In this document: positions 1 to 52,660 of the stretch, piece by piece
How positions within the stretch are numbered: the first letter of the stretch is position 1
Layout: every line of letters starts with the position of its first letter
Source of the DNA: Pseudomonadota bacterium
GTDB taxonomy: Bacteria; Pseudomonadota; Gammaproteobacteria; Xanthomonadales; Rhodanobacteraceae
Direction: 5' to 3'
NCBI GenBank assembly: GCA_029561145.1
Contig: JAKQJM010000006.1
Coordinates: 1-52,660, forward strand
Length of the DNA: 52,660 nt
Translations under genes and position numbers: made by a program
Notes under the pieces: model-generated
The model's database searches: none
The model's input: only the letters and a program-made list of their open reading frames with translations
What the model was told of the DNA's origin: nothing

Positions 1-1394
1 TGAATCTGCCGAGCGGCGGCAGCACGACCTACACGGCAAGCTGCAGCATCTCGGCGGCCGCGACCGGCACGCTCAGCAACACCGCAACTGTCGCCGCGCC
101 CGGTGGCGTTACCGATCCGACGCCGGGCAACAACTCGGCGACGGAGACCGACACGCTTGCGGCCTCGGCCAATCTGGGCATCACCAAGACCGATGGCGTG
201 ACCACGGCGACTCCCGGCGGTTCGGTGACCTACACGATCACGGCGAGCAATGCGGGTCCGAGCAATGCGAGCGGCGCGACCGTGGCCGACACGTTCCCGG
301 CGTCGCTGACCTGCACGTGGACTTGCGTCGGCGCCGGCGGCGGCACCTGCACGGCGGCCGGTTCGGGCAACATCAACGACACGGTAAACCTGCCCAGTGG
401 TGGCAGCACGACCTACACGGCGAGCTGCACGATCTCGGCGGCAGCGACCGGATCGCTGTCCAACACGGCCACCGTGGCAGCACCGGGCGGCGTGACCGAT
501 CCGACGCCGGGCAACAACTCGGCAACCGATACCGACACGCTGACGGTGTCAGCCGATGTCGTCGTGGCGATGAGTGACAGCCGGAATTTCGTCGAGGTAG
601 GTGAATCGCTCGACTACGTGATCGAGGTTTCCAACCCGAGCGGACCCAGCGCAGCGGTTGCGTCGGTAAGCGACATCCTGCCGGCATTGCTCGGGGCGGG
701 CTCGTGGACGTGTTCGGGCAGTGGCGGCGCGAGCTGCGGCAGCGGCAGCGGCACCGGCAATACCTTGTCCGATACGGCAACCCTCCCGGTCGGCGGCAAG
801 ACGTCCTACGTGTATTCGACGACGCTGTTGGCCGTCGATTCGACCGAGCAGGTGCAGAACTCGGCCACGGCGCTGGTGACGAACGGAAGCGATCCCAACG
901 GCGCGAACAACGCGGCGACCGATACCGATATCGTCGTGCTGTTCCGCGATGGATTCGATCCGGGGACACAGAGTGTGGTCGAGATTCTTGGTTCAGGTGC
1001 GGATCACGTGACGGTGCAGTTGCGTGTCGACGCGGAGTTGCTCGACGGACTCGGCATCGTTCCGGTCAGCATCGCCAGCGGCCAGACTGCGGACGGCAAA
1101 ACCCTGTTTATCCTCGACCTTGCGCGTTTCGACAACGACTACAGCCTGCGCGTGGTCACCCGCGATGATCTCGGTCGGGCCGAACGGTCACGCTGGCAGA
1201 CCATCGACATGAGCGAGCGTCTGCTCGGTTTCGCCTGGCAGTCGGCCTCGCCGGCAACCAGTGATGGCTTCCTCGACATCCAGGGCGTCACGATGCCACT
1301 GCTCGTCAGTGGTCGCAGCGAACAAGGTCAACTGACCCGCCTGCTCGTGCGGATCGAGAACAGGACGCCATGGTTGATGTTGCTCAGCCATTGA
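1..1394 (+). CDS. C-terminal part of a secreted DUF11-repeat protein (5' end outside window)
   Basis: The reading frame is open from the first complete codon (base 3) to the TGA at 1392-1394, so the gene begins upstream and only about 463 codons are visible. The protein is rich in Ser, Thr, Gly and Ala and carries repeated DUF11-type beta-sandwich modules (motifs such as GGSVTYTI, NAGPS, GNNSATDTDTL), which are typical of large extracellular or outer-surface proteins. After the last DUF11-like module comes a short LFRDGFD motif and then about 148 residues without clear family similarity. In DUF11 proteins of this bacterial group a GFE/GFD-like motif is often close to the C terminus (recollection, not checked). 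Function is unknown; a surface or secreted structural/adhesive role is inferred. A strong hairpin terminator follows. Confidence 0.85.
   Translation, partial: NLPSGGSTTYTASCSISAAATGTLSNTATVAAPGGVTDPTPGNNSATETDTLAASANLGITKTDGVTTATPGGSVTYTITASNAGPSNASGATVADTFPASLTCTWTCVGAGGGTCTAAGSGNINDTVNLPSGGSTTYTASCTISAAATGSLSNTATVAAPGGVTDPTPGNNSATDTDTLTVSADVVVAMSDSRNFVEVGESLDYVIEVSNPSGPSAAVASVSDILPALLGAGSWTCSGSGGASCGSGSGTGNTLSDTATLPVGGKTSYVYSTTLLAVDSTEQVQNSATALVTNGSDPNGANNAATDTDIVVLFRDGFDPGTQSVVEILGSGADHVTVQLRVDAELLDGLGIVPVSIASGQTADGKTLFILDLARFDNDYSLRVVTRDDLGRAERSRWQTIDMSERLLGFAWQSASPATSDGFLDIQGVTMPLLVSGRSEQGQLTRLLVRIENRTPWLMLLSH
3..545 (+). repeat. Tandem DUF11-coding repeat, period 384 bp
   Basis: The block starting at base 3 (encoding NLPSGGSTTYTASC...) recurs almost identically starting at base 387, ending near 161 and 545 respectively. 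The period is 384 bp, or 128 codons, so frame is kept. Differences are few and mostly silent, suggesting recent duplication or gene conversion. More copies probably lie upstream of the window. Confidence 0.8.
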
Positions 1395-1413
1395 TCGGCA
1401 TTCGACTTTGAAC

Positions 1414-1442
1414 GAAGAAGCCCGGGATTCCCGGGCTTCTTC
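1414..1442 (+). terminator. Hairpin terminator after the DUF11 gene
   Basis: There is a perfect 13-bp stem (1414-1426 with 1430-1442) around a 3-nt loop, with a GC core (gcccggg/cccgggc) and an A-rich left and T-rich right flank (gaagaa/ttcttc). It sits 19 bp after the stop codon. The T tract is short and interrupted. Confidence 0.8.
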
Positions 1443-1516
1443 GCGCCGAGCCCCATCGACGTCGCTGCACGCGGTCTGCTAGCGTGCCCGGCGGCACGCC
1501 TTTCGACCTTTTCCCG

Positions 1517-2428
1517 ATGTCGATCCTTTCGACTTTCTCGATAATCCTTGTCCTCCTCGTTGTCGGTCGCCTGTTGGCATGGCGCCGCGTGTTGCCCGAA
1601 AATGCTGCGGAAACACTCAACCTGATCGTGCTCAACGTCTGCCTGCCGGCGGCGATCCTGCTCTATGCACCGAAGCTCGTGTTCGAGCGCGAGTTGATCG
1701 GGCTCGTGGCGATTCCCTGGATCATCCTGCTCGTTGCGATTGCGCTGGTCTTCGCTGCGGCACGCGTGTTCCGCTTCGACCGCGCCAGCACGGCCAACCT
1801 CCTGCTGCAGATTCCGCTCGGCAATACCTCGTTCATCGGCTATTCGCTGATTCCGGTCCTCGTCGGCGCGAGCGCCATGCGCTATGCCGTGGTCTACGAT
1901 CAGCTCGGCAGTTTCGTGATACTGACGACCTGGGGCTTGTTCGTGATCGCGCTGTTCGGTGGCGGCGAGCGTCCACGCCTCCGCACCATCATCCGGCGCG
2001 TGCTCGGCTTTCCTCCTTTCGTCGCCCTCGTCGCCGCGTTGACGGTGATGCCGGGCGATCCGGGAGCCACGGTCGATCGTGGCTTGCATCTGCTCGCCGA
2101 CGCGTTGTTGCCGATCGTCGTGCTCGCCCTCGGCATGCAGTTGCGCTTGCGCCTGCCACGTCATCACCTGCTGCCGCTCGCGTTCGGACTGATCGCCAAG
2201 CTCGTGCTCATGCCACTGCTTGCACTGCACTTGTGTCGCCTGTTCGGGTTGCCTGCCGAGATCACCCTCGTCGCCGTCTATCTCACCGCGATGCCGCCGA
2301 TGATCACGTCGGGTGCCCTGCTGTCGATGGCTGGTCTTGCGCCGGAACTCTCTGCTGCCCTGATCGGTTACGGAATCGTGCTGTCGATGGTCACACTGCC
2401 GCTCTGGCATGCGGCGATGGGAGGCTGA
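1517..2428 (+). CDS. AEC-family (auxin efflux carrier-like) permease
   Basis: This is a 303-residue, strongly hydrophobic inner-membrane protein of the AEC/PIN-like transporter family, with about ten predicted membrane segments in two halves joined by a basic loop (GGGERPRLRTIIRR). Family landmarks include the N-terminal NLIVLNVCLPAAIL stretch and the C-terminal TAMPPMITSGALLSMAG stretch. Bacterial members usually export or import small organic acids such as malate; the substrate here cannot be told. ATG at 1517 was chosen because it begins directly before the first membrane segment; a GTG at 1484 would add 11 non-hydrophobic residues. The nearby aceE and maeB handle pyruvate and malate, but a link to this permease is only speculation. 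Confidence 0.85.
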   Translation: MSILSTFSIILVLLVVGRLLAWRRVLPENAAETLNLIVLNVCLPAAILLYAPKLVFERELIGLVAIPWIILLVAIALVFAAARVFRFDRASTANLLLQIPLGNTSFIGYSLIPVLVGASAMRYAVVYDQLGSFVILTTWGLFVIALFGGGERPRLRTIIRRVLGFPPFVALVAALTVMPGDPGATVDRGLHLLADALLPIVVLALGMQLRLRLPRHHLLPLAFGLIAKLVLMPLLALHLCRLFGLPAEITLVAVYLTAMPPMITSGALLSMAGLAPELSAALIGYGIVLSMVTLPLWHAAMGG

Positions 2429-2609
2429 TTCCGTTTGCCGCGGCCTCTCCGGTGGCGGGTCCCGGCGCCCTGCATGGACAGTTTGCGCCGGTGTTTCCGA
2501 TAGGCGGGGCCGCCTTGGCGCGCGCGGCCGCCGGCTTGCGTCGGCTGGTTAATGGAGGATTCCGTGGACTGATGTAACGTGCCGCTGGACTTGATTCGGG
2601 AGATTGCTC

Positions 2610-3065
2610 GTGACCCATTGGAAAAGTCTGCTCGTATTCCTGCTGCTGGTGGCCGTCGCCGCCGGGGCAGGCAGCCTGTCGGCACCGGACGCCTGGTTCG
2701 AGGCGTTGCAGAAACCTTCGTTCAATCCGCCGAACTGGGTCTTCGCGCCGGTCTGGAGCGTGCTGTATGTGCTGATCGCGGTGGCCGGCTGGCGTGTGTT
2801 CAGGAAAGCGGGATTCGTCCCGGCAATCGCGGCATGGCTCGCACAGCTCCTGGTCAATGCGATCTGGTCGCCGCTGTTTTTCGGCATGCACCGGATCGAC
2901 CTCGCCCTGATCGACATCATCATCCTCGACGTGCTCGTCCTCGCGACGATCGCGATGTTCTTCCCTCGCGACAGGGTCGCGGGTTGGCTGATGATGCCGT
3001 ATCTCGCCTGGATCGGATTCGCCACGGCGCTCAACGCGGCCATCGGGTCGCTTAATCCCGGTTGA
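2610..3065 (+). CDS. tspO: TspO/MBR family tryptophan-rich sensory protein
   Basis: A 151-residue membrane protein with five membrane segments. Family signatures include the PSFNPPNWVFAPVWSVLY stretch (about residues 33-50) with its aromatic and proline residues, and LLVNAIWSPLFFG (about 80-92). TspO proteins bind porphyrins and other tetrapyrroles and modulate stress or pigment responses. No tetrapyrrole genes are in the window. GTG at 2610 is preferred because GGGAG (2598-2602) lies 7 nt upstream; a TTG at 2604 is too close to that site. It converges with the methyltransferase gene, whose stop is about 10 bp away. Confidence 0.9.
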   Translation: MTHWKSLLVFLLLVAVAAGAGSLSAPDAWFEALQKPSFNPPNWVFAPVWSVLYVLIAVAGWRVFRKAGFVPAIAAWLAQLLVNAIWSPLFFGMHRIDLALIDIIILDVLVLATIAMFFPRDRVAGWLMMPYLAWIGFATALNAAIGSLNPG

Positions 3066-3074
3066 GCCGGGTCG

Positions 3075-3752
3075 CTACCTGCTGGCTGTCCCGCCTCCGC
3101 GCGGGCGCGACGCGCAGATCAGCCAGTTCTCGAACGGCAGCCGGCCATGCAGTCGGCGGTAGGTCGCGCGCAGTCCGTGACGGTCGAAGCGCTGCTCGAG
3201 GTCGGCGCGTGACGGATAGCGTTGAGGTCCGACATTCATCCAGCGCGACAGGCGGGCCAGCCGGTCGACGGCGCGCGTGAAGCGCAGACGCCAGCCTTCA
3301 CGCTGCAGGCCCGTGCGCATGACCAGAACTCCATCCGGAGTGAGGCTTGCTATGGACCGTTCGAGCAGCGCTTCCTGCGCCTCGGGCGGCAGAAACTGGA
3401 CGATGTCGAGCAAGGCCACGCTGCCGCGGTGATCGGGAAATCCCGTGGCCAGATCGCGCGATTCGAAATGCACGCCGACCAGCTTCGCGCGAGCGCACGC
3501 TGCGTTGGCGGAAGCGATCTTCGCCTCATCGATGTCCACCCCGCGATAGTCGGCGTGGAAACCCTGAGCCCGCAGCGCGTGGGCAAGCAGCCCGATACCG
3601 CAGCCCAGATCGAGCAGCGGCTCGCGGGTTCCAGCGAGCGCAGCACCGGCGCCGGCATAGAGCGGGTCGGTCGCGAGCTTGATGCGTGCGTAGTAGTAGT
3701 GCGTACGTTGCGGCAGATACTGCCGCGCGATGTCGCGGATCACGTTTTCCAT
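3075..3752 (-). CDS. Class I SAM-dependent methyltransferase
   Basis: A 225-residue protein with a Rossmann methyltransferase fold. The AdoMet-binding motif I, LLDLGCGIGLLA, lies at about residues 46-57; an acidic motif II (RGVDIDEAKI) follows at about 69-78 and a post-I segment LLDIVQFLPP near 113-122. The C-terminal half (after about 150) is basic and rich in Arg. There is no signal peptide or membrane segment, so it is cytosolic. The substrate is not evident: it resembles small-molecule or lipid methyltransferases of the type-11/12 group. It is 60 bp downstream of aceE on the same strand and could be read through from it, but functional linkage is not obvious. Confidence 0.8.
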   Translation of the reverse strand: MENVIRDIARQYLPQRTHYYYARIKLATDPLYAGAGAALAGTREPLLDLGCGIGLLAHALRAQGFHADYRGVDIDEAKIASANAACARAKLVGVHFESRDLATGFPDHRGSVALLDIVQFLPPEAQEALLERSIASLTPDGVLVMRTGLQREGWRLRFTRAVDRLARLSRWMNVGPQRYPSRADLEQRFDRHGLRATYRRLHGRLPFENWLICASRPRGGGTASR

Positions 3753-3812
3753 GGCGCAGCCTGGCCGTCCGGGGGCAGGCGAAGGCGGTTTTCCGCCTCG
3801 CGCCTGTTGCTT

Positions 3813-6518
<2,706 letters not shown>

Positions 6519-6701
6519 TGTGCGAACTCCGGGCGCCGTGGCCACGCCGGTGCGTAGCCACTCGATATCGGGTGAGTTTAACTGTCCCCGGCGTCCGCTG
6601 CAGCCTGCTTGCATCGGTCGCTACGCGGTGAATCGGACCGCTGCGGGACATCGCGCGTGCAATGCTCGCGTCCCGCCCCGTCGTGATATGCGCGAATCGC
6701 C

Positions 6702-9002
6702 CTAGACGGTAGCGCCCATCTGCGCTGCCGCGCGGATCTGCGCCTCGACGGCTGCGATTGCGGTCATGTTGACGACGCGACGCACGGTGGCGGCCGGGGT
6801 CAGGATGTGCGCGGGCTTGGAAACACCCATCAGGATCGGGCCGAGAGCGACGCCATCGGTCATCACGCGAGTGATGTTGTAGCCGATGTTGGCCGAGTCG
6901 AGGTTCGGGCAGACGAACAGGTTGGCGCGACCCTTCAGGCGCGAATTCGGGAAAAGGCGCTCGCGGATATCCTCGTTGAACGCGGTATCGGCGTGCATCT
7001 CGCCTTCGATCTCGAGACCCGGGTCGCGTTTGCGCACGATCTCGAGGGCGTGGCGCATCTTTGCCGCCGAGAGATCCTCGTGGCTGCCGAAATTCGAATG
7101 CGAGAGCAGGGCGATCTTCGGTTCGACACCGAACAGGCGCAGACGCATCGTCGCCTGCAAGGTGGCTTCGGCGATCTGCTCGGCGGTCGGATCAAGCTTG
7201 ACGTGCGTGTCGAGGAAGAAGAACACGCCCTTGTTGTTGATCACGCCGGTCATCGCCGAAGGCGAGTGCACGTCGGCATCCAGTGGCAGGATGTCCTGGA
7301 TGTAGCGCAATTTCTTGTGGTAGCGGCCGATGACTCCGGTCAGCAGCGCATCGGCTTCGCCGCGATACACCATCAGTGCGGCGATCACGGTCGAACGCGA
7401 GCGCACGATCGCCTTCGCTCCGTCGGGGGTTACACCGCGACGTTCGAGCAGGCTGTGGTAGAGCGTCCAGTATTCCCTGAAACGTGGGTCGCTCTCGATG
7501 TTGCAGACCTCGAAATGCTCGCCGGCGCGGATGCGCAGGCGCATGCGTTCGATGCGCGCGTCGATGACGGCCGGGCGGCCGATCAGGATCGGCCATGCCA
7601 GGCGTTCGTCGGCGATATGCTGCACGGCACGCAGCACCGTTTCCTCCTCGCCTTCCGAATAGACGACGCGCTTGAGGTCGGCGCGCGCGCGATCGAACAC
7701 CGGCTTCATGACCATGCCGGTGCGGAAGACGAAGGTGTTCAGCCGCTCGCGATACGCTTCGACATTCTCGAGCGGGCGCGTTGCGACCCCGGACTCCATC
7801 GCCGCAATCGCCACCGCCGACGACAGCTCGATCAGCAGGCGCGGATCGAACGGTTGCGGGATCAGGTAATCCGGCCCGAACGTGCGGGTCTGGCCGCCGT
7901 AGGCACGCACCGCGACATCGGACATCTCGCGCCGGGCGAGATCGGCGATCGCCTTGACACAGGCGATCTTCATCGCCTCATTGATCACGGTCGCGCCAAC
8001 ATCGAGCGCGCCGCGGAACAGGTACGGGAAACACAAGGCATTGTTGACCTGGTTCGGATAGTCCGAGCGGCCGGTCGCGACGATCGCCTCGGGACGGACT
8101 TCCCTGACCAGTTCGGGCAGGATTTCGGGGGTCGGATTGGCCAGAGCGAAGATGATCGGACGCTCGCTCATGCGCGTGACCATGGCCTGGGTCAGCACGC
8201 CAGGCGCGGAGAGGCCGACGAAGATGTCGGCGCCGTCGATGATGTCATCGAGCGTGCGCGCATCGGTGCGACGCGCATAGCGGCGCCTGTTCTCGTCGAG
8301 ATCGTCGCGCCCGTCATGCACGACGCCGTCGCGATCGGCGACCCAGATATTGTCGATCGGCACGCCGAGTTGGACGAGCATGTCCATGCAGGCGATACCC
8401 GCCGCACCGGCGCCGGTATGCACGATCTTGACTTCATCGGCGCGCTTGCCGATCACTGCGAGGGCGTTGTGGAACGCCGCGCCGACGATGATCGCGGTGC
8501 CATGCTGGTCGTCGTGGAAGACCGGGATCTTCATGCGCTCGCGCAGCTTGCGTTCGACGATGAAGCATTCCGGCGCCTTGATGTCTTCGAGATTGATGCC
8601 GCCGAAACTCGGTTCGAGGCTCGCGATGATGTCGATCAGCTTGTCGGGATCGGATTCGTTGATCTCGATGTCGAACACGTCGATGCCGGCGAATTTCTGG
8701 AACAGCATGCCCTTGCCTTCCATGACCGGCTTGGCCGCCAGCGGGCCGATGTTGCCGAGGCCCAGAACGGCGGTGCCGTTCGTGATCACGGCGACGAGGT
8801 TGCCGCGCGCGGTCAATTCTGCGGCGGTGTTCGGGTCGCGGACGATCTCTTCGCAGGCGAATGCGACGCCGGGCGAATACGCCAGCGAAAGTTCACGCTG
8901 GGTGACCACGGACTTGGTCGGGACAACCTTGATCTTGCCGGCCGGCTCACGCCGGTGATACTCGAGAGCCGCTTGCTTGAGGAGATCGGAATCGCTGGAC
9001 AT
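6702..9002 (-). CDS. maeB: NADP-dependent malic enzyme with phosphotransacetylase-like domain
   Basis: A 766-residue protein (E. coli MaeB 759). It oxidatively decarboxylates malate to pyruvate and CO2 with NADP. The N-terminal malic domain has SLAYSPGVA (39-47) and DDQHGTA (164-170); the nucleotide-binding domain has GAGAAG (197-202) and LANPTPEI near 287-294. From about residue 430 a phosphotransacetylase-like domain follows (SHSNFGS, FVCPNLDSANIGYN), which in this family is regulatory rather than catalytic. The start at 9002 is preferred to an in-frame ATG at 9065 because a probable extended -10 promoter (9049-9057) lies between the two. It is head-to-tail with aceE; both enzymes act at the pyruvate node. 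Confidence 0.96.
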   Translation of the reverse strand: MSSDSDLLKQAALEYHRREPAGKIKVVPTKSVVTQRELSLAYSPGVAFACEEIVRDPNTAAELTARGNLVAVITNGTAVLGLGNIGPLAAKPVMEGKGMLFQKFAGIDVFDIEINESDPDKLIDIIASLEPSFGGINLEDIKAPECFIVERKLRERMKIPVFHDDQHGTAIIVGAAFHNALAVIGKRADEVKIVHTGAGAAGIACMDMLVQLGVPIDNIWVADRDGVVHDGRDDLDENRRRYARRTDARTLDDIIDGADIFVGLSAPGVLTQAMVTRMSERPIIFALANPTPEILPELVREVRPEAIVATGRSDYPNQVNNALCFPYLFRGALDVGATVINEAMKIACVKAIADLARREMSDVAVRAYGGQTRTFGPDYLIPQPFDPRLLIELSSAVAIAAMESGVATRPLENVEAYRERLNTFVFRTGMVMKPVFDRARADLKRVVYSEGEEETVLRAVQHIADERLAWPILIGRPAVIDARIERMRLRIRAGEHFEVCNIESDPRFREYWTLYHSLLERRGVTPDGAKAIVRSRSTVIAALMVYRGEADALLTGVIGRYHKKLRYIQDILPLDADVHSPSAMTGVINNKGVFFFLDTHVKLDPTAEQIAEATLQATMRLRLFGVEPKIALLSHSNFGSHEDLSAAKMRHALEIVRKRDPGLEIEGEMHADTAFNEDIRERLFPNSRLKGRANLFVCPNLDSANIGYNITRVMTDGVALGPILMGVSKPAHILTPAATVRRVVNMTAIAAVEAQIRAAAQMGATV

Positions 9003-9048
9003 GGCGCGGGCTGATGCCTCTGAAGTGGCTCTGTAGCTGGGTTTTTTT

Positions 9049-9057
9049 ACTATATCA
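9049..9057 (-). promoter_or_regulatory. Probable extended -10 promoter of maeB
   Basis: On the minus strand the sequence reads TGATATAGT, an extended -10 (TGn followed by TATAGT at 9054-9049), followed by a run of seven A. No good -35 is found 16-18 bp upstream, which fits an extended -10 promoter. Transcription would begin near 9042, about 40 nt before the chosen maeB start. Confidence 0.45.
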
Positions 9058-9336
9058 CGCAGCATTCGGGGAGCCTGTCGCCAGTCAATCGCGATGCCCT
9101 CGGCCAGGAGACCACCGAAGTGCCGCCGGCCGGGAGCGCAATCGCAACGAAGCGATCGCGCGTTCTCTGCTCGATCTCTCGCAATATCGCTTGCACGGGA
9201 CGGGATGTCGTTTCGCCGAATGGCTCGCAGCCGATCGCGGAAAACCGTCGGCGTGGCATTGCTCGATGACGGACGGTCTGGTGTTCTGCAAGGACCAACG
9301 AGCCAGGCTGCATCGAGGAAGCGTCATTGCCTCCAG
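9058..9336. other. Intergenic stretch without a convincing gene
   Basis: With the maeB leader this makes about 330 bp between maeB and the kelch gene. Open frames exist on both strands, but none has a ribosome binding site, a recognisable domain or a signal peptide. No hairpin terminator with a T tract was seen after the kelch gene. It may hold a decayed gene. Confidence 0.4.
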
Positions 9337-11142
9337 CTACTCGTCGGCCCGCGGAGCGAACTCGATCGAAAACAGATGGCCAGCAGCACAGCAGGACGAG
9401 CCGGCAGACGTTCCGCCGCTCACGACATAGGCGCGATTGCCGATCGCACCTGCCGCCGATCCATGGGTTGGTATCGGAATGGCGGGCCCGATCTGCCACG
9501 CGTCGGTTCCTGCAGCGTAGACTTCAGTCGACGGCTCCAGGCGTCTCGTCCCGACGACGACTTCACCGCCGCTTACCATCAGCTGATGCCCGACCACCGT
9601 TGCTGCAAAGCCCCCGCGATAGTGACGGAGCCGCGGACCCGTTCTCCATTGCTCGCTTGATGGATCGTAGATGACGACCGAGCTGGTCTCGGGTGAGCGA
9701 CCGCCAATAATCCATATTTCGCCGAGGAATGCCTGCACCTGGGCGTGGTCGCGCTCATTCTGGTTGACCGGGTTGGCAATGTGGCGACTGATCCGCTGCC
9801 GCGGATCGTACTCCCAGAGTTCACCGGAGCTGGTTCCGAGGAAAACGCGCCCGTGCAATACCGCGGCGCGACTTCCGAAGTCGGCGGGGAGTTCGGGTCG
9901 GGGCTCCCAGAGGTTTGTCGCGACGTCATAGCGATACCCGCCAAGCCCGGGCTCGCCACCGCCGCTGAAAGCGCCTCCGCCGTAGTAGACACCTCCATCG
10001 ATCGCGAATGCCGAAAGGTGATGACGGCCCGACGGCAGCGGGGTCAGTGTCTCCCACTGGTTCACGAGCGGATCGTAGCGCTTGAATCCGCGCGGATCGC
10101 CGAAGCCGCCAAGCGCGTAGAGCTTGCCGTTCAGAACGGTCGCATCGAGCTCGCTCTGCGCCGGCGCCGGCATTGGCGCAGCTGCCTGCCAGTTGCCCTG
10201 GGTGAGAGCCTGAGGCGTGCCGTCGATGCACGCTGTGCCCGCGAGCAGGGAAAGCCTCGTGGCAGTGCGCGTGCCGCTGGCGTATCCGGGTTCGATGGAC
10301 TGGTAGCCGATTTCTGCATGGCCGCAATCGGAGAACGATACGGTCATGCGCCCCCACGCCGAGCGAACGACACTCGAAGGATCGAATGCGTCGCCAAAGC
10401 GGGGTCCGCGCGTCATGTGCATATCGAGGATTTCGTACCGGTCCGCGACACGCTGGCCCACGCCGAGCACAAAAGCCTGATGGCCGAGCGGGGAAAACGT
10501 GAACCAGTAAACCAGCAGGCGGTCTCCGGGAAGTTGTTCCATGTACCACCCTTCTCCCGAGCGCGAAGGGACATACCACGCGCCACTGGTGCTGCGCAGG
10601 CCGGCAAGGGATCGCCCGCCGGTTTCGGTCACCGCACGATTGCCCGCACACTGGATCTGATCGAGAGCGGTCAGCCGGGTCATCGTGCGTTCGCCGCTGC
10701 CATGGGATTCGGGGCCGGCATAGCGGAACGTCGCGGAATTGCAGTCGTTGAATTCGAACTCGAGCGTGCCCCATTCGACTCGACGGATCGCGGCCGGATT
10801 GAACGCATCGCCCCAGGTGCCGCCAAACGTCCGGTACATGTGATCGAAGCGGATGCGATTGCCGACGACATAGCCGCCTTCGCCGATGATCCAGTCCTGC
10901 GCTCCCGGTTCCCCTGTGGCCGGAAAGGTGAACCAGATGACCAGCACGGTCCCGTTGGACAAATACTCGAGGACGAAACCCTCGCCGCTGCGCTGGGGGT
11001 TGTACCAGGAGCCGCTGATGCCGGGTCCTGGCCAGTAGGATTGTCCGCTTGGCGCCTCGCCGGACGATTCCCGCCCATGGGCAGGCGCGTTGGATTGGGC
11101 GAGGACGAACAGAAACAGGCAAAGCAGAGCCAGCGTGCGCAT
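9337..11142 (-). CDS. Secreted protein with two beta-rich modules and a C-terminal kelch domain
   Basis: A 601-residue protein with a signal peptide (MRTLALLCLFLFVLAQSNAPAHG). Two homologous modules of about 120 residues follow, at about 44-166 and 187-306; each opens with SG(S/A)WY.P.RSGEG, continues with a W(F)TF strand and ends with a paired-Cys pattern (F.DC ... C). Residues 318-595 carry kelch-type repeats (GKLYALGGFG, YDP.. NQWETL, IWIIGG, YDPSSEQW, YVVSGG) that should form a beta-propeller. The modules resemble short domains seen repeatedly in secreted proteins of Xanthomonadales, but I know of no assigned function. It is probably periplasmic, surface-exposed or secreted. AGGGA precedes the ATG by about 6 nt. 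Confidence 0.85.
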   Translation of the reverse strand: MRTLALLCLFLFVLAQSNAPAHGRESSGEAPSGQSYWPGPGISGSWYNPQRSGEGFVLEYLSNGTVLVIWFTFPATGEPGAQDWIIGEGGYVVGNRIRFDHMYRTFGGTWGDAFNPAAIRRVEWGTLEFEFNDCNSATFRYAGPESHGSGERTMTRLTALDQIQCAGNRAVTETGGRSLAGLRSTSGAWYVPSRSGEGWYMEQLPGDRLLVYWFTFSPLGHQAFVLGVGQRVADRYEILDMHMTRGPRFGDAFDPSSVVRSAWGRMTVSFSDCGHAEIGYQSIEPGYASGTRTATRLSLLAGTACIDGTPQALTQGNWQAAAPMPAPAQSELDATVLNGKLYALGGFGDPRGFKRYDPLVNQWETLTPLPSGRHHLSAFAIDGGVYYGGGAFSGGGEPGLGGYRYDVATNLWEPRPELPADFGSRAAVLHGRVFLGTSSGELWEYDPRQRISRHIANPVNQNERDHAQVQAFLGEIWIIGGRSPETSSVVIYDPSSEQWRTGPRLRHYRGGFAATVVGHQLMVSGGEVVVGTRRLEPSTEVYAAGTDAWQIGPAIPIPTHGSAAGAIGNRAYVVSGGTSAGSSCCAAGHLFSIEFAPRADE

Positions 11143-11173
11143 GGCGATTCCCTGCGGCAGGAGTCACCGCAGC

Positions 11174-11199
11174 ATTCTACGAACACGTTCGTATGTCAA
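11174..11199 (-). promoter_or_regulatory. TTGACA box with TetR-type palindrome upstream of the kelch gene
   Basis: On the minus strand a perfect TTGACA (+ strand 11194-11199) is followed directly by the palindrome TACGAAC-GT-GTTCGTA (11178-11193, 7-bp arms). A TAGAAT lies at 11174-11179, only 14 bp from the -35, so the exact -10 is uncertain. A palindrome in the promoter spacer is the usual layout for repression by a TetR-family protein. No such regulator gene is in the window. Confidence 0.5.
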
Positions 11200-11259
11200 C
11201 GCATCGACCCGCGACCGCTGCTGGCACGCATTGTTGGTTCCGCTCGATCCGGCATGCGG

Positions 11260-12522
11260 CTACAAGGCGAGCACGAGATCCTCGGCCTCGACCCGATCGA
11301 GGCGGATGCGATTGGCGAAAAGCGAGAAAGCGAGCATCGCGGCCAGGCCATTGGCGTGACGTATCCAGCGCGGCAGCCAGTTCGGTTCGGCGATGTAGCC
11401 GGAGTCGAACTGGCTCTCGAGCGAAACGACATCGTGCAGGCTCATCTTCCCGGCAAACAGGTTCCGGCACAGGTTCAACTTGCGGTTCTTCAAGGCCCAG
11501 CGGAAGAACGTATGCACCGACAGCAGTCCATGCAGATACACGGTGTCCTTCGTGAAGGCCGAGCCGCCGCCAAGCGGCGAACCGCGGAAGACGCGCTGGG
11601 CCGAGGAGAAGCTGTCGGCCTCGGTCTGTCCGGCGTCGAGGAAATAGCGGAACACCTCGATGAAATCAGCGCCATTCAGGGCCATGTCGATGGCGAGGAT
11701 GCGCAGGCTGATGCGCTTGATGCGTTCGATGTCCAGCGAGCCTGTCATCAGTTCGGCGAAAACGGCGAGTCCTTCCTGGGTTGCGGTGATGCGCGGGGAA
11801 CTGAGGCCAAGCGAGGCCAGGTTGGGTTGGCGTCGCCCGTTCAACGCGGTCAGCGTATGCACATACGCTTCATGTTCGAGCAACTGGTTGCGGTCGTACT
11901 CGGTGAAGCAGGTTGCCGAACGCAGGCGGATGCGCGTCGCTCCCGCCGCGGCCTTGGAAATCAACTGGTCGTCGACCTCGACGCGGACGACGCCTGCGCC
12001 GAAGAAGCTGTCGAGCTGGTTCTGCAGTTCCTCGCGCAATACCGGAGCCGGTATGCAGTAGTCGGCGTCGCTGGTCAGCACGTCCTTGTCGAGTTCGTCC
12101 GCGAGGCTGATGAAATGCCTCGCGGCATCGACATTGCTCAGTTCGCTGCCCGGCACGCGCGAGCCGGGACGTCCGAACAACTGGATTGAATGCGTGCTCA
12201 GCTCAGGCGTGCCGACCGCGTCGAGCAACTGCGTGGCGACGCGCCAGGATTCCGCGCTTCGACGGATGTAGTCGCCGACCGGATGTTGCGGATCGGCGGC
12301 ATCGTGGATCGCCTGGATCTGCTCGCGCGCCGCCGCATGGCCGGGGCGAGGATAGTCGATGACCGGCAAGCTGGCTCTGCCTTTCTTCCATTGTTCGAGG
12401 AACGAGATCTGCGCCGAAGCCGGCCAGCTCACCGAGCCGAGCAGGCGGATTCCCTTGACCGCGGTGACAAGTTGCCGATCAAGTTCGGTGTGATGTGCGA
12501 GGCTGTCGGATTCGGTGCTCAC
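11260..12522 (-). CDS. DUF1704 (QEGLA-motif) metallopeptidase-like protein
   Basis: About 420 residues; belongs to the DUF1704 family, annotated in bacteria as flavohemoglobin expression-modulating QEGLA motif protein. The family also includes the eukaryotic MATCAP tyrosine carboxypeptidases. The key residues are present: an HExxxH zinc motif (HEAYVH, about 217-222) and the QEGLA motif (about 249-253) whose Glu would be the third ligand. There is no signal peptide or membrane segment, so it is probably cytosolic. GTG at 12522 is chosen as start (MSTESD...); a TTG at 12534 would add four residues, and neither has a clear ribosome binding site. It is followed by the kelch gene on the same strand. 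The bacterial substrate is unknown. Confidence 0.85.
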   Translation of the reverse strand: MSTESDSLAHHTELDRQLVTAVKGIRLLGSVSWPASAQISFLEQWKKGRASLPVIDYPRPGHAAAREQIQAIHDAADPQHPVGDYIRRSAESWRVATQLLDAVGTPELSTHSIQLFGRPGSRVPGSELSNVDAARHFISLADELDKDVLTSDADYCIPAPVLREELQNQLDSFFGAGVVRVEVDDQLISKAAAGATRIRLRSATCFTEYDRNQLLEHEAYVHTLTALNGRRQPNLASLGLSSPRITATQEGLAVFAELMTGSLDIERIKRISLRILAIDMALNGADFIEVFRYFLDAGQTEADSFSSAQRVFRGSPLGGGSAFTKDTVYLHGLLSVHTFFRWALKNRKLNLCRNLFAGKMSLHDVVSLESQFDSGYIAEPNWLPRWIRHANGLAAMLAFSLFANRIRLDRVEAEDLVLAL

Positions 12523-12583
12523 GGGTCGGCGCAATATAGCGCAGCCACCGGGCGGACGAGCGACTGGTTCGTGCCGGGACGCC

Positions 12584-13660
12584 TCAGTGTCGCCCGTACT
12601 TTTCGTCGAGACGACGACCGAGTGCCTTGGTCAGGACGCGCGATTCGCTTTTGCGGCGCATCTGCGCCTCGAGGCTGTCGGCGGCAGCGGCGAGTTCGTC
12701 GCGAAGCTTCAGATAGTTCTGCCAGCGCGCGCTGTCGAGCCGGCCATCCTCGAGTGCGGCGCGCACGGCACAGGCCGGTTCGCTCAAGTGGCTGCAATCG
12801 CCGAAGCGACAGTCCTGGGCCAGCTCCTCGATATCTCCGAACTGCTCGCCTGCCAGCGATTCTTCGCCGGTCAGCTTGATCTCGCGCATGCCCGGAGTAT
12901 CGATCAGGCAGCCGCCGTGAGGGAGCTGGATCAGTGCGCGATAGGTCGTCGTATGACGACCGCGGCTATCGGTTTCGCGCACCGCGTTGGTCGCCTGGCG
13001 TGATTCACCGAGCAGCGTGTTGGTCAGCGTGGACTTGCCGACGCCCGATGAGCCGACGAGCACGGTCGAGGTGCCCGGGCCGAAATAGTGGAGCAGGGGT
13101 GCGATGCTTTCTGCGGACTTCGCATTGATCGCATGAATTCCGGTCTGCGCAGGTACACGCTTGCGCATCTCGGCGATGGCTTCCTCGATGTTGTCCGCGG
13201 TATCGGCCTTGGTCAGGATCACCACGGCCCGCGCACCGCTGCCCTCGACCAGCATCAGGTAACGATCGATACGCGCCGGATTGAAGTCCCCGTCGAGGCC
13301 GCTGATGACCATGACGGTATCGATGTTGGTCGCGATCAGCTGTCGCTGATGACGCTCGCCGGCGGCGGCGCGGGCGAGTTCGCTTCGACGCGGCAGGACC
13401 TGTTCGATCAAGGGTGGTCTGGCGCTCGTGATGCGCACGAAATCGCCTACTGCGGGGCGCATGCCCGGGTCGATGCCGGGTTTCAGGAAGCGCGGTGCGG
13501 GCTGTGCGTTGAACGCATGCAGGCCATCGTGCAATTCATAGCCGGCGCGATGCTGGGCGATGACGCGTGCAATGGTCGTTCCTGCATGTTCCTTGGAATC
13601 GGCCGGCAGGTTGCCGCGCCAGCCGATACGGGTGAGCAAGCTGTCATCAGGGTCTGCCAT
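12584..13660 (-). CDS. rsgA: Small ribosomal subunit biogenesis GTPase RsgA
   Basis: A 358-residue circularly permuted GTPase that checks late maturation of the 30S subunit. The order of motifs is diagnostic: G4 TKAD (150-153), then G1 GSSGVGKST (203-211), then G3 DTPG (254-257). An OB-fold region precedes them and a zinc site follows (Cys284, Cys289, His291, Cys297). ATG at 13660 gives the usual N terminus; upstream in-frame codons to 13699 are not needed. It lies between the RND adaptor and the DUF1704 gene on the same strand, 60 bp from the latter. Confidence 0.96.
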   Translation of the reverse strand: MADPDDSLLTRIGWRGNLPADSKEHAGTTIARVIAQHRAGYELHDGLHAFNAQPAPRFLKPGIDPGMRPAVGDFVRITSARPPLIEQVLPRRSELARAAAGERHQRQLIATNIDTVMVISGLDGDFNPARIDRYLMLVEGSGARAVVILTKADTADNIEEAIAEMRKRVPAQTGIHAINAKSAESIAPLLHYFGPGTSTVLVGSSGVGKSTLTNTLLGESRQATNAVRETDSRGRHTTTYRALIQLPHGGCLIDTPGMREIKLTGEESLAGEQFGDIEELAQDCRFGDCSHLSEPACAVRAALEDGRLDSARWQNYLKLRDELAAAADSLEAQMRRKSESRVLTKALGRRLDEKYGRH

Positions 13661-13725
13661 TGCCGGGATTCTACCGGCGAACGATTCACCTGGGCGCAAC
13701 GGAACCGACCAGGTGTTGCGTTGCT

Positions 13726-14838
13726 CTAGCCCCCTGGCGTCGTTGCCGCGGCAACCGAGCGCGACTGGACGAAGCTGGAGCTGGCATCGTTGTGCAGTAC
13801 CTCGACGAGGGCGCCATCGGTCAGGGAGGCCTGGCCGGTCACGACGACTTCGGCGCCGGCATCGACACCTTCCAGGATCTGCACGCGCGATCCATTCTCA
13901 TGGCCGGTGCGGATGGGCGTGCGTCGCGCCTTGCCTTCCTTGACCACATAGGCAATCGCGGCGTCGCGATTGCCAAGCACGGCCGCCTTGGGCATCAGCA
14001 CGGCATTGGCGAGATGGAGGAACGCGACGTCCATGCGGGCGAACAAGCCCGGTCGAAGCGTGCGGTCGCGATTGTCGACGCGCACGGTGACTTTCACCGT
14101 GCCGCTGTTGCCATCGACGATCGGCGCAATCCGTTCGATTTTCGCGTCGAAGCGGCGAGCGGCCAGGGCATCGACGGTGAACGTGACAGGCTGACCGGTT
14201 GCGAGGGCGACGGCATCGCGCTCCGGCACGCGCAGTTCGGCGCGCAGGTCAGCGAAATCGGCCATGTCGAATACGGCATCGTTGGCAGCCAGCAACTGGC
14301 CCTGCTTGATCCAGCGACGCGTGATGACGCCGTCGAACGGTGCACGGATCTCGGCCTTGTTGACCGTGACGCGTGCAATCGCGACCTCGGCACGGCGCAC
14401 TGCATAGTCGGATTCGGCCTGGTCGTGCGTGGTTGCCGGGATCAACTTGCGCGCAAGCAGCTTCTCGCCACGGTCGACGTCATTCTTGCGACGTTGCAGG
14501 TCGGCTTCGGCCTCGCGCAATTGCAGCCGGCTATGTGCCGCGTCGATGCGTGCAAGCAGCTGACCCTTGCTGACCCTCGCTCCTTCCTCGACCAGCAATT
14601 CAAGCACGGTGCCAGGGACTTCGCTGACCAGTTTCGCTTCGTGCTCGGCCTGCAGGGTCGCCGTCGCCGCATAGCGCGCGGTCAGCTCGCCCTGCTCGAC
14701 ATGCGCGGTTTCGACCGGGAGACCTTCCGGAGTTTCGGGCTTTTTCTCGGAGACGGCAGACGGTGCCGTACTGCTTGCGCAGCCTGTGAGGCAAGCAATC
14801 AGGGCGATGAAAAGAGGCAGCGAGGTCCGGCGGTGCAT
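13726..14838 (-). CDS. RND efflux periplasmic adaptor lipoprotein (membrane fusion protein)
   Basis: A 370-residue adaptor that should bridge an inner-membrane RND pump and an outer-membrane channel in the periplasm. It has a lipoprotein signal with lipobox LTGC (Cys19), a biotinyl-lipoyl-like half motif (EVPGTVLELLVEEGARVSKGQ), an alpha-helical hairpin (LQLREAEADLQRRKNDVDRGEKLL), the matching lipoyl half (IRAPFDGVITRR) and a beta-barrel. ATG at 14838 is supported by the lipoprotein signal and by a promoter about 30 bp upstream. The pump and channel genes are not adjacent: rsgA follows instead. The partner must be elsewhere. Confidence 0.9.
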   Translation of the reverse strand: MHRRTSLPLFIALIACLTGCASSTAPSAVSEKKPETPEGLPVETAHVEQGELTARYAATATLQAEHEAKLVSEVPGTVLELLVEEGARVSKGQLLARIDAAHSRLQLREAEADLQRRKNDVDRGEKLLARKLIPATTHDQAESDYAVRRAEVAIARVTVNKAEIRAPFDGVITRRWIKQGQLLAANDAVFDMADFADLRAELRVPERDAVALATGQPVTFTVDALAARRFDAKIERIAPIVDGNSGTVKVTVRVDNRDRTLRPGLFARMDVAFLHLANAVLMPKAAVLGNRDAAIAYVVKEGKARRTPIRTGHENGSRVQILEGVDAGAEVVVTGQASLTDGALVEVLHNDASSSFVQSRSVAAATTPGG

Positions 14839-14869
14839 GGCGGTGACTTCTAATGTAGTGATGTAGGTA

Positions 14870-14897
14870 ACTATAACACTAAAACTCGTCGTGTCAA
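14870..14897 (-). promoter_or_regulatory. Near-consensus sigma-70 promoter of the RND adaptor gene
   Basis: The minus strand reads TTGACA (14897-14892), 16 bp, TATAGT (14875-14870). Transcription would start near 14863. Between there and the ATG is a partly dyad-symmetric stretch (TAGTTACCTACATCACTA, 14857-14874) that overlaps the -10 and start site, a likely position for a repressor operator. Confidence 0.7.
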
Positions 14898-15082
14898 TGG
14901 TCTGGCGGATCGCAAGTCTGATCGTGCAGCGCGGCGAACACGCCTGCCGAAGGTATCGAGAACGTTCGGCACAGCACTCAGATGCGGGCGGTGCGCAATT
15001 GGTTGCGTGTGGACCGGAGTGTGTGCGGCGCAGCAACGGAGCTTGATAAGATGCCGAAAATTCCCCGTTCGTTTTCCTGCCC

Positions 15083-16330
15083 ATGCCCCATCGTCCGGTC
15101 AACACCAGTTCGCGTCTCGCTGAAGTCCGTTATGAAATCCGTGGCACCCTGAGTCACCGCGCACGCGACCTGGAGGCCGAGGGGCGCGAAATCATCCGGC
15201 TCAACATCGGCAATCCGGGCGCATTCGGATTCGAAACACCGGCACACGTCCGCGATGCGGTCATGCGCTCGCTGCCCAGGAGCGAGGCCTACTGCCAGCA
15301 GCAAGGCTTGCCGCAGGCACGCGAGGCGATCGCCGACCAGCAGCGCAGTCGCGGTTCGGCGACAGTCAACGCCGACCGGGTGTTCATAGGCAACGGCGTC
15401 AGCGAGTTGATCGACCTGAGCCTGCGCGCCCTGCTCGAGCCCGGCGACGAGGTGCTGATCCCGGCGCCGGACTACCCGTTGTGGACCGCGGCGACCCTGC
15501 TCAATGGCGGCAGGGCGGTGCACTATCCGTGCCCGGCGCAACGCGCGCACCTGCCCGACATCGACGAAATGGCCGCGTTGATCACGCCGCGAACGCGCGC
15601 GATCGTCCTGATCAACCCGAACAACCCGACCGGTGCCAACTATCCGCGCGAGTTGCTCGAGGGAATCGTCGAGCTGGCCAGGCGCCATCGGCTGGTCCTG
15701 CTCGCCGATGAGATCTACGACGGCATTCTTTTCGACGATGTTGCGTTCCAGCCGCTGGCGGTACTGGCCGGAAACCTGCCGTGCATCAGCTTCGGCGGCT
15801 TGAGCAAGGTGCATCGCGCCTGTGGGTACCGGGTCGGCTGGTTCTCGGTCTCGGGCAGCGAGCCGCGTCTGCGCGAACTGCTGCATGCGTTCGATCTGCT
15901 GGCTGCATTGCGTCTGTGCGGCAATGTGCCGGGACAGTGGGCAATCGAGGCGGCCTTGCAGGGACAGGATACGATCAAGGCGCTGACCAATCCAGGTGGC
16001 CGCTTGCACGAATCACGGCGCGCAGTCCTCGATGCAGTGGCACGCAGTGAGTTTCTCGACGTCGTCGCGCCTTCCGGAGCGATGTATGCATTCCCGGGAG
16101 TCCGTCAGGGCGCGGTGCCACTGTTCGACGACCAGGCATTCGCCCTGCATCTGCTCGAAAGCGAGAGTGTCCTGATCGTTCCGGGCACGAGTTTCAATAT
16201 CGACTACCGCAACCATTTCCGCATCACCTTGTTGCCGCAGGCGGAGATCGTCAGCGATGTATTCATGCGCATCGAACGGGCACTCATGCGAACGGCCGAA
16301 GGCGCATTGCTTTCCCGTCACGTCGCCTGA
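15083..16330 (+). CDS. alaA: Glutamate-pyruvate aminotransferase (AlaA type)
   Basis: A 415-residue PLP enzyme of the class I/II aminotransferase fold that makes alanine from pyruvate and glutamate. It resembles E. coli AlaA (405 residues) along its whole length: RYEIRG at the N terminus, LNIGNPGAFGF (40-50), IGNGVSELI, PAPDYPLWTAA, NPNNPTG (178-184), ADEIYDGI, and the PLP lysine in GGLSK (Lys242) followed by GYRVGW (Arg250). It is divergent from the RND adaptor gene and 27 bp upstream of the SGNH hydrolase gene. It is one of several pyruvate-linked enzymes in the window. Confidence 0.95.
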   Translation: MPHRPVNTSSRLAEVRYEIRGTLSHRARDLEAEGREIIRLNIGNPGAFGFETPAHVRDAVMRSLPRSEAYCQQQGLPQAREAIADQQRSRGSATVNADRVFIGNGVSELIDLSLRALLEPGDEVLIPAPDYPLWTAATLLNGGRAVHYPCPAQRAHLPDIDEMAALITPRTRAIVLINPNNPTGANYPRELLEGIVELARRHRLVLLADEIYDGILFDDVAFQPLAVLAGNLPCISFGGLSKVHRACGYRVGWFSVSGSEPRLRELLHAFDLLAALRLCGNVPGQWAIEAALQGQDTIKALTNPGGRLHESRRAVLDAVARSEFLDVVAPSGAMYAFPGVRQGAVPLFDDQAFALHLLESESVLIVPGTSFNIDYRNHFRITLLPQAEIVSDVFMRIERALMRTAEGALLSRHVA

Positions 16331-16357
16331 ATGCGCCGCTGCTGATCACACGCTTCG

Positions 16358-16966
16358 ATGACCCGCTATCTCGCCCTCGGTGACTCCTATACGATCGGCG
16401 AGGATGTGGCCGCCGAAAGGCGCTGGCCCACCCAACTGGTGGCGCGCCTGCGCGAAACCGGAACGCGCATCGGGGATGCCGATATCGTCGCGACCACCGG
16501 CTGGACGACCGGCGAGTTGCAGGATGCGATCGATCAGCGCACGTTTTCGCCGTCGTACGATCTGGTCAGCCTGCTGATCGGCGTCAACAACCAGTATCGC
16601 GGACTCGATCTCGAAGGCTACCGGGTCGAATACGCAGCGTTGCTCGACTTCGCGATCGAGAGCGCCAACGGCAACGCCCAACGGGTCATCGGCGTTTCGA
16701 TACCGGATTGGGGAGTGACGCGCTTTGCTGCCGAGAAAAACGTCGACACCGCGAAGGTCGCCAGCGAAATCGACCGCTTCAACCACGCGGCCCGCGACAT
16801 TCTTTCGATGCGTGGCGCGGCCTGGGTCGACATCTGCGGCATTTCCCGGCGCGAAGGCCGGGACCTGCTTGCGCCCGACGGCCTGCATCCGTCAGCGGAT
16901 CAGTACGCACTGTGGACCGGCAAGATCCTGCCGGTCGCGCGCGCAATCCTCACATCGGAATCCTGA
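16358..16966 (+). CDS. SGNH/GDSL-family hydrolase
   Basis: A 202-residue protein of the SGNH hydrolase superfamily. Block I is LALGDSY with the nucleophile Ser10; the block III-like IGVNNQY (74-80) supplies the oxyanion Asn; block V is DGLHPS with Asp174 and His177 of the catalytic triad. There is no signal peptide, so it is probably a cytosolic esterase acting on small acyl esters. It starts 27 bp after alaA and may be cotranscribed. Substrate unknown. Confidence 0.85.
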   Translation: MTRYLALGDSYTIGEDVAAERRWPTQLVARLRETGTRIGDADIVATTGWTTGELQDAIDQRTFSPSYDLVSLLIGVNNQYRGLDLEGYRVEYAALLDFAIESANGNAQRVIGVSIPDWGVTRFAAEKNVDTAKVASEIDRFNHAARDILSMRGAAWVDICGISRREGRDLLAPDGLHPSADQYALWTGKILPVARAILTSES

Positions 16967-16970
16967 AGCA

Positions 16971-17002
16971 TGGACCGCCACCGTTCGCGGCAGGGCGGTC
17001 CA
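16971..17002. terminator. Possible bidirectional hairpin between convergent genes
   Basis: A 9-bp perfect stem (tggaccgcc at 16971-16979 with ggcggtcca at 16994-17002) around a 14-nt loop, lying between the stops of the SGNH hydrolase and the OmpA-family gene. There is no T tract on either side, so efficiency as an intrinsic terminator is doubtful. Confidence 0.4.
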
Positions 17003-17013
17003 GCGATTGCCGA

Positions 17014-19032
17014 TCAGCCGGGCGTGATCTCGTAGACGAGGATGGTCACCGTGGCTTTGGCAGTGCCACCATGGCCATCGGAAACCGTGTACTCGAACGT
17101 GTCAAAGCCGGAATAGCCGTGGATCGACTGGTAGTGCACGGTGTTGTCGGCGTTGATCGTGATCGTGGCGATGCCCGGGCCGGTGTGCTCGACCGCGATG
17201 ACGGTCAGCGCATCGCCATCCGGATCGCTGTCATTGGCGAGCACGTCGATGTCGGTCTCGAAACCCTTCATCACGTTGCCGTCGTCGTTGACGGCGATCG
17301 GCAACTGGTTCGAGGCGGAGGCCGAGTTGACGGTCACCGATACCGTGGCCGTCGCGGTTCCGCCATGGCCGTCGCTGATCGTGTAGGTGAAACTGTCAGG
17401 ACCCGAGTAGCCGGCGGCCGGCGCATAGAGAATGCCACCCGAACCGATTGTCGCGACGCCGTGTGCCGGCGATGAGACCGCGGTGATCGTCAACGGATCA
17501 TTTTCCGGATCGCTGTCGTTGGCGAGTACCGCGATGAGGTTTGCGCTCGACTCGAAATCGACCGTGATCGCATCGTCCGCTGCGCTCGGTCCGGTGTTCA
17601 GGTAGACGCGCGGCCCGAGCGTGGTCGTCGATGTTTCCCGCTCGAACTTGTACACGTCCACCGTGCGCTTGTGCTCGGCCGGATTGCGCAATGCGCGCTC
17701 GATCCAGGCCGGATTCGCCTTGACCGGTTCGCGCACCCATTCGACCTTGTCGGCTGGCGGTGCGGATTCGATCGCGGGCGCGACGGTTTCCTCGATGGTC
17801 AGGAACTCGACATCGACGCGACGGTTCTTCTGGCGGTTTTCCGGCGTGTCGTTCGGATGGCTCGGATTGAGTTCGCCTTCGCCGCGCGCATCGATCTGGT
17901 CCGCCGGAATGCCGCGACTGATCAGGTGCGCCTTGGCGCTGGCGGCACGGCGCTCGGACAACGCCTGGTTGTAGGCTTCGGTGCCGACCGAATCGGTGTG
18001 CCCGACGACGGTGACGCGGCTGACCCGCGCGTCGGATTTCAGCTTGGCGACGAGTTCATCGAGCGCGGCGATTGCATCGGGGCGCAGATCGAAATGGTCG
18101 AAACTGAAGAAGGCGTCACCGTCGAGGCGCACTTCGTTGCGCATCACCTGCGGTTGAGCCGCGGCTGCGCTGGCGTCGTTCCCCGCCGGTGTCTTCACTT
18201 CGACGAGGCGGAACGGTTCGCGCGCGCGGAAATTCTGGCCGAAATCGTAGCGCAGCAGCAGCCAGCCGCGCGTATCGGACTTGTCGGTTTCGAAGTCGCC
18301 CGACTTGCGTGCGAATTCACCCTGCACCGAGAGACTGAATGGGCTGTTGCGGAAGAGCTTGTCGAGCCCCAGCGAAACCGTGGTCTGGTTCGAGCTGAAC
18401 TTGCCCTTTTCGTAGTCCACTCCGCCGCGCACGCGCAGCAGCGGATCGTCGAAATAGGCGCCGAGCCTCAGGCCCGCGCCATTCTCGTAGGGATGTTCGA
18501 AGAACCGGGTCAGCGTCTCGATCGTCTGCGTCTGCGTGTAGGCGCCTTGCGCGTCGCTGCCGGTCAGGGTGGTGGTAGCGGTGACGAGGTTCGTATCGAC
18601 CAGACGGGTCCCGGTAGTCGCATGACTGACATAGCCGCTGAAGAACAGGTCTTCACGTTCCCAGCCCAGGCCGACGGTAGCTTTGCGATCCTTGAAGGCG
18701 TTCTGGTCGCCGGCGGCGAAGAATTTCCATACGCTCGCCTTGTCGCTGTCCGCAGCGCCACGCAGGCGGTTGTAACCGAGCTGGATGCCACCGGCTCCGC
18801 CCTGGCCGAGCCACAGTTCGCCGAGCCACGCGGATTCGTCGGTCTTGCCGAGGATCGCGAGGATCTCGCCGAGCACATCGCCGTCATGGTTGACCCCGAG
18901 CGACACTCGGGCATTCGAGCCCACGTAGGTGACGGGAATTGTCGGATCGCTGACCGATGGGTCGGTGGGGGGCTGGGCATTCGCTGTCGAGGCGAGCGCA
19001 AAAGCGATGCAAAGCGGCAACGTGCGGATCAT
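17014..19032 (-). CDS. OmpA-family outer-membrane protein with C-terminal Ig-like domains
   Basis: A 672-residue exported protein. The signal peptide is MIRTLPLCIAFALASTANA (cleavage near 19). Residues about 35-270 alternate in a beta-strand pattern and probably form a membrane barrel. An OmpA-like peptidoglycan-binding domain follows at about 303-412 (GHTDSVGTEAYN with Asp347, SERRA, RRVDVEF). A linker (413-480) precedes two tandem Ig/cadherin-like domains at about 486-568 and 581-666, each with VLANDSDP near its start and SDGHGGTA.ATV near its end. AGGGGA lies upstream of the ATG at 19032. The domain order is unusual, because the OmpA domain is normally periplasmic and C-terminal. Confidence 0.88.
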   Translation of the reverse strand: MIRTLPLCIAFALASTANAQPPTDPSVSDPTIPVTYVGSNARVSLGVNHDGDVLGEILAILGKTDESAWLGELWLGQGGAGGIQLGYNRLRGAADSDKASVWKFFAAGDQNAFKDRKATVGLGWEREDLFFSGYVSHATTGTRLVDTNLVTATTTLTGSDAQGAYTQTQTIETLTRFFEHPYENGAGLRLGAYFDDPLLRVRGGVDYEKGKFSSNQTTVSLGLDKLFRNSPFSLSVQGEFARKSGDFETDKSDTRGWLLLRYDFGQNFRAREPFRLVEVKTPAGNDASAAAAQPQVMRNEVRLDGDAFFSFDHFDLRPDAIAALDELVAKLKSDARVSRVTVVGHTDSVGTEAYNQALSERRAASAKAHLISRGIPADQIDARGEGELNPSHPNDTPENRQKNRRVDVEFLTIEETVAPAIESAPPADKVEWVREPVKANPAWIERALRNPAEHKRTVDVYKFERETSTTTLGPRVYLNTGPSAADDAITVDFESSANLIAVLANDSDPENDPLTITAVSSPAHGVATIGSGGILYAPAAGYSGPDSFTYTISDGHGGTATATVSVTVNSASASNQLPIAVNDDGNVMKGFETDIDVLANDSDPDGDALTVIAVEHTGPGIATITINADNTVHYQSIHGYSGFDTFEYTVSDGHGGTAKATVTILVYEITPG

Positions 19033-19274
19033 GTCGTATCCCCTGACGGTGATGTTTCCCCTGTGGCCGGAATTATCCAGTATTTTGCTCGGCCGGCCAA
19101 ACACGCCATCCGGCCAGCAGCTTCGCTATCATGCGCACGTGCCGGGGCCATGCCCGATCCGCACGTCCCTTGCGGGATCATCGTGCCGCACCCATGTCCG
19201 ACCGCATGCCCGCGCTCCGACGGCCGCAGTTCCCCGATCCGCGCGGCTGCCTGCAACCATTCAAGGAAATTGCC

Positions 19275-20198
19275 ATGTCCACTGTCCAACCTGTCCGTCA
19301 GCGCATCGAATCGATGCTCGCCGAGCACCGCGTCGTGCTGTTCATGAAGGGGACACGGGCAGCGCCGAGCTGCGGCTTCTCGGCAGCGACGGTCGGGGCG
19401 CTCAATGATCTGCTCGACGACTACGTCACCGTCGACGTGCTTGCCGATGAGGCGATCCGCCAGGGCATCAAGGACTACGGCAACTGGCCAACCATCCCGC
19501 AGTTGTATGTCGATGGCGAACTGGTCGGCGGAGCCGACATCGTGCAGGGCATGGCCGCGAGTGGCGAGCTGCACGAATTGCTGGGTTTGCCGCAACCGGA
19601 TCGCTCGCCGCCCGATATCACGATCAGCGATGAGGCTGCCGCGCAGATTCGCGTCGCGCTGGCGGATGCGGACGGCATGGGACTGTTCCTCGCCATTGAC
19701 GGACGCTTCCAGCCGCAGTTCCAGCTGCGCGAGATCCAGGGCAATGAAATCCGCGTGACCGCCAATGGCATCGAGGTGTCGTTTGATCCGGCCAGCGCAC
19801 AGCGCGCGCGCGGAGCCCACATCGGTTGGGCCGAGACCGCTCAGGGTGAAGGGCTTTCGATCGACCTGCCCGCCGCTCCGCCGAAGGTGCATGCGCTGGA
19901 TGTGCAGACGTTGAAGCGATTGCTCGGCGAAGGCGCGATCACGTTGATCGATGTGCGTTCCGCCGAGGAACGCGCGATCGCCCCGTTTGCCGCGGCCGAG
20001 GTACTCGACGCGGCATCACATGATCGATTGATCAAGTTGGACAAGGGCACGCCGCTGGCGTTCCTCTGCCATCACGGGAATTCGAGCCGCCGCGCTGCCG
20101 AGCATTTCCGCGAGCATGGCTTCCGCGTCGTGCACAACGTCGAAGGCGGCATCGACGCGTGGTCCCGCGAAGTCGATCCCGCTCTGCCGCGTTACTGA
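19275..20198 (+). CDS. Grx4-type monothiol glutaredoxin fused to IscA-like and rhodanese domains
   Basis: A 307-residue three-domain cytosolic protein. Residues 1-108 are a CGFS glutaredoxin (APSCGFS with Cys33; WPTIPQLYVDGELVGGAD at 71-88), the type that binds and delivers 2Fe-2S clusters with glutathione. Residues about 114-200 resemble an A-type carrier (HesB/IscA) domain but contain no cysteine. Residues about 205-307 are a rhodanese domain (LIDVRSAEER; active-site Cys265 in CHHGNSS; NVEGGIDAW). ATG at 19275 was chosen because AAGGA lies 7 nt upstream. The fusion joins Fe-S transfer and sulfur transfer in one chain. Confidence 0.92.
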   Translation: MSTVQPVRQRIESMLAEHRVVLFMKGTRAAPSCGFSAATVGALNDLLDDYVTVDVLADEAIRQGIKDYGNWPTIPQLYVDGELVGGADIVQGMAASGELHELLGLPQPDRSPPDITISDEAAAQIRVALADADGMGLFLAIDGRFQPQFQLREIQGNEIRVTANGIEVSFDPASAQRARGAHIGWAETAQGEGLSIDLPAAPPKVHALDVQTLKRLLGEGAITLIDVRSAEERAIAPFAAAEVLDAASHDRLIKLDKGTPLAFLCHHGNSSRRAAEHFREHGFRVVHNVEGGIDAWSREVDPALPRY

Positions 20199-20327
20199 CG
20201 CCTGCAGCTCTGCGCTGCGGCGCAGCATGGGTTCCTGCAGCGCATTGCCTATACTTCAAGCCGTCCCGATGCCGTGAGTTCGATCACGGTGCGCGTGGTC
20301 GACGGACTTGAGTACGGGAGTTTCCTG

Positions 20328-20675
20328 ATGCGTCCAATTCTTGTGTCCTGTCTGCTGCTCCTGGCTGGCTGCGGCGATTCGAGCGCCGGGAAGGTCGCTG
20401 CCGATGCCTGCGTTACCGAGATCAACCAGCGACTGGCCGGAAAGACCTTCGAATTCGACAAGGGCAATCTCGTGACCAGCGCAAAGCTGGAGAGCGGCGC
20501 GAACGACATCTGGCACCTGTCCACGCAGATCGTGTTCGATCGTGGCCTGTCGACCGAATTCACCCAGAATCTCAACTGCAAGGTCCGCGTCGACAAAGGT
20601 TCCGCCAGTGTGCTGTCGATGGAATTCATCTGGGCGATGAAGGATCTCAAGCTCGATGGTTCCGCGGGTTCGTGA
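20328..20675 (+). CDS. Small hypothetical lipoprotein
   Basis: A 115-residue protein with a lipoprotein signal (MRPILVSCLLLLAGC; Cys15). The mature part has two more Cys and no recognised domain. GGGAG (20316-20320) lies 7 nt before the ATG at 20328, which also places the start directly at the signal peptide. It stands alone between the glutaredoxin fusion and fadE. Function unknown. Confidence 0.75.
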   Translation: MRPILVSCLLLLAGCGDSSAGKVAADACVTEINQRLAGKTFEFDKGNLVTSAKLESGANDIWHLSTQIVFDRGLSTEFTQNLNCKVRVDKGSASVLSMEFIWAMKDLKLDGSAGS

Positions 20676-20917
20676 CGGCGATCCCTCGTTCGGATTGAGA
20701 CGCGCGTTGCGGGTGGTTGGTCCGGAGTCCAGTGCCGGGATGGCCTCATTCCTGTAGACGAACTGAAGAAGAACCCGACCATGCGTGTCCATGATGGCGC
20801 GCGCGATCGCGCTCGACATCAGTACGATGCGCTGAAGCCCGATCCGCGGATCCACCGCAGCGCAGGGTCCATCGTCACTGGCGCATAATCGAACGACTGC
20901 AGCTCGGAGTTCGACCC

Positions 20918-23332
20918 ATGTGGATTGCATTCGTACTGGCCGTCGTCGTGTTTCTCGTGCTCGCGTTTCGCGGCCTCGGATTCCTCGGCTGGACCAGTGC
21001 CATGGCGGTCATCCTGATCGGCTGGCGGGTCAATGGAGTGGGCTCGACCGGCGCATTCATGGTCATCACCACAGCGGCGATCGGCATCGCCGTGCTGTTC
21101 GGGCTTGCGGCGCTGAGACGCAACCTGGTTTCGCGTTTCGTCATGCCGGTGTTCGCGAAAGTGCTGCCGCGGCTCGGCGACACCGAGCGCATCGCGCTGG
21201 AGGCGGGCACGGTCTGGTGGGATGGCGATCTGTTCTCGGGCATGCCGCATTGGCAAAAACTGCTCGATTTCAAGGCGCGCCCATTGAGCGATGAGGAGCA
21301 GGCCTTCCTGGATGGGCCGGTCGATGATTTCTGCCGCAGGATCAATGACTGGGACGTGTACCAGCGACGCGACCTGTCTCCCGAGACCTGGCAATTGATC
21401 AAGGACTACCGCCTGTTCGGCCTGATTATCCCGAAGGAATACGGTGGCCACGGATTTTCAGCGCTCGCCCAGTCACGCATCGTCACGCGCATCTCGAGTC
21501 GGTCGGTGACGGCGGCGGTGACCGTCATGGTGCCGAACTCGCTGGGCCCAGGCGAACTGCTCATGCACTACGGCACGCAGGCGCAGAAGGATCGATACCT
21601 CAAGCGTCTCGCTGACGGCATCGAGATCCCGTGTTTCGCACTGACCGGACCCGAAGCCGGCTCCGACGCGGCGGCAACCCAATCCGAAGGCATCGTCGAG
21701 AAGCGCACGATCGACGGCAAGGAAGTGCTCGGTCTGCGTTGTCACTGGCAAAAGCGCTACATCACGCTGGCTCCGGTCGCGACCTTGATCGGCCTCGCCT
21801 TCCGGCTCAAGGATCCGGATCACCTGATCGGTGACATCGAGGATCGCGGTATCACGTGTGCCTTGATTCCGCGTGATACGCCGGGCGTCGAGATCGGCAT
21901 GCGTCACGATCCGATGGGCGTGCCGTTCCACAACGGCCCGACGGTCGGACGCGATGTCTGGATTCCGTTCGATGCGGTGATCGGCGAGATGGATGGCGTT
22001 GGCAACGGCTGGCGCATGCTGATGGAATCGCTCGCCGCCGGTCGTTCGATCTCGTTGCCGGCCTTGAGCATCGGCGCCGCACAGATGGCAACGCGCATCT
22101 GTGGTGCCTATGCGACCGTGCGCGAGCAGTTCGATACGCCGATCGGTCGCTTCGAAGGCATCGAGGAACCGCTGGCGCGGATTGCAGGCATGACCTATCT
22201 GATGACCGCAACGCGCAACCTGACTTGCGGCGCCCTCGATGCCGGGGAAAAGCCCGCCGTGATCGGATCAATCGCCAAGGCCTACCTGACCGACTCGATG
22301 CGCCAGGTCGTCAGCGACGCGATGGATATCCGTGCCGGCAGCGCGATCCAGCGTGGTCCGCGCAATACGCTTGCGCGCGCTTGGGATGCAGTGCCGATCG
22401 GGATCACCGTGGAAGGGGCGAATATCCTGACGCGCTCGATGATCGTCTACGGCCAGGGTGCGATCCGCTGCCATCCGTTCGTGCAGAAGGAAATCGACGC
22501 GGTCGCCAGGAAGGACCTGAAGTCCTTCGATTCTGCCATCTTCGGCCATGTCAACCTGCTCGTCACACGCTCGGTCCGTGCGTTGCTGCTGGCCCTGTCG
22601 GGCTCGCGTCTGGCCGGCGTGCCGCAGACCGAGGACACCGCGCGCTACTACCAGCACCTGTCGCGATTCTCGGCTGCGTTCACGATACTTTCGGACACCG
22701 CGATGGGCACGCTCGGTGGTTCCCTCAAGCGCCGCGAAAAGATTTCGGGACGACTTGCCGACGGCCTTGCCTATCTTTATCTGGCCTCGGCCGCGCTCAA
22801 GCGCTATCACGACGAAGGCAAGACGACGGCCAATCATGCGCTGGTGCGCTGGTCGGTCGAGTTGTGCGTGTACCGCGTGCAGGAGGCGCTGCTTGGCGTA
22901 CTCGAGAATCTTCCGAATCGCTTCGCGGCATCGCTGCTCGGTCTGCTGATCTTTCCGCTCGGGGCTCGGTTCCGCCCGCCGAACGATCGCATCGGCGCAC
23001 GCGTTGCGCGCGATATCCTCGAGGATCGCGAAGCGCGTCGCACGTTGACCGAAGACGTTTTCGTTCCACCAGGCGACCAGCCGGGCCTCGGCATGCTCGA
23101 GGCCGCGCTCGACAAGGCGGTCGCGGCGTTGCCGATCGAGACCAAGTTGCGTGACGCGGTGCGTGCGGGAAACCTCGATCGCGCACCGGGACACCTGCTT
23201 GATGACCTCGGTCTCGCCGCCGGTGTCATCACGCAGCAGGAGTACGATCGACTCAACGAGGCGCGTGACGCGCGCGACGAGGTGATCCAGGTCGACGCTT
23301 TCGATCCCGATGTCTACAAGAGCCTGCACTGA
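20918..23332 (+). CDS. fadE: Acyl-CoA dehydrogenase FadE
   Basis: An 804-residue FAD enzyme (E. coli FadE 814) catalysing the first step of beta-oxidation. Two N-terminal membrane segments (about 2-22 and 42-62) anchor it to the inner membrane. The acyl-CoA dehydrogenase core follows, with LTGPEAGSDA (flavin-binding loop) and the C-terminal helical DUF1974 extension typical of FadE. GGAG (20906-20909) lies 8 nt before the ATG, supporting this start. It overlaps the next gene by one base (TGATG), suggesting translational coupling. No FadR-type operator was recognised upstream. Confidence 0.96.
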   Translation: MWIAFVLAVVVFLVLAFRGLGFLGWTSAMAVILIGWRVNGVGSTGAFMVITTAAIGIAVLFGLAALRRNLVSRFVMPVFAKVLPRLGDTERIALEAGTVWWDGDLFSGMPHWQKLLDFKARPLSDEEQAFLDGPVDDFCRRINDWDVYQRRDLSPETWQLIKDYRLFGLIIPKEYGGHGFSALAQSRIVTRISSRSVTAAVTVMVPNSLGPGELLMHYGTQAQKDRYLKRLADGIEIPCFALTGPEAGSDAAATQSEGIVEKRTIDGKEVLGLRCHWQKRYITLAPVATLIGLAFRLKDPDHLIGDIEDRGITCALIPRDTPGVEIGMRHDPMGVPFHNGPTVGRDVWIPFDAVIGEMDGVGNGWRMLMESLAAGRSISLPALSIGAAQMATRICGAYATVREQFDTPIGRFEGIEEPLARIAGMTYLMTATRNLTCGALDAGEKPAVIGSIAKAYLTDSMRQVVSDAMDIRAGSAIQRGPRNTLARAWDAVPIGITVEGANILTRSMIVYGQGAIRCHPFVQKEIDAVARKDLKSFDSAIFGHVNLLVTRSVRALLLALSGSRLAGVPQTEDTARYYQHLSRFSAAFTILSDTAMGTLGGSLKRREKISGRLADGLAYLYLASAALKRYHDEGKTTANHALVRWSVELCVYRVQEALLGVLENLPNRFAASLLGLLIFPLGARFRPPNDRIGARVARDILEDREARRTLTEDVFVPPGDQPGLGMLEAALDKAVAALPIETKLRDAVRAGNLDRAPGHLLDDLGLAAGVITQQEYDRLNEARDARDEVIQVDAFDPDVYKSLH

Positions 23333-23964
23333 TGTCGGACAGGGCGATCTGGTACTTCGATTTCATCTCGCCGTTTGCCTATCTGCAACTGGCGCGCGTC
23401 CGCGAACTCGCCGGGCACCACGCGATCACGCCTCGCCCTGTCGTGTTCGCGGCCTTGCTCCGCCATCACGGTCAGCTCGGCCCGGCCGAGATCCCGGGTA
23501 AACGCGAATTCACCTACCGCATGGTGCAATGGAGTGCGCAAGCTAGTGGCATCGCGTTGCGCTTTCCGCCCGCACATCCGTTCAACCCGCTAGCGGCCCT
23601 GCGGCTCTCGATCGCGTGTGGTTCGAGCTGGGAGGCGATTACGCGGATCTTCGCGCATGTCTGGACGCAGGGTTTGCCCGGCGACACCGCGGAAGGCCTG
23701 AGCAGCGTCGCGAACGCACTCGGCATCGCCGATGTCGAATCGGCGATCGGCGCGACAGCGGTCAAGGAGCAACTGCGCGCGAACACCGAAGAGGCGATCA
23801 CGTCCGGAGTGTTCGGGGTGCCGACCCTCCGTTCCGGCGACCAGCTTTTCTGGGGCAATGATGCGACGCCGATGTTCGAGAAGCTGCTCGCGGAACCCGA
23901 TTTCTTCAGTCGCGGCGAATATGCGCGCATTGCCCGCTTGCCGAGCGCGGTGGGTCCACGCTGA
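23332..23964 (+). CDS. DsbA-fold isomerase (2-hydroxychromene-2-carboxylate isomerase family)
   Basis: A 210-residue thioredoxin-fold protein of the HCCA isomerase/glutathione S-transferase kappa group. FDFISPFAYL (9-18) holds the family's catalytic Ser in place of the DsbA cysteines, and GVFGVPTL near the C terminus holds the cis-proline. It has no signal peptide, so it acts in the cytosol, probably with glutathione. It overlaps fadE by one base and is almost surely cotranscribed. The true substrate may differ from hydroxychromene carboxylate, since no aromatic degradation genes are near. Confidence 0.85.
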   Translation: MSDRAIWYFDFISPFAYLQLARVRELAGHHAITPRPVVFAALLRHHGQLGPAEIPGKREFTYRMVQWSAQASGIALRFPPAHPFNPLAALRLSIACGSSWEAITRIFAHVWTQGLPGDTAEGLSSVANALGIADVESAIGATAVKEQLRANTEEAITSGVFGVPTLRSGDQLFWGNDATPMFEKLLAEPDFFSRGEYARIARLPSAVGPR

Positions 23965-24137
23965 TCCTTCAAGGCAACGTTGGATCGGGTCATCCTGGCC
24001 CTGACATATCTGCGCGCTGAACCGAATTCAGGCGGCACAGTGTTCATTCATATGACTGACGCTCCAATGCGCGGCGTGGCATCCAGGCTGCTGCCAATGA
24101 GCCTGGGCGAGCCGCTTACGCATGGGAGAACAAGACG

Positions 24138-24671
24138 ATGAAATCTGTATTGCTCGTTTCCACACTCGCCGCGATCCTGGGTCTGAGCGCCTGCAATCAG
24201 CAGGATTCCGCCGTCGAGGCGCAACGCAAGGTCGATGAAGCCCGGCAGCAGGCCCAGCAGGATCTCGCCAAGGCGCAGCAGGACGCGTCACGACAATCTG
24301 CGGAAGCGCAGCAGAAGCTCGATGCGGCGAGGGAAGCTGCACGAGCCGATGTTGCGCAGGCCGATGCGAAGGCCAGCGAGAAGATCAATGCCGCCACTGA
24401 TGAGGCGATGAGTACGGCCGACGAGGCAAGGGGTGACGTGGCTGAAGTCCAGGCCGACACGATCAACACCCAGGCCAAGGCGGATTATGACGTCGCCATC
24501 GCCAAGGCCGACGCAGACCTGAAGATCGCGCGCGAGAAGTGCGACGCGATGTCGTCGGGTCAGGCCGGTGCCTGCAAGGATCAGGCAGATGCGTTGCACG
24601 AGATCGCCAAGGCCAATGCCAAGCGCGCGCTGGACGATGCACAGGCGGTGGCCAAGGACGCCAAACGCTGA
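24138..24671 (+). CDS. Alanine-rich coiled-coil lipoprotein
   Basis: A 177-residue protein with a lipoprotein signal ending in LSAC (Cys19). The rest is almost pure charged, Ala-rich helix (repeats of the type EARQQAQQDLAKAQQDA), with strong coiled-coil character and two Cys near residues 135-147. Similar helical lipoproteins sit in the envelope and link outer membrane and cell wall, like Lpp, but relation to a known family is not established. GGGAGA lies about 10 nt before the ATG. A strong terminator follows, so it is probably a single-gene unit. Confidence 0.82.
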   Translation: MKSVLLVSTLAAILGLSACNQQDSAVEAQRKVDEARQQAQQDLAKAQQDASRQSAEAQQKLDAAREAARADVAQADAKASEKINAATDEAMSTADEARGDVAEVQADTINTQAKADYDVAIAKADADLKIAREKCDAMSSGQAGACKDQADALHEIAKANAKRALDDAQAVAKDAKR

Positions 24672-24691
24672 TCGGCCGGTTCCGCTGACGC

Positions 24692-24718
24692 GAACGGGGG
24701 CGATTGTCGCCCCCGTTC
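24692..24718 (+). terminator. Hairpin terminator after the coiled-coil lipoprotein gene
   Basis: A perfect 12-bp stem (24692-24703 with 24707-24718) around a TTG loop: gaacgggggcga/tcgcccccgttc. It is 20 bp past the stop codon. The T tract is weak (ttcc), but the stem is very stable. Confidence 0.75.
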
Positions 24719-24751
24719 CATTGCCGGATCGAGAACGCCTATGCTCGACAC

Positions 24752-25420
24752 ATGCGAACTCCCGGATCCGCCTCGATGGTCGTATTGGTGATTTTCGCGT
24801 TCTGCGGAGATGCGGCCGGGACGACCATCCATCGATGCGTGGGCGACGATGGAATCGTCAGGTTCCAGGATCAACCCTGCCAGCGCGGTGAAGACAGTCG
24901 ACGAATCGAGCTGGCGGATGCGCCGCCGCCGATGTCGCTGCCTGATCGCCACGAGACGAAGCCAGGTCCTTCGGTCGAAGCCGCTTCGCCACTGATCGTT
25001 CCAGCCCCTGCCACGGAGACAGATCCTGACCTGCACGCCACGCTGTGCACGCGCGAGGATGGCAGCCGCTATCTGAGCGAGACCGGCAGTGGCGAGCAGC
25101 GTGCGGTTCCGCTTGGCGTCCTCGGCATTCCGGATGATTCGCTCGCCGGCGCCTATGGCGGCCGCAATGGCATCGGTGTTTCGGCGCCTGGCTTGCGCGC
25201 GGTCCCCATTGATCGTACGCGTGGCAGCCGGATCGATGCATTGTATACATGGGTCGAGGATCCCTGCGTGCGCATCGATGCGCTGCAACTGTGCGAGTTC
25301 CTCGATGCACGTATTGCCGACGCCGAACGTCGCCTGCGTTTCGCCTTCAGCGACACTCGTGCCAAGGTCGGCAGCGAACTGCAGTCCCTGCGCTTGCGCG
25401 CCACGGAATGCCGACGATAG
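24752..25420 (+). CDS. Exported DUF4124-like protein
   Basis: A 222-residue protein with a probable signal peptide (hydrophobic MVVLVIFAF, then GDAAG). Next comes a DUF4124-like module (IHRCVGDDGIVRFQDQPC), common in periplasmic proteins of beta- and gammaproteobacteria. A proline-rich linker (about 55-85) and a C-terminal half with several Cys follow. The ATG at 24752 gives the signal peptide; no clear ribosome binding site is seen. It converges with ogt, with only 15 bp between the stops. Function unknown. Confidence 0.75.
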   Translation: MRTPGSASMVVLVIFAFCGDAAGTTIHRCVGDDGIVRFQDQPCQRGEDSRRIELADAPPPMSLPDRHETKPGPSVEAASPLIVPAPATETDPDLHATLCTREDGSRYLSETGSGEQRAVPLGVLGIPDDSLAGAYGGRNGIGVSAPGLRAVPIDRTRGSRIDALYTWVEDPCVRIDALQLCEFLDARIADAERRLRFAFSDTRAKVGSELQSLRLRATECRR

Positions 25421-25435
25421 GCGACAAGCGCGGGA

Positions 25436-25936
25436 CTACGATGTCAGTGCGAAGCGCTCGGTCGGCGCATGCCGACGCTCCAGATCGAGCAGGCTCTGCT
25501 TTGCCTTCAGGCCGCCGCCGTAGCCGGTCAGCGAGCCGTTCGCGCCGATCACGCGATGACACGGCACGATGATCGAGAGCGGATTTGCGCCATTGGCGAG
25601 GCCGACTGCGCGACTCGCCTTCGGATTGCCGATGCGCCGCGCGAGCTCGGCATAGCTGATCGTCGTCGCGTAGGGGATCGTGCGCAGCGCCTTCCATACG
25701 CGCTGCTGGAACTCGCTGCCTTGCGCCGAGGTGGCCAGATCGAACTCGATCAGTTCTCCGGAGAAATACGCCGCAAACTGGCGTTTTGCTTCGGCGAACG
25801 CATTCGCGTCGCGCGACCAGTCGGCGGGAATCGTGATCGGATGCCGGGATTCCGGCAGGCCGATGAAGCGAAGCACGTCGCCTTCTCCCGCGAGCAGGAT
25901 GGAGCCCAGTGGCGATTCGATCATGTCGTAGATCAT
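25436..25936 (-). CDS. ogt: Methylated-DNA--[protein]-cysteine methyltransferase
   Basis: A suicide repair protein of 166 residues that takes methyl or alkyl groups from O6-alkylguanine onto its own cysteine. The active site is PCHRV in the VPCHRVIGANGSLTGYGGG context, and the DNA-binding helix includes TISYAELARRIGNPKASRAVG. The N-terminal ribonuclease-like domain (IESPLGSILLAG) is present. A start at 25936 is preferred because GGGA lies 6 nt upstream; an in-frame ATG at 25942 would sit directly on that site. It follows the Ada-AlkA gene by about 84 bp on the same strand, forming an alkylation-repair pair. Confidence 0.95.
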   Translation of the reverse strand: MIYDMIESPLGSILLAGEGDVLRFIGLPESRHPITIPADWSRDANAFAEAKRQFAAYFSGELIEFDLATSAQGSEFQQRVWKALRTIPYATTISYAELARRIGNPKASRAVGLANGANPLSIIVPCHRVIGANGSLTGYGGGLKAKQSLLDLERRHAPTERFALTS

Positions 25937-26025
25937 GTTCATTCCCGTTTGCGTGTTGCGTTCGATGCGCTGCCTTGTCCTGCGCGCCAGCGCTTTATAT
26001 CCGTGTCTTCACAGGCTGCTTGCGA

Positions 26026-27489
26026 TCATCCGGCGCTGCGCCAAAGCAGCATGACGGCATAAGCGCGCCATGGGCGCCATGCTTCGGCGCAGAGTTGCAT
26101 CGCTCGCTCGCCGAGCGGCGAGCCCTCCCCGATGATCTTGCGCAAGACCAGGTCGCCCGCCGGAAAGGCATCCGGGTGCGTGTACGCGCGCATCGCAATG
26201 TAGTGCGCCGTCCATGCGCCAATGCCCGGGAGCAGGCACAGCCGCGTCACGGTATCCGCGAGCGTCTGCTGGCTGGAAAAATCAATGCGACCGTCCACAC
26301 AAGCCTGGGCCAGGCCGCGGATCGTGGCTGCGCGTGCACGGGTCAGCCCGATCGACTCGAGCGGTGCTTCGGCCAGTGCCGCAGGCGGGGGGAACAGGGA
26401 GCCGAGGCCGGCTGGCGCGCTCGCTTCATATGCCGTGCCGTAGCGTTCGACGATGCGTGCGGCCAGCGTGCGCGCCGCCACCACCGAGATCTGCTGGCCC
26501 AGCACGGCGCGGACGCCGAGTTCAAATCCGTCCCAGGCGCCGGGCAGACGTTGTCCTGGCCAGCGTTTCGTCAGCGGTCGCAAGCGTCGATCGCGCTTGA
26601 GCGCCTGCATGATCGCGACAGGATCTGCATCGACATCGAACATGCGGCGCACGCGACCTACCAGTTGGCCGAGATGCGCTGTTCGCACGCCCTGTACGCC
26701 AAGACGCAGCGCGGAATCACCGGCGATCTGCGAAACACTGAACCAGCCGGGTTCGCCATCGATCAAGATGCTGCGCCGATAGCCGCGCTCGTCGATGATC
26801 TCGACGCCGGGAATCGCGCGGCGCGCATAGAACGCGAGCAGGCCGTCGAAATCATACGGTTCGCGATAAGGCAGGCGGAGCTCGATCGCGCTGTCCGGTC
26901 CGGCCTGGCCACGACCGCGCCGGAAGTCGCGGGGAGGCTTCGCATACGCATCGACGAAGGCGGAATTGAATCGTCGCAGGCTGGCATAACCTGCCGCTGC
27001 GGCGATTGCGGTGACTGGCAGTGCCGTCTCGGTCAGCAGTTGCTTGGCAAACAGCAGGCGTCGGGTTGCCGCGACATCGAGCGGACTGGCGCCGAGTTCA
27101 TGCTCGAACAATCGGCGCAGATGCCGTTCTCCAACTCCGACGCGCGCCGACAGTTCGCCGACCGATGCGCCATCGAGTGCGCCCTGCTCGATCAGGCGCA
27201 GCGCGCCGGCGACGAGTTCGCTGCTGGCGCGATGCAGCGGCGAACCCGGCGCGGCTTCCGGCCGGCATCGCAGGCAAGGCCGGAAGCCGGCCGCTGCGGC
27301 CGCCGCCGCACTCGGGTAGTAGGTGATGTTGGATGATTTCGGCGTTGGTGCGGGACAAACTGGTCGGCAATAGATGCGGGTGGTCTTCACTGCCGTGAAG
27401 AACAATCCGTCAAAGCGGATGTCGCGGGTCAATCGCGCCTGTTCGCAGACCGACGGGTCGAGCAGCATTCGGGAGGAAGCGCTTTGCAT
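26026..27489 (-). CDS. Ada-type regulator fused to AlkA 3-methyladenine DNA glycosylase
   Basis: A 487-residue fusion. Residues 1-80 form the Ada metal-binding, methylphosphotriester-repair domain with the four zinc Cys (Cys41, Cys45, Cys72, Cys75; Cys41 is the expected acceptor). Residues about 88-190 are an AraC-type double HTH (VGERHLRRLFEHELGASPLDVA). Residues about 195-290 are the AlkA N-terminal domain and about 300-480 the HhH-GPD glycosylase (LPGIGAWTAHYIAMRAY, catalytic Asp in FPAGD). It can sense DNA methylation, activate transcription and excise alkylated bases. The O6-methylguanine transferase half of classic Ada is absent and is supplied by the ogt gene next door. Confidence 0.93.
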   Translation of the reverse strand: MQSASSRMLLDPSVCEQARLTRDIRFDGLFFTAVKTTRIYCRPVCPAPTPKSSNITYYPSAAAAAAAGFRPCLRCRPEAAPGSPLHRASSELVAGALRLIEQGALDGASVGELSARVGVGERHLRRLFEHELGASPLDVAATRRLLFAKQLLTETALPVTAIAAAAGYASLRRFNSAFVDAYAKPPRDFRRGRGQAGPDSAIELRLPYREPYDFDGLLAFYARRAIPGVEIIDERGYRRSILIDGEPGWFSVSQIAGDSALRLGVQGVRTAHLGQLVGRVRRMFDVDADPVAIMQALKRDRRLRPLTKRWPGQRLPGAWDGFELGVRAVLGQQISVVAARTLAARIVERYGTAYEASAPAGLGSLFPPPAALAEAPLESIGLTRARAATIRGLAQACVDGRIDFSSQQTLADTVTRLCLLPGIGAWTAHYIAMRAYTHPDAFPAGDLVLRKIIGEGSPLGERAMQLCAEAWRPWRAYAVMLLWRSAG

Positions 27490-27554
27490 GGATGCAATCT
27501 AGCAGGCTTGCCGGCAGCGGACTCGCCATTTCCGGACATCAATGCGCGAGCCGT

Positions 27555-28331
27555 TCAGAACCCGTAGCGCAGGAATCCGCCGTCGACCGCAATGCACTCG
27601 CCCGAGATGTAGGATGCCGCCGGCAGGCACAGGAACGCGATCGCCGCAGCGACTTCCTCGGGTTCGCCGATGCGGTTCATCGGCGTGCGCTCAAGCACTT
27701 CCTCGAGATAGTCCGGATCGGCCAGCGCCGGTTCGGAACGTTGCGTGCGGATGTACCACGGCGCCACGGCGTTGACCCGAATGCCATCCTCGGCCCATTC
27801 GGTGGCGAGGTTGCGCGTCAGCTGGTGCAGGGCGGCCTTGCTCATGGCGTATGGCGTTCCGGTGCGCACCGCAACCATTCCCGATACCGAGCCGACGTTG
27901 ACGATGCCGGCATTCGCATGCTGGACGAGCTGCGGGTGGGCGAGGCGGCACATCTCGAATGCCGAGATCAGGTTGGTCTCGATGATGCGGCGGTACTCGC
28001 CCTCGCTGTAGTCGAGCGTCGGCTTGCGCGTATTCGTGCCGACATTGTTGATCAGCAGGGACAGATCGAGCCCGAGGTCGGCCATGAAATCGAACACCTC
28101 GAGGCGTTGCTCGTGCTCGCTGACATCGGCAGCGAACGTACGCATGGCGCTGCGCGGGAATTCCTCGGCCAGCTCATCGCGCACCTGTTCGAGGTGTGCC
28201 TCGTCGCGCGCCACAAGCAGCACATCCGCACCGAGGCCGGCCAGTTCGCGAACGGTAGCCAGGCCGATGCCACGACTTGCGCCGGTCACCAGGGCCAGTT
28301 GTCCATCGAGTCGCCAGCGCGAAGCGTTCAT
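27555..28331 (-). CDS. SDR-family NAD(P)-dependent oxidoreductase
   Basis: A 258-residue classical short-chain dehydrogenase resembling tropinone reductase-like proteins. The cofactor motif is TGASRGIG (16-23), followed by NNVG (95-98), and the catalytic residues are Ser148, Tyr161 and Lys165 (YAMSK). The C-terminal GECIAVDGG is typical. Arg42 after the second strand suggests NADP preference. It is 65 bp upstream of the Ada-AlkA gene on the same strand, so read-through into the repair genes is possible. Substrate unknown. Confidence 0.9.
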   Translation of the reverse strand: MNASRWRLDGQLALVTGASRGIGLATVRELAGLGADVLLVARDEAHLEQVRDELAEEFPRSAMRTFAADVSEHEQRLEVFDFMADLGLDLSLLINNVGTNTRKPTLDYSEGEYRRIIETNLISAFEMCRLAHPQLVQHANAGIVNVGSVSGMVAVRTGTPYAMSKAALHQLTRNLATEWAEDGIRVNAVAPWYIRTQRSEPALADPDYLEEVLERTPMNRIGEPEEVAAAIAFLCLPAASYISGECIAVDGGFLRYGF

Positions 28332-28417
28332 CGTCGGATCGGTTCCGCTTGTCCGGGACGGGTCGGCGCGGCAGACTCCGGTTCTGCACTCCGCCTGCCC
28401 GCGTAATCGAGGTCGCC

Positions 28418-28675
28418 ATGGTACGACAAACCCTGCAACTCACCGCTGGTCTGCTGGCAGCCAGCCTGCTGTTGGCGTGTTCGTCGCACGGTTCCGACGC
28501 AGACGAGGTTCAGACGGATGCGTCGGGCGACCAGCCCGCGGCTGCAGAAGTGCGCCAGCCCACCGTTCTCGACGATCAGCTCAAGGCGCTCGACAAGGCC
28601 AGGGCAGTCGAGGAAACCCTGAAGAAGGCACAGGCCGATCGCGACAAGCAGATCGACGAACAGAGCGGCGGCTGA
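28418..28675 (+). CDS. Small hypothetical lipoprotein
   Basis: An 85-residue protein. The lipoprotein signal ends in LLLAC (Cys21), followed by a short acidic, Ala- and Asp-rich region and a helical C-terminal tail (KALDKARAVEETLKKAQ) that could form a short coiled coil. GAGG lies 5 nt before the ATG at 28418. It is divergent from the SDR gene. No family recognised. Confidence 0.75.
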   Translation: MVRQTLQLTAGLLAASLLLACSSHGSDADEVQTDASGDQPAAAEVRQPTVLDDQLKALDKARAVEETLKKAQADRDKQIDEQSGG

Positions 28676-28693
28676 TTGCGGCCGTCATCGCCC

Positions 28694-28893
28694 GGTTCCG
28701 CTCCAGCGGGTTTCTGTTAAAGGTGAACAAAGGACAGGCGATGACACCGAAGCGGTTGCGACAGCCATCGGCGAGCAGGCTCGGTGCGCACGATCTCCTT
28801 GTCGAACGATTGTCAGCGACACCGTCGGGTTCCACTCCAGCGGGTTTCAGTTCAACGCGCAGGAACAATGGGCGATGACACCGAAGCGGTTGC
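28694..28893. repeat. Pair of 66-bp imperfect direct repeats overlapping the 3' end of sppA
   Basis: Copy A is 28694-28759 and copy B 28828-28893, offset 134 bp. The outer parts are nearly identical (ggttccNctccagcgggttt on the left; gcgatgacaccgaagcggtt on the right), while the middle differs. Copy B spans the sppA stop codon and its last codons (NRFGVIA on the minus strand), so copy A looks like a duplicated sppA tail with its downstream flank. Confidence 0.7.
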
Positions 28894-30697
28894 CGCCGAG
28901 ATCGTTCAGCAAACGCAGCGTGCGTTCGAGTTCGCCCTTGCCGAGCAGCCGGGTCGGCAGCGACGCCAGGCCAGACCAGCGGCCCAGGCCGACAGCCGCG
29001 CCGCTGTTGCTGAGCGAGAGCGCGAACCGCTCCCAGGTACTCAGTTCGCGCTCGACATAGCGGGTCCGATAGTCGGTGCCGAGATTTCCGAGGGCGGCCG
29101 CGGCGCCTATCGCGTCATGCAATCCGCCGAGCTTGTCGACGAGTCCACGTTCCTTCGCCTGGGCGCCGCTCCAGACCCGACCCTGCGCAATCCCGTCGAT
29201 CTGCTCGGAAGTCTTGCCGCGCGCTTCGGCGACCTTGCCGATGAAATCGCGATAGCCCCGCTGCAGCACGCTGGTCAACATCGTTTCGACCTGTGGATTG
29301 AGCGGTCTGCGGATGTCGTAGGCACCGGCAATCGGCGTGGTCGACACGCCATCGGTGTGGATGCCGATCTTCTCGAGTGCCTGCGGAATCGTCACGAGCA
29401 TGCCGTAGATGCCGATCGATCCGGTGATCGTGGTCGGTTGCGCCCAGATCTCGTCGGCGTTCATCGAGATCCAGTAGCCACCGCTGGCCGCGACATCCCC
29501 CATCGACACGACGACCGGGATGCCGTCGGCCTGGATCAGTTCGATTTCACGGCGGATGACTTCCGAAGCGTAGGCATCGCCGCCGGGTGAGTCGACGCGC
29601 AATACGACGGCCTTCACCCTGTCGTCTTCGCGGACCTGGCGCAGCAGACCTGCCGCGGTCGTTGCACCGACCATTCCCTGCGCCTGCTCGCCCTGCACGA
29701 TGTCGCCCTGGGCGACGACGACAGCCACTTCGGGACGCGGGTCGGGCAGGTTTTGCGCGACCTGCATGCCGAGATAGTTCGACCAGTTGATCTGGCGGAA
29801 CGTCTCGCCACTGTCATCGGGTTTGCCCATCTCGCGGAGCAGCTTGCGCGCCTGTGTGCGCGTGGCGAGCTTGTCGACGAGTCCGCGATCCAGCGCGAGC
29901 CTGGCGAGATCGCCATCGAATTGCGGGACCAGCACGTCGAGCTGGGCGACGTCGTTCGCGAGCGCGCTGGAATCGAGCTTGCGCAGCGCGGCGATCTCGT
30001 CGAGGAATTCGTTCCAGATGCCACCCATCCAGAACAGATCGGCTTCCTTGGCAGCGTCCGACGCACGATTGAGGATGTAGGGCTCGCCGGCCGACTTGTA
30101 TTGACCGACCCGGATCAGGTGCACATCGACGCCGAGCTTGTCGAGCGCATCACGATAATAGCTGCGGTAATTGGCGAATCCCTCGAGCATCACCGAACCC
30201 TGCGGATCAAGCAGGATCTGGTCGGCATGGGCAGCCAGATAGTACTGGCCCTGTTCCATCCCCTCGGAGACGACAACGACATCTTTCCTTGCCGCGCGGA
30301 ATCGGTCGAGGGCCTGGCCGATCTCGCGCATGGTCGAGATGCCGGCGGACATCTGGTCCGGGATCAGCACGATACGCGCGATGCGCGTGTCGCTCGCGGC
30401 AGCGTCAATCGCCTGCAGAAGATCGCGCAGCTGCACTTCCTTGCTGGCCTCGCCGCTGAGGCTGGCGATGGCACGTTCGCTGGCGTCGGTACTGTACTGC
30501 TCGACGATCATGCCTTGCGGATCGAGCACCAGCGCCGTCTGTTCGCCGATGATCGGCGCGGCGCGGAAAAGGGCGGCGAACAGCAGGCACAGCACGATCA
30601 CGAGGATCACGTTGAGAATCAGGCGACGCGTGAAGTTCAGCGTGTTCCAGATTCCACGCATCAGGCGCATGACGATGCCCGGTTGGGATGACGACAT
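28847..30697 (-). CDS. sppA: Signal peptide peptidase SppA, 67K type
   Basis: A 616-residue inner-membrane serine protease (E. coli SppA 618) that degrades leftover signal peptides. One membrane segment lies near residues 26-46, with the rest periplasmic. Two tandem ClpP-like domains supply the Ser/Lys dyad: Lys201 in GQYKSAGEPY and Ser405 in DVAASGGYWISM. ATG at 30697 is chosen because GGAG lies 6 nt upstream; the frame is open much further, to 32293, but that part is the antisense shadow of the MATE gene. It lies 101 bp after the MATE gene. The 3' end overlaps a direct repeat. Confidence 0.95.
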   Translation of the reverse strand: MSSSQPGIVMRLMRGIWNTLNFTRRLILNVILVIVLCLLFAALFRAAPIIGEQTALVLDPQGMIVEQYSTDASERAIASLSGEASKEVQLRDLLQAIDAAASDTRIARIVLIPDQMSAGISTMREIGQALDRFRAARKDVVVVSEGMEQGQYYLAAHADQILLDPQGSVMLEGFANYRSYYRDALDKLGVDVHLIRVGQYKSAGEPYILNRASDAAKEADLFWMGGIWNEFLDEIAALRKLDSSALANDVAQLDVLVPQFDGDLARLALDRGLVDKLATRTQARKLLREMGKPDDSGETFRQINWSNYLGMQVAQNLPDPRPEVAVVVAQGDIVQGEQAQGMVGATTAAGLLRQVREDDRVKAVVLRVDSPGGDAYASEVIRREIELIQADGIPVVVSMGDVAASGGYWISMNADEIWAQPTTITGSIGIYGMLVTIPQALEKIGIHTDGVSTTPIAGAYDIRRPLNPQVETMLTSVLQRGYRDFIGKVAEARGKTSEQIDGIAQGRVWSGAQAKERGLVDKLGGLHDAIGAAAALGNLGTDYRTRYVERELSTWERFALSLSNSGAAVGLGRWSGLASLPTRLLGKGELERTLRLLNDLGGNRFGVIAHCSCALN

Positions 30698-30798
30698 CTT
30701 TGACTCCAGTCCGGTGAGCGGAACGATTCCCGCGGCCGTGAAGTTGGAAAGGGTAGCCGAATGCGCGTGCGGCGACATGCGTCGAACGGCACGGGATG

Positions 30799-32166
30799 CT
30801 ATTCGGCTGCCGGCAGCTTCAGCGCAATCGACCAGAACCGCGAAGTCAGCAGGACCGCCGCGGCGCTGAGCCCGGCAATCAGGCCCATCCACATGCCGGG
30901 CGCTCCGAGTCCCTTGTGGAATGCGAGCCAGAGGCCGACCGGCATGCCGACGCACCAGTAGGCGACGCCCGAGATCAGCATCGGCACGCGCGTGTCCTTG
31001 AGGCCGCGCAGGGCACCGTTCGATGCCGCCTGGACGCCATCGGAAAGCTGGAAGATCGCGGCCAGGGCGAGCAACTGCGCTGCCAATGCGATGACGGCGC
31101 CATCGGTGGTGTACAGCGCGGCGATGTATTCGGGCATCGTGAACAGCAAGGTCGCCGATGCGACCTGCATGCACAGCGTCAGCATCAAGCCGACCGCGCC
31201 CGCCTGGCGCACGCCGTGCCCGTCGTTGCGGCCGCGCGCAAAGCCGACGCGTACGGTGGTGGCCATCGCGATGCCGAGCGGCACCATGAATACGACCGAT
31301 GCGATATTGATCGCGATCTGGTGGCTGGCAATGATGTCGGCGCCGAGCTTGCCGATGGTCAGGGCGACGGCGACGAACAGGCCGGCTTCCATGAGCAGGG
31401 TCACCGCGATCGGTGCGCCGATGCCGATCAGTTCCCCGAGCTTGCCCCGGTCCGGCCGGTCGAAAACCGCGAGCAGGTGCAGGTCCCGGTAGCGCGAGCG
31501 CCGCGCGACATAAAGCGCGAATGCGGCACACTGGATCCAGAGCACGATCGCCGTGGCCAATCCGCAGCCGAATGCGCCGAGGCGCGGAATGCCGAAAGCG
31601 CCGTACATGAGGATGTAACCGAGTGGACCGAGCAGGACCAGGCCGAGCATGCTGAAGTACATGGTCGGGCGGGTCAGGCCCATGCCCTCGCTGAGGCCGC
31701 GCAGGGCGAAGAACACCGAAAGCGCCGGTGCGCCCCAGGCGATCGCGCGCATGAAGGACGTCGCATCGGCAACCAGGCTCGCATCGACACCGATCAGACC
31801 GAACAGCATCGGCCCGAGCAAGGCTGCAGCGAATCCAAGGCCGATGCCGAGCGGAATGGCCAGCCACAATGCCTGGCGGAACAACGCACCGATTTCGTGT
31901 TCGCGACCGGCGCCACGCAACTGGGCGACCGACGGCTGCAGCGCCATCATCACGCCGATGATCGTGATGATCGCGAGCACCCAGACGTTGCTGCCAAGCG
32001 CAACGGCACCGAGCGTGTGTGCATCGAGGTGGCCGGCAAGCACGGTATCGATCAGGTTCATGCCGATCGCCGAAAGCTGGCCGAGCACCAGCGGTGCGGC
32101 GAGGCGGATCGTTGCAGCAAACTCGGTGGCCAACCGGGGGCGGTCGGTGGATAGAATGGCGGTCAT
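30799..32166 (-). CDS. MATE-family multidrug efflux transporter
   Basis: A 455-residue inner-membrane protein with about 12 membrane segments in two pseudo-symmetric halves. It resembles the NorM group, with LAAPLVLGQLSAIGMNLIDTVLAGH in the first helix pair and a matching IGAPIAVTLLMEAG in the second half. NorM-type pumps export cationic drugs using Na+ or H+ gradients. ATG at 32166 is supported by AGGA about 10 nt upstream. The gene is divergent from the extended-SDR gene, 116 bp away, and upstream of sppA. Confidence 0.93.
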   Translation of the reverse strand: MTAILSTDRPRLATEFAATIRLAAPLVLGQLSAIGMNLIDTVLAGHLDAHTLGAVALGSNVWVLAIITIIGVMMALQPSVAQLRGAGREHEIGALFRQALWLAIPLGIGLGFAAALLGPMLFGLIGVDASLVADATSFMRAIAWGAPALSVFFALRGLSEGMGLTRPTMYFSMLGLVLLGPLGYILMYGAFGIPRLGAFGCGLATAIVLWIQCAAFALYVARRSRYRDLHLLAVFDRPDRGKLGELIGIGAPIAVTLLMEAGLFVAVALTIGKLGADIIASHQIAINIASVVFMVPLGIAMATTVRVGFARGRNDGHGVRQAGAVGLMLTLCMQVASATLLFTMPEYIAALYTTDGAVIALAAQLLALAAIFQLSDGVQAASNGALRGLKDTRVPMLISGVAYWCVGMPVGLWLAFHKGLGAPGMWMGLIAGLSAAAVLLTSRFWSIALKLPAAE

Positions 32167-32282
32167 CGGGAATGCTTCCTGCGACCGCGAAGTATAGCGG
32201 TGGACACGAAGACTTGTCGGCGGCAGGCCCACGCCGCCGCGACACCGGGGGCAGTGCGGTACCACGAAACGGAGTGAATCCC

Positions 32283-33269
32283 ATGCGCGTCATGCTGACC
32301 GGAGCGACCGGATTCCTCGGCGGCCATCTGGTCGATCGCCTGCTTGCCGATTCGGTCGAGGTTACCGCCGTCGTGCGCAGTCAGTCAGGGGCCGACGCGC
32401 TTGCACGACGCGGCGTGCGTTCCATCGTCGGCGCGCTGGATGATCCGAAGGCAATGCGCGATGCATTGCGCTTGCCGACCGATTGCGTCTTTCACGTCGC
32501 CGCCGACACCAGCACCTGGCGCGGACACGAGGAGCGCCAGACGCGCACCAATGTCGAAGGTACGCGCAACGTCCTTGCTGCAGCCCAGGCCACCGGTGTG
32601 CGCCGCTTCGTGCATACCTCGTCGGTGTCCGCATTCGGCCAGCAGGAGGCGATGCTGACCGAACGCTCGCCGCGATTGGGTAAGGAATCCTGGATCAACT
32701 ACGAGCGAACCAAGGCGATCGCGGAGGAACTCGTGCTCGAAGCGGACGCCAGCGGTGCGATCGAGGCGATGGTGCTCAATCCGGCGCATATCCTCGGGCC
32801 GGGCGACACGCACAACTGGGCGAGCCTGTTTCTGCTGATCGACCAGGGCAGGTTGCCTGGAGCGCCGCCGGGGTCGGGTGCTTTTGCCGATGTGCGCGAA
32901 GTAGCCAGGGCCGAGATCGCTGCCTGGCGGCATCCGGCTCACGGCGAGCAGTTCCTGCTCGGCGGCGTACAGGCCAGTTTTCTCGAACTGATCCAGGCGA
33001 CCGCACACGAGCTGGGGCGCAAGGCGCCGGCCAAGGCCATGCCGGCCGGATTCATCCGCAGCTACGCGCGCGTGCTCGATGCGATCAGTCGCGTGACCGG
33101 GCGCGAGCCGCCGCTGACACCGCAGGCGGTGTCGTTCACCTGTCATCATCTGCAGGTCGACTCCGGCAAGGCGATGCGCGAACTGGGCTATCGAACCACC
33201 CCGCTCGATACGCTGGTCCGCGACACTTGCAACTGGCTGCGCGACCAAGGAATGCTGAAACCACGATGA
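32283..33269 (+). CDS. Extended SDR, dihydroflavonol-4-reductase-like
   Basis: A 328-residue NAD(P)-dependent epimerase/reductase. It has TGATGFLGGHL (6-16), HVAAD near 70, SSVSAFG with the catalytic Ser, and the YERTK catalytic Tyr-Lys pair near 140-144. Similar bacterial proteins act on sterols, hopanoids or sugar derivatives; the substrate is not evident. GGAG lies 8 nt before the ATG. Its TGA overlaps the ATG of the DUF3667 gene (ATGA), so the two are coupled. Confidence 0.88.
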   Translation: MRVMLTGATGFLGGHLVDRLLADSVEVTAVVRSQSGADALARRGVRSIVGALDDPKAMRDALRLPTDCVFHVAADTSTWRGHEERQTRTNVEGTRNVLAAAQATGVRRFVHTSSVSAFGQQEAMLTERSPRLGKESWINYERTKAIAEELVLEADASGAIEAMVLNPAHILGPGDTHNWASLFLLIDQGRLPGAPPGSGAFADVREVARAEIAAWRHPAHGEQFLLGGVQASFLELIQATAHELGRKAPAKAMPAGFIRSYARVLDAISRVTGREPPLTPQAVSFTCHHLQVDSGKAMRELGYRTTPLDTLVRDTCNWLRDQGMLKPR

Positions 33270-34480
33270 GCACGTCCATCGAACTGCCGCCTCCGCCGCC
33301 GCCGGTGCCCGAAACGGCAGCGGTTGATGCGGAATTCACGGCACCGTTGATCGATACGCCGGAGCGCACCTGTCCGAACTGCGGTGCGCCGGCACACGGG
33401 CCGTATTGCTACGCGTGCGGCCAGTCCGAGAAAGGCATGATCCGGCATCTGTCCGAGGTCTTGTCGGATCTGGCCGACATCGTCTTCAACGTCGATTCAC
33501 GGATCTTCCGCTCGTTGTGGGACCTCTACGTCCGGCCTGGCTACCTGACCACCGAATACGTCGCTGGGCGGCGCGCACGCTATGTCACGCCGTTCCGGCT
33601 GTTCTTCTTCCTCTCGATCATCGCGTTCTTCTCGATGCAGATGGCCTTGCCCGAGATCAATCCGAACGAACTCAAATTCGGTGTGTACGACAACATCGAA
33701 GAGGCCGCAACGCCCGAAGATGTGACCAAGGCCGTCGACGCGAGCATCGCCGCATTGACCGCAGCGAAGGACGTTCCGGCGATGTCGCCGAAGGCGCGCG
33801 CGAAGCTCGAAGAGAAGATCGAACAGATCCGGAACAGCGGAGTCAATCGCCTCGCCGAACTCGAGGAAGCGGCCAAGTCGCCGACCGGCGCCAAGACTCC
33901 CCCCAAGAAGCATTCGGGCAGGATCAGCCTGTTCGGCGACGAGCCTTGGGATTCGAAGACCAATCTAGTGAGCATCGGCTGGCTTTCGGAGGGCCTCAAC
34001 GCGAAGCTCAACCGCACGCTCGAGCACATGCAGGAGAACCTGGACGACATCAACAAGAATCCGGGTCGCCTGCTGGCCGGGTTCTTCTCGGTATTGCCGC
34101 AGACCTTGTTCGTATTGATGCCGTTGTTTGCCGTGCTGCTCAAGTTCTTCTATCTGTTCAAACGCCGGCTGTACATGGAGCATCTGCTGGTGGCCCTGCA
34201 CAGCCACGCGTTTATCTTCATGTCGGTACTGGTCATCCTAGGGCTCGGTGCTCTCGAAGGGCTGGCGGCAGGCAGGTTGTGGCTGTCGCAGCCCATCGGG
34301 TGGCTGCGAACCCTGGCCTGGACCTGGCTGTTCCTCTACCTGTTCCTGATGCAGAAGCGGGTCTACCGGCAAGGCTGGATCATGACGACGCTGAAGTATT
34401 CCGTGATCGGAATCAGCTATTCCGTGGTCCTCAGCATCGCTCTGGTTTTTGCCGGCCTGATCAGTCTTGCGCTGACCTGA
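33266..34480 (+). CDS. DUF3667 membrane protein with N-terminal zinc ribbon
   Basis: A 404-residue protein. The N terminus is proline-rich (a run of Pro near residue 8), then a zinc ribbon CPNCG...CYACGQ (about 36-52). A conserved segment RPGYLTTEYVAGRRARYVTPFRLFFFLSIIAFF follows, characteristic of DUF3667. A charged soluble region (about 130-260) separates the first membrane segment from four or five C-terminal ones. It is an inner-membrane protein of unknown function. It overlaps the upstream SDR gene by 4 bp. Confidence 0.88.
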   Translation: MSTSIELPPPPPPVPETAAVDAEFTAPLIDTPERTCPNCGAPAHGPYCYACGQSEKGMIRHLSEVLSDLADIVFNVDSRIFRSLWDLYVRPGYLTTEYVAGRRARYVTPFRLFFFLSIIAFFSMQMALPEINPNELKFGVYDNIEEAATPEDVTKAVDASIAALTAAKDVPAMSPKARAKLEEKIEQIRNSGVNRLAELEEAAKSPTGAKTPPKKHSGRISLFGDEPWDSKTNLVSIGWLSEGLNAKLNRTLEHMQENLDDINKNPGRLLAGFFSVLPQTLFVLMPLFAVLLKFFYLFKRRLYMEHLLVALHSHAFIFMSVLVILGLGALEGLAAGRLWLSQPIGWLRTLAWTWLFLYLFLMQKRVYRQGWIMTTLKYSVIGISYSVVLSIALVFAGLISLALT

Positions 34481-34966
34481 GACACCTTCGCTGTTCGGCA
34501 GTGGCTGGATCGCGCCGCGATCGCCGTTGCGGCGATCGACCGAGCCGGCGGAAGCCGCGGTCCGTCCGGAGAGAAAGCAGCCATGGGCAGTTGCGGGATT
34601 TCCCGACCTGTCAAGGCTGTTTTGCACAGCGTCGCGGGGCGTCGTCATGCGCGGCAACGAACGTGTCACGAGCCCGACCGAGACGCTTTGTATACTCGCA
34701 ACGTATTGAAAAACAACGAATATTGGTGAGTGGTCAAAGTTTCACCAAGATGACATGGAGCGCGCCGCGGCGGCCCGGGCAGGCTCAATCCAGAGGCTCA
34801 TCCACATACTTATCCACAGGCGCTGTGGATAAGGGAAAATCCGTTGCCACACCAGCGACTTGGAAGGTCATTCTCGGTTTGTCCTGAGAAAGATGCCGCA
34901 AGTGGAGGGGCTGTCCGTTTGCGCCGCGGGTACACTGCCTCCTCATCCTCGCAGAACCCTTGCAGC
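34481..34966. other. Gene-free interval upstream of priA
   Basis: No supported gene. It holds a 9-bp perfect hairpin (34518-34538, cgatcgccg/cggcgatcg, TTG loop) that may end the DUF3667 transcript, a comparatively AT-rich stretch (about 34688-34750, including tatac, gaaaaacaacgaatatt), and then a cluster of DnaA-box-like 9-mers (34798-34833). The priA promoter must lie here. Confidence 0.6.
34798..34833. promoter_or_regulatory. Cluster of DnaA boxes upstream of priA
   Basis: TCATCCACA (34798-34806, +), TTATCCACA (34810-34818, +, perfect consensus) and TTATCCACA on the minus strand (34832-34824, perfect). The last two form an 11-bp perfect inverted repeat (CTTATCCACAG/CTGTGGATAAG) with a 3-bp centre. 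They lie about 135 bp before the priA start and just after an AT-rich stretch. Confidence 0.75.
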
Positions 34967-37153
34967 ATGCCGCGTATCGTCCGCGTGGCGGTCCCTGTGC
35001 CGCTGCCCCGATTGTTCGACTACGTCCTGGTTCCACACATGGAGCCGCCCCCGGTCGGTAGTCGGGTACGCGTGCCGTTCGCCCAGGGCGAAAGGATCGG
35101 CATCGTTCTCGATGTCGTCGAGACCAGCGAACATCCGGATGACCAGCTCAAGCCGATCTCGGCGATCCTCGATCAGGATCCTCCGCTGAGCGCCGAATTG
35201 ATCGGCACGTTGAGCTGGGCGGCGCGTTACTATCAGCATCCGATCGGGGAGGTGCTTGAATCGGCCTTGCCGGTGCTGCTGCGTAACGGCGGCGAACTGC
35301 CCGAGCGCGGGGTTGCGGGCGTGCGCCTGACGGACGCGGGCCGGGCGACATGGGCAGATCCGCGGCGTCGGCGCGGCACGCGCAGCAGTGACCTGCTCGA
35401 AGCGCTCGGGCAAGGCGCATTGCCGGCGACCGGACTCGATTCGGGATTGCCGGGTTGGCGAACGGCATTTCGCCGGCTGCGAGCGCGTGGTCTGGTCGAG
35501 GACGTCCGCTTGCCGGCGACGCCACGCCGGGCCGACCCGGTCACGGCGCCTCGGCTGAACGACGAACAGCAGCGCGCGGTCGCGGCGATCAACGCACAAC
35601 CTGACCGCTTTGCTCCGTTCCTGCTCGATGGCGTCACCGGCAGTGGCAAGACCGAGGTCTATCTCGCCGCGATCGCCGCGGCCCTCGCGCGCGGACGGCA
35701 ATCACTGGTGCTGGTGCCCGAGATCGCCCTGACGCCGCAGACCACGCGACGTTTTCGCGAGCGGCTCGGCCTCGATATCGCGATCCTGCATTCGGGACTC
35801 ACCGAGCGTGAACGGGCGGCGGCCTGGCTGTCGGCCGCGCGCGGCGAGGCGAAAGTCATCCTCGGGACACGCTCGGCGATCTTCGTGCCGCTGCCGGAGC
35901 CCGGTTTGATCATTGTCGACGAGGAGCACGACGCCTCGTTCAAGCAACAGGATGGATTCCGTTATCACGCCCGCGATCTCGCTATGGTCCGGGCCAAGGC
36001 ACTCGATGTGCCGATCGTGCTTGGTTCGGCAACGCCGTCGCTGGAAAGCCTCGCGAATGCCGAATCGAAGCGTTATGCGCTGTTGCGTTTGTCCCACCGC
36101 GCCGGCGCCGCGACCCCGCCTTCACTGACGATCATGGATCTGCGCCGTAAACGCCTCGACAACGGTCTCGCCCTGAACACGCTTGCAGCAATCTCCGAAT
36201 GCCTGGCGCGTGGCGAGCAGGTGCTGGTCTTCCGCAATCGCCGCGGCTACGCACCGGTGCTGATCTGTCAGGCCTGTGGCTGGAGTGCGCAGTGCGCGCA
36301 GTGCGACCGACCGCTGACCCTGCATCGCGGAGCAGCGCGCCTGCGCTGCCATCACTGCGCTGCCGAAGCGCGTGTTCCAGCCGTCTGCCCGGAATGTTCG
36401 GGTACGAGCCTGGCACCGCAAGGCCAGGGGACCGAGCGGATCGAGGAAGCGTTGCAGCAGCGCTTCCCGGACGTACCGATCCTGCGCGTCGATCGCGACA
36501 GCACGCGCAATCGTTCGGGTCGGGATGCGATTTTCGAGCAGCTCGACGTGTCCGGTCCGCGCATCCTCGTCGGCACCCAGATGCTCGCGAAGGGACACGA
36601 CCTGCCCAATCTGACCCTCGTCGTGGTCGCGGGCGTCGACGAGGGTTTGCACAGCGTCGATTTTCGCGCCGGAGAACGCCTGGGCCAGCTCATCGTGCAG
36701 GTGGCCGGCCGGGCGGGCCGTGCCGATCGGGCAGGTGCGGTGATCCTGCAGACCCATCATCCCGATCATCCATTGCTGCGCGCCTTGATCGATGGCGGCT
36801 ATCCGGCGCTCGCGGGAAGCCTGATCGCGGAACGAAGACAAGCCGGATTGCCGCCGTTCGCGAACTTCGCCCTGCTGCGCGCAGAAGCCAGGCAGATGGC
36901 CGATGTGACAGCTTTCCTTGGGCTGGCTATCGAGTCCGCGCGCGCAACGCCGCTGGCGGTTTCGGCACACGGGCCGCTGCCCGCACCGATGCCGCGGCGC
37001 GCCGGCTTCCAGCGCGCCCAGGTCCTGATCGAGGCGGCCGAACGCAGCGCCCTGCAGGCGTTCCTGCCGGAATGGCTGGCCGGGTTGCGTGCACTCAAGG
37101 AATCACGTCGCGTGCGCTGGTCAATCGATGTCGATCCCGTCGACATGGGTTGA
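34967..37153 (+). CDS. priA: Primosomal replication restart helicase PriA
   Basis: A 728-residue protein (E. coli 732) that recognises stalled forks and reloads DnaB. The N-terminal 3'-binding domain (VAVPVPLPRLFDYVLVP) is followed by Walker A GVTGSGKT, Walker B DEEH, and two zinc-binding Cys groups (CQACGWSAQCAQC, CHHC, CPEC). The helicase C-terminal lobe has VGTQMLAKGHDLPNLTLV and QVAGRAGRADR. ATG at 34967 gives the conserved N terminus MPRIVRVAVPVP; an open upstream extension to 34844 is not conserved-looking. It ends 30 bp before a strong terminator. Confidence 0.96.
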   Translation: MPRIVRVAVPVPLPRLFDYVLVPHMEPPPVGSRVRVPFAQGERIGIVLDVVETSEHPDDQLKPISAILDQDPPLSAELIGTLSWAARYYQHPIGEVLESALPVLLRNGGELPERGVAGVRLTDAGRATWADPRRRRGTRSSDLLEALGQGALPATGLDSGLPGWRTAFRRLRARGLVEDVRLPATPRRADPVTAPRLNDEQQRAVAAINAQPDRFAPFLLDGVTGSGKTEVYLAAIAAALARGRQSLVLVPEIALTPQTTRRFRERLGLDIAILHSGLTERERAAAWLSAARGEAKVILGTRSAIFVPLPEPGLIIVDEEHDASFKQQDGFRYHARDLAMVRAKALDVPIVLGSATPSLESLANAESKRYALLRLSHRAGAATPPSLTIMDLRRKRLDNGLALNTLAAISECLARGEQVLVFRNRRGYAPVLICQACGWSAQCAQCDRPLTLHRGAARLRCHHCAAEARVPAVCPECSGTSLAPQGQGTERIEEALQQRFPDVPILRVDRDSTRNRSGRDAIFEQLDVSGPRILVGTQMLAKGHDLPNLTLVVVAGVDEGLHSVDFRAGERLGQLIVQVAGRAGRADRAGAVILQTHHPDHPLLRALIDGGYPALAGSLIAERRQAGLPPFANFALLRAEARQMADVTAFLGLAIESARATPLAVSAHGPLPAPMPRRAGFQRAQVLIEAAERSALQAFLPEWLAGLRALKESRRVRWSIDVDPVDMG

Positions 37154-37183
37154 TATCCCGCCCTGAACCGGGCACTTGAACGA

Positions 37184-37209
37184 AAAAGGCCCCGCGAGCG
37201 GGGCCTTTT
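37184..37209. terminator. Bidirectional intrinsic terminator between priA and rpoH
   Basis: An 11-bp perfect stem (aaaaggccccg 37184-37194 with cggggcctttt 37199-37209) with a 4-nt loop. T-rich right and A-rich left flanks let it work on both strands, between the convergent priA and rpoH genes. Confidence 0.93.
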
Positions 37210-37231
37210 GTTGACGTCTTCGAGATCTGGA

Positions 37232-38095
37232 TCAGGCGACGAAAAGGGCGCGCATCTTCTTCATCGCGTTGGCCTCGACCTGGCGGATACGCTCGGCTGA
37301 CACGCCATACTCGTCCGCGAGTTCCTGCAAGGTGGCCTTCTCGCCATCGACCAGCCAGCGACGCTGGATGATGTCACGCGAGCGCTCATCCAGCCGGGTC
37401 AGGCCGCGATTGAGCGTGTCCAGCGAGGACTCTTCCTCGGAGTCATTCTCGATGGCATCGTACGGGTCGGAGTTCTGATGGTCTTCGAGGAACATCACCG
37501 GCGAGGGGCGGGCATCCTCGTCATCGTCGGTCGGTGCATCGAACGCGATGTCACGGCCGCTCAATCGCGATTCCATCTCGCGTACGGTCGCCGCCGGGAC
37601 GCCAAGCTCGCGCGCCACCGTGTTGACCTCCTCGTTGTTCATCCAGCCGAGGCGCTTCTTCGACTTGCGCAGGTTGAAGAACAGTTTGCGCTGGGCCTTG
37701 GTCGTGGCGACCTTGACGATGCGCCAGTTGCGCAGGATGAACTCGTGCATCTCGGCGCGGATCCAGTGCACGGCAAACGACACCAGACGCACACCCTGAT
37801 CCGGATCGAAACGCTTCACCGCCTTCATCAGGCCGATATTGCCTTCCTGGATCAGGTCGGCGATCTGCAGGCCGTAGCCGGCATAGCCACGCGCGACGTG
37901 AACGACGAAGCGCAGATGTGACATGACCATCTTGCGTGCCGATTCGATGTTCTCGTTTTCGAGAAAGTCCCGAGAAAGCGCCTGCTCGTCTTCGAGACTC
38001 AGCATCGGGACGCGGTGAACCGCCGAAATATAGGCATCAAGGCTACCCAGCGGGCTGGGAACCGGGAAATTGCTGGTGATTACAGCATGGGTCAT
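37232..38095 (-). CDS. rpoH: Heat-shock sigma factor RpoH (sigma-32)
   Basis: A 287-residue sigma factor (E. coli 284). Region 2 has [38 protein letters not shown], the sigma-32 hallmark RpoH box [10 protein letters not shown] follows, and region 4 ends with [30 protein letters not shown] at 38095 is chosen because GAGGA lies 7 nt upstream; an ATG at 38113 lies upstream of that site. A perfect CIRCE operator sits 28 bp before the start codon. It belongs to the ftsE-ftsX-rpoH neighbourhood conserved in gammaproteobacteria, here with a response regulator and ung in between. Confidence 0.97.
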
Positions 38096-38123
38096 GCAGA
38101 TGTCCTCATTCATGCAGCGAATT

Positions 38124-38150
38124 TTAGCACTCGCATGTTAAGAGTGCTAA
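38124..38150 (-). promoter_or_regulatory. CIRCE element (HrcA operator) upstream of rpoH
   Basis: TTAGCACTC-N9-GAGTGCTAA, an exact match to the CIRCE consensus with the canonical 9-bp spacer; the arms extend two bases further as T:A pairs (38122-38152). On the minus strand a possible promoter, TTAGCA-N18-TAAAAT, uses the two arms themselves as -35 and -10, so HrcA binding would block polymerase. CIRCE in the transcript leader can also destabilise mRNA. No hrcA, groE or dnaK gene is in the window. Confidence 0.93.
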
Positions 38151-38345
38151 AAGCCTCGGGGAGTTCCCGGGAAACACGGAGTTGCATCTATAACTGAACT
38201 GGCCGGTATAGTAGCCCGGAATCCATTAACGCGCAGTAAGCAATCCGGCAATTCCCCGTGAACAATCCTGCGTCGGTCAGCCGTTTGGACACGTTTGGAG
38301 TGGACTCGCCGGAATCAACCGTTACCTCCGGCACAGCGACGGGGC

Positions 38346-39053
38346 TCAGGAATCGACCCGATCTGTCCTTGCCGGCACGCGCCAGTCGATCGGGACCTGA
38401 CCGTTCTCGACCAGGTAGGCGTTGGCCCGCGAGAAGTGGCCGCAACCCAGAAAGCCGCGATGTGCCGACAGCGGCGACGGATGCGGGGCCTTGAGGACCA
38501 GATGGCGCCGGCTGTCGATCAGGCGGCCTTTCGCTTGCGCGTAGCTGCCCCAGAGCATGAACACGAGATGCTCGCGCTCGCGGTTCAATGCCTCGATGCA
38601 GGCATCGGTGAAGCGTTCCCAACCCTTGTCCTGATGCGAGCCGGCCCGGCCGTGCTCGACCGTCAATACGGCATTGAGCAGAAGGACGCCCTGTTCGGCC
38701 CAGGCGACCAGGTTGCCGTGATCGGGGCGCGGAAGCTTGAGGTCGCGAGAGATTTCCTTGTGGATGTTCTGCAGCGACGGCGGTATCGGCACACCGTCGC
38801 TGACGGAAAAGCACAGCCCATGCGCCTGGTTCGGACCGTGGTAGGGATCCTGACCGAGGATGACGACCTTGACCGCGTCAAAGGGCGTCGTGTCGAGCGC
38901 CGCGAAAATCCGCGAACTGGGTGGATAGATGATCTTGCCGGCGGCCTTTTCGGAGCGAAGAAACGCCGACAGGGCGTGCATGGCCGGATCATCGAACGCC
39001 GGCGCCAGACGCGACTTCCACGAGGCGTCGAGGCGGACGCGATCCTCGCTCAT
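38346..39053 (-). CDS. ung: Uracil-DNA glycosylase, family 1
   Basis: A 235-residue enzyme (E. coli 229) that removes uracil from DNA. Catalytic motif GQDPYHG (67-73, Asp69), FS near 82-83, LLLNAVLTV, and the DNA-intercalation loop [10 protein letters not shown] (His191) are all present. Its ATG overlaps the stop of the response regulator gene by 4 bp (ATGA), so it is translationally coupled to it. rpoH follows downstream on the same strand but has its own control region. Confidence 0.96.
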
Positions 39054-39898
39054 GCGACGCCGTTGCCGACCCGAGCGCGCAGGTGGCGGCCGACCCGCAA
39101 CTGGAACAGCAGCTTGGTCACGAGCAGACGTTCCTCGATCGGCTTCTCGACCAGGTCATTGGCGCCTGCGCGCAGCAACGCCGCCTGGTTCTCGGGATTG
39201 TCGTCGCCGGTCATCACGATGACCGGAAGGTGTCCCTTGCCGTAGCCAAGCTGGTGGCGGATGCGTTCAAGCAGGTCGCCGCCGGTCAGTTCGCCTTTCA
39301 GGTTGACGTCGGTCAGCACGATGTCGGCGCCGATGCGATCCATCGACTGCGCGGTCTCGAGCATCGCAAGGGCATCCTCGACGGCGATCACGTGCAGCAC
39401 GGTGAGTCCATGCTTTTCGAGCATGCGCCGTGTCGCCAGCGCAACCACGCGGCTGTCCTCCACGTAGAGCACCTCGCCGGAGGTCGATTCGGTCGGCTGC
39501 ACGTAGCCGCGAATGAACTCGGCAAGCGCCTGGAAGCCAAGCGACTTGTCGAAGTAGTCAGTGACATCCTCGCTCAGCGAGCGCGTGACCAGACGTTCCT
39601 GCACGTCACCGGACACGACCACGATCGGCATGTAGGCCTGCGGGGAGTTCTTGCGGATCTGGCTGGCCAGTTCGAGGCCGTCCATGTCGGGCAGACGTAG
39701 CGCCGTGGTGACGAAATCGACGACACCCGCGCCGAGCTGGGCGATCGCCTCGGCGCCGGTTTCGCAGGCAAGCACGATCACGCCTGGAAGATGCGTCTTC
39801 AGCATCTGCTCGATCAGGCGACGCACGACGCGTGATCCATCGACAACAAGTACGCGCGGCTCGTCGGACGAGAGGTGCCTGGTCAGTGCGGATTTCAT
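39050..39898 (-). CDS. Two-receiver response regulator without output domain; first receiver degenerate
   Basis: A 282-residue protein made of two CheY-like receivers (about 15-133 and 142-270). In the first the phospho-acceptor position before LRLP is Ala66 ([11 protein letters not shown]), and the acidic pair is only partly kept (VVDGSRVV); the switch Lys118 remains. The second is intact: Glu147-Asp148, Asp197 in LTDVNL, Thr230, Lys252. There is no DNA-binding, GGDEF or enzymatic output domain, so it should act by protein contact. ATG at 39898 lies 2 bp after the ftsX stop, and the gene overlaps ung by 4 bp; no histidine kinase is adjacent. Confidence 0.9.
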
Positions 39899-39900
39899 AT

Positions 39901-40905
39901 TCAATGCTGCGGACGCCCGGTGTACAGATAACGGGTGGTGACGATCCATGCGCCGATCCAGCCGAGCAGGCTGCTCGCGCCGATGACCAGAAGTGCATCC
40001 TGCCATCCGAAGCCGTGCAACGCGAACCGGTTCTGGTAGCTGGCCAGCAAATCGAGCAAGGGCGCACGCACGGACAGTTCGACGATGCCGACCGCGAGCA
40101 CGGCCAGCAAGCCCCCGAGCACGCCGTACCAGAACCCCGCATAGAGGAATGGTCGGCGCACGAAGCCGTCACTGGCACCCATCAGCTGGACCACGGCGAT
40201 TTCCTCGGAACGTCCCTGGATGTCCATGCGGATCGTATTGCCAACCACCAGCACGGTCCCAAGTCCCAGAAGACACATCAGGGCGAGCATTGCGCGCTCG
40301 CCAAAGCCGAGCAGGGCCGAGAGCCTCTGTCGCCAGGCCGCGTCGTACTGGACCATGTCGACACGCTGGTCGGCCCTGAGTTCGCCGAGCAGCGGCGGTT
40401 CGGCCGGATCGTCAGCGATCCTGGGCGTGACCACGAGCACGCTCGGCAACGGGTTGTCGTCGAGCACATCGAGCGCTTCGGCGAAACCCGACAGCTGACG
40501 GAATTCGGCGAGCCCCTGTTCGGGTGTGCGTGTCACGACCGAGAGCACGTCGGCACGCTTGCCGAGTTCGTTGGCAAAAGCGTTCGCGGCGGCACTGCTT
40601 TCGACCGGCTTGAGGAACACCGTGAATTCGCGCGCTTCGCGAAGGCCACCGGACAGCGAACGGGCGTTGTCGAGCAGGACGAACAGGAGCAGTGGCAGGG
40701 CGAGGGCAAGGCCCATGACAAGCACGGTCAACGCCGTCGCCCAGGGACGGTCGATCAGGCGAACGAGGCTGGCACGGAATCCCTGGCGATGCTGTTCGCT
40801 CCACGCATTCCAGCGCTTGTGCATCGAACGTCGCTCGCGCGGCAGGCTCTGGTTGCTGGGCGGAGCCTCGCGCAACCGGTTGGCGCTGGATCGCTGGCGG
40901 GTCAT
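39901..40905 (-). CDS. ftsX: Cell division ABC-type permease FtsX
   Basis: A 334-residue inner-membrane protein with four membrane segments: one near 58-80, then a periplasmic domain (about 80-200), and three in the C-terminal half. Family landmarks are the FtsX extracellular domain EFTVFLKP near 92-99 and [37 protein letters not shown]. FtsX works with FtsE to activate septal peptidoglycan hydrolases. It overlaps ftsE by 4 bp (ATGA). An in-frame ATG further in (Met28) is possible, but the coupled start at 40905 is the best choice. Confidence 0.94.
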
Positions 40906-41579
40906 GCGGGCGCCTGCGGACGAAAATCGTCGATCAGCTGGCCGTGGTGGAGGACGAGCACGCGCTGGCTCATGTGCCGGATCAGATGCAGGTCGTGGCT
41001 GGCAATCAGCACGGTCGTGCCGACCTGCTGGAATTCGGCAAACAGGTTCATGATCTCGATCGACAGTTGCGGATCGAGATTGCCGGTGGGCTCGTCGGCG
41101 ATGATCAGCGGCGGCTTGCCGACCAGGGCGCGCGCGATGCCGACGCGTTGCTGCTCGCCGGTCGAGAGGGTCGCCGGTGCCGAACGTTCCTTGTCGAGCA
41201 GGCCGACCTTGTCGAGCGCCGCGCGCACGCGTTTGGCGGTTTCGTCGCGACCCGCGCCGGCGATCGTCAGCGGCAGGGCGACGTTGTCGAACACGCAGCG
41301 ATCCATCAACAGGCGGTGATTCTGGAAGACCATGCCGATACCGCGGCGGACCTGCGGGATCGATCGCTGACGGACGCGTGCCAGCGCAGCGCCATTGACG
41401 ATGATCTCGCCGCGGGTCGGGCGCTCGATCAGCCCGAGCAGCTTGAGCAGGGTGGTCTTGCCGGCGCCGGAATGACCGGTGACAAAAACCATTTCACCCG
41501 CAGCGACTTCAAAGCTGAGCCCGCTCAGGGCTTCGTGCCCACCCGCGTAGCGTTTGCTGACGTTGTCAAAATGGATCAT
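40902..41579 (-). CDS. ftsE: Cell division ATP-binding protein FtsE
   Basis: A 225-residue ABC ATPase (E. coli 222). Walker [10 protein letters not shown], signature [15 protein letters not shown], Walker [13 protein letters not shown] and the switch His in LIASHD are all present. ATG at 41579 begins [11 protein letters not shown], the conserved N terminus. ftsY, which precedes ftsE in E. coli, is not here; a stretch of short GGGATTCGG repeats and gspF lie upstream. Confidence 0.96.
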
Positions 41580-41587
41580 GTGGGGGC

Positions 41588-41653
41588 CGGGATTCGGGAT
41601 TCGCAAGTGTGGGGATTCGGGATCGGCAGGCGGGATTCGGCAGGGTTCGGGAA
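41588..41653. repeat. Short GGGATTCGG repeats upstream of ftsE
   Basis: GGGATTCGGGATTCG at 41589-41603, then further copies or variants (gggattcggg, gggattcggc, gggttcggg) up to 41653. Immediately downstream, gtgctttgctcattg and gcgctttgctcgttg form another short direct repeat. Such GGGAATC/GGGATTC clusters between genes are common in Xanthomonadales (recollection). They sit where the ftsE ribosome binding site and leader should be. Confidence 0.65.
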
Positions 41654-41717
41654 CGTGCTTTGCTCATTGTTTCTTGTTCGGTGCGCTTTGCTCGTTGCTC
41701 CAACCGATCCGTCGCGG

Positions 41718-42926
41718 CTACTTCACCATCTGGTTCAGATCGAAGATCGGCAGAAGGATCGCAAGGACGATGAACAGGACCATGGCGCCAACCAGCAGGA
41801 TCACGGCCGGGCCCAACGTTGCCGAGAGCACGCCGAGCCAGCGATCGAGATCGCGTTGCTGCTGTCGGGCCGCTTCATCGAGCATGCGCGGCAGCTCGCC
41901 GGAACGCTCGCCGCTCGCGATCAGGCGCAGCGCAACCGGTGGAAACTGCCGGCTTTCGGCGAGTGCCCGGGCGAAACCACTGCCCTCACGCACCTTGAAC
42001 GCAGCGAGCCGGAGTGATTCGCGCATCGGCAGGTTCGGCACGACCTGGGCGGCGATTGCGAGTGCATCGAGCAGCGGCACGGCCGCACCGGCCAGCAAGG
42101 CCAGCGTGCGTGCCGCGCGTGCGGTGTTCGCTGCGCGCGTCAGACGCCCGATCAGCGGCAACCGCAGCAAGGTCTGATGCCATCGATATCTGACGATCTC
42201 GCGGCGCAAGGCAAGTCGGATCACCACTGCAGCGATCACCAGAACCACCACCAGCAGCCAGGCCCAGTTGCGCAGGAAATCGGAAAGGCTCATCAGCACG
42301 CGCGTCGCGAACGGCAGGGTCTGCTGCATGTTCTCGAAAACGCCGACGATCTGTGGCACGACCCAGGTCAGCAGGCCGGCAACGACGGCGATCGCAACGA
42401 CTGACAGCAGCAGCGGATAGGTCAGCGCGCCGAGCAGCTTCTGCTTGAGCGCATCACGCGCCTCCGCGTAGTCGGCGAGCTTGTCGAGCACGACGCCGAG
42501 ATGGCCCGATTGTTCTCCAGCCGCGACGGTGGCGCGGAATATCTCGGGAAAGCTGTCCGGGAAATCGCCCATCGCCTGGGCCAGGCTGGCGCCCTCCATG
42601 ACGCGCGCGCGCAAGGCCACGGTCAAGGCGCGCTGACGCTCGTTGTCGTCCTGCTCGGACAACGCGGCGAGTGCTTCGTCGATCGGCAACTCGGCGCCGA
42701 CTAGGGTCGAGAGCTGTCGTGTCAGCATGGCCAACTGGCTGCCGGACAGGCCGCGCCGTGCGAATGGCGATGCGGTCTGCCGATCGTCGGCGACGGCATC
42801 GACCGCGAGCGGATTGAGGCCACGCTCACGCAGGATTCCGCGAACCGCGCGCGCAGTGTCACCCTGCAAGACGCCGCGCTGTGTCTTGCCGTTGCTGTCT
42901 AGCGCCTGGTAGGCAAATGCCGGCAC
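41718..42926 (-). CDS. gspF: Type II secretion inner-membrane platform protein GspF
   Basis: A 402-residue inner-membrane protein with two copies of the T2SSF domain (about 65-190 and 270-395) and three membrane segments. The N terminus MPAFAYQALDSNGKTQRGVLQGD is typical of GspF rather than the pilus homologue PilC. GTG at 42926 is the start. No other gsp gene is in the window, so it is split from the rest of the type II secretion genes or is a stray copy. The UbiA-family gene is 60 bp upstream on the same strand. Confidence 0.9.
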   Translation of the reverse strand: MPAFAYQALDSNGKTQRGVLQGDTARAVRGILRERGLNPLAVDAVADDRQTASPFARRGLSGSQLAMLTRQLSTLVGAELPIDEALAALSEQDDNERQRALTVALRARVMEGASLAQAMGDFPDSFPEIFRATVAAGEQSGHLGVVLDKLADYAEARDALKQKLLGALTYPLLLSVVAIAVVAGLLTWVVPQIVGVFENMQQTLPFATRVLMSLSDFLRNWAWLLVVVLVIAAVVIRLALRREIVRYRWHQTLLRLPLIGRLTRAANTARAARTLALLAGAAVPLLDALAIAAQVVPNLPMRESLRLAAFKVREGSGFARALAESRQFPPVALRLIASGERSGELPRMLDEAARQQQRDLDRWLGVLSATLGPAVILLVGAMVLFIVLAILLPIFDLNQMVK

Positions 42927-42986
42927 TCGGTTTCCATTGCGGGGAAGCTGTCGCCATTGTCGCCGGAATGCGGCGATATTGAGAAC

Positions 42987-43850
42987 TCAGTGATAGAGGA
43001 TGATCGCCAATGTGGTCAACCAGCCGGTTGTCGCCAGCAGCAGGTACGGGTCGCGCACGGCCAGCCGGCTCGGATCGCCCCCGGCGCCGCGTTTGAGAAC
43101 GAGAAAAAGATAGCGCAGCACGCCGAGCAGGACCCATGGCGTCGAGTAGGCGAGCGCGTGCTGGCCATGCCGTTCGAGGACGCTGGGCGACACCGTGTAA
43201 AGCACATAGGCCACCAGCACGGTCAGCGAAAGGACGCCGAGCACACGCTCGATCGTGACCTGGTCGTAGGTCGCAGCGTGGGCACGCGCCTCGCCGACGT
43301 GGACAAGGTCGCCGTGGCGCTTGCCGAGGGCGAGCATCAGCGCAAGCAGGAAACCCATGACAAGGATCCATGGCGTCAACGGTACCTGCGCTGCCACACC
43401 ACCGGCCAGGATGCGCAAGGCGAAGCCGCTGGCGACGATCGTCACGTCAACGAAGGCGACGCGCTTGAGGCCAAGCGAATAGCCGAGTTGCATGACCAGA
43501 TAGAACGCGATGATTGCGACGACCTCGATGCCGCACGACGCTGCCGTCGCCATGGCGAGCAGGGCCAGGCACACGGCGAGTCCCAGCGCGGTCCGGACAG
43601 TCAGCGCTCCGCGCGCGAGCGGGCGTCGGCACTTGTCGGGATGGACGCGGTCGCGCTCCACATCGCGCGTGTCGTTGAATGCATAGACTGCCGATGCCGC
43701 AAGGCAGAACGCCAGCGTGGCGAGCAGCGCGCCACGCAGCGCTTCGCGCTCGAACATCGCATGACCGAAGAAAAGCGGCAGCAGCACAAACCCGTTCTTG
43801 ATCCACTGGCCCGGCCGCGCCAGCTCGATGATCGGTCGCATCGGCAGCAT
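42987..43850 (-). CDS. UbiA-family prenyltransferase, decaprenyl-phosphate phosphoribosyltransferase-like
   Basis: A 287-residue inner-membrane protein with about eight or nine membrane segments. The aspartate-rich motif is ND..D...D (Asn59, Asp60, Asp63, Asp67) followed by HPDKCRRPLARG. The N-terminal MRPIIELARPGQWIKNGFVLLPLFFG resembles the UbiA-family enzymes that move phosphoribose onto polyprenyl phosphate (DPPR synthase), rather than ubiquinone or heme-O enzymes. ATG at 43850 lies 4 bp after the stop of the C25 peptidase gene, implying coupling; an upstream in-frame ATG would overlap that gene. Substrate assignment is inference. Confidence 0.82.
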   Translation of the reverse strand: MLPMRPIIELARPGQWIKNGFVLLPLFFGHAMFEREALRGALLATLAFCLAASAVYAFNDTRDVERDRVHPDKCRRPLARGALTVRTALGLAVCLALLAMATAASCGIEVVAIIAFYLVMQLGYSLGLKRVAFVDVTIVASGFALRILAGGVAAQVPLTPWILVMGFLLALMLALGKRHGDLVHVGEARAHAATYDQVTIERVLGVLSLTVLVAYVLYTVSPSVLERHGQHALAYSTPWVLLGVLRYLFLVLKRGAGGDPSRLAVRDPYLLLATTGWLTTLAIILYH

Positions 43851-43854
43851 GGAG

Positions 43855-46563
43855 TCAGGGATTGCCCGTCGTGTCGGCAACTTCGTCGCCGTCGAATCCG
43901 CCGCGTTTCACGGTATCGGTGGCAAGCGGCTTTTCATTCGCGCTACCCAACCAGCCGAACCAGGAAGACCTCGCCTTGACCGGGCGCACCGGCTGCAACG
44001 AAAGGACTCCGGAAGCGTCGGCAACACCGGCCTCGTCGCTCGCGTAGACGCGCACGAAGTGTGCGACCTTGCCAGGGCCTAGGCGCGGTATCGGCACGCG
44101 GAACGTGGACTGCTCCGCGCGATAGGTCGAGGTGGCGATCAGTTGCCGCGATTCGTCGAGCCAGTCCAGCGCCACCTGGCCGGAAAATCGCAAACCCGGC
44201 AGGGCAACCAGCACGCCGGGATTCCACGCGTCCGCGCTCAGCATGAGTCGGGCGTCAGCACGTGGTCGTTCGAGTACAACGGCCGGATCGCCGAGCAGGT
44301 TGTACATTTCAACAAGCACGCGATCGTCGATCTGCTTCTTGGCCCGCACGATGCCTTCGCCAATCGTCGCGCCGGGGTTGAGCAATTCCTTGACCAGGGC
44401 GGTGCTGAACGCGGTCGATGGCGCATTGCGCCAGGAAGCCGCGAACACCGCGATCGCGCCTTTGTCGGCTTCGCGCAGGAAGCGTTCGCCGATCGAATCC
44501 TCGGTCGGATTGTCGAACGGAGCCGAATAGCAGGTCATCGAGAGCACCATCGGCAGTCGATTGCCGTTGCTCAGCTGGCTGACGTCATCGAGGGTGAACA
44601 GATCGTGGTTCTTGCGCAGGTCCGGCGGCCCGGTCCGCCAGATGAAGCGCCCGCCATGACCGATGAAATGCACCAGCAACTGACCGGCGTTGAGGCCATC
44701 CTTGATCGCACTCTGGTGGGCCACATTGTCGGCCTCGTCGGGACTTGCATAGATCTTGTCGGCGAGGAAGCCCTGTTCGCCGATGCTCGTCGCAATCGAG
44801 TCGGAGGCTTTCCGGAAGTACTCCGATTCGTCGGTGATGAACATGACGTCGCGGCGCCAGGTGCCCGCCTGCGGCTGGCTCATGTACTTGATCGTCTTGT
44901 CGACGATGGCGGTGACTTCGGCGGGTTCGACGACCGGAAACCGGCCGACCGCGACGACCGGATGGTAATCGTCGCCATCAACCGCGCCGAACCAGTTGTC
45001 GCTTGCGGACTGGCCTTCGGGCGACGGGTACTGCCAGGTCGGGATCAGGTTGCGGCCACCCAACTGCTTGCTGGCGTTCTCGTATGCGGTTGCCGGGATG
45101 CCGGAGAAATGGCCGGGTTGGAGTTCCTGCGGATTGTTGGCGAATTTCGCGTAGGCGAGATCGTTGTAGGTTTCGCTGCGGATATCGAAACTCGCATCGC
45201 CGACCAGGAGCAGGAAACGCGGTCGCGGTTGCGGCCAGTTGTGCCAGGCCTGGTCGACAAGATTGCGCACTGCCTGGGGATGGGTAATGCCGTGGTTGAA
45301 CACGTCATAGACATCCGCGACATCGATCACGGCAACCTTGAGCCCGCGGCTCTCGTGGTAGGCGGCGAGCGGTCTGACCGCATCGATCAGGCTCGCATGG
45401 CTGACGATCAGGTAATCGTAGCCGCTGGCCGGAGAACGCCAGTCCACCGCGGTCATCGCGCGCAGCAGGGTGGGCGCTGCGAATGCCGACCCAGAAACCG
45501 GATAGAGCGTGGTGCCGCCTGCGGCTGCGGCAAACCGATAGCGGCCATTGCCGAGCGCTTCGCCTGGGCGGCGCAGGCCGTCATCTCCGTAGAGAACCGG
45601 CGATTGCGCATCGGTCCAGTTGATCTCGACAGGCGCGGTGTCCGAACGCACGGTCTGCAGCGGCGCACTGCCGGCGTCGAGCGTACCTGCCAACGGGTAA
45701 CGCCACTCGGCCCAGTTGAACATCACGACATCAACGGCCGTCTCGTCCTTGTTCCAGGGCAAGGCGCGCTTCGGCACGCTCAGGGTCAGCCGGTTTCCCT
45801 TTGCGTTCAGATCGGCGATCGGCACCACCAGAGTCTCGGTCAGCTCGTCGCGGCCATCCCAGGTCAGTTGCTTGAGCAGACGACCGTTGACGCGGACCTC
45901 GAGGGAGTGGTCGCGTGGTTTTGCGGACTTGTCCTGGACCATCACGTAGATCGTCGAGATTCCGCGAACGTTTATGCGCAGGCTGGCATCGGCACCGCGG
46001 GCAGCAAGATCCGCCAGGTCGAACTCGGTCGTGAATGGCTGCGGATCAGCGTGGGTCAGCTTGGCCCAGTGCCATACATCAGGCTCTTCGCCCGGCTTCT
46101 GCTGGTTCTGATCGAGCCGGATCATGAGATTTTCCTGCTCGAAATGCAGGGTGCGTTGCAGCGACGCCGCGCGGGTTCCACTCGATGCCCGATCCGTCAG
46201 GCGCGCATGCGTTCCTGCCGATGCCGAAAGGAGATAGGCATTGTTGATGCTGAAGGAATCGAACCAGCTCGTCGGGCCGTGCAGGCGCTCGCCGATCCAC
46301 TCGATGCGATCGCCTTCGTCAAAGCGGCCATTGCCGTTGTCGACGACGCGCAGGGGCACAGGCTTGCCCTGGCTTTCGAGATTCAACTGCTCGATGGCGC
46401 ACCCGGCCAGTCCGGGCTGCTTGCTTGTTACCTCGTCAAACGAAAGGGCGTAGACCCCGGCGTTCGTGAGTTCGATATGCAAGGAGCCGTTGCAGGCAAA
46501 TGCAGGCAGGGGAAGCAAACAGAATACATGCGCGATGATGCGCAACAGGGGAAAAGACGGCAT
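43855..46563 (-). CDS. Secreted C25-family (gingipain-type) cysteine peptidase
   Basis: A 902-residue exported protein. The signal peptide covers about residues 1-24 (LLRIIAHVFCLLPLPAFAC). An N-terminal beta-rich region (about 25-375) precedes a caspase-like C25 peptidase domain with the catalytic His636 (FIGHGGR) and Cys678 (SMTCYSAPFD). After that domain come an Ig-like segment (from about 775) and a C-terminal tail of about 40 residues (SSWFGWLGSANEKPL) with no clear sorting signal or membrane anchor. C25 enzymes are best known from Bacteroidetes, where they use type IX secretion; no such system is visible here. Confidence 0.86.
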   Translation of the reverse strand: MPSFPLLRIIAHVFCLLPLPAFACNGSLHIELTNAGVYALSFDEVTSKQPGLAGCAIEQLNLESQGKPVPLRVVDNGNGRFDEGDRIEWIGERLHGPTSWFDSFSINNAYLLSASAGTHARLTDRASSGTRAASLQRTLHFEQENLMIRLDQNQQKPGEEPDVWHWAKLTHADPQPFTTEFDLADLAARGADASLRINVRGISTIYVMVQDKSAKPRDHSLEVRVNGRLLKQLTWDGRDELTETLVVPIADLNAKGNRLTLSVPKRALPWNKDETAVDVVMFNWAEWRYPLAGTLDAGSAPLQTVRSDTAPVEINWTDAQSPVLYGDDGLRRPGEALGNGRYRFAAAAGGTTLYPVSGSAFAAPTLLRAMTAVDWRSPASGYDYLIVSHASLIDAVRPLAAYHESRGLKVAVIDVADVYDVFNHGITHPQAVRNLVDQAWHNWPQPRPRFLLLVGDASFDIRSETYNDLAYAKFANNPQELQPGHFSGIPATAYENASKQLGGRNLIPTWQYPSPEGQSASDNWFGAVDGDDYHPVVAVGRFPVVEPAEVTAIVDKTIKYMSQPQAGTWRRDVMFITDESEYFRKASDSIATSIGEQGFLADKIYASPDEADNVAHQSAIKDGLNAGQLLVHFIGHGGRFIWRTGPPDLRKNHDLFTLDDVSQLSNGNRLPMVLSMTCYSAPFDNPTEDSIGERFLREADKGAIAVFAASWRNAPSTAFSTALVKELLNPGATIGEGIVRAKKQIDDRVLVEMYNLLGDPAVVLERPRADARLMLSADAWNPGVLVALPGLRFSGQVALDWLDESRQLIATSTYRAEQSTFRVPIPRLGPGKVAHFVRVYASDEAGVADASGVLSLQPVRPVKARSSWFGWLGSANEKPLATDTVKRGGFDGDEVADTTGNP

Positions 46564-46640
46564 TGCGATTCGGCGGACTGGCGCGGAGAGGGTTGGCAGC
46601 CTATCCCGCTGATCCCGAGGTCGCAACCCGCGAAGTCTTC

Positions 46641-47012
46641 CTACTGGATTGCGCCGGGCACCAGCGACTGCCAGCGATTGCTGCGGATCTTGGGCGCGAC
46701 CAGACTTCCCGAGCTTCCGCCCGAGCGGGTCGATCGCTCTTTCGCATTGCCCGCCGCTTCATCCGCAACCGGGGTCGTTGAAGTGTCGGCCCGCTCGGAA
46801 TGGGCGTTGAGGTCGCCCGTGTATTTCGATGTCGGCACGCCGGTCGACGACACCGGCGGGCAGTCGGCATCCGAAGTCGGGTTGGCCGAGGCCGATTCGT
46901 TGCGCACCGAGGCGCCACGACCGTCGATCGGAAATTCGCTTGCCACCGCCGCCACGCTGAAAAGCAGCGCCGCGACCGGGATCAGTAAAGCGCTCGATTT
47001 GCGCGTGTTCAT
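46641..47012 (-). CDS. Small exported hypothetical protein
   Basis: A 123-residue protein with a clear signal peptide (MNTRKSSALLIPVAALLFSVAAVASE). The mature part is Ser/Thr-rich, low in hydrophobic residues, with a single Cys and no domain I recognise; it is probably disordered. GGAGA lies 6 nt before the ATG, a good ribosome binding site. It is 77 bp upstream of the C25 peptidase gene on the same strand, so it may be its substrate, propeptide-like partner or chaperone (inference). Confidence 0.72.
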   Translation of the reverse strand: MNTRKSSALLIPVAALLFSVAAVASEFPIDGRGASVRNESASANPTSDADCPPVSSTGVPTSKYTGDLNAHSERADTSTTPVADEAAGNAKERSTRSGGSSGSLVAPKIRSNRWQSLVPGAIQ

Positions 47013-47225
47013 GCTGCGTCTCCGGATGGCTGCTCGGGACTGCGTCTACGCCTGGATTTCGAAGTGTCCCACTATCCCGGCGAAGACTCCAGCAACCGTG
47101 CTGTTCCGGCACGGTGCCGGACTGCTGGTCAACAGAATTCTGCGAGTGTGATTAGCATCCTTCGTGCCAGTGGCAGGGAAATGTTGTTTTTCAGCAAGTT
47201 GCGTGCGCATGTCACGTTGTCGCGG

Positions 47226-47271
47226 TGTCCATCGGACAGCAGCGGACAACAGCGGACAGATCATCTGTCCG
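47226..47271. promoter_or_regulatory. Phased GGACA elements and palindrome upstream of the FakA-FakB-like gene
   Basis: TGTCC (47226) is followed by GGACA at 47234, 47244 and 47254, exactly 10 bp apart, and by an inverted TGTCC at 47266. The last pair forms a 9-1-9 perfect palindrome (CGGACAGAT-C-ATCTGTCCG, 47253-47271). The first two form TGTCC-ATC-GGACA. This lies about 50-90 bp before the start codon at 47318, where operators are expected. Confidence 0.6.
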
Positions 47272-47317
47272 GATCCGATCGGTTTCCTTGCCGCCGCGTT
47301 GCCCTAAACTCGTGGGC

Positions 47318-49156
47318 ATGCCCAACATTGCCGTCCAGTCGATCACTCCCCAACACCATGCCGACGGACGCACGCTCAAGCAGGCGCTGATTGCGGGTAT
47401 CGGCCGGGTACTTGCCGATCGCGATCGGCTGAACCGGATCAATGTGTTCCCGGTGCCTGACGGCGATACCGGGAGCAATCTCGGTTTTACCCTGGCCAGT
47501 GTGCGCGATGCCCTGCAATCCGTTCGCGGTGGCGATGTCGGTGTGCTGTTCGGACGTGTCGGCAGCGAGGCGATCGATGGTGCGCGCGGCAATTCGGGCG
47601 CCATTCTTGCCCAGTTCCTGCAAGGCGTGAGCGAGGGTTTGCAGGGTCATCGTCGGCTCGTCGTCGACACGCTCGCGAGTGCGGTCGGGCGCGGGTCGGC
47701 CCAGGCCCGCCAGGCCATTGCCGAGCCTCGCGAGGGCACCATGCTGTCGGTGATCCAGGCATTCGCGGAGTCGTTGCGGCTGGCCTGCGATCAAGGAGTC
47801 GTCGATCTGCGATCGGCTTTTGACCGGGCCCTTGTGGCGAGCCGGCGAGCCCTTGCAAATACGCCGAACCAGCTGGCCGTGCTGCGCAAGGCCGGCGTCG
47901 TCGATGCGGGCGCGCAGGGATTCCTCAACCTGCTCGAAGGCATCAACGACTACATCCTGCGCGGACGTTCCGCGAAAACCGAAGTGGGTTTGACGAGCGT
48001 CGCGGAAGCGGGCGTGATGGTCGGGGTCGATGCGGAAGCGGACTCGCTGCATCGCTGGTGTTCGGAATGCGTCCTCTCGGCCGGCGCGATCGATCGCAGC
48101 GCCGTGCGCAAGGCGCTCGACGCACTCGAGGGGTCGAGTCTCGTGATCGCCGGCACGCGCGAGAAACTGCGCGTGCACATGCATGTCGACGACCCTGCCG
48201 CATTGTTCGAGACCCTTTCGGCTTTCGGTGAGGTGCGTGCACGCAAGGCGGACGACATGCATGCCCAGCAGCGTGCGACGCGCGAACGCAGTGCAGTGGC
48301 GATCGTCGTCGACTCGGCGGCCGATGTGCCGGCCGATGCCCTCGAACATCTGCCGATCCAGGTGGTTCCGGTGCGCATCAACGTCGGCCCGGAGGATTTT
48401 CTCGACAAGGTTTCGCTCTCGCCCGAAGCCTTCTATGCCTTGTTGCGAACGAGCGAACATACCGTGCGCACCTCGCAGCCGCCGCCTGGCGATTTCCGGC
48501 GCCTGTTCGAGTTCCTGCTCAGCCACCACGAAGCTGTGGTCTACGTCGGCGTTTCGCGCGCGATATCCGGCACCCTGCAGGCCGGTGAAACTGCGAGTGC
48601 GAACCTGGCAGGGCGCGTGCATGTGGTCGATACGGCGAATGTGTCGGGAGGTCAGGGATTGCTTGCCCGGCATGCGGCCGAGCGCGCGCTCGCAGGTGCC
48701 GACGCCGCGACCGTCGTTGCCGAGCTCGAATCGCTGCGCACGCGGACGGTGACCTTCGCCTATGTGCGCGATCTCACTTCGGCGGTTCGCGGGGGGCGCA
48801 TCCCCGCCTGGGCGTTGCCGATCACCCGATGGCTGGGTCTCGTGCCGGTGGCGCGCATCGGCGGCCGGGATGGTCGCCTGCATGTCGCCGGAATCTGTCT
48901 TGATCGCGTGAACCTGCCCGCGCGCTTCGTTGGTCGCGTGTTGCGCGGGATCGATCGTCGCATCGCGTGGCGCGCCCAGGTCATGGCTTGCGACAGTCTT
49001 GAAGAAGCGCAACGCGTGCGCCGCGCCCTGATCGAACAGTTGCCCGGCGTCGAGTGTGCCGAGGTGTTCGATGCGGGCAGTGCGATCGGTGCGCACGCCG
49101 GCCCCGGTTCCATTGTCGTTTCACTGATGCCTATGCACGCCGCCGACGTCGGCTGA
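47318..49156 (+). CDS. FakA-FakB-like fatty acid kinase fusion (DAK2 + DegV)
   Basis: A 612-residue cytosolic protein. Residues about 18-215 are a DhaL/DAK2 kinase domain (PVPDGDTGSN at 46-54, GARGNSGAI at 88-96). Residues about 225-310 match the FakA middle domain (WCSECVL; VHMHVDDP with His287 and His289). Residues about 325-605 are a DegV/FakB fatty-acid-binding domain (VVDSAADVP, RTSQPPP, SGTLQAG, RGGRIP). In Firmicutes FakA and FakB are separate proteins that together phosphorylate free fatty acids to acyl-phosphate. Here they form one chain next to plsY, whose enzyme uses acyl-phosphate. The start ATG at 47318 gives the natural N terminus. Confidence 0.9.
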   Translation: MPNIAVQSITPQHHADGRTLKQALIAGIGRVLADRDRLNRINVFPVPDGDTGSNLGFTLASVRDALQSVRGGDVGVLFGRVGSEAIDGARGNSGAILAQFLQGVSEGLQGHRRLVVDTLASAVGRGSAQARQAIAEPREGTMLSVIQAFAESLRLACDQGVVDLRSAFDRALVASRRALANTPNQLAVLRKAGVVDAGAQGFLNLLEGINDYILRGRSAKTEVGLTSVAEAGVMVGVDAEADSLHRWCSECVLSAGAIDRSAVRKALDALEGSSLVIAGTREKLRVHMHVDDPAALFETLSAFGEVRARKADDMHAQQRATRERSAVAIVVDSAADVPADALEHLPIQVVPVRINVGPEDFLDKVSLSPEAFYALLRTSEHTVRTSQPPPGDFRRLFEFLLSHHEAVVYVGVSRAISGTLQAGETASANLAGRVHVVDTANVSGGQGLLARHAAERALAGADAATVVAELESLRTRTVTFAYVRDLTSAVRGGRIPAWALPITRWLGLVPVARIGGRDGRLHVAGICLDRVNLPARFVGRVLRGIDRRIAWRAQVMACDSLEEAQRVRRALIEQLPGVECAEVFDAGSAIGAHAGPGSIVVSLMPMHAADVG

Positions 49157-49211
49157 TGGCATCATCACGACCGGACCGGTCGGGTCGAACGATTTCGGGG
49201 GGAGCCTGCGG

Positions 49212-49853
49212 GTGGTGATCGTTCTTGCCAAGCTGCTGCTTGCGTATCTGCTGGGATCGCTGTCCGGCAGCCTGCTGGTCGGGGGTCTGCGCGGCATCGA
49301 TATCCGCACGCAGGGCAGCGGCAATGCCGGCGGCACGAACGCATTGCGTGTCGCCGGCTGGCGATTCGCGCTCGTGGTGGTGATCATCGATGTCGGCAAG
49401 GGCGCGCTGGCGGCGCTGTTCGGCGACGTCGCGTGGGCATCGACGCCGGCATTGTCCCTGTCTCCGCAGTTGCTGTCCTGCCTGTGCGCATTTGCTGCGG
49501 TGATCGGCCACTGCTGGCCCGTATTCTTCGGCTTCCGTGGCGGCAAGGGCGCCGGTACCGCGGTTGGCGCCGTGCTCGTACTCGCGCCGTGGATCGCCGT
49601 CGCGATGGTCGCAACCTGGCTGGCCGCGATCGTTTGCTGGCGCTATGTCGGCCTGGCCACGATCCTGGCCGGCCTCGCATTCCCGTTGCTGGTGTGGCTC
49701 GCCAGCGCGTTCGTGCATCCGCAGACCACCGCGCTGCTGATGTTCGCGATCGCGATCGCAGTGCTGCTCGTGTTCACGCACCGGAGCAACCTGGTTCGCA
49801 TGCGCAATGGTGTCGAACCGCAGATCGGCCGCAAGCCGACGAGTGCCTCGTGA
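49212..49853 (+). CDS. plsY: Acyl-phosphate:glycerol-3-phosphate acyltransferase PlsY
   Basis: A 213-residue inner-membrane enzyme that transfers an acyl group from acyl-phosphate to glycerol-3-phosphate. The two phosphate-binding loops are present: GSGNAGGTNALR (about 35-46) and GHCWPVFFGFRGGKGAGTAVG (about 99-119). There are five membrane segments. The GTG at 49212 is 7 nt after GGGGGAG. It lies 55 bp after the FakA-FakB-like gene and overlaps birA by 4 bp (GTGA), so the set is probably one operon. Confidence 0.95.
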   Translation: MVIVLAKLLLAYLLGSLSGSLLVGGLRGIDIRTQGSGNAGGTNALRVAGWRFALVVVIIDVGKGALAALFGDVAWASTPALSLSPQLLSCLCAFAAVIGHCWPVFFGFRGGKGAGTAVGAVLVLAPWIAVAMVATWLAAIVCWRYVGLATILAGLAFPLLVWLASAFVHPQTTALLMFAIAIAVLLVFTHRSNLVRMRNGVEPQIGRKPTSAS

Positions 49854-50839
49854 TCGATCCGCGCGCGTTGCTGGCGGCCCTCGCCGATGGTCGGCCTGTT
49901 TCGGGAAATTCGCTGGCGACACATTTCGGTGTCACACGCGCTGCTGTCTGGAAGCAGATCGAGAAGCTGCGTGCGCTCGGCGCGCCGGTCATCGCCGGTT
50001 CCGGCAGCGGTTATCACATCGCGGCGCCGATCGAACTGCTCGATCGCGATGCGATCCTGGCTGCCTTGCCGCAGTATCCGCGCGAGCAGCTTCAGGCCGT
50101 CGACGTGCATTGGCAGATCGATTCGAGCAACAGTGAACTGCTGCGACGTGCGCAGGGCGGAACGATCGACCTGCGCGCCTGCTTCACCGAGCTGCAATCG
50201 GCCGGACGCGGGCGCCGTGGACGCCACTGGCACCTTCCGCTGGGCGGCGGCCTGGCCTTCTCGCTGCTGCGCCCGTTCGATTCCGGCATGACCGCGCTGG
50301 CCGGATTGAGTCTCGCGGTCGGGATCGCGGTGATCCGCGCGCTTGAGGAACTTGGCTTCCGCGGGCTTGGCCTGAAATGGCCGAATGATCTGCAGCACGC
50401 CGGGCGCAAGCTTGCCGGCATTCTTGTCGAACTCGGCGGCGATGCGCTCGGGCCCTGCCACGCCGTGATCGGGATCGGTCTCAACCTGCGCCTGGGCGCG
50501 CACGCCGATGTCGACATCGATCAGGACTGGTGTGATCTCGCCAGCATCGGTGATGCGCCGCTGCCGAATCGCAACCTGGTCGCCGCGCGCCTGCTCGCAC
50601 ACCTGATCGATGCGCTCGACCAGTTCGAGCGATTGTCGTTCGAATCGTTTGTCGACGACTATGCGCGCTACGATGCGTTGCGCGGGAAAACCATTCGCGT
50701 GCCAATCGGCAGCGAAGCATTTTTCGGGGAGGCGATCGGCGTCGACCACACAGGCGCCCTGCGCGTACGCACGGCGGATCGGGAGATTCTTGTGGACAGC
50801 GGCGAAGTGAGCGTGCGTGCGATGGTCGGCTCGAGCTGA
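49850..50839 (+). CDS. birA: Bifunctional biotin--protein ligase/biotin operon repressor BirA
   Basis: A 329-residue protein (E. coli 321). An N-terminal winged HTH (about 1-65, SGNSLATHFGVTRAAVWKQIEKLR) would bind the biotin operator. The ligase core has GRGRRGRHW (biotinyl-AMP loop) and LKWPNDL with the catalytic Lys, and a C-terminal SH3-like domain follows. It biotinylates acetyl-CoA carboxylase, so it too serves fatty acid synthesis. It starts at a GTG overlapping the plsY stop and ends in a TGATG overlap with coaX. Confidence 0.95.
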   Translation: MIDPRALLAALADGRPVSGNSLATHFGVTRAAVWKQIEKLRALGAPVIAGSGSGYHIAAPIELLDRDAILAALPQYPREQLQAVDVHWQIDSSNSELLRRAQGGTIDLRACFTELQSAGRGRRGRHWHLPLGGGLAFSLLRPFDSGMTALAGLSLAVGIAVIRALEELGFRGLGLKWPNDLQHAGRKLAGILVELGGDALGPCHAVIGIGLNLRLGAHADVDIDQDWCDLASIGDAPLPNRNLVAARLLAHLIDALDQFERLSFESFVDDYARYDALRGKTIRVPIGSEAFFGEAIGVDHTGALRVRTADREILVDSGEVSVRAMVGSS

Positions 50840-51579
50840 TGAACCTGCTCGTCGATTTCGGCAACACGCGCCTGAAGTGGGCGCTCTGGGATGATGATCG
50901 CCGCGCGATGGGCGGCGTGTTCGCGCATGCGGACACTTCGCTCGAAACTGCGCTGAGCCGCAACTGGGCCGCGTTGCCGCGCGTTGCCGCAATCCTCGTC
51001 GCCAGCGTCGTCAATGCCGAGCTTGAGCAGCAGCTCGCGGCGCTGGTCGAGGAACACTTCGACCAGCACGCCGAGTTCGTGCGCAGCCCTGCCTCGGCGC
51101 TTGGCATCCGCAATGCCTATGCCGATCCGGCCCGCCTCGGCGTCGATCGCTTTCTCGCCCTTGCCGCCCTGCATGCAGCCAGACCGCGCGCGCAGATCCT
51201 GATCAGTTGCGGCACCGCCTTGACTCTCGATGCGCTGACTGCGGACGGTCGGCATCTCGGTGGACTGATCGCGCCTTCGCCAGGCCTGATGCGCCAGGTG
51301 CTCGGGCGTGCCACGGCGCGTGTCGGCGAGGCGAGCGGCGAGCTGGTCGAGATCGCCGACAACACCGTCGATGCGGCGTACTCGGGCAGCGTGCTCGCCG
51401 CCGTCTCGCTGATCAGGCGGTTCACGGAATATGTCAGCGCACGCCTTGGCCAGGCCGTCGCGATCACCGGCGACGGCGGCGGTCTCGATGAATGCCTGCC
51501 CTTGTTGCCCGATATCGAACGCGGACGCGATCTTGTCTTGCGCGGTCTCGCGCTGTGGGCACGGCGCACGAACCAATAG
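50839..51579 (+). CDS. coaX: Type III pantothenate kinase CoaX
   Basis: A 246-residue enzyme for the first step of coenzyme A synthesis. Family motifs are DFGNTRLKWA (6-15, with Asp6), GVDRFLALAA (about 100-109) and SCGTALTLDAL (about 123-133). It is coupled to birA by a one-base overlap (TGATG). In E. coli the unrelated coaA lies after birA, so the same function is kept by a different enzyme at the same place. Its last 99 bp are duplicated 149 bp downstream. Confidence 0.95.
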   Translation: MNLLVDFGNTRLKWALWDDDRRAMGGVFAHADTSLETALSRNWAALPRVAAILVASVVNAELEQQLAALVEEHFDQHAEFVRSPASALGIRNAYADPARLGVDRFLALAALHAARPRAQILISCGTALTLDALTADGRHLGGLIAPSPGLMRQVLGRATARVGEASGELVEIADNTVDAAYSGSVLAAVSLIRRFTEYVSARLGQAVAITGDGGGLDECLPLLPDIERGRDLVLRGLALWARRTNQ

Positions 51580-51617
51580 GCATTGGCGCAAGCCATGGGC
51601 AGGAACCGGCAATTGTC

Positions 51618-51716
51618 GGCGACGGCGGCGGTCTCGACGAATGCCTGCCCTTGCTGCCCGATATCGAACGCGGACGCGGTCGTGTTTTGCGCGGTCTCGC
51701 GTTGTGGGCACGGCGC
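51618..51716 (+). pseudogene. Duplicated 3' fragment of coaX
   Basis: Bases 51618-51716 repeat 51469-51567 (the last part of coaX) with about seven differences, offset 149 bp. In the coaX frame most differences are silent (GAT/GAC, TTG/CTG, GTC/GTT, CTG/TTG) and two change residues (Asp to Gly, Leu to Arg). It has no start of its own and is not in frame with coaX, so it is a remnant. Confidence 0.82.
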
Positions 51717-51849
51717 GTCGTTGGATATCGACACATGCCTTGGTCAGGCGGCACGTGTCGATAGGGTGGCCGCGATCAAGGTTCGATGCCGGGGTTCGGG
51801 CTAGAATCACACGTTGCACCTTTCCTTCCGACGTTTCGACCGGAGCCGG

Positions 51850-52518
51850 ATGTTTCCAAGAGTTCTGTTCCTCCTGCTGCTCGCCCTCAATATCGGCGGC
51901 GCCTGCTGGATCGCGTTTGCGCCAGCGCCGGCTGCCGAGTTGAAACCCGTCAGCGATGTCGGCGTGCCCGCGCTCGTCCTGCTTTCCGAGCGCGATGGAA
52001 GTTCACGCGCCGCATCCGCAGTTCAACCTGCGGCGGCAAGTGCTGCGACGGCCCGCGGCGATGAGTCCTGCCTCTCGATAGGTCCGTTCCAGACCCAGTC
52101 CGACATGCGCGCCAGCCTCGGCACGCTGACCCCTCAGGTCCAACGCATCCAGTATCGCGACGAGCGGGCCACGCAGTCGCGCGGTTACTGGGTTTTCCTC
52201 GCCGCAATGAAGACGCGGGAAGATGCCCTCGTGATCGCCCGATCGCTGTCGAGCAAGGGTGTGCGCGATTACTACGTCGTCACCGCGGGCGAACAACTCA
52301 ACACGATTTCGCTCGGCCTGTTTCGCGAACGCGCGAATGCGGAACGGCGCAAGGCAGAAATCGCCGCGATGGGATTCGCGCCGCAACTGATCGAGCGCAC
52401 CGAAGAGTTGCCGGTCTACTGGATCGATTTTTCCATCGCAAGCGGGAAGGACCTCGACTGGCGCGCCCTCGTCGCGAACGCAGCGGGACTCGAAGAGCGC
52501 GCGATCGACTGCTTCTGA
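51850..52518 (+). CDS. SPOR-domain protein with N-terminal membrane anchor
   Basis: A 222-residue protein with one N-terminal membrane segment (about 2-24, VLFLLLLALNIGGACWIAF), a flexible Ala-rich stretch, and a C-terminal SPOR-like domain (about 120-195; YWVFLAA, DALVIARSLSSKGVRDYYVV, ISLGLFRERANAERRKAEI). SPOR domains bind denuded septal peptidoglycan. ATG at 51850 is chosen because it starts right before the membrane segment; GGAG lies 4 nt upstream, rather close. An in-frame TTG at 51814 is less likely. Confidence 0.85.
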   Translation: MFPRVLFLLLLALNIGGACWIAFAPAPAAELKPVSDVGVPALVLLSERDGSSRAASAVQPAAASAATARGDESCLSIGPFQTQSDMRASLGTLTPQVQRIQYRDERATQSRGYWVFLAAMKTREDALVIARSLSSKGVRDYYVVTAGEQLNTISLGLFRERANAERRKAEIAAMGFAPQLIERTEELPVYWIDFSIASGKDLDWRALVANAAGLEERAIDCF

Positions 52519-52567
52519 GCCGGGCCGCGTTCCGGATCGGTCGGCAGGCCGGCCCGATTGACGCGCA

Positions 52568-52596
52568 TTGGACTTTGCCGGTCAGTCCACTAGAAT
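52568..52596 (+). promoter_or_regulatory. Promoter of the tRNA-Thr gene
   Basis: TTGGAC (52568-52573), 17 bp, TAGAAT (52591-52596). The bases after the -10 (gcgcgcccc) form a GC-rich discriminator of the kind found at stringently controlled stable-RNA promoters. The tRNA begins 11 bp after the -10. Confidence 0.72.
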
Positions 52597-52607
52597 GCGC
52601 GCCCCAT

Positions 52608-52660
52608 GCCGGCATAGCTCAGTTGGTAGAGCAACCGCCTTGTAAGCGGTAGGTCCCCAG
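52608..52660 (+). tRNA. tRNA-Thr (anticodon TGT), truncated by the window end
   Basis: The 5' 53 bases are present: acceptor strand GCCGGCA, D-arm GCTCAGTTGGTAGAGC, and anticodon arm CCGCC-TTGTAAG-CGG with anticodon TGT at 52641-52643 (position 34-36). The T-arm and 3' acceptor strand lie beyond the window. In E. coli birA is followed by coaA and then thrU-tyrU-glyT-thrT-tufB; the same order is expected here. Confidence 0.95.

Follow-up and report, generated by a model that had tools for sequence, protein, structure and literature searches.

We identified an exact CIRCE operator just upstream of rpoH, the gene of the heat-shock sigma factor sigma-32, in a window of 52,660 nt (the whole stretch of DNA that was analysed) from a gammaproteobacterium of the family Rhodanobacteraceae; the same arrangement is found in nearly all sampled genomes of its family and in the majority of those sampled from its class. 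We consider it quite probable that HrcA represses rpoH through this site, a functional operator built into the promoter region of the gene, and that the sigma-32 gene is a direct target of the repressor beside groESL. Comparative genomics lends good support to control of the sigma-32 gene by HrcA, which we regard as very likely; in addition, the operator at rpoH appears to be fused with two promoters, one of the sigma-E type and one of the sigma-70 type with an extended -10 (Table 1). Control of the heat-shock response is commonly described as following one of two designs, based either on a repressor (HrcA) or on a sigma factor (sigma-32). If our reading is true, HrcA would stand above sigma-32 in a single cascade in roughly three quarters of the class families sampled, and the E. 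coli circuit would be a reduced form of it.

The operator is the only CIRCE match in the window with up to three mismatches allowed, and no match at that tolerance occurred in any of 100 dinucleotide shuffles of the window, which rules out a chance origin. By eye, the same palindrome continues beyond the consensus, its arms lengthening to 11 bp (TTTTAGCACTC/GAGTGCTAAAA). Downstream of it, on the minus strand, lies rpoH, which scores 427.5 bits against NCBIfam NF005143 and 400.9 bits against the RpoH (sigma-32) equivalog model TIGR02392 (cut-off 323.1). Its longest open reading frame begins at an in-frame ATG at 38113, 18 bp upstream of the ATG at 38095; the rpoH start of relatives aligns with the latter codon, not with the former, and a Shine-Dalgarno-like run precedes it, so we take 38095 as the likely start. 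The first-pass annotation of this DNA had described a perfect CIRCE lying 28 bp before the rpoH start and overlapping a possible promoter: the match is indeed exact, the distance is right for the ATG at 38095, and the overlap stands as well, except that probably two promoters, rather than one, are involved. The minus strand of the window between 37232 and 41606 appears, by eye from the translations, to encode an ABC ATPase (ftsE-like), an ftsX-like protein, a two-receiver-domain protein, ung and rpoH, in this order; in E. coli, ftsX lies directly before rpoH.

Table 1. Features of the rpoH upstream region (positions in the window; sigma-factor assignments are predictions)
Feature	Position	Strand	Remarks
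CIRCE operator, exact consensus TTAGCACTC-N9-GAGTGCTAA	38124..38150	.	0 mismatches; palindrome extends to 38122-38152
Sigma-E type -35 box, GGAACTC	38161..38167	-	class footprint; nearly absent at groESL sites
Sigma-E type -10, TCTTA (last TC of left CIRCE arm plus start of loop)	38139..38143	-	spacing 17
Candidate sigma-70 -35, TTAGCA (first six bases of left CIRCE arm)	38145..38150	-	
Candidate sigma-70 extended -10, TGC-TAAAAT (end of right CIRCE arm plus AAT)	38121..38126	-	18 bp from the -35
Predicted sigma-70 type start point	38113..38114	-	weak A enrichment at class offsets 36-37
Distal -10-like element, TACTAT, in the column of the family-conserved TACNAT	38208..38213	-	weak here; -35 not clear in the window
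Shine-Dalgarno-like GAGG before the ATG	38104..38107	-	by eye
rpoH coding sequence	37232..38095	-	likely start ATG 38095, from relatives and the Shine-Dalgarno-like run
ung, uracil-DNA glycosylase, upstream neighbour of rpoH	38346..39053	-	

The source assembly (3.6 Mb in 149 contigs, 99 % complete) contains one hrcA gene (320.2 bits, cut-off 197.2), one RpoE ortholog over the cut-off (325 bits), and two CIRCE sites with three mismatches or fewer: the rpoH site and a site with one mismatch before groES (recognized by eye). Neither of them belongs to dnaK, and the 1.5 kb before hrcA contain no CIRCE (best match, 7 mismatches); thus the hrcA operon would sense HrcA only by other means, plausibly through sigma-32. 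Elsewhere in the class, CIRCE was seen by eye within about 150 bp before hrcA in at least 28 of 57 genomes, an arrangement absent from the source genome.

We then compared rpoH upstream regions at two taxonomic depths. Of 59 genomes of the family, the source genome among them, 58 gave an rpoH match in a protein search (the one missed, G037, is 85 % complete), and matching of rpoH and CIRCE positions placed a CIRCE just upstream of the gene in 56 of these 58; the upstream stretches of the other two (G006 and G055) lack it, with best matches of 9 and 8 mismatches, despite the presence of hrcA. The class sample comprised 115 genomes, one per family, of which 109 had rpoH (108 besides the source genome) and six without a match at the threshold were left out. 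CIRCE was found in 81 of the 108 rpoH upstream regions at three mismatches or fewer, and in 70 at one or none, which rules out a peculiarity of one lineage. The best match per region had no mismatch in 41 cases, one in 29, two in 5, three in 6 and at least six in 27; when each region was shuffled once, the best match always had at least five (shuffles of class regions, in this search as in that for sigma-E like patterns, were mononucleotide shuffles).

The presence of the operator follows that of the repressor. Among the 108 class genomes, 77 have both hrcA and the rpoH CIRCE, 22 have neither, 5 have hrcA only and 4 have CIRCE only (Fisher p = 2e-14); the 82 hrcA calls include four partial matches under the cut-off (G110, G130, G152, and G159). 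The joint loss of hrcA and of the rpoH CIRCE is the strongest evidence that HrcA reads the site, and from their co-occurrence across 108 families we judge control of rpoH by HrcA to be very likely. The site combines the CIRCE consensus near a promoter with an hrcA gene in the same genome, conservation upstream of the same gene, and loss together with hrcA. Exceptions to the pairing amount to 9 of 108 genomes in the class and 2 of 58 in the family; we count against HrcA control the hrcA-bearing genomes without the rpoH site (two in the family and five in the class) and the four class genomes with the site and no detected hrcA. One of the five, G145, was counted as lacking CIRCE and has a degenerate rpoH site with an 8-base spacer. 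The first-pass annotation had named the absence of hrcA from the genome and the lack of the motif upstream of rpoH in relatives as grounds for rejecting its reading; neither applies here.

An alignment of the 81 class sites, anchored on the operator, revealed three conserved blocks outside the palindrome arms: GGAACTT at -16 to -10 (block 1); T[AC]A as the first three bases of the loop (block 2); and [AT]AT directly past the right arm, followed 7-8 bp further by a weak enrichment of A (0.22 and 0.32 bits; block 3). All other upstream columns to -48 hold 0.28 bits or less. The consensus of sigma-E and sigma-70 promoters being known, blocks 1 and 2 together read GGAACTT-N16-TCTMA, the form of a sigma-E promoter, with the -10 half within CIRCE; block 3 turns the right arm into an extended -10, TGC-TAAWAT, for which TTRGCA of the left arm, 18 bp away, would serve as the -35. 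Of the 56 class sites that carry the box, 46 have a sigma-E type spacing of 16; the window, one above this mode, has an imperfect copy that we nevertheless assign to this promoter type (GGAACTC, spacing 17). A scan of the window for the sigma-70 promoter with extended -10 gave 9/12 matches (mean in shuffles, 0.1). In addition, the family keeps a distal promoter-like pair, TGGACA/TACNAT (30 sequences), with TGGACA present in many relatives.

CIRCE sites at groESL provided a control for these footprints. GAAC at the fixed offset occurs at 56 of 81 rpoH sites in the class versus 1 of 36 groESL sites, and TANNNT at the right arm at 70 of 81 versus 4 of 36 (4 of 40 groESL regions had been dropped by the groES pattern, though each has a GroES-like frame by eye). 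Within the family, GAAC is found at 29 of 30 rpoH sites and at 0 of 33 groESL sites; here the rpoH count covers 30 loci, with five further regions of undetermined orientation uncounted, and two of 35 groESL regions without groES by pattern were dropped. A third comparison used a named collection, in which, among the matches listed, rpoH lies downstream in 97 of 119 stretches (64 of the first 80), 96 of them with enough flank: GAAC was present at 77 of these 96 rpoH sites versus 0 of 22 other sites, and TANNNT at 93 of 96 versus 3 of 22, again among the matches listed. That scan required an LDAYI-like codon pattern, so it gives no estimate of frequency, and the collection partly overlaps the family and class samples. 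The groESL controls, in family and class, rule out that the flanking motifs are general features of CIRCE. The groESL operator has a footprint of its own (36 class sites, L306-L345), with TTGACT and TATNAT just upstream and the last T of the latter forming the first base of the operator; this distinct footprint suggests that the two targets are connected to HrcA in different ways.

The GAAC box also tracks rpoE. Of the 81 class genomes with CIRCE, 80 were searched for RpoE (G122, which has the box, was left out); it was over the cut-off in all 55 genomes with the box versus 14 of 25 without it (p = 4e-7). Conversely, the box is absent from all 11 tested genomes that lack an RpoE over the cut-off; among these is G158, which has a 213-bit match just under it. 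The box is missing from 25 of the 81 class CIRCE sites, 14 of them in RpoE-bearing genomes. In the 27 class regions without CIRCE, a sigma-E like pattern was found in 6, versus a mean of 0.5 and a maximum of 3 in shuffles, although two of the six lie far from the gene. By eye, the palindrome before rpoH is decaying in two genomes without hrcA, G118 (L233) and G059 (L254), with the sigma-E like box and the promoter side kept.

It is conceivable, if rather unlikely, that HrcA represses rpoH and that a single real promoter overlaps CIRCE, the other footprint being a by-product, e.g., of flanks that tune HrcA binding. Such a reading would fit the partial independence of the two footprints (48 of the 81 class sites have both, 22 have TANNNT only, 8 GAAC only, and 3 neither), as well as the fact that TGCTAA is already given by the right arm of CIRCE. 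However, the rarity of both footprints at groESL makes them hardly preferences of HrcA, and the link of GAAC to rpoE and the weakly A-rich spot at the expected sigma-70 start likewise speak for two promoters fused with the operator, the reading that we prefer.

Two further explanations would deny the site its role as an operator of rpoH, and we hold both to be improbable. The site may be a relic, or may bind HrcA without effect on rpoH, a reading for which the distal promoter-like element conserved in the family could speak; yet 81 of 108 families keep the palindrome exactly or nearly so, with little conservation in most columns beside it, and it has decayed in lineages without hrcA, such as G118 and G059. 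A shade less credible still is that the inverted repeat works in the mRNA, as a stability element or a thermosensor hairpin, and not as a DNA operator. A CIRCE in the leader reportedly affects mRNA stability in Bacillus subtilis; but at rpoH the loss of CIRCE follows the loss of hrcA, and the predicted proximal start points lie within or past the repeat, so that the transcripts would lack one or both arms. As for a rewiring peculiar to the source organism, which the absence of CIRCE at rpoH of E. coli, the textbook case, might have suggested, the 81 class families that carry the site refute it.

The operator consensus and the repressor family are those of the known HrcA/CIRCE regulon (groESL and hrcA-grpE-dnaK-dnaJ), from which the present case differs in that the target is a heat-shock sigma gene and in that the rpoH operator itself carries -10 elements, whereas the groESL promoter lies upstream of its operator. 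A survey of beta, gamma, and epsilon groups by Permina and Gelfand (2003/4) may already describe CIRCE at rpoH in those groups. A study of Agrobacterium tumefaciens is said, by its title, to concern differential and independent roles of RpoH and HrcA; both circuits are present in one cell, as here, but as independent systems according to that title, not as a cascade. In Geobacter sulfurreducens, a prediction published in 2004 places an exact CIRCE at position -51 relative to rpoH (PMC545781, Table 8); this is a single prediction in a delta-proteobacterium, and the parts of the paper available gave neither promoter anatomy nor a co-occurrence test. The rarity of CIRCE at rpoH that the first-pass annotation had implied is thus mistaken, since one such site is already published and most genomes of the class sample carry it; its cascade holds up in part, HrcA control of rpoH being very likely from the co-occurrence. 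Beyond PMC545781, the open-access literature, in the limited portion covered, yielded no CIRCE at rpoH and no fused promoters, which is not proof of novelty. What is added here is the anatomy, i.e., an operator apparently fused with two promoters at rpoH, and rarely so at groESL.

From the sequence, its conservation, the co-occurrence with hrcA and rpoE, and the rpoH-specific footprints, we infer the following course of binding, repression, promoter use, and timing. A sigma-E (RpoE) promoter would take its -10 from the left arm and the loop, with its GGAACTT -35 immediately before them, and a housekeeping promoter would take its extended -10 from the right arm. HrcA on the palindrome of 27 bp would therefore keep RNA polymerase off both promoters, for which a single dimer could suffice. 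GroEL is an activator of HrcA, and in Bacillus subtilis the CIRCE regulon is known to receive its input from GroEL. Chaperone titration or heat inactivation of HrcA would release groESL and rpoH jointly, and the newly made sigma-32 would then raise other heat-shock genes, dnaK included. Envelope stress would add sigma-E polymerase, effective only with HrcA inactive; the fused operator-promoter hence predicts that sigma-E raises rpoH from that promoter only when HrcA is off. The co-evolution of hrcA, rpoE, and the rpoH region should be traceable through their gains and losses.

Published work bears on this circuit in both directions. In Campylobacter jejuni, the DNA protected by HrcA spans 30-40 bp and includes the start site, and the authors of that study consider steric repression likely (PMC7464140, consulted in part); a footprint of that size would cover both proximal rpoH promoters. 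During nitrogen starvation of Xylella fastidiosa, hrcA rises four-fold at 2 h and rpoH two-fold at 8-12 h (PMC3224663, likewise in part), which is not what simple repression by the level of hrcA predicts, the comparison being one of transcript levels. In addition, HrcA need not be the sole control of rpoH in the family, given the distal promoter-like elements, from which some transcription might pass or stop at the bound operator.

The rpoH region of E. coli K-12 contains GAACTTGTGGATAAAATCACGGTCTGA, that is, GAACTT-N16-TCTGA, with the spacing of the commonest class pattern, and no CIRCE within 7 mismatches (best match, 8). We take its GAACTT-N16-TC element to be the sigma-E promoter P3. To our knowledge E. 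coli has no HrcA, and it was absent among the control genomes that matched the hrcA model. We lean slightly towards the view that, in the ancestor of much of the class, one 27 bp palindrome at rpoH served as HrcA operator, sigma-E -10, and housekeeping -35/-10, one repressor dimer gating envelope-stress and basal input to sigma-32; the sigma-E promoter of E. coli would then be a remnant after the loss of HrcA, and its HrcA-free circuit would be derived.

We also asked whether the rpoH operator is generally stronger than the groESL operator. In 39 of 47 family genomes, the site at rpoH matches the consensus more closely than the other CIRCE does, with 3 reversed and 5 ties; the other site was verified as groESL in 30 of these 47. 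This count omits 12 of the 59 genomes: G007, G021, G022, G032, and G036 (three or more sites); G026, G047, G010, and G033 (no second site at 2 mismatches); and G006, G055, and G037 (no rpoH site or match). In the class sample the rpoH site is closer to the consensus in 8, farther in 9, and tied in 23 of 40 genomes; the claim thus fails as a general rule and was dropped. Upstream of rpoH in G065 (L265), which has no RpoE over the cut-off, two CIRCE-like palindromes stand in tandem by eye, and the one farther from the gene carries a mismatch. Two family genomes have an extra CIRCE away from rpoH, at G007:C4:48554-48580 (L180, no mismatch) and G021:C1:5105061-5105087 (L182, one mismatch); the short stretch around each shows no groES by pattern, and they may be further targets of HrcA.
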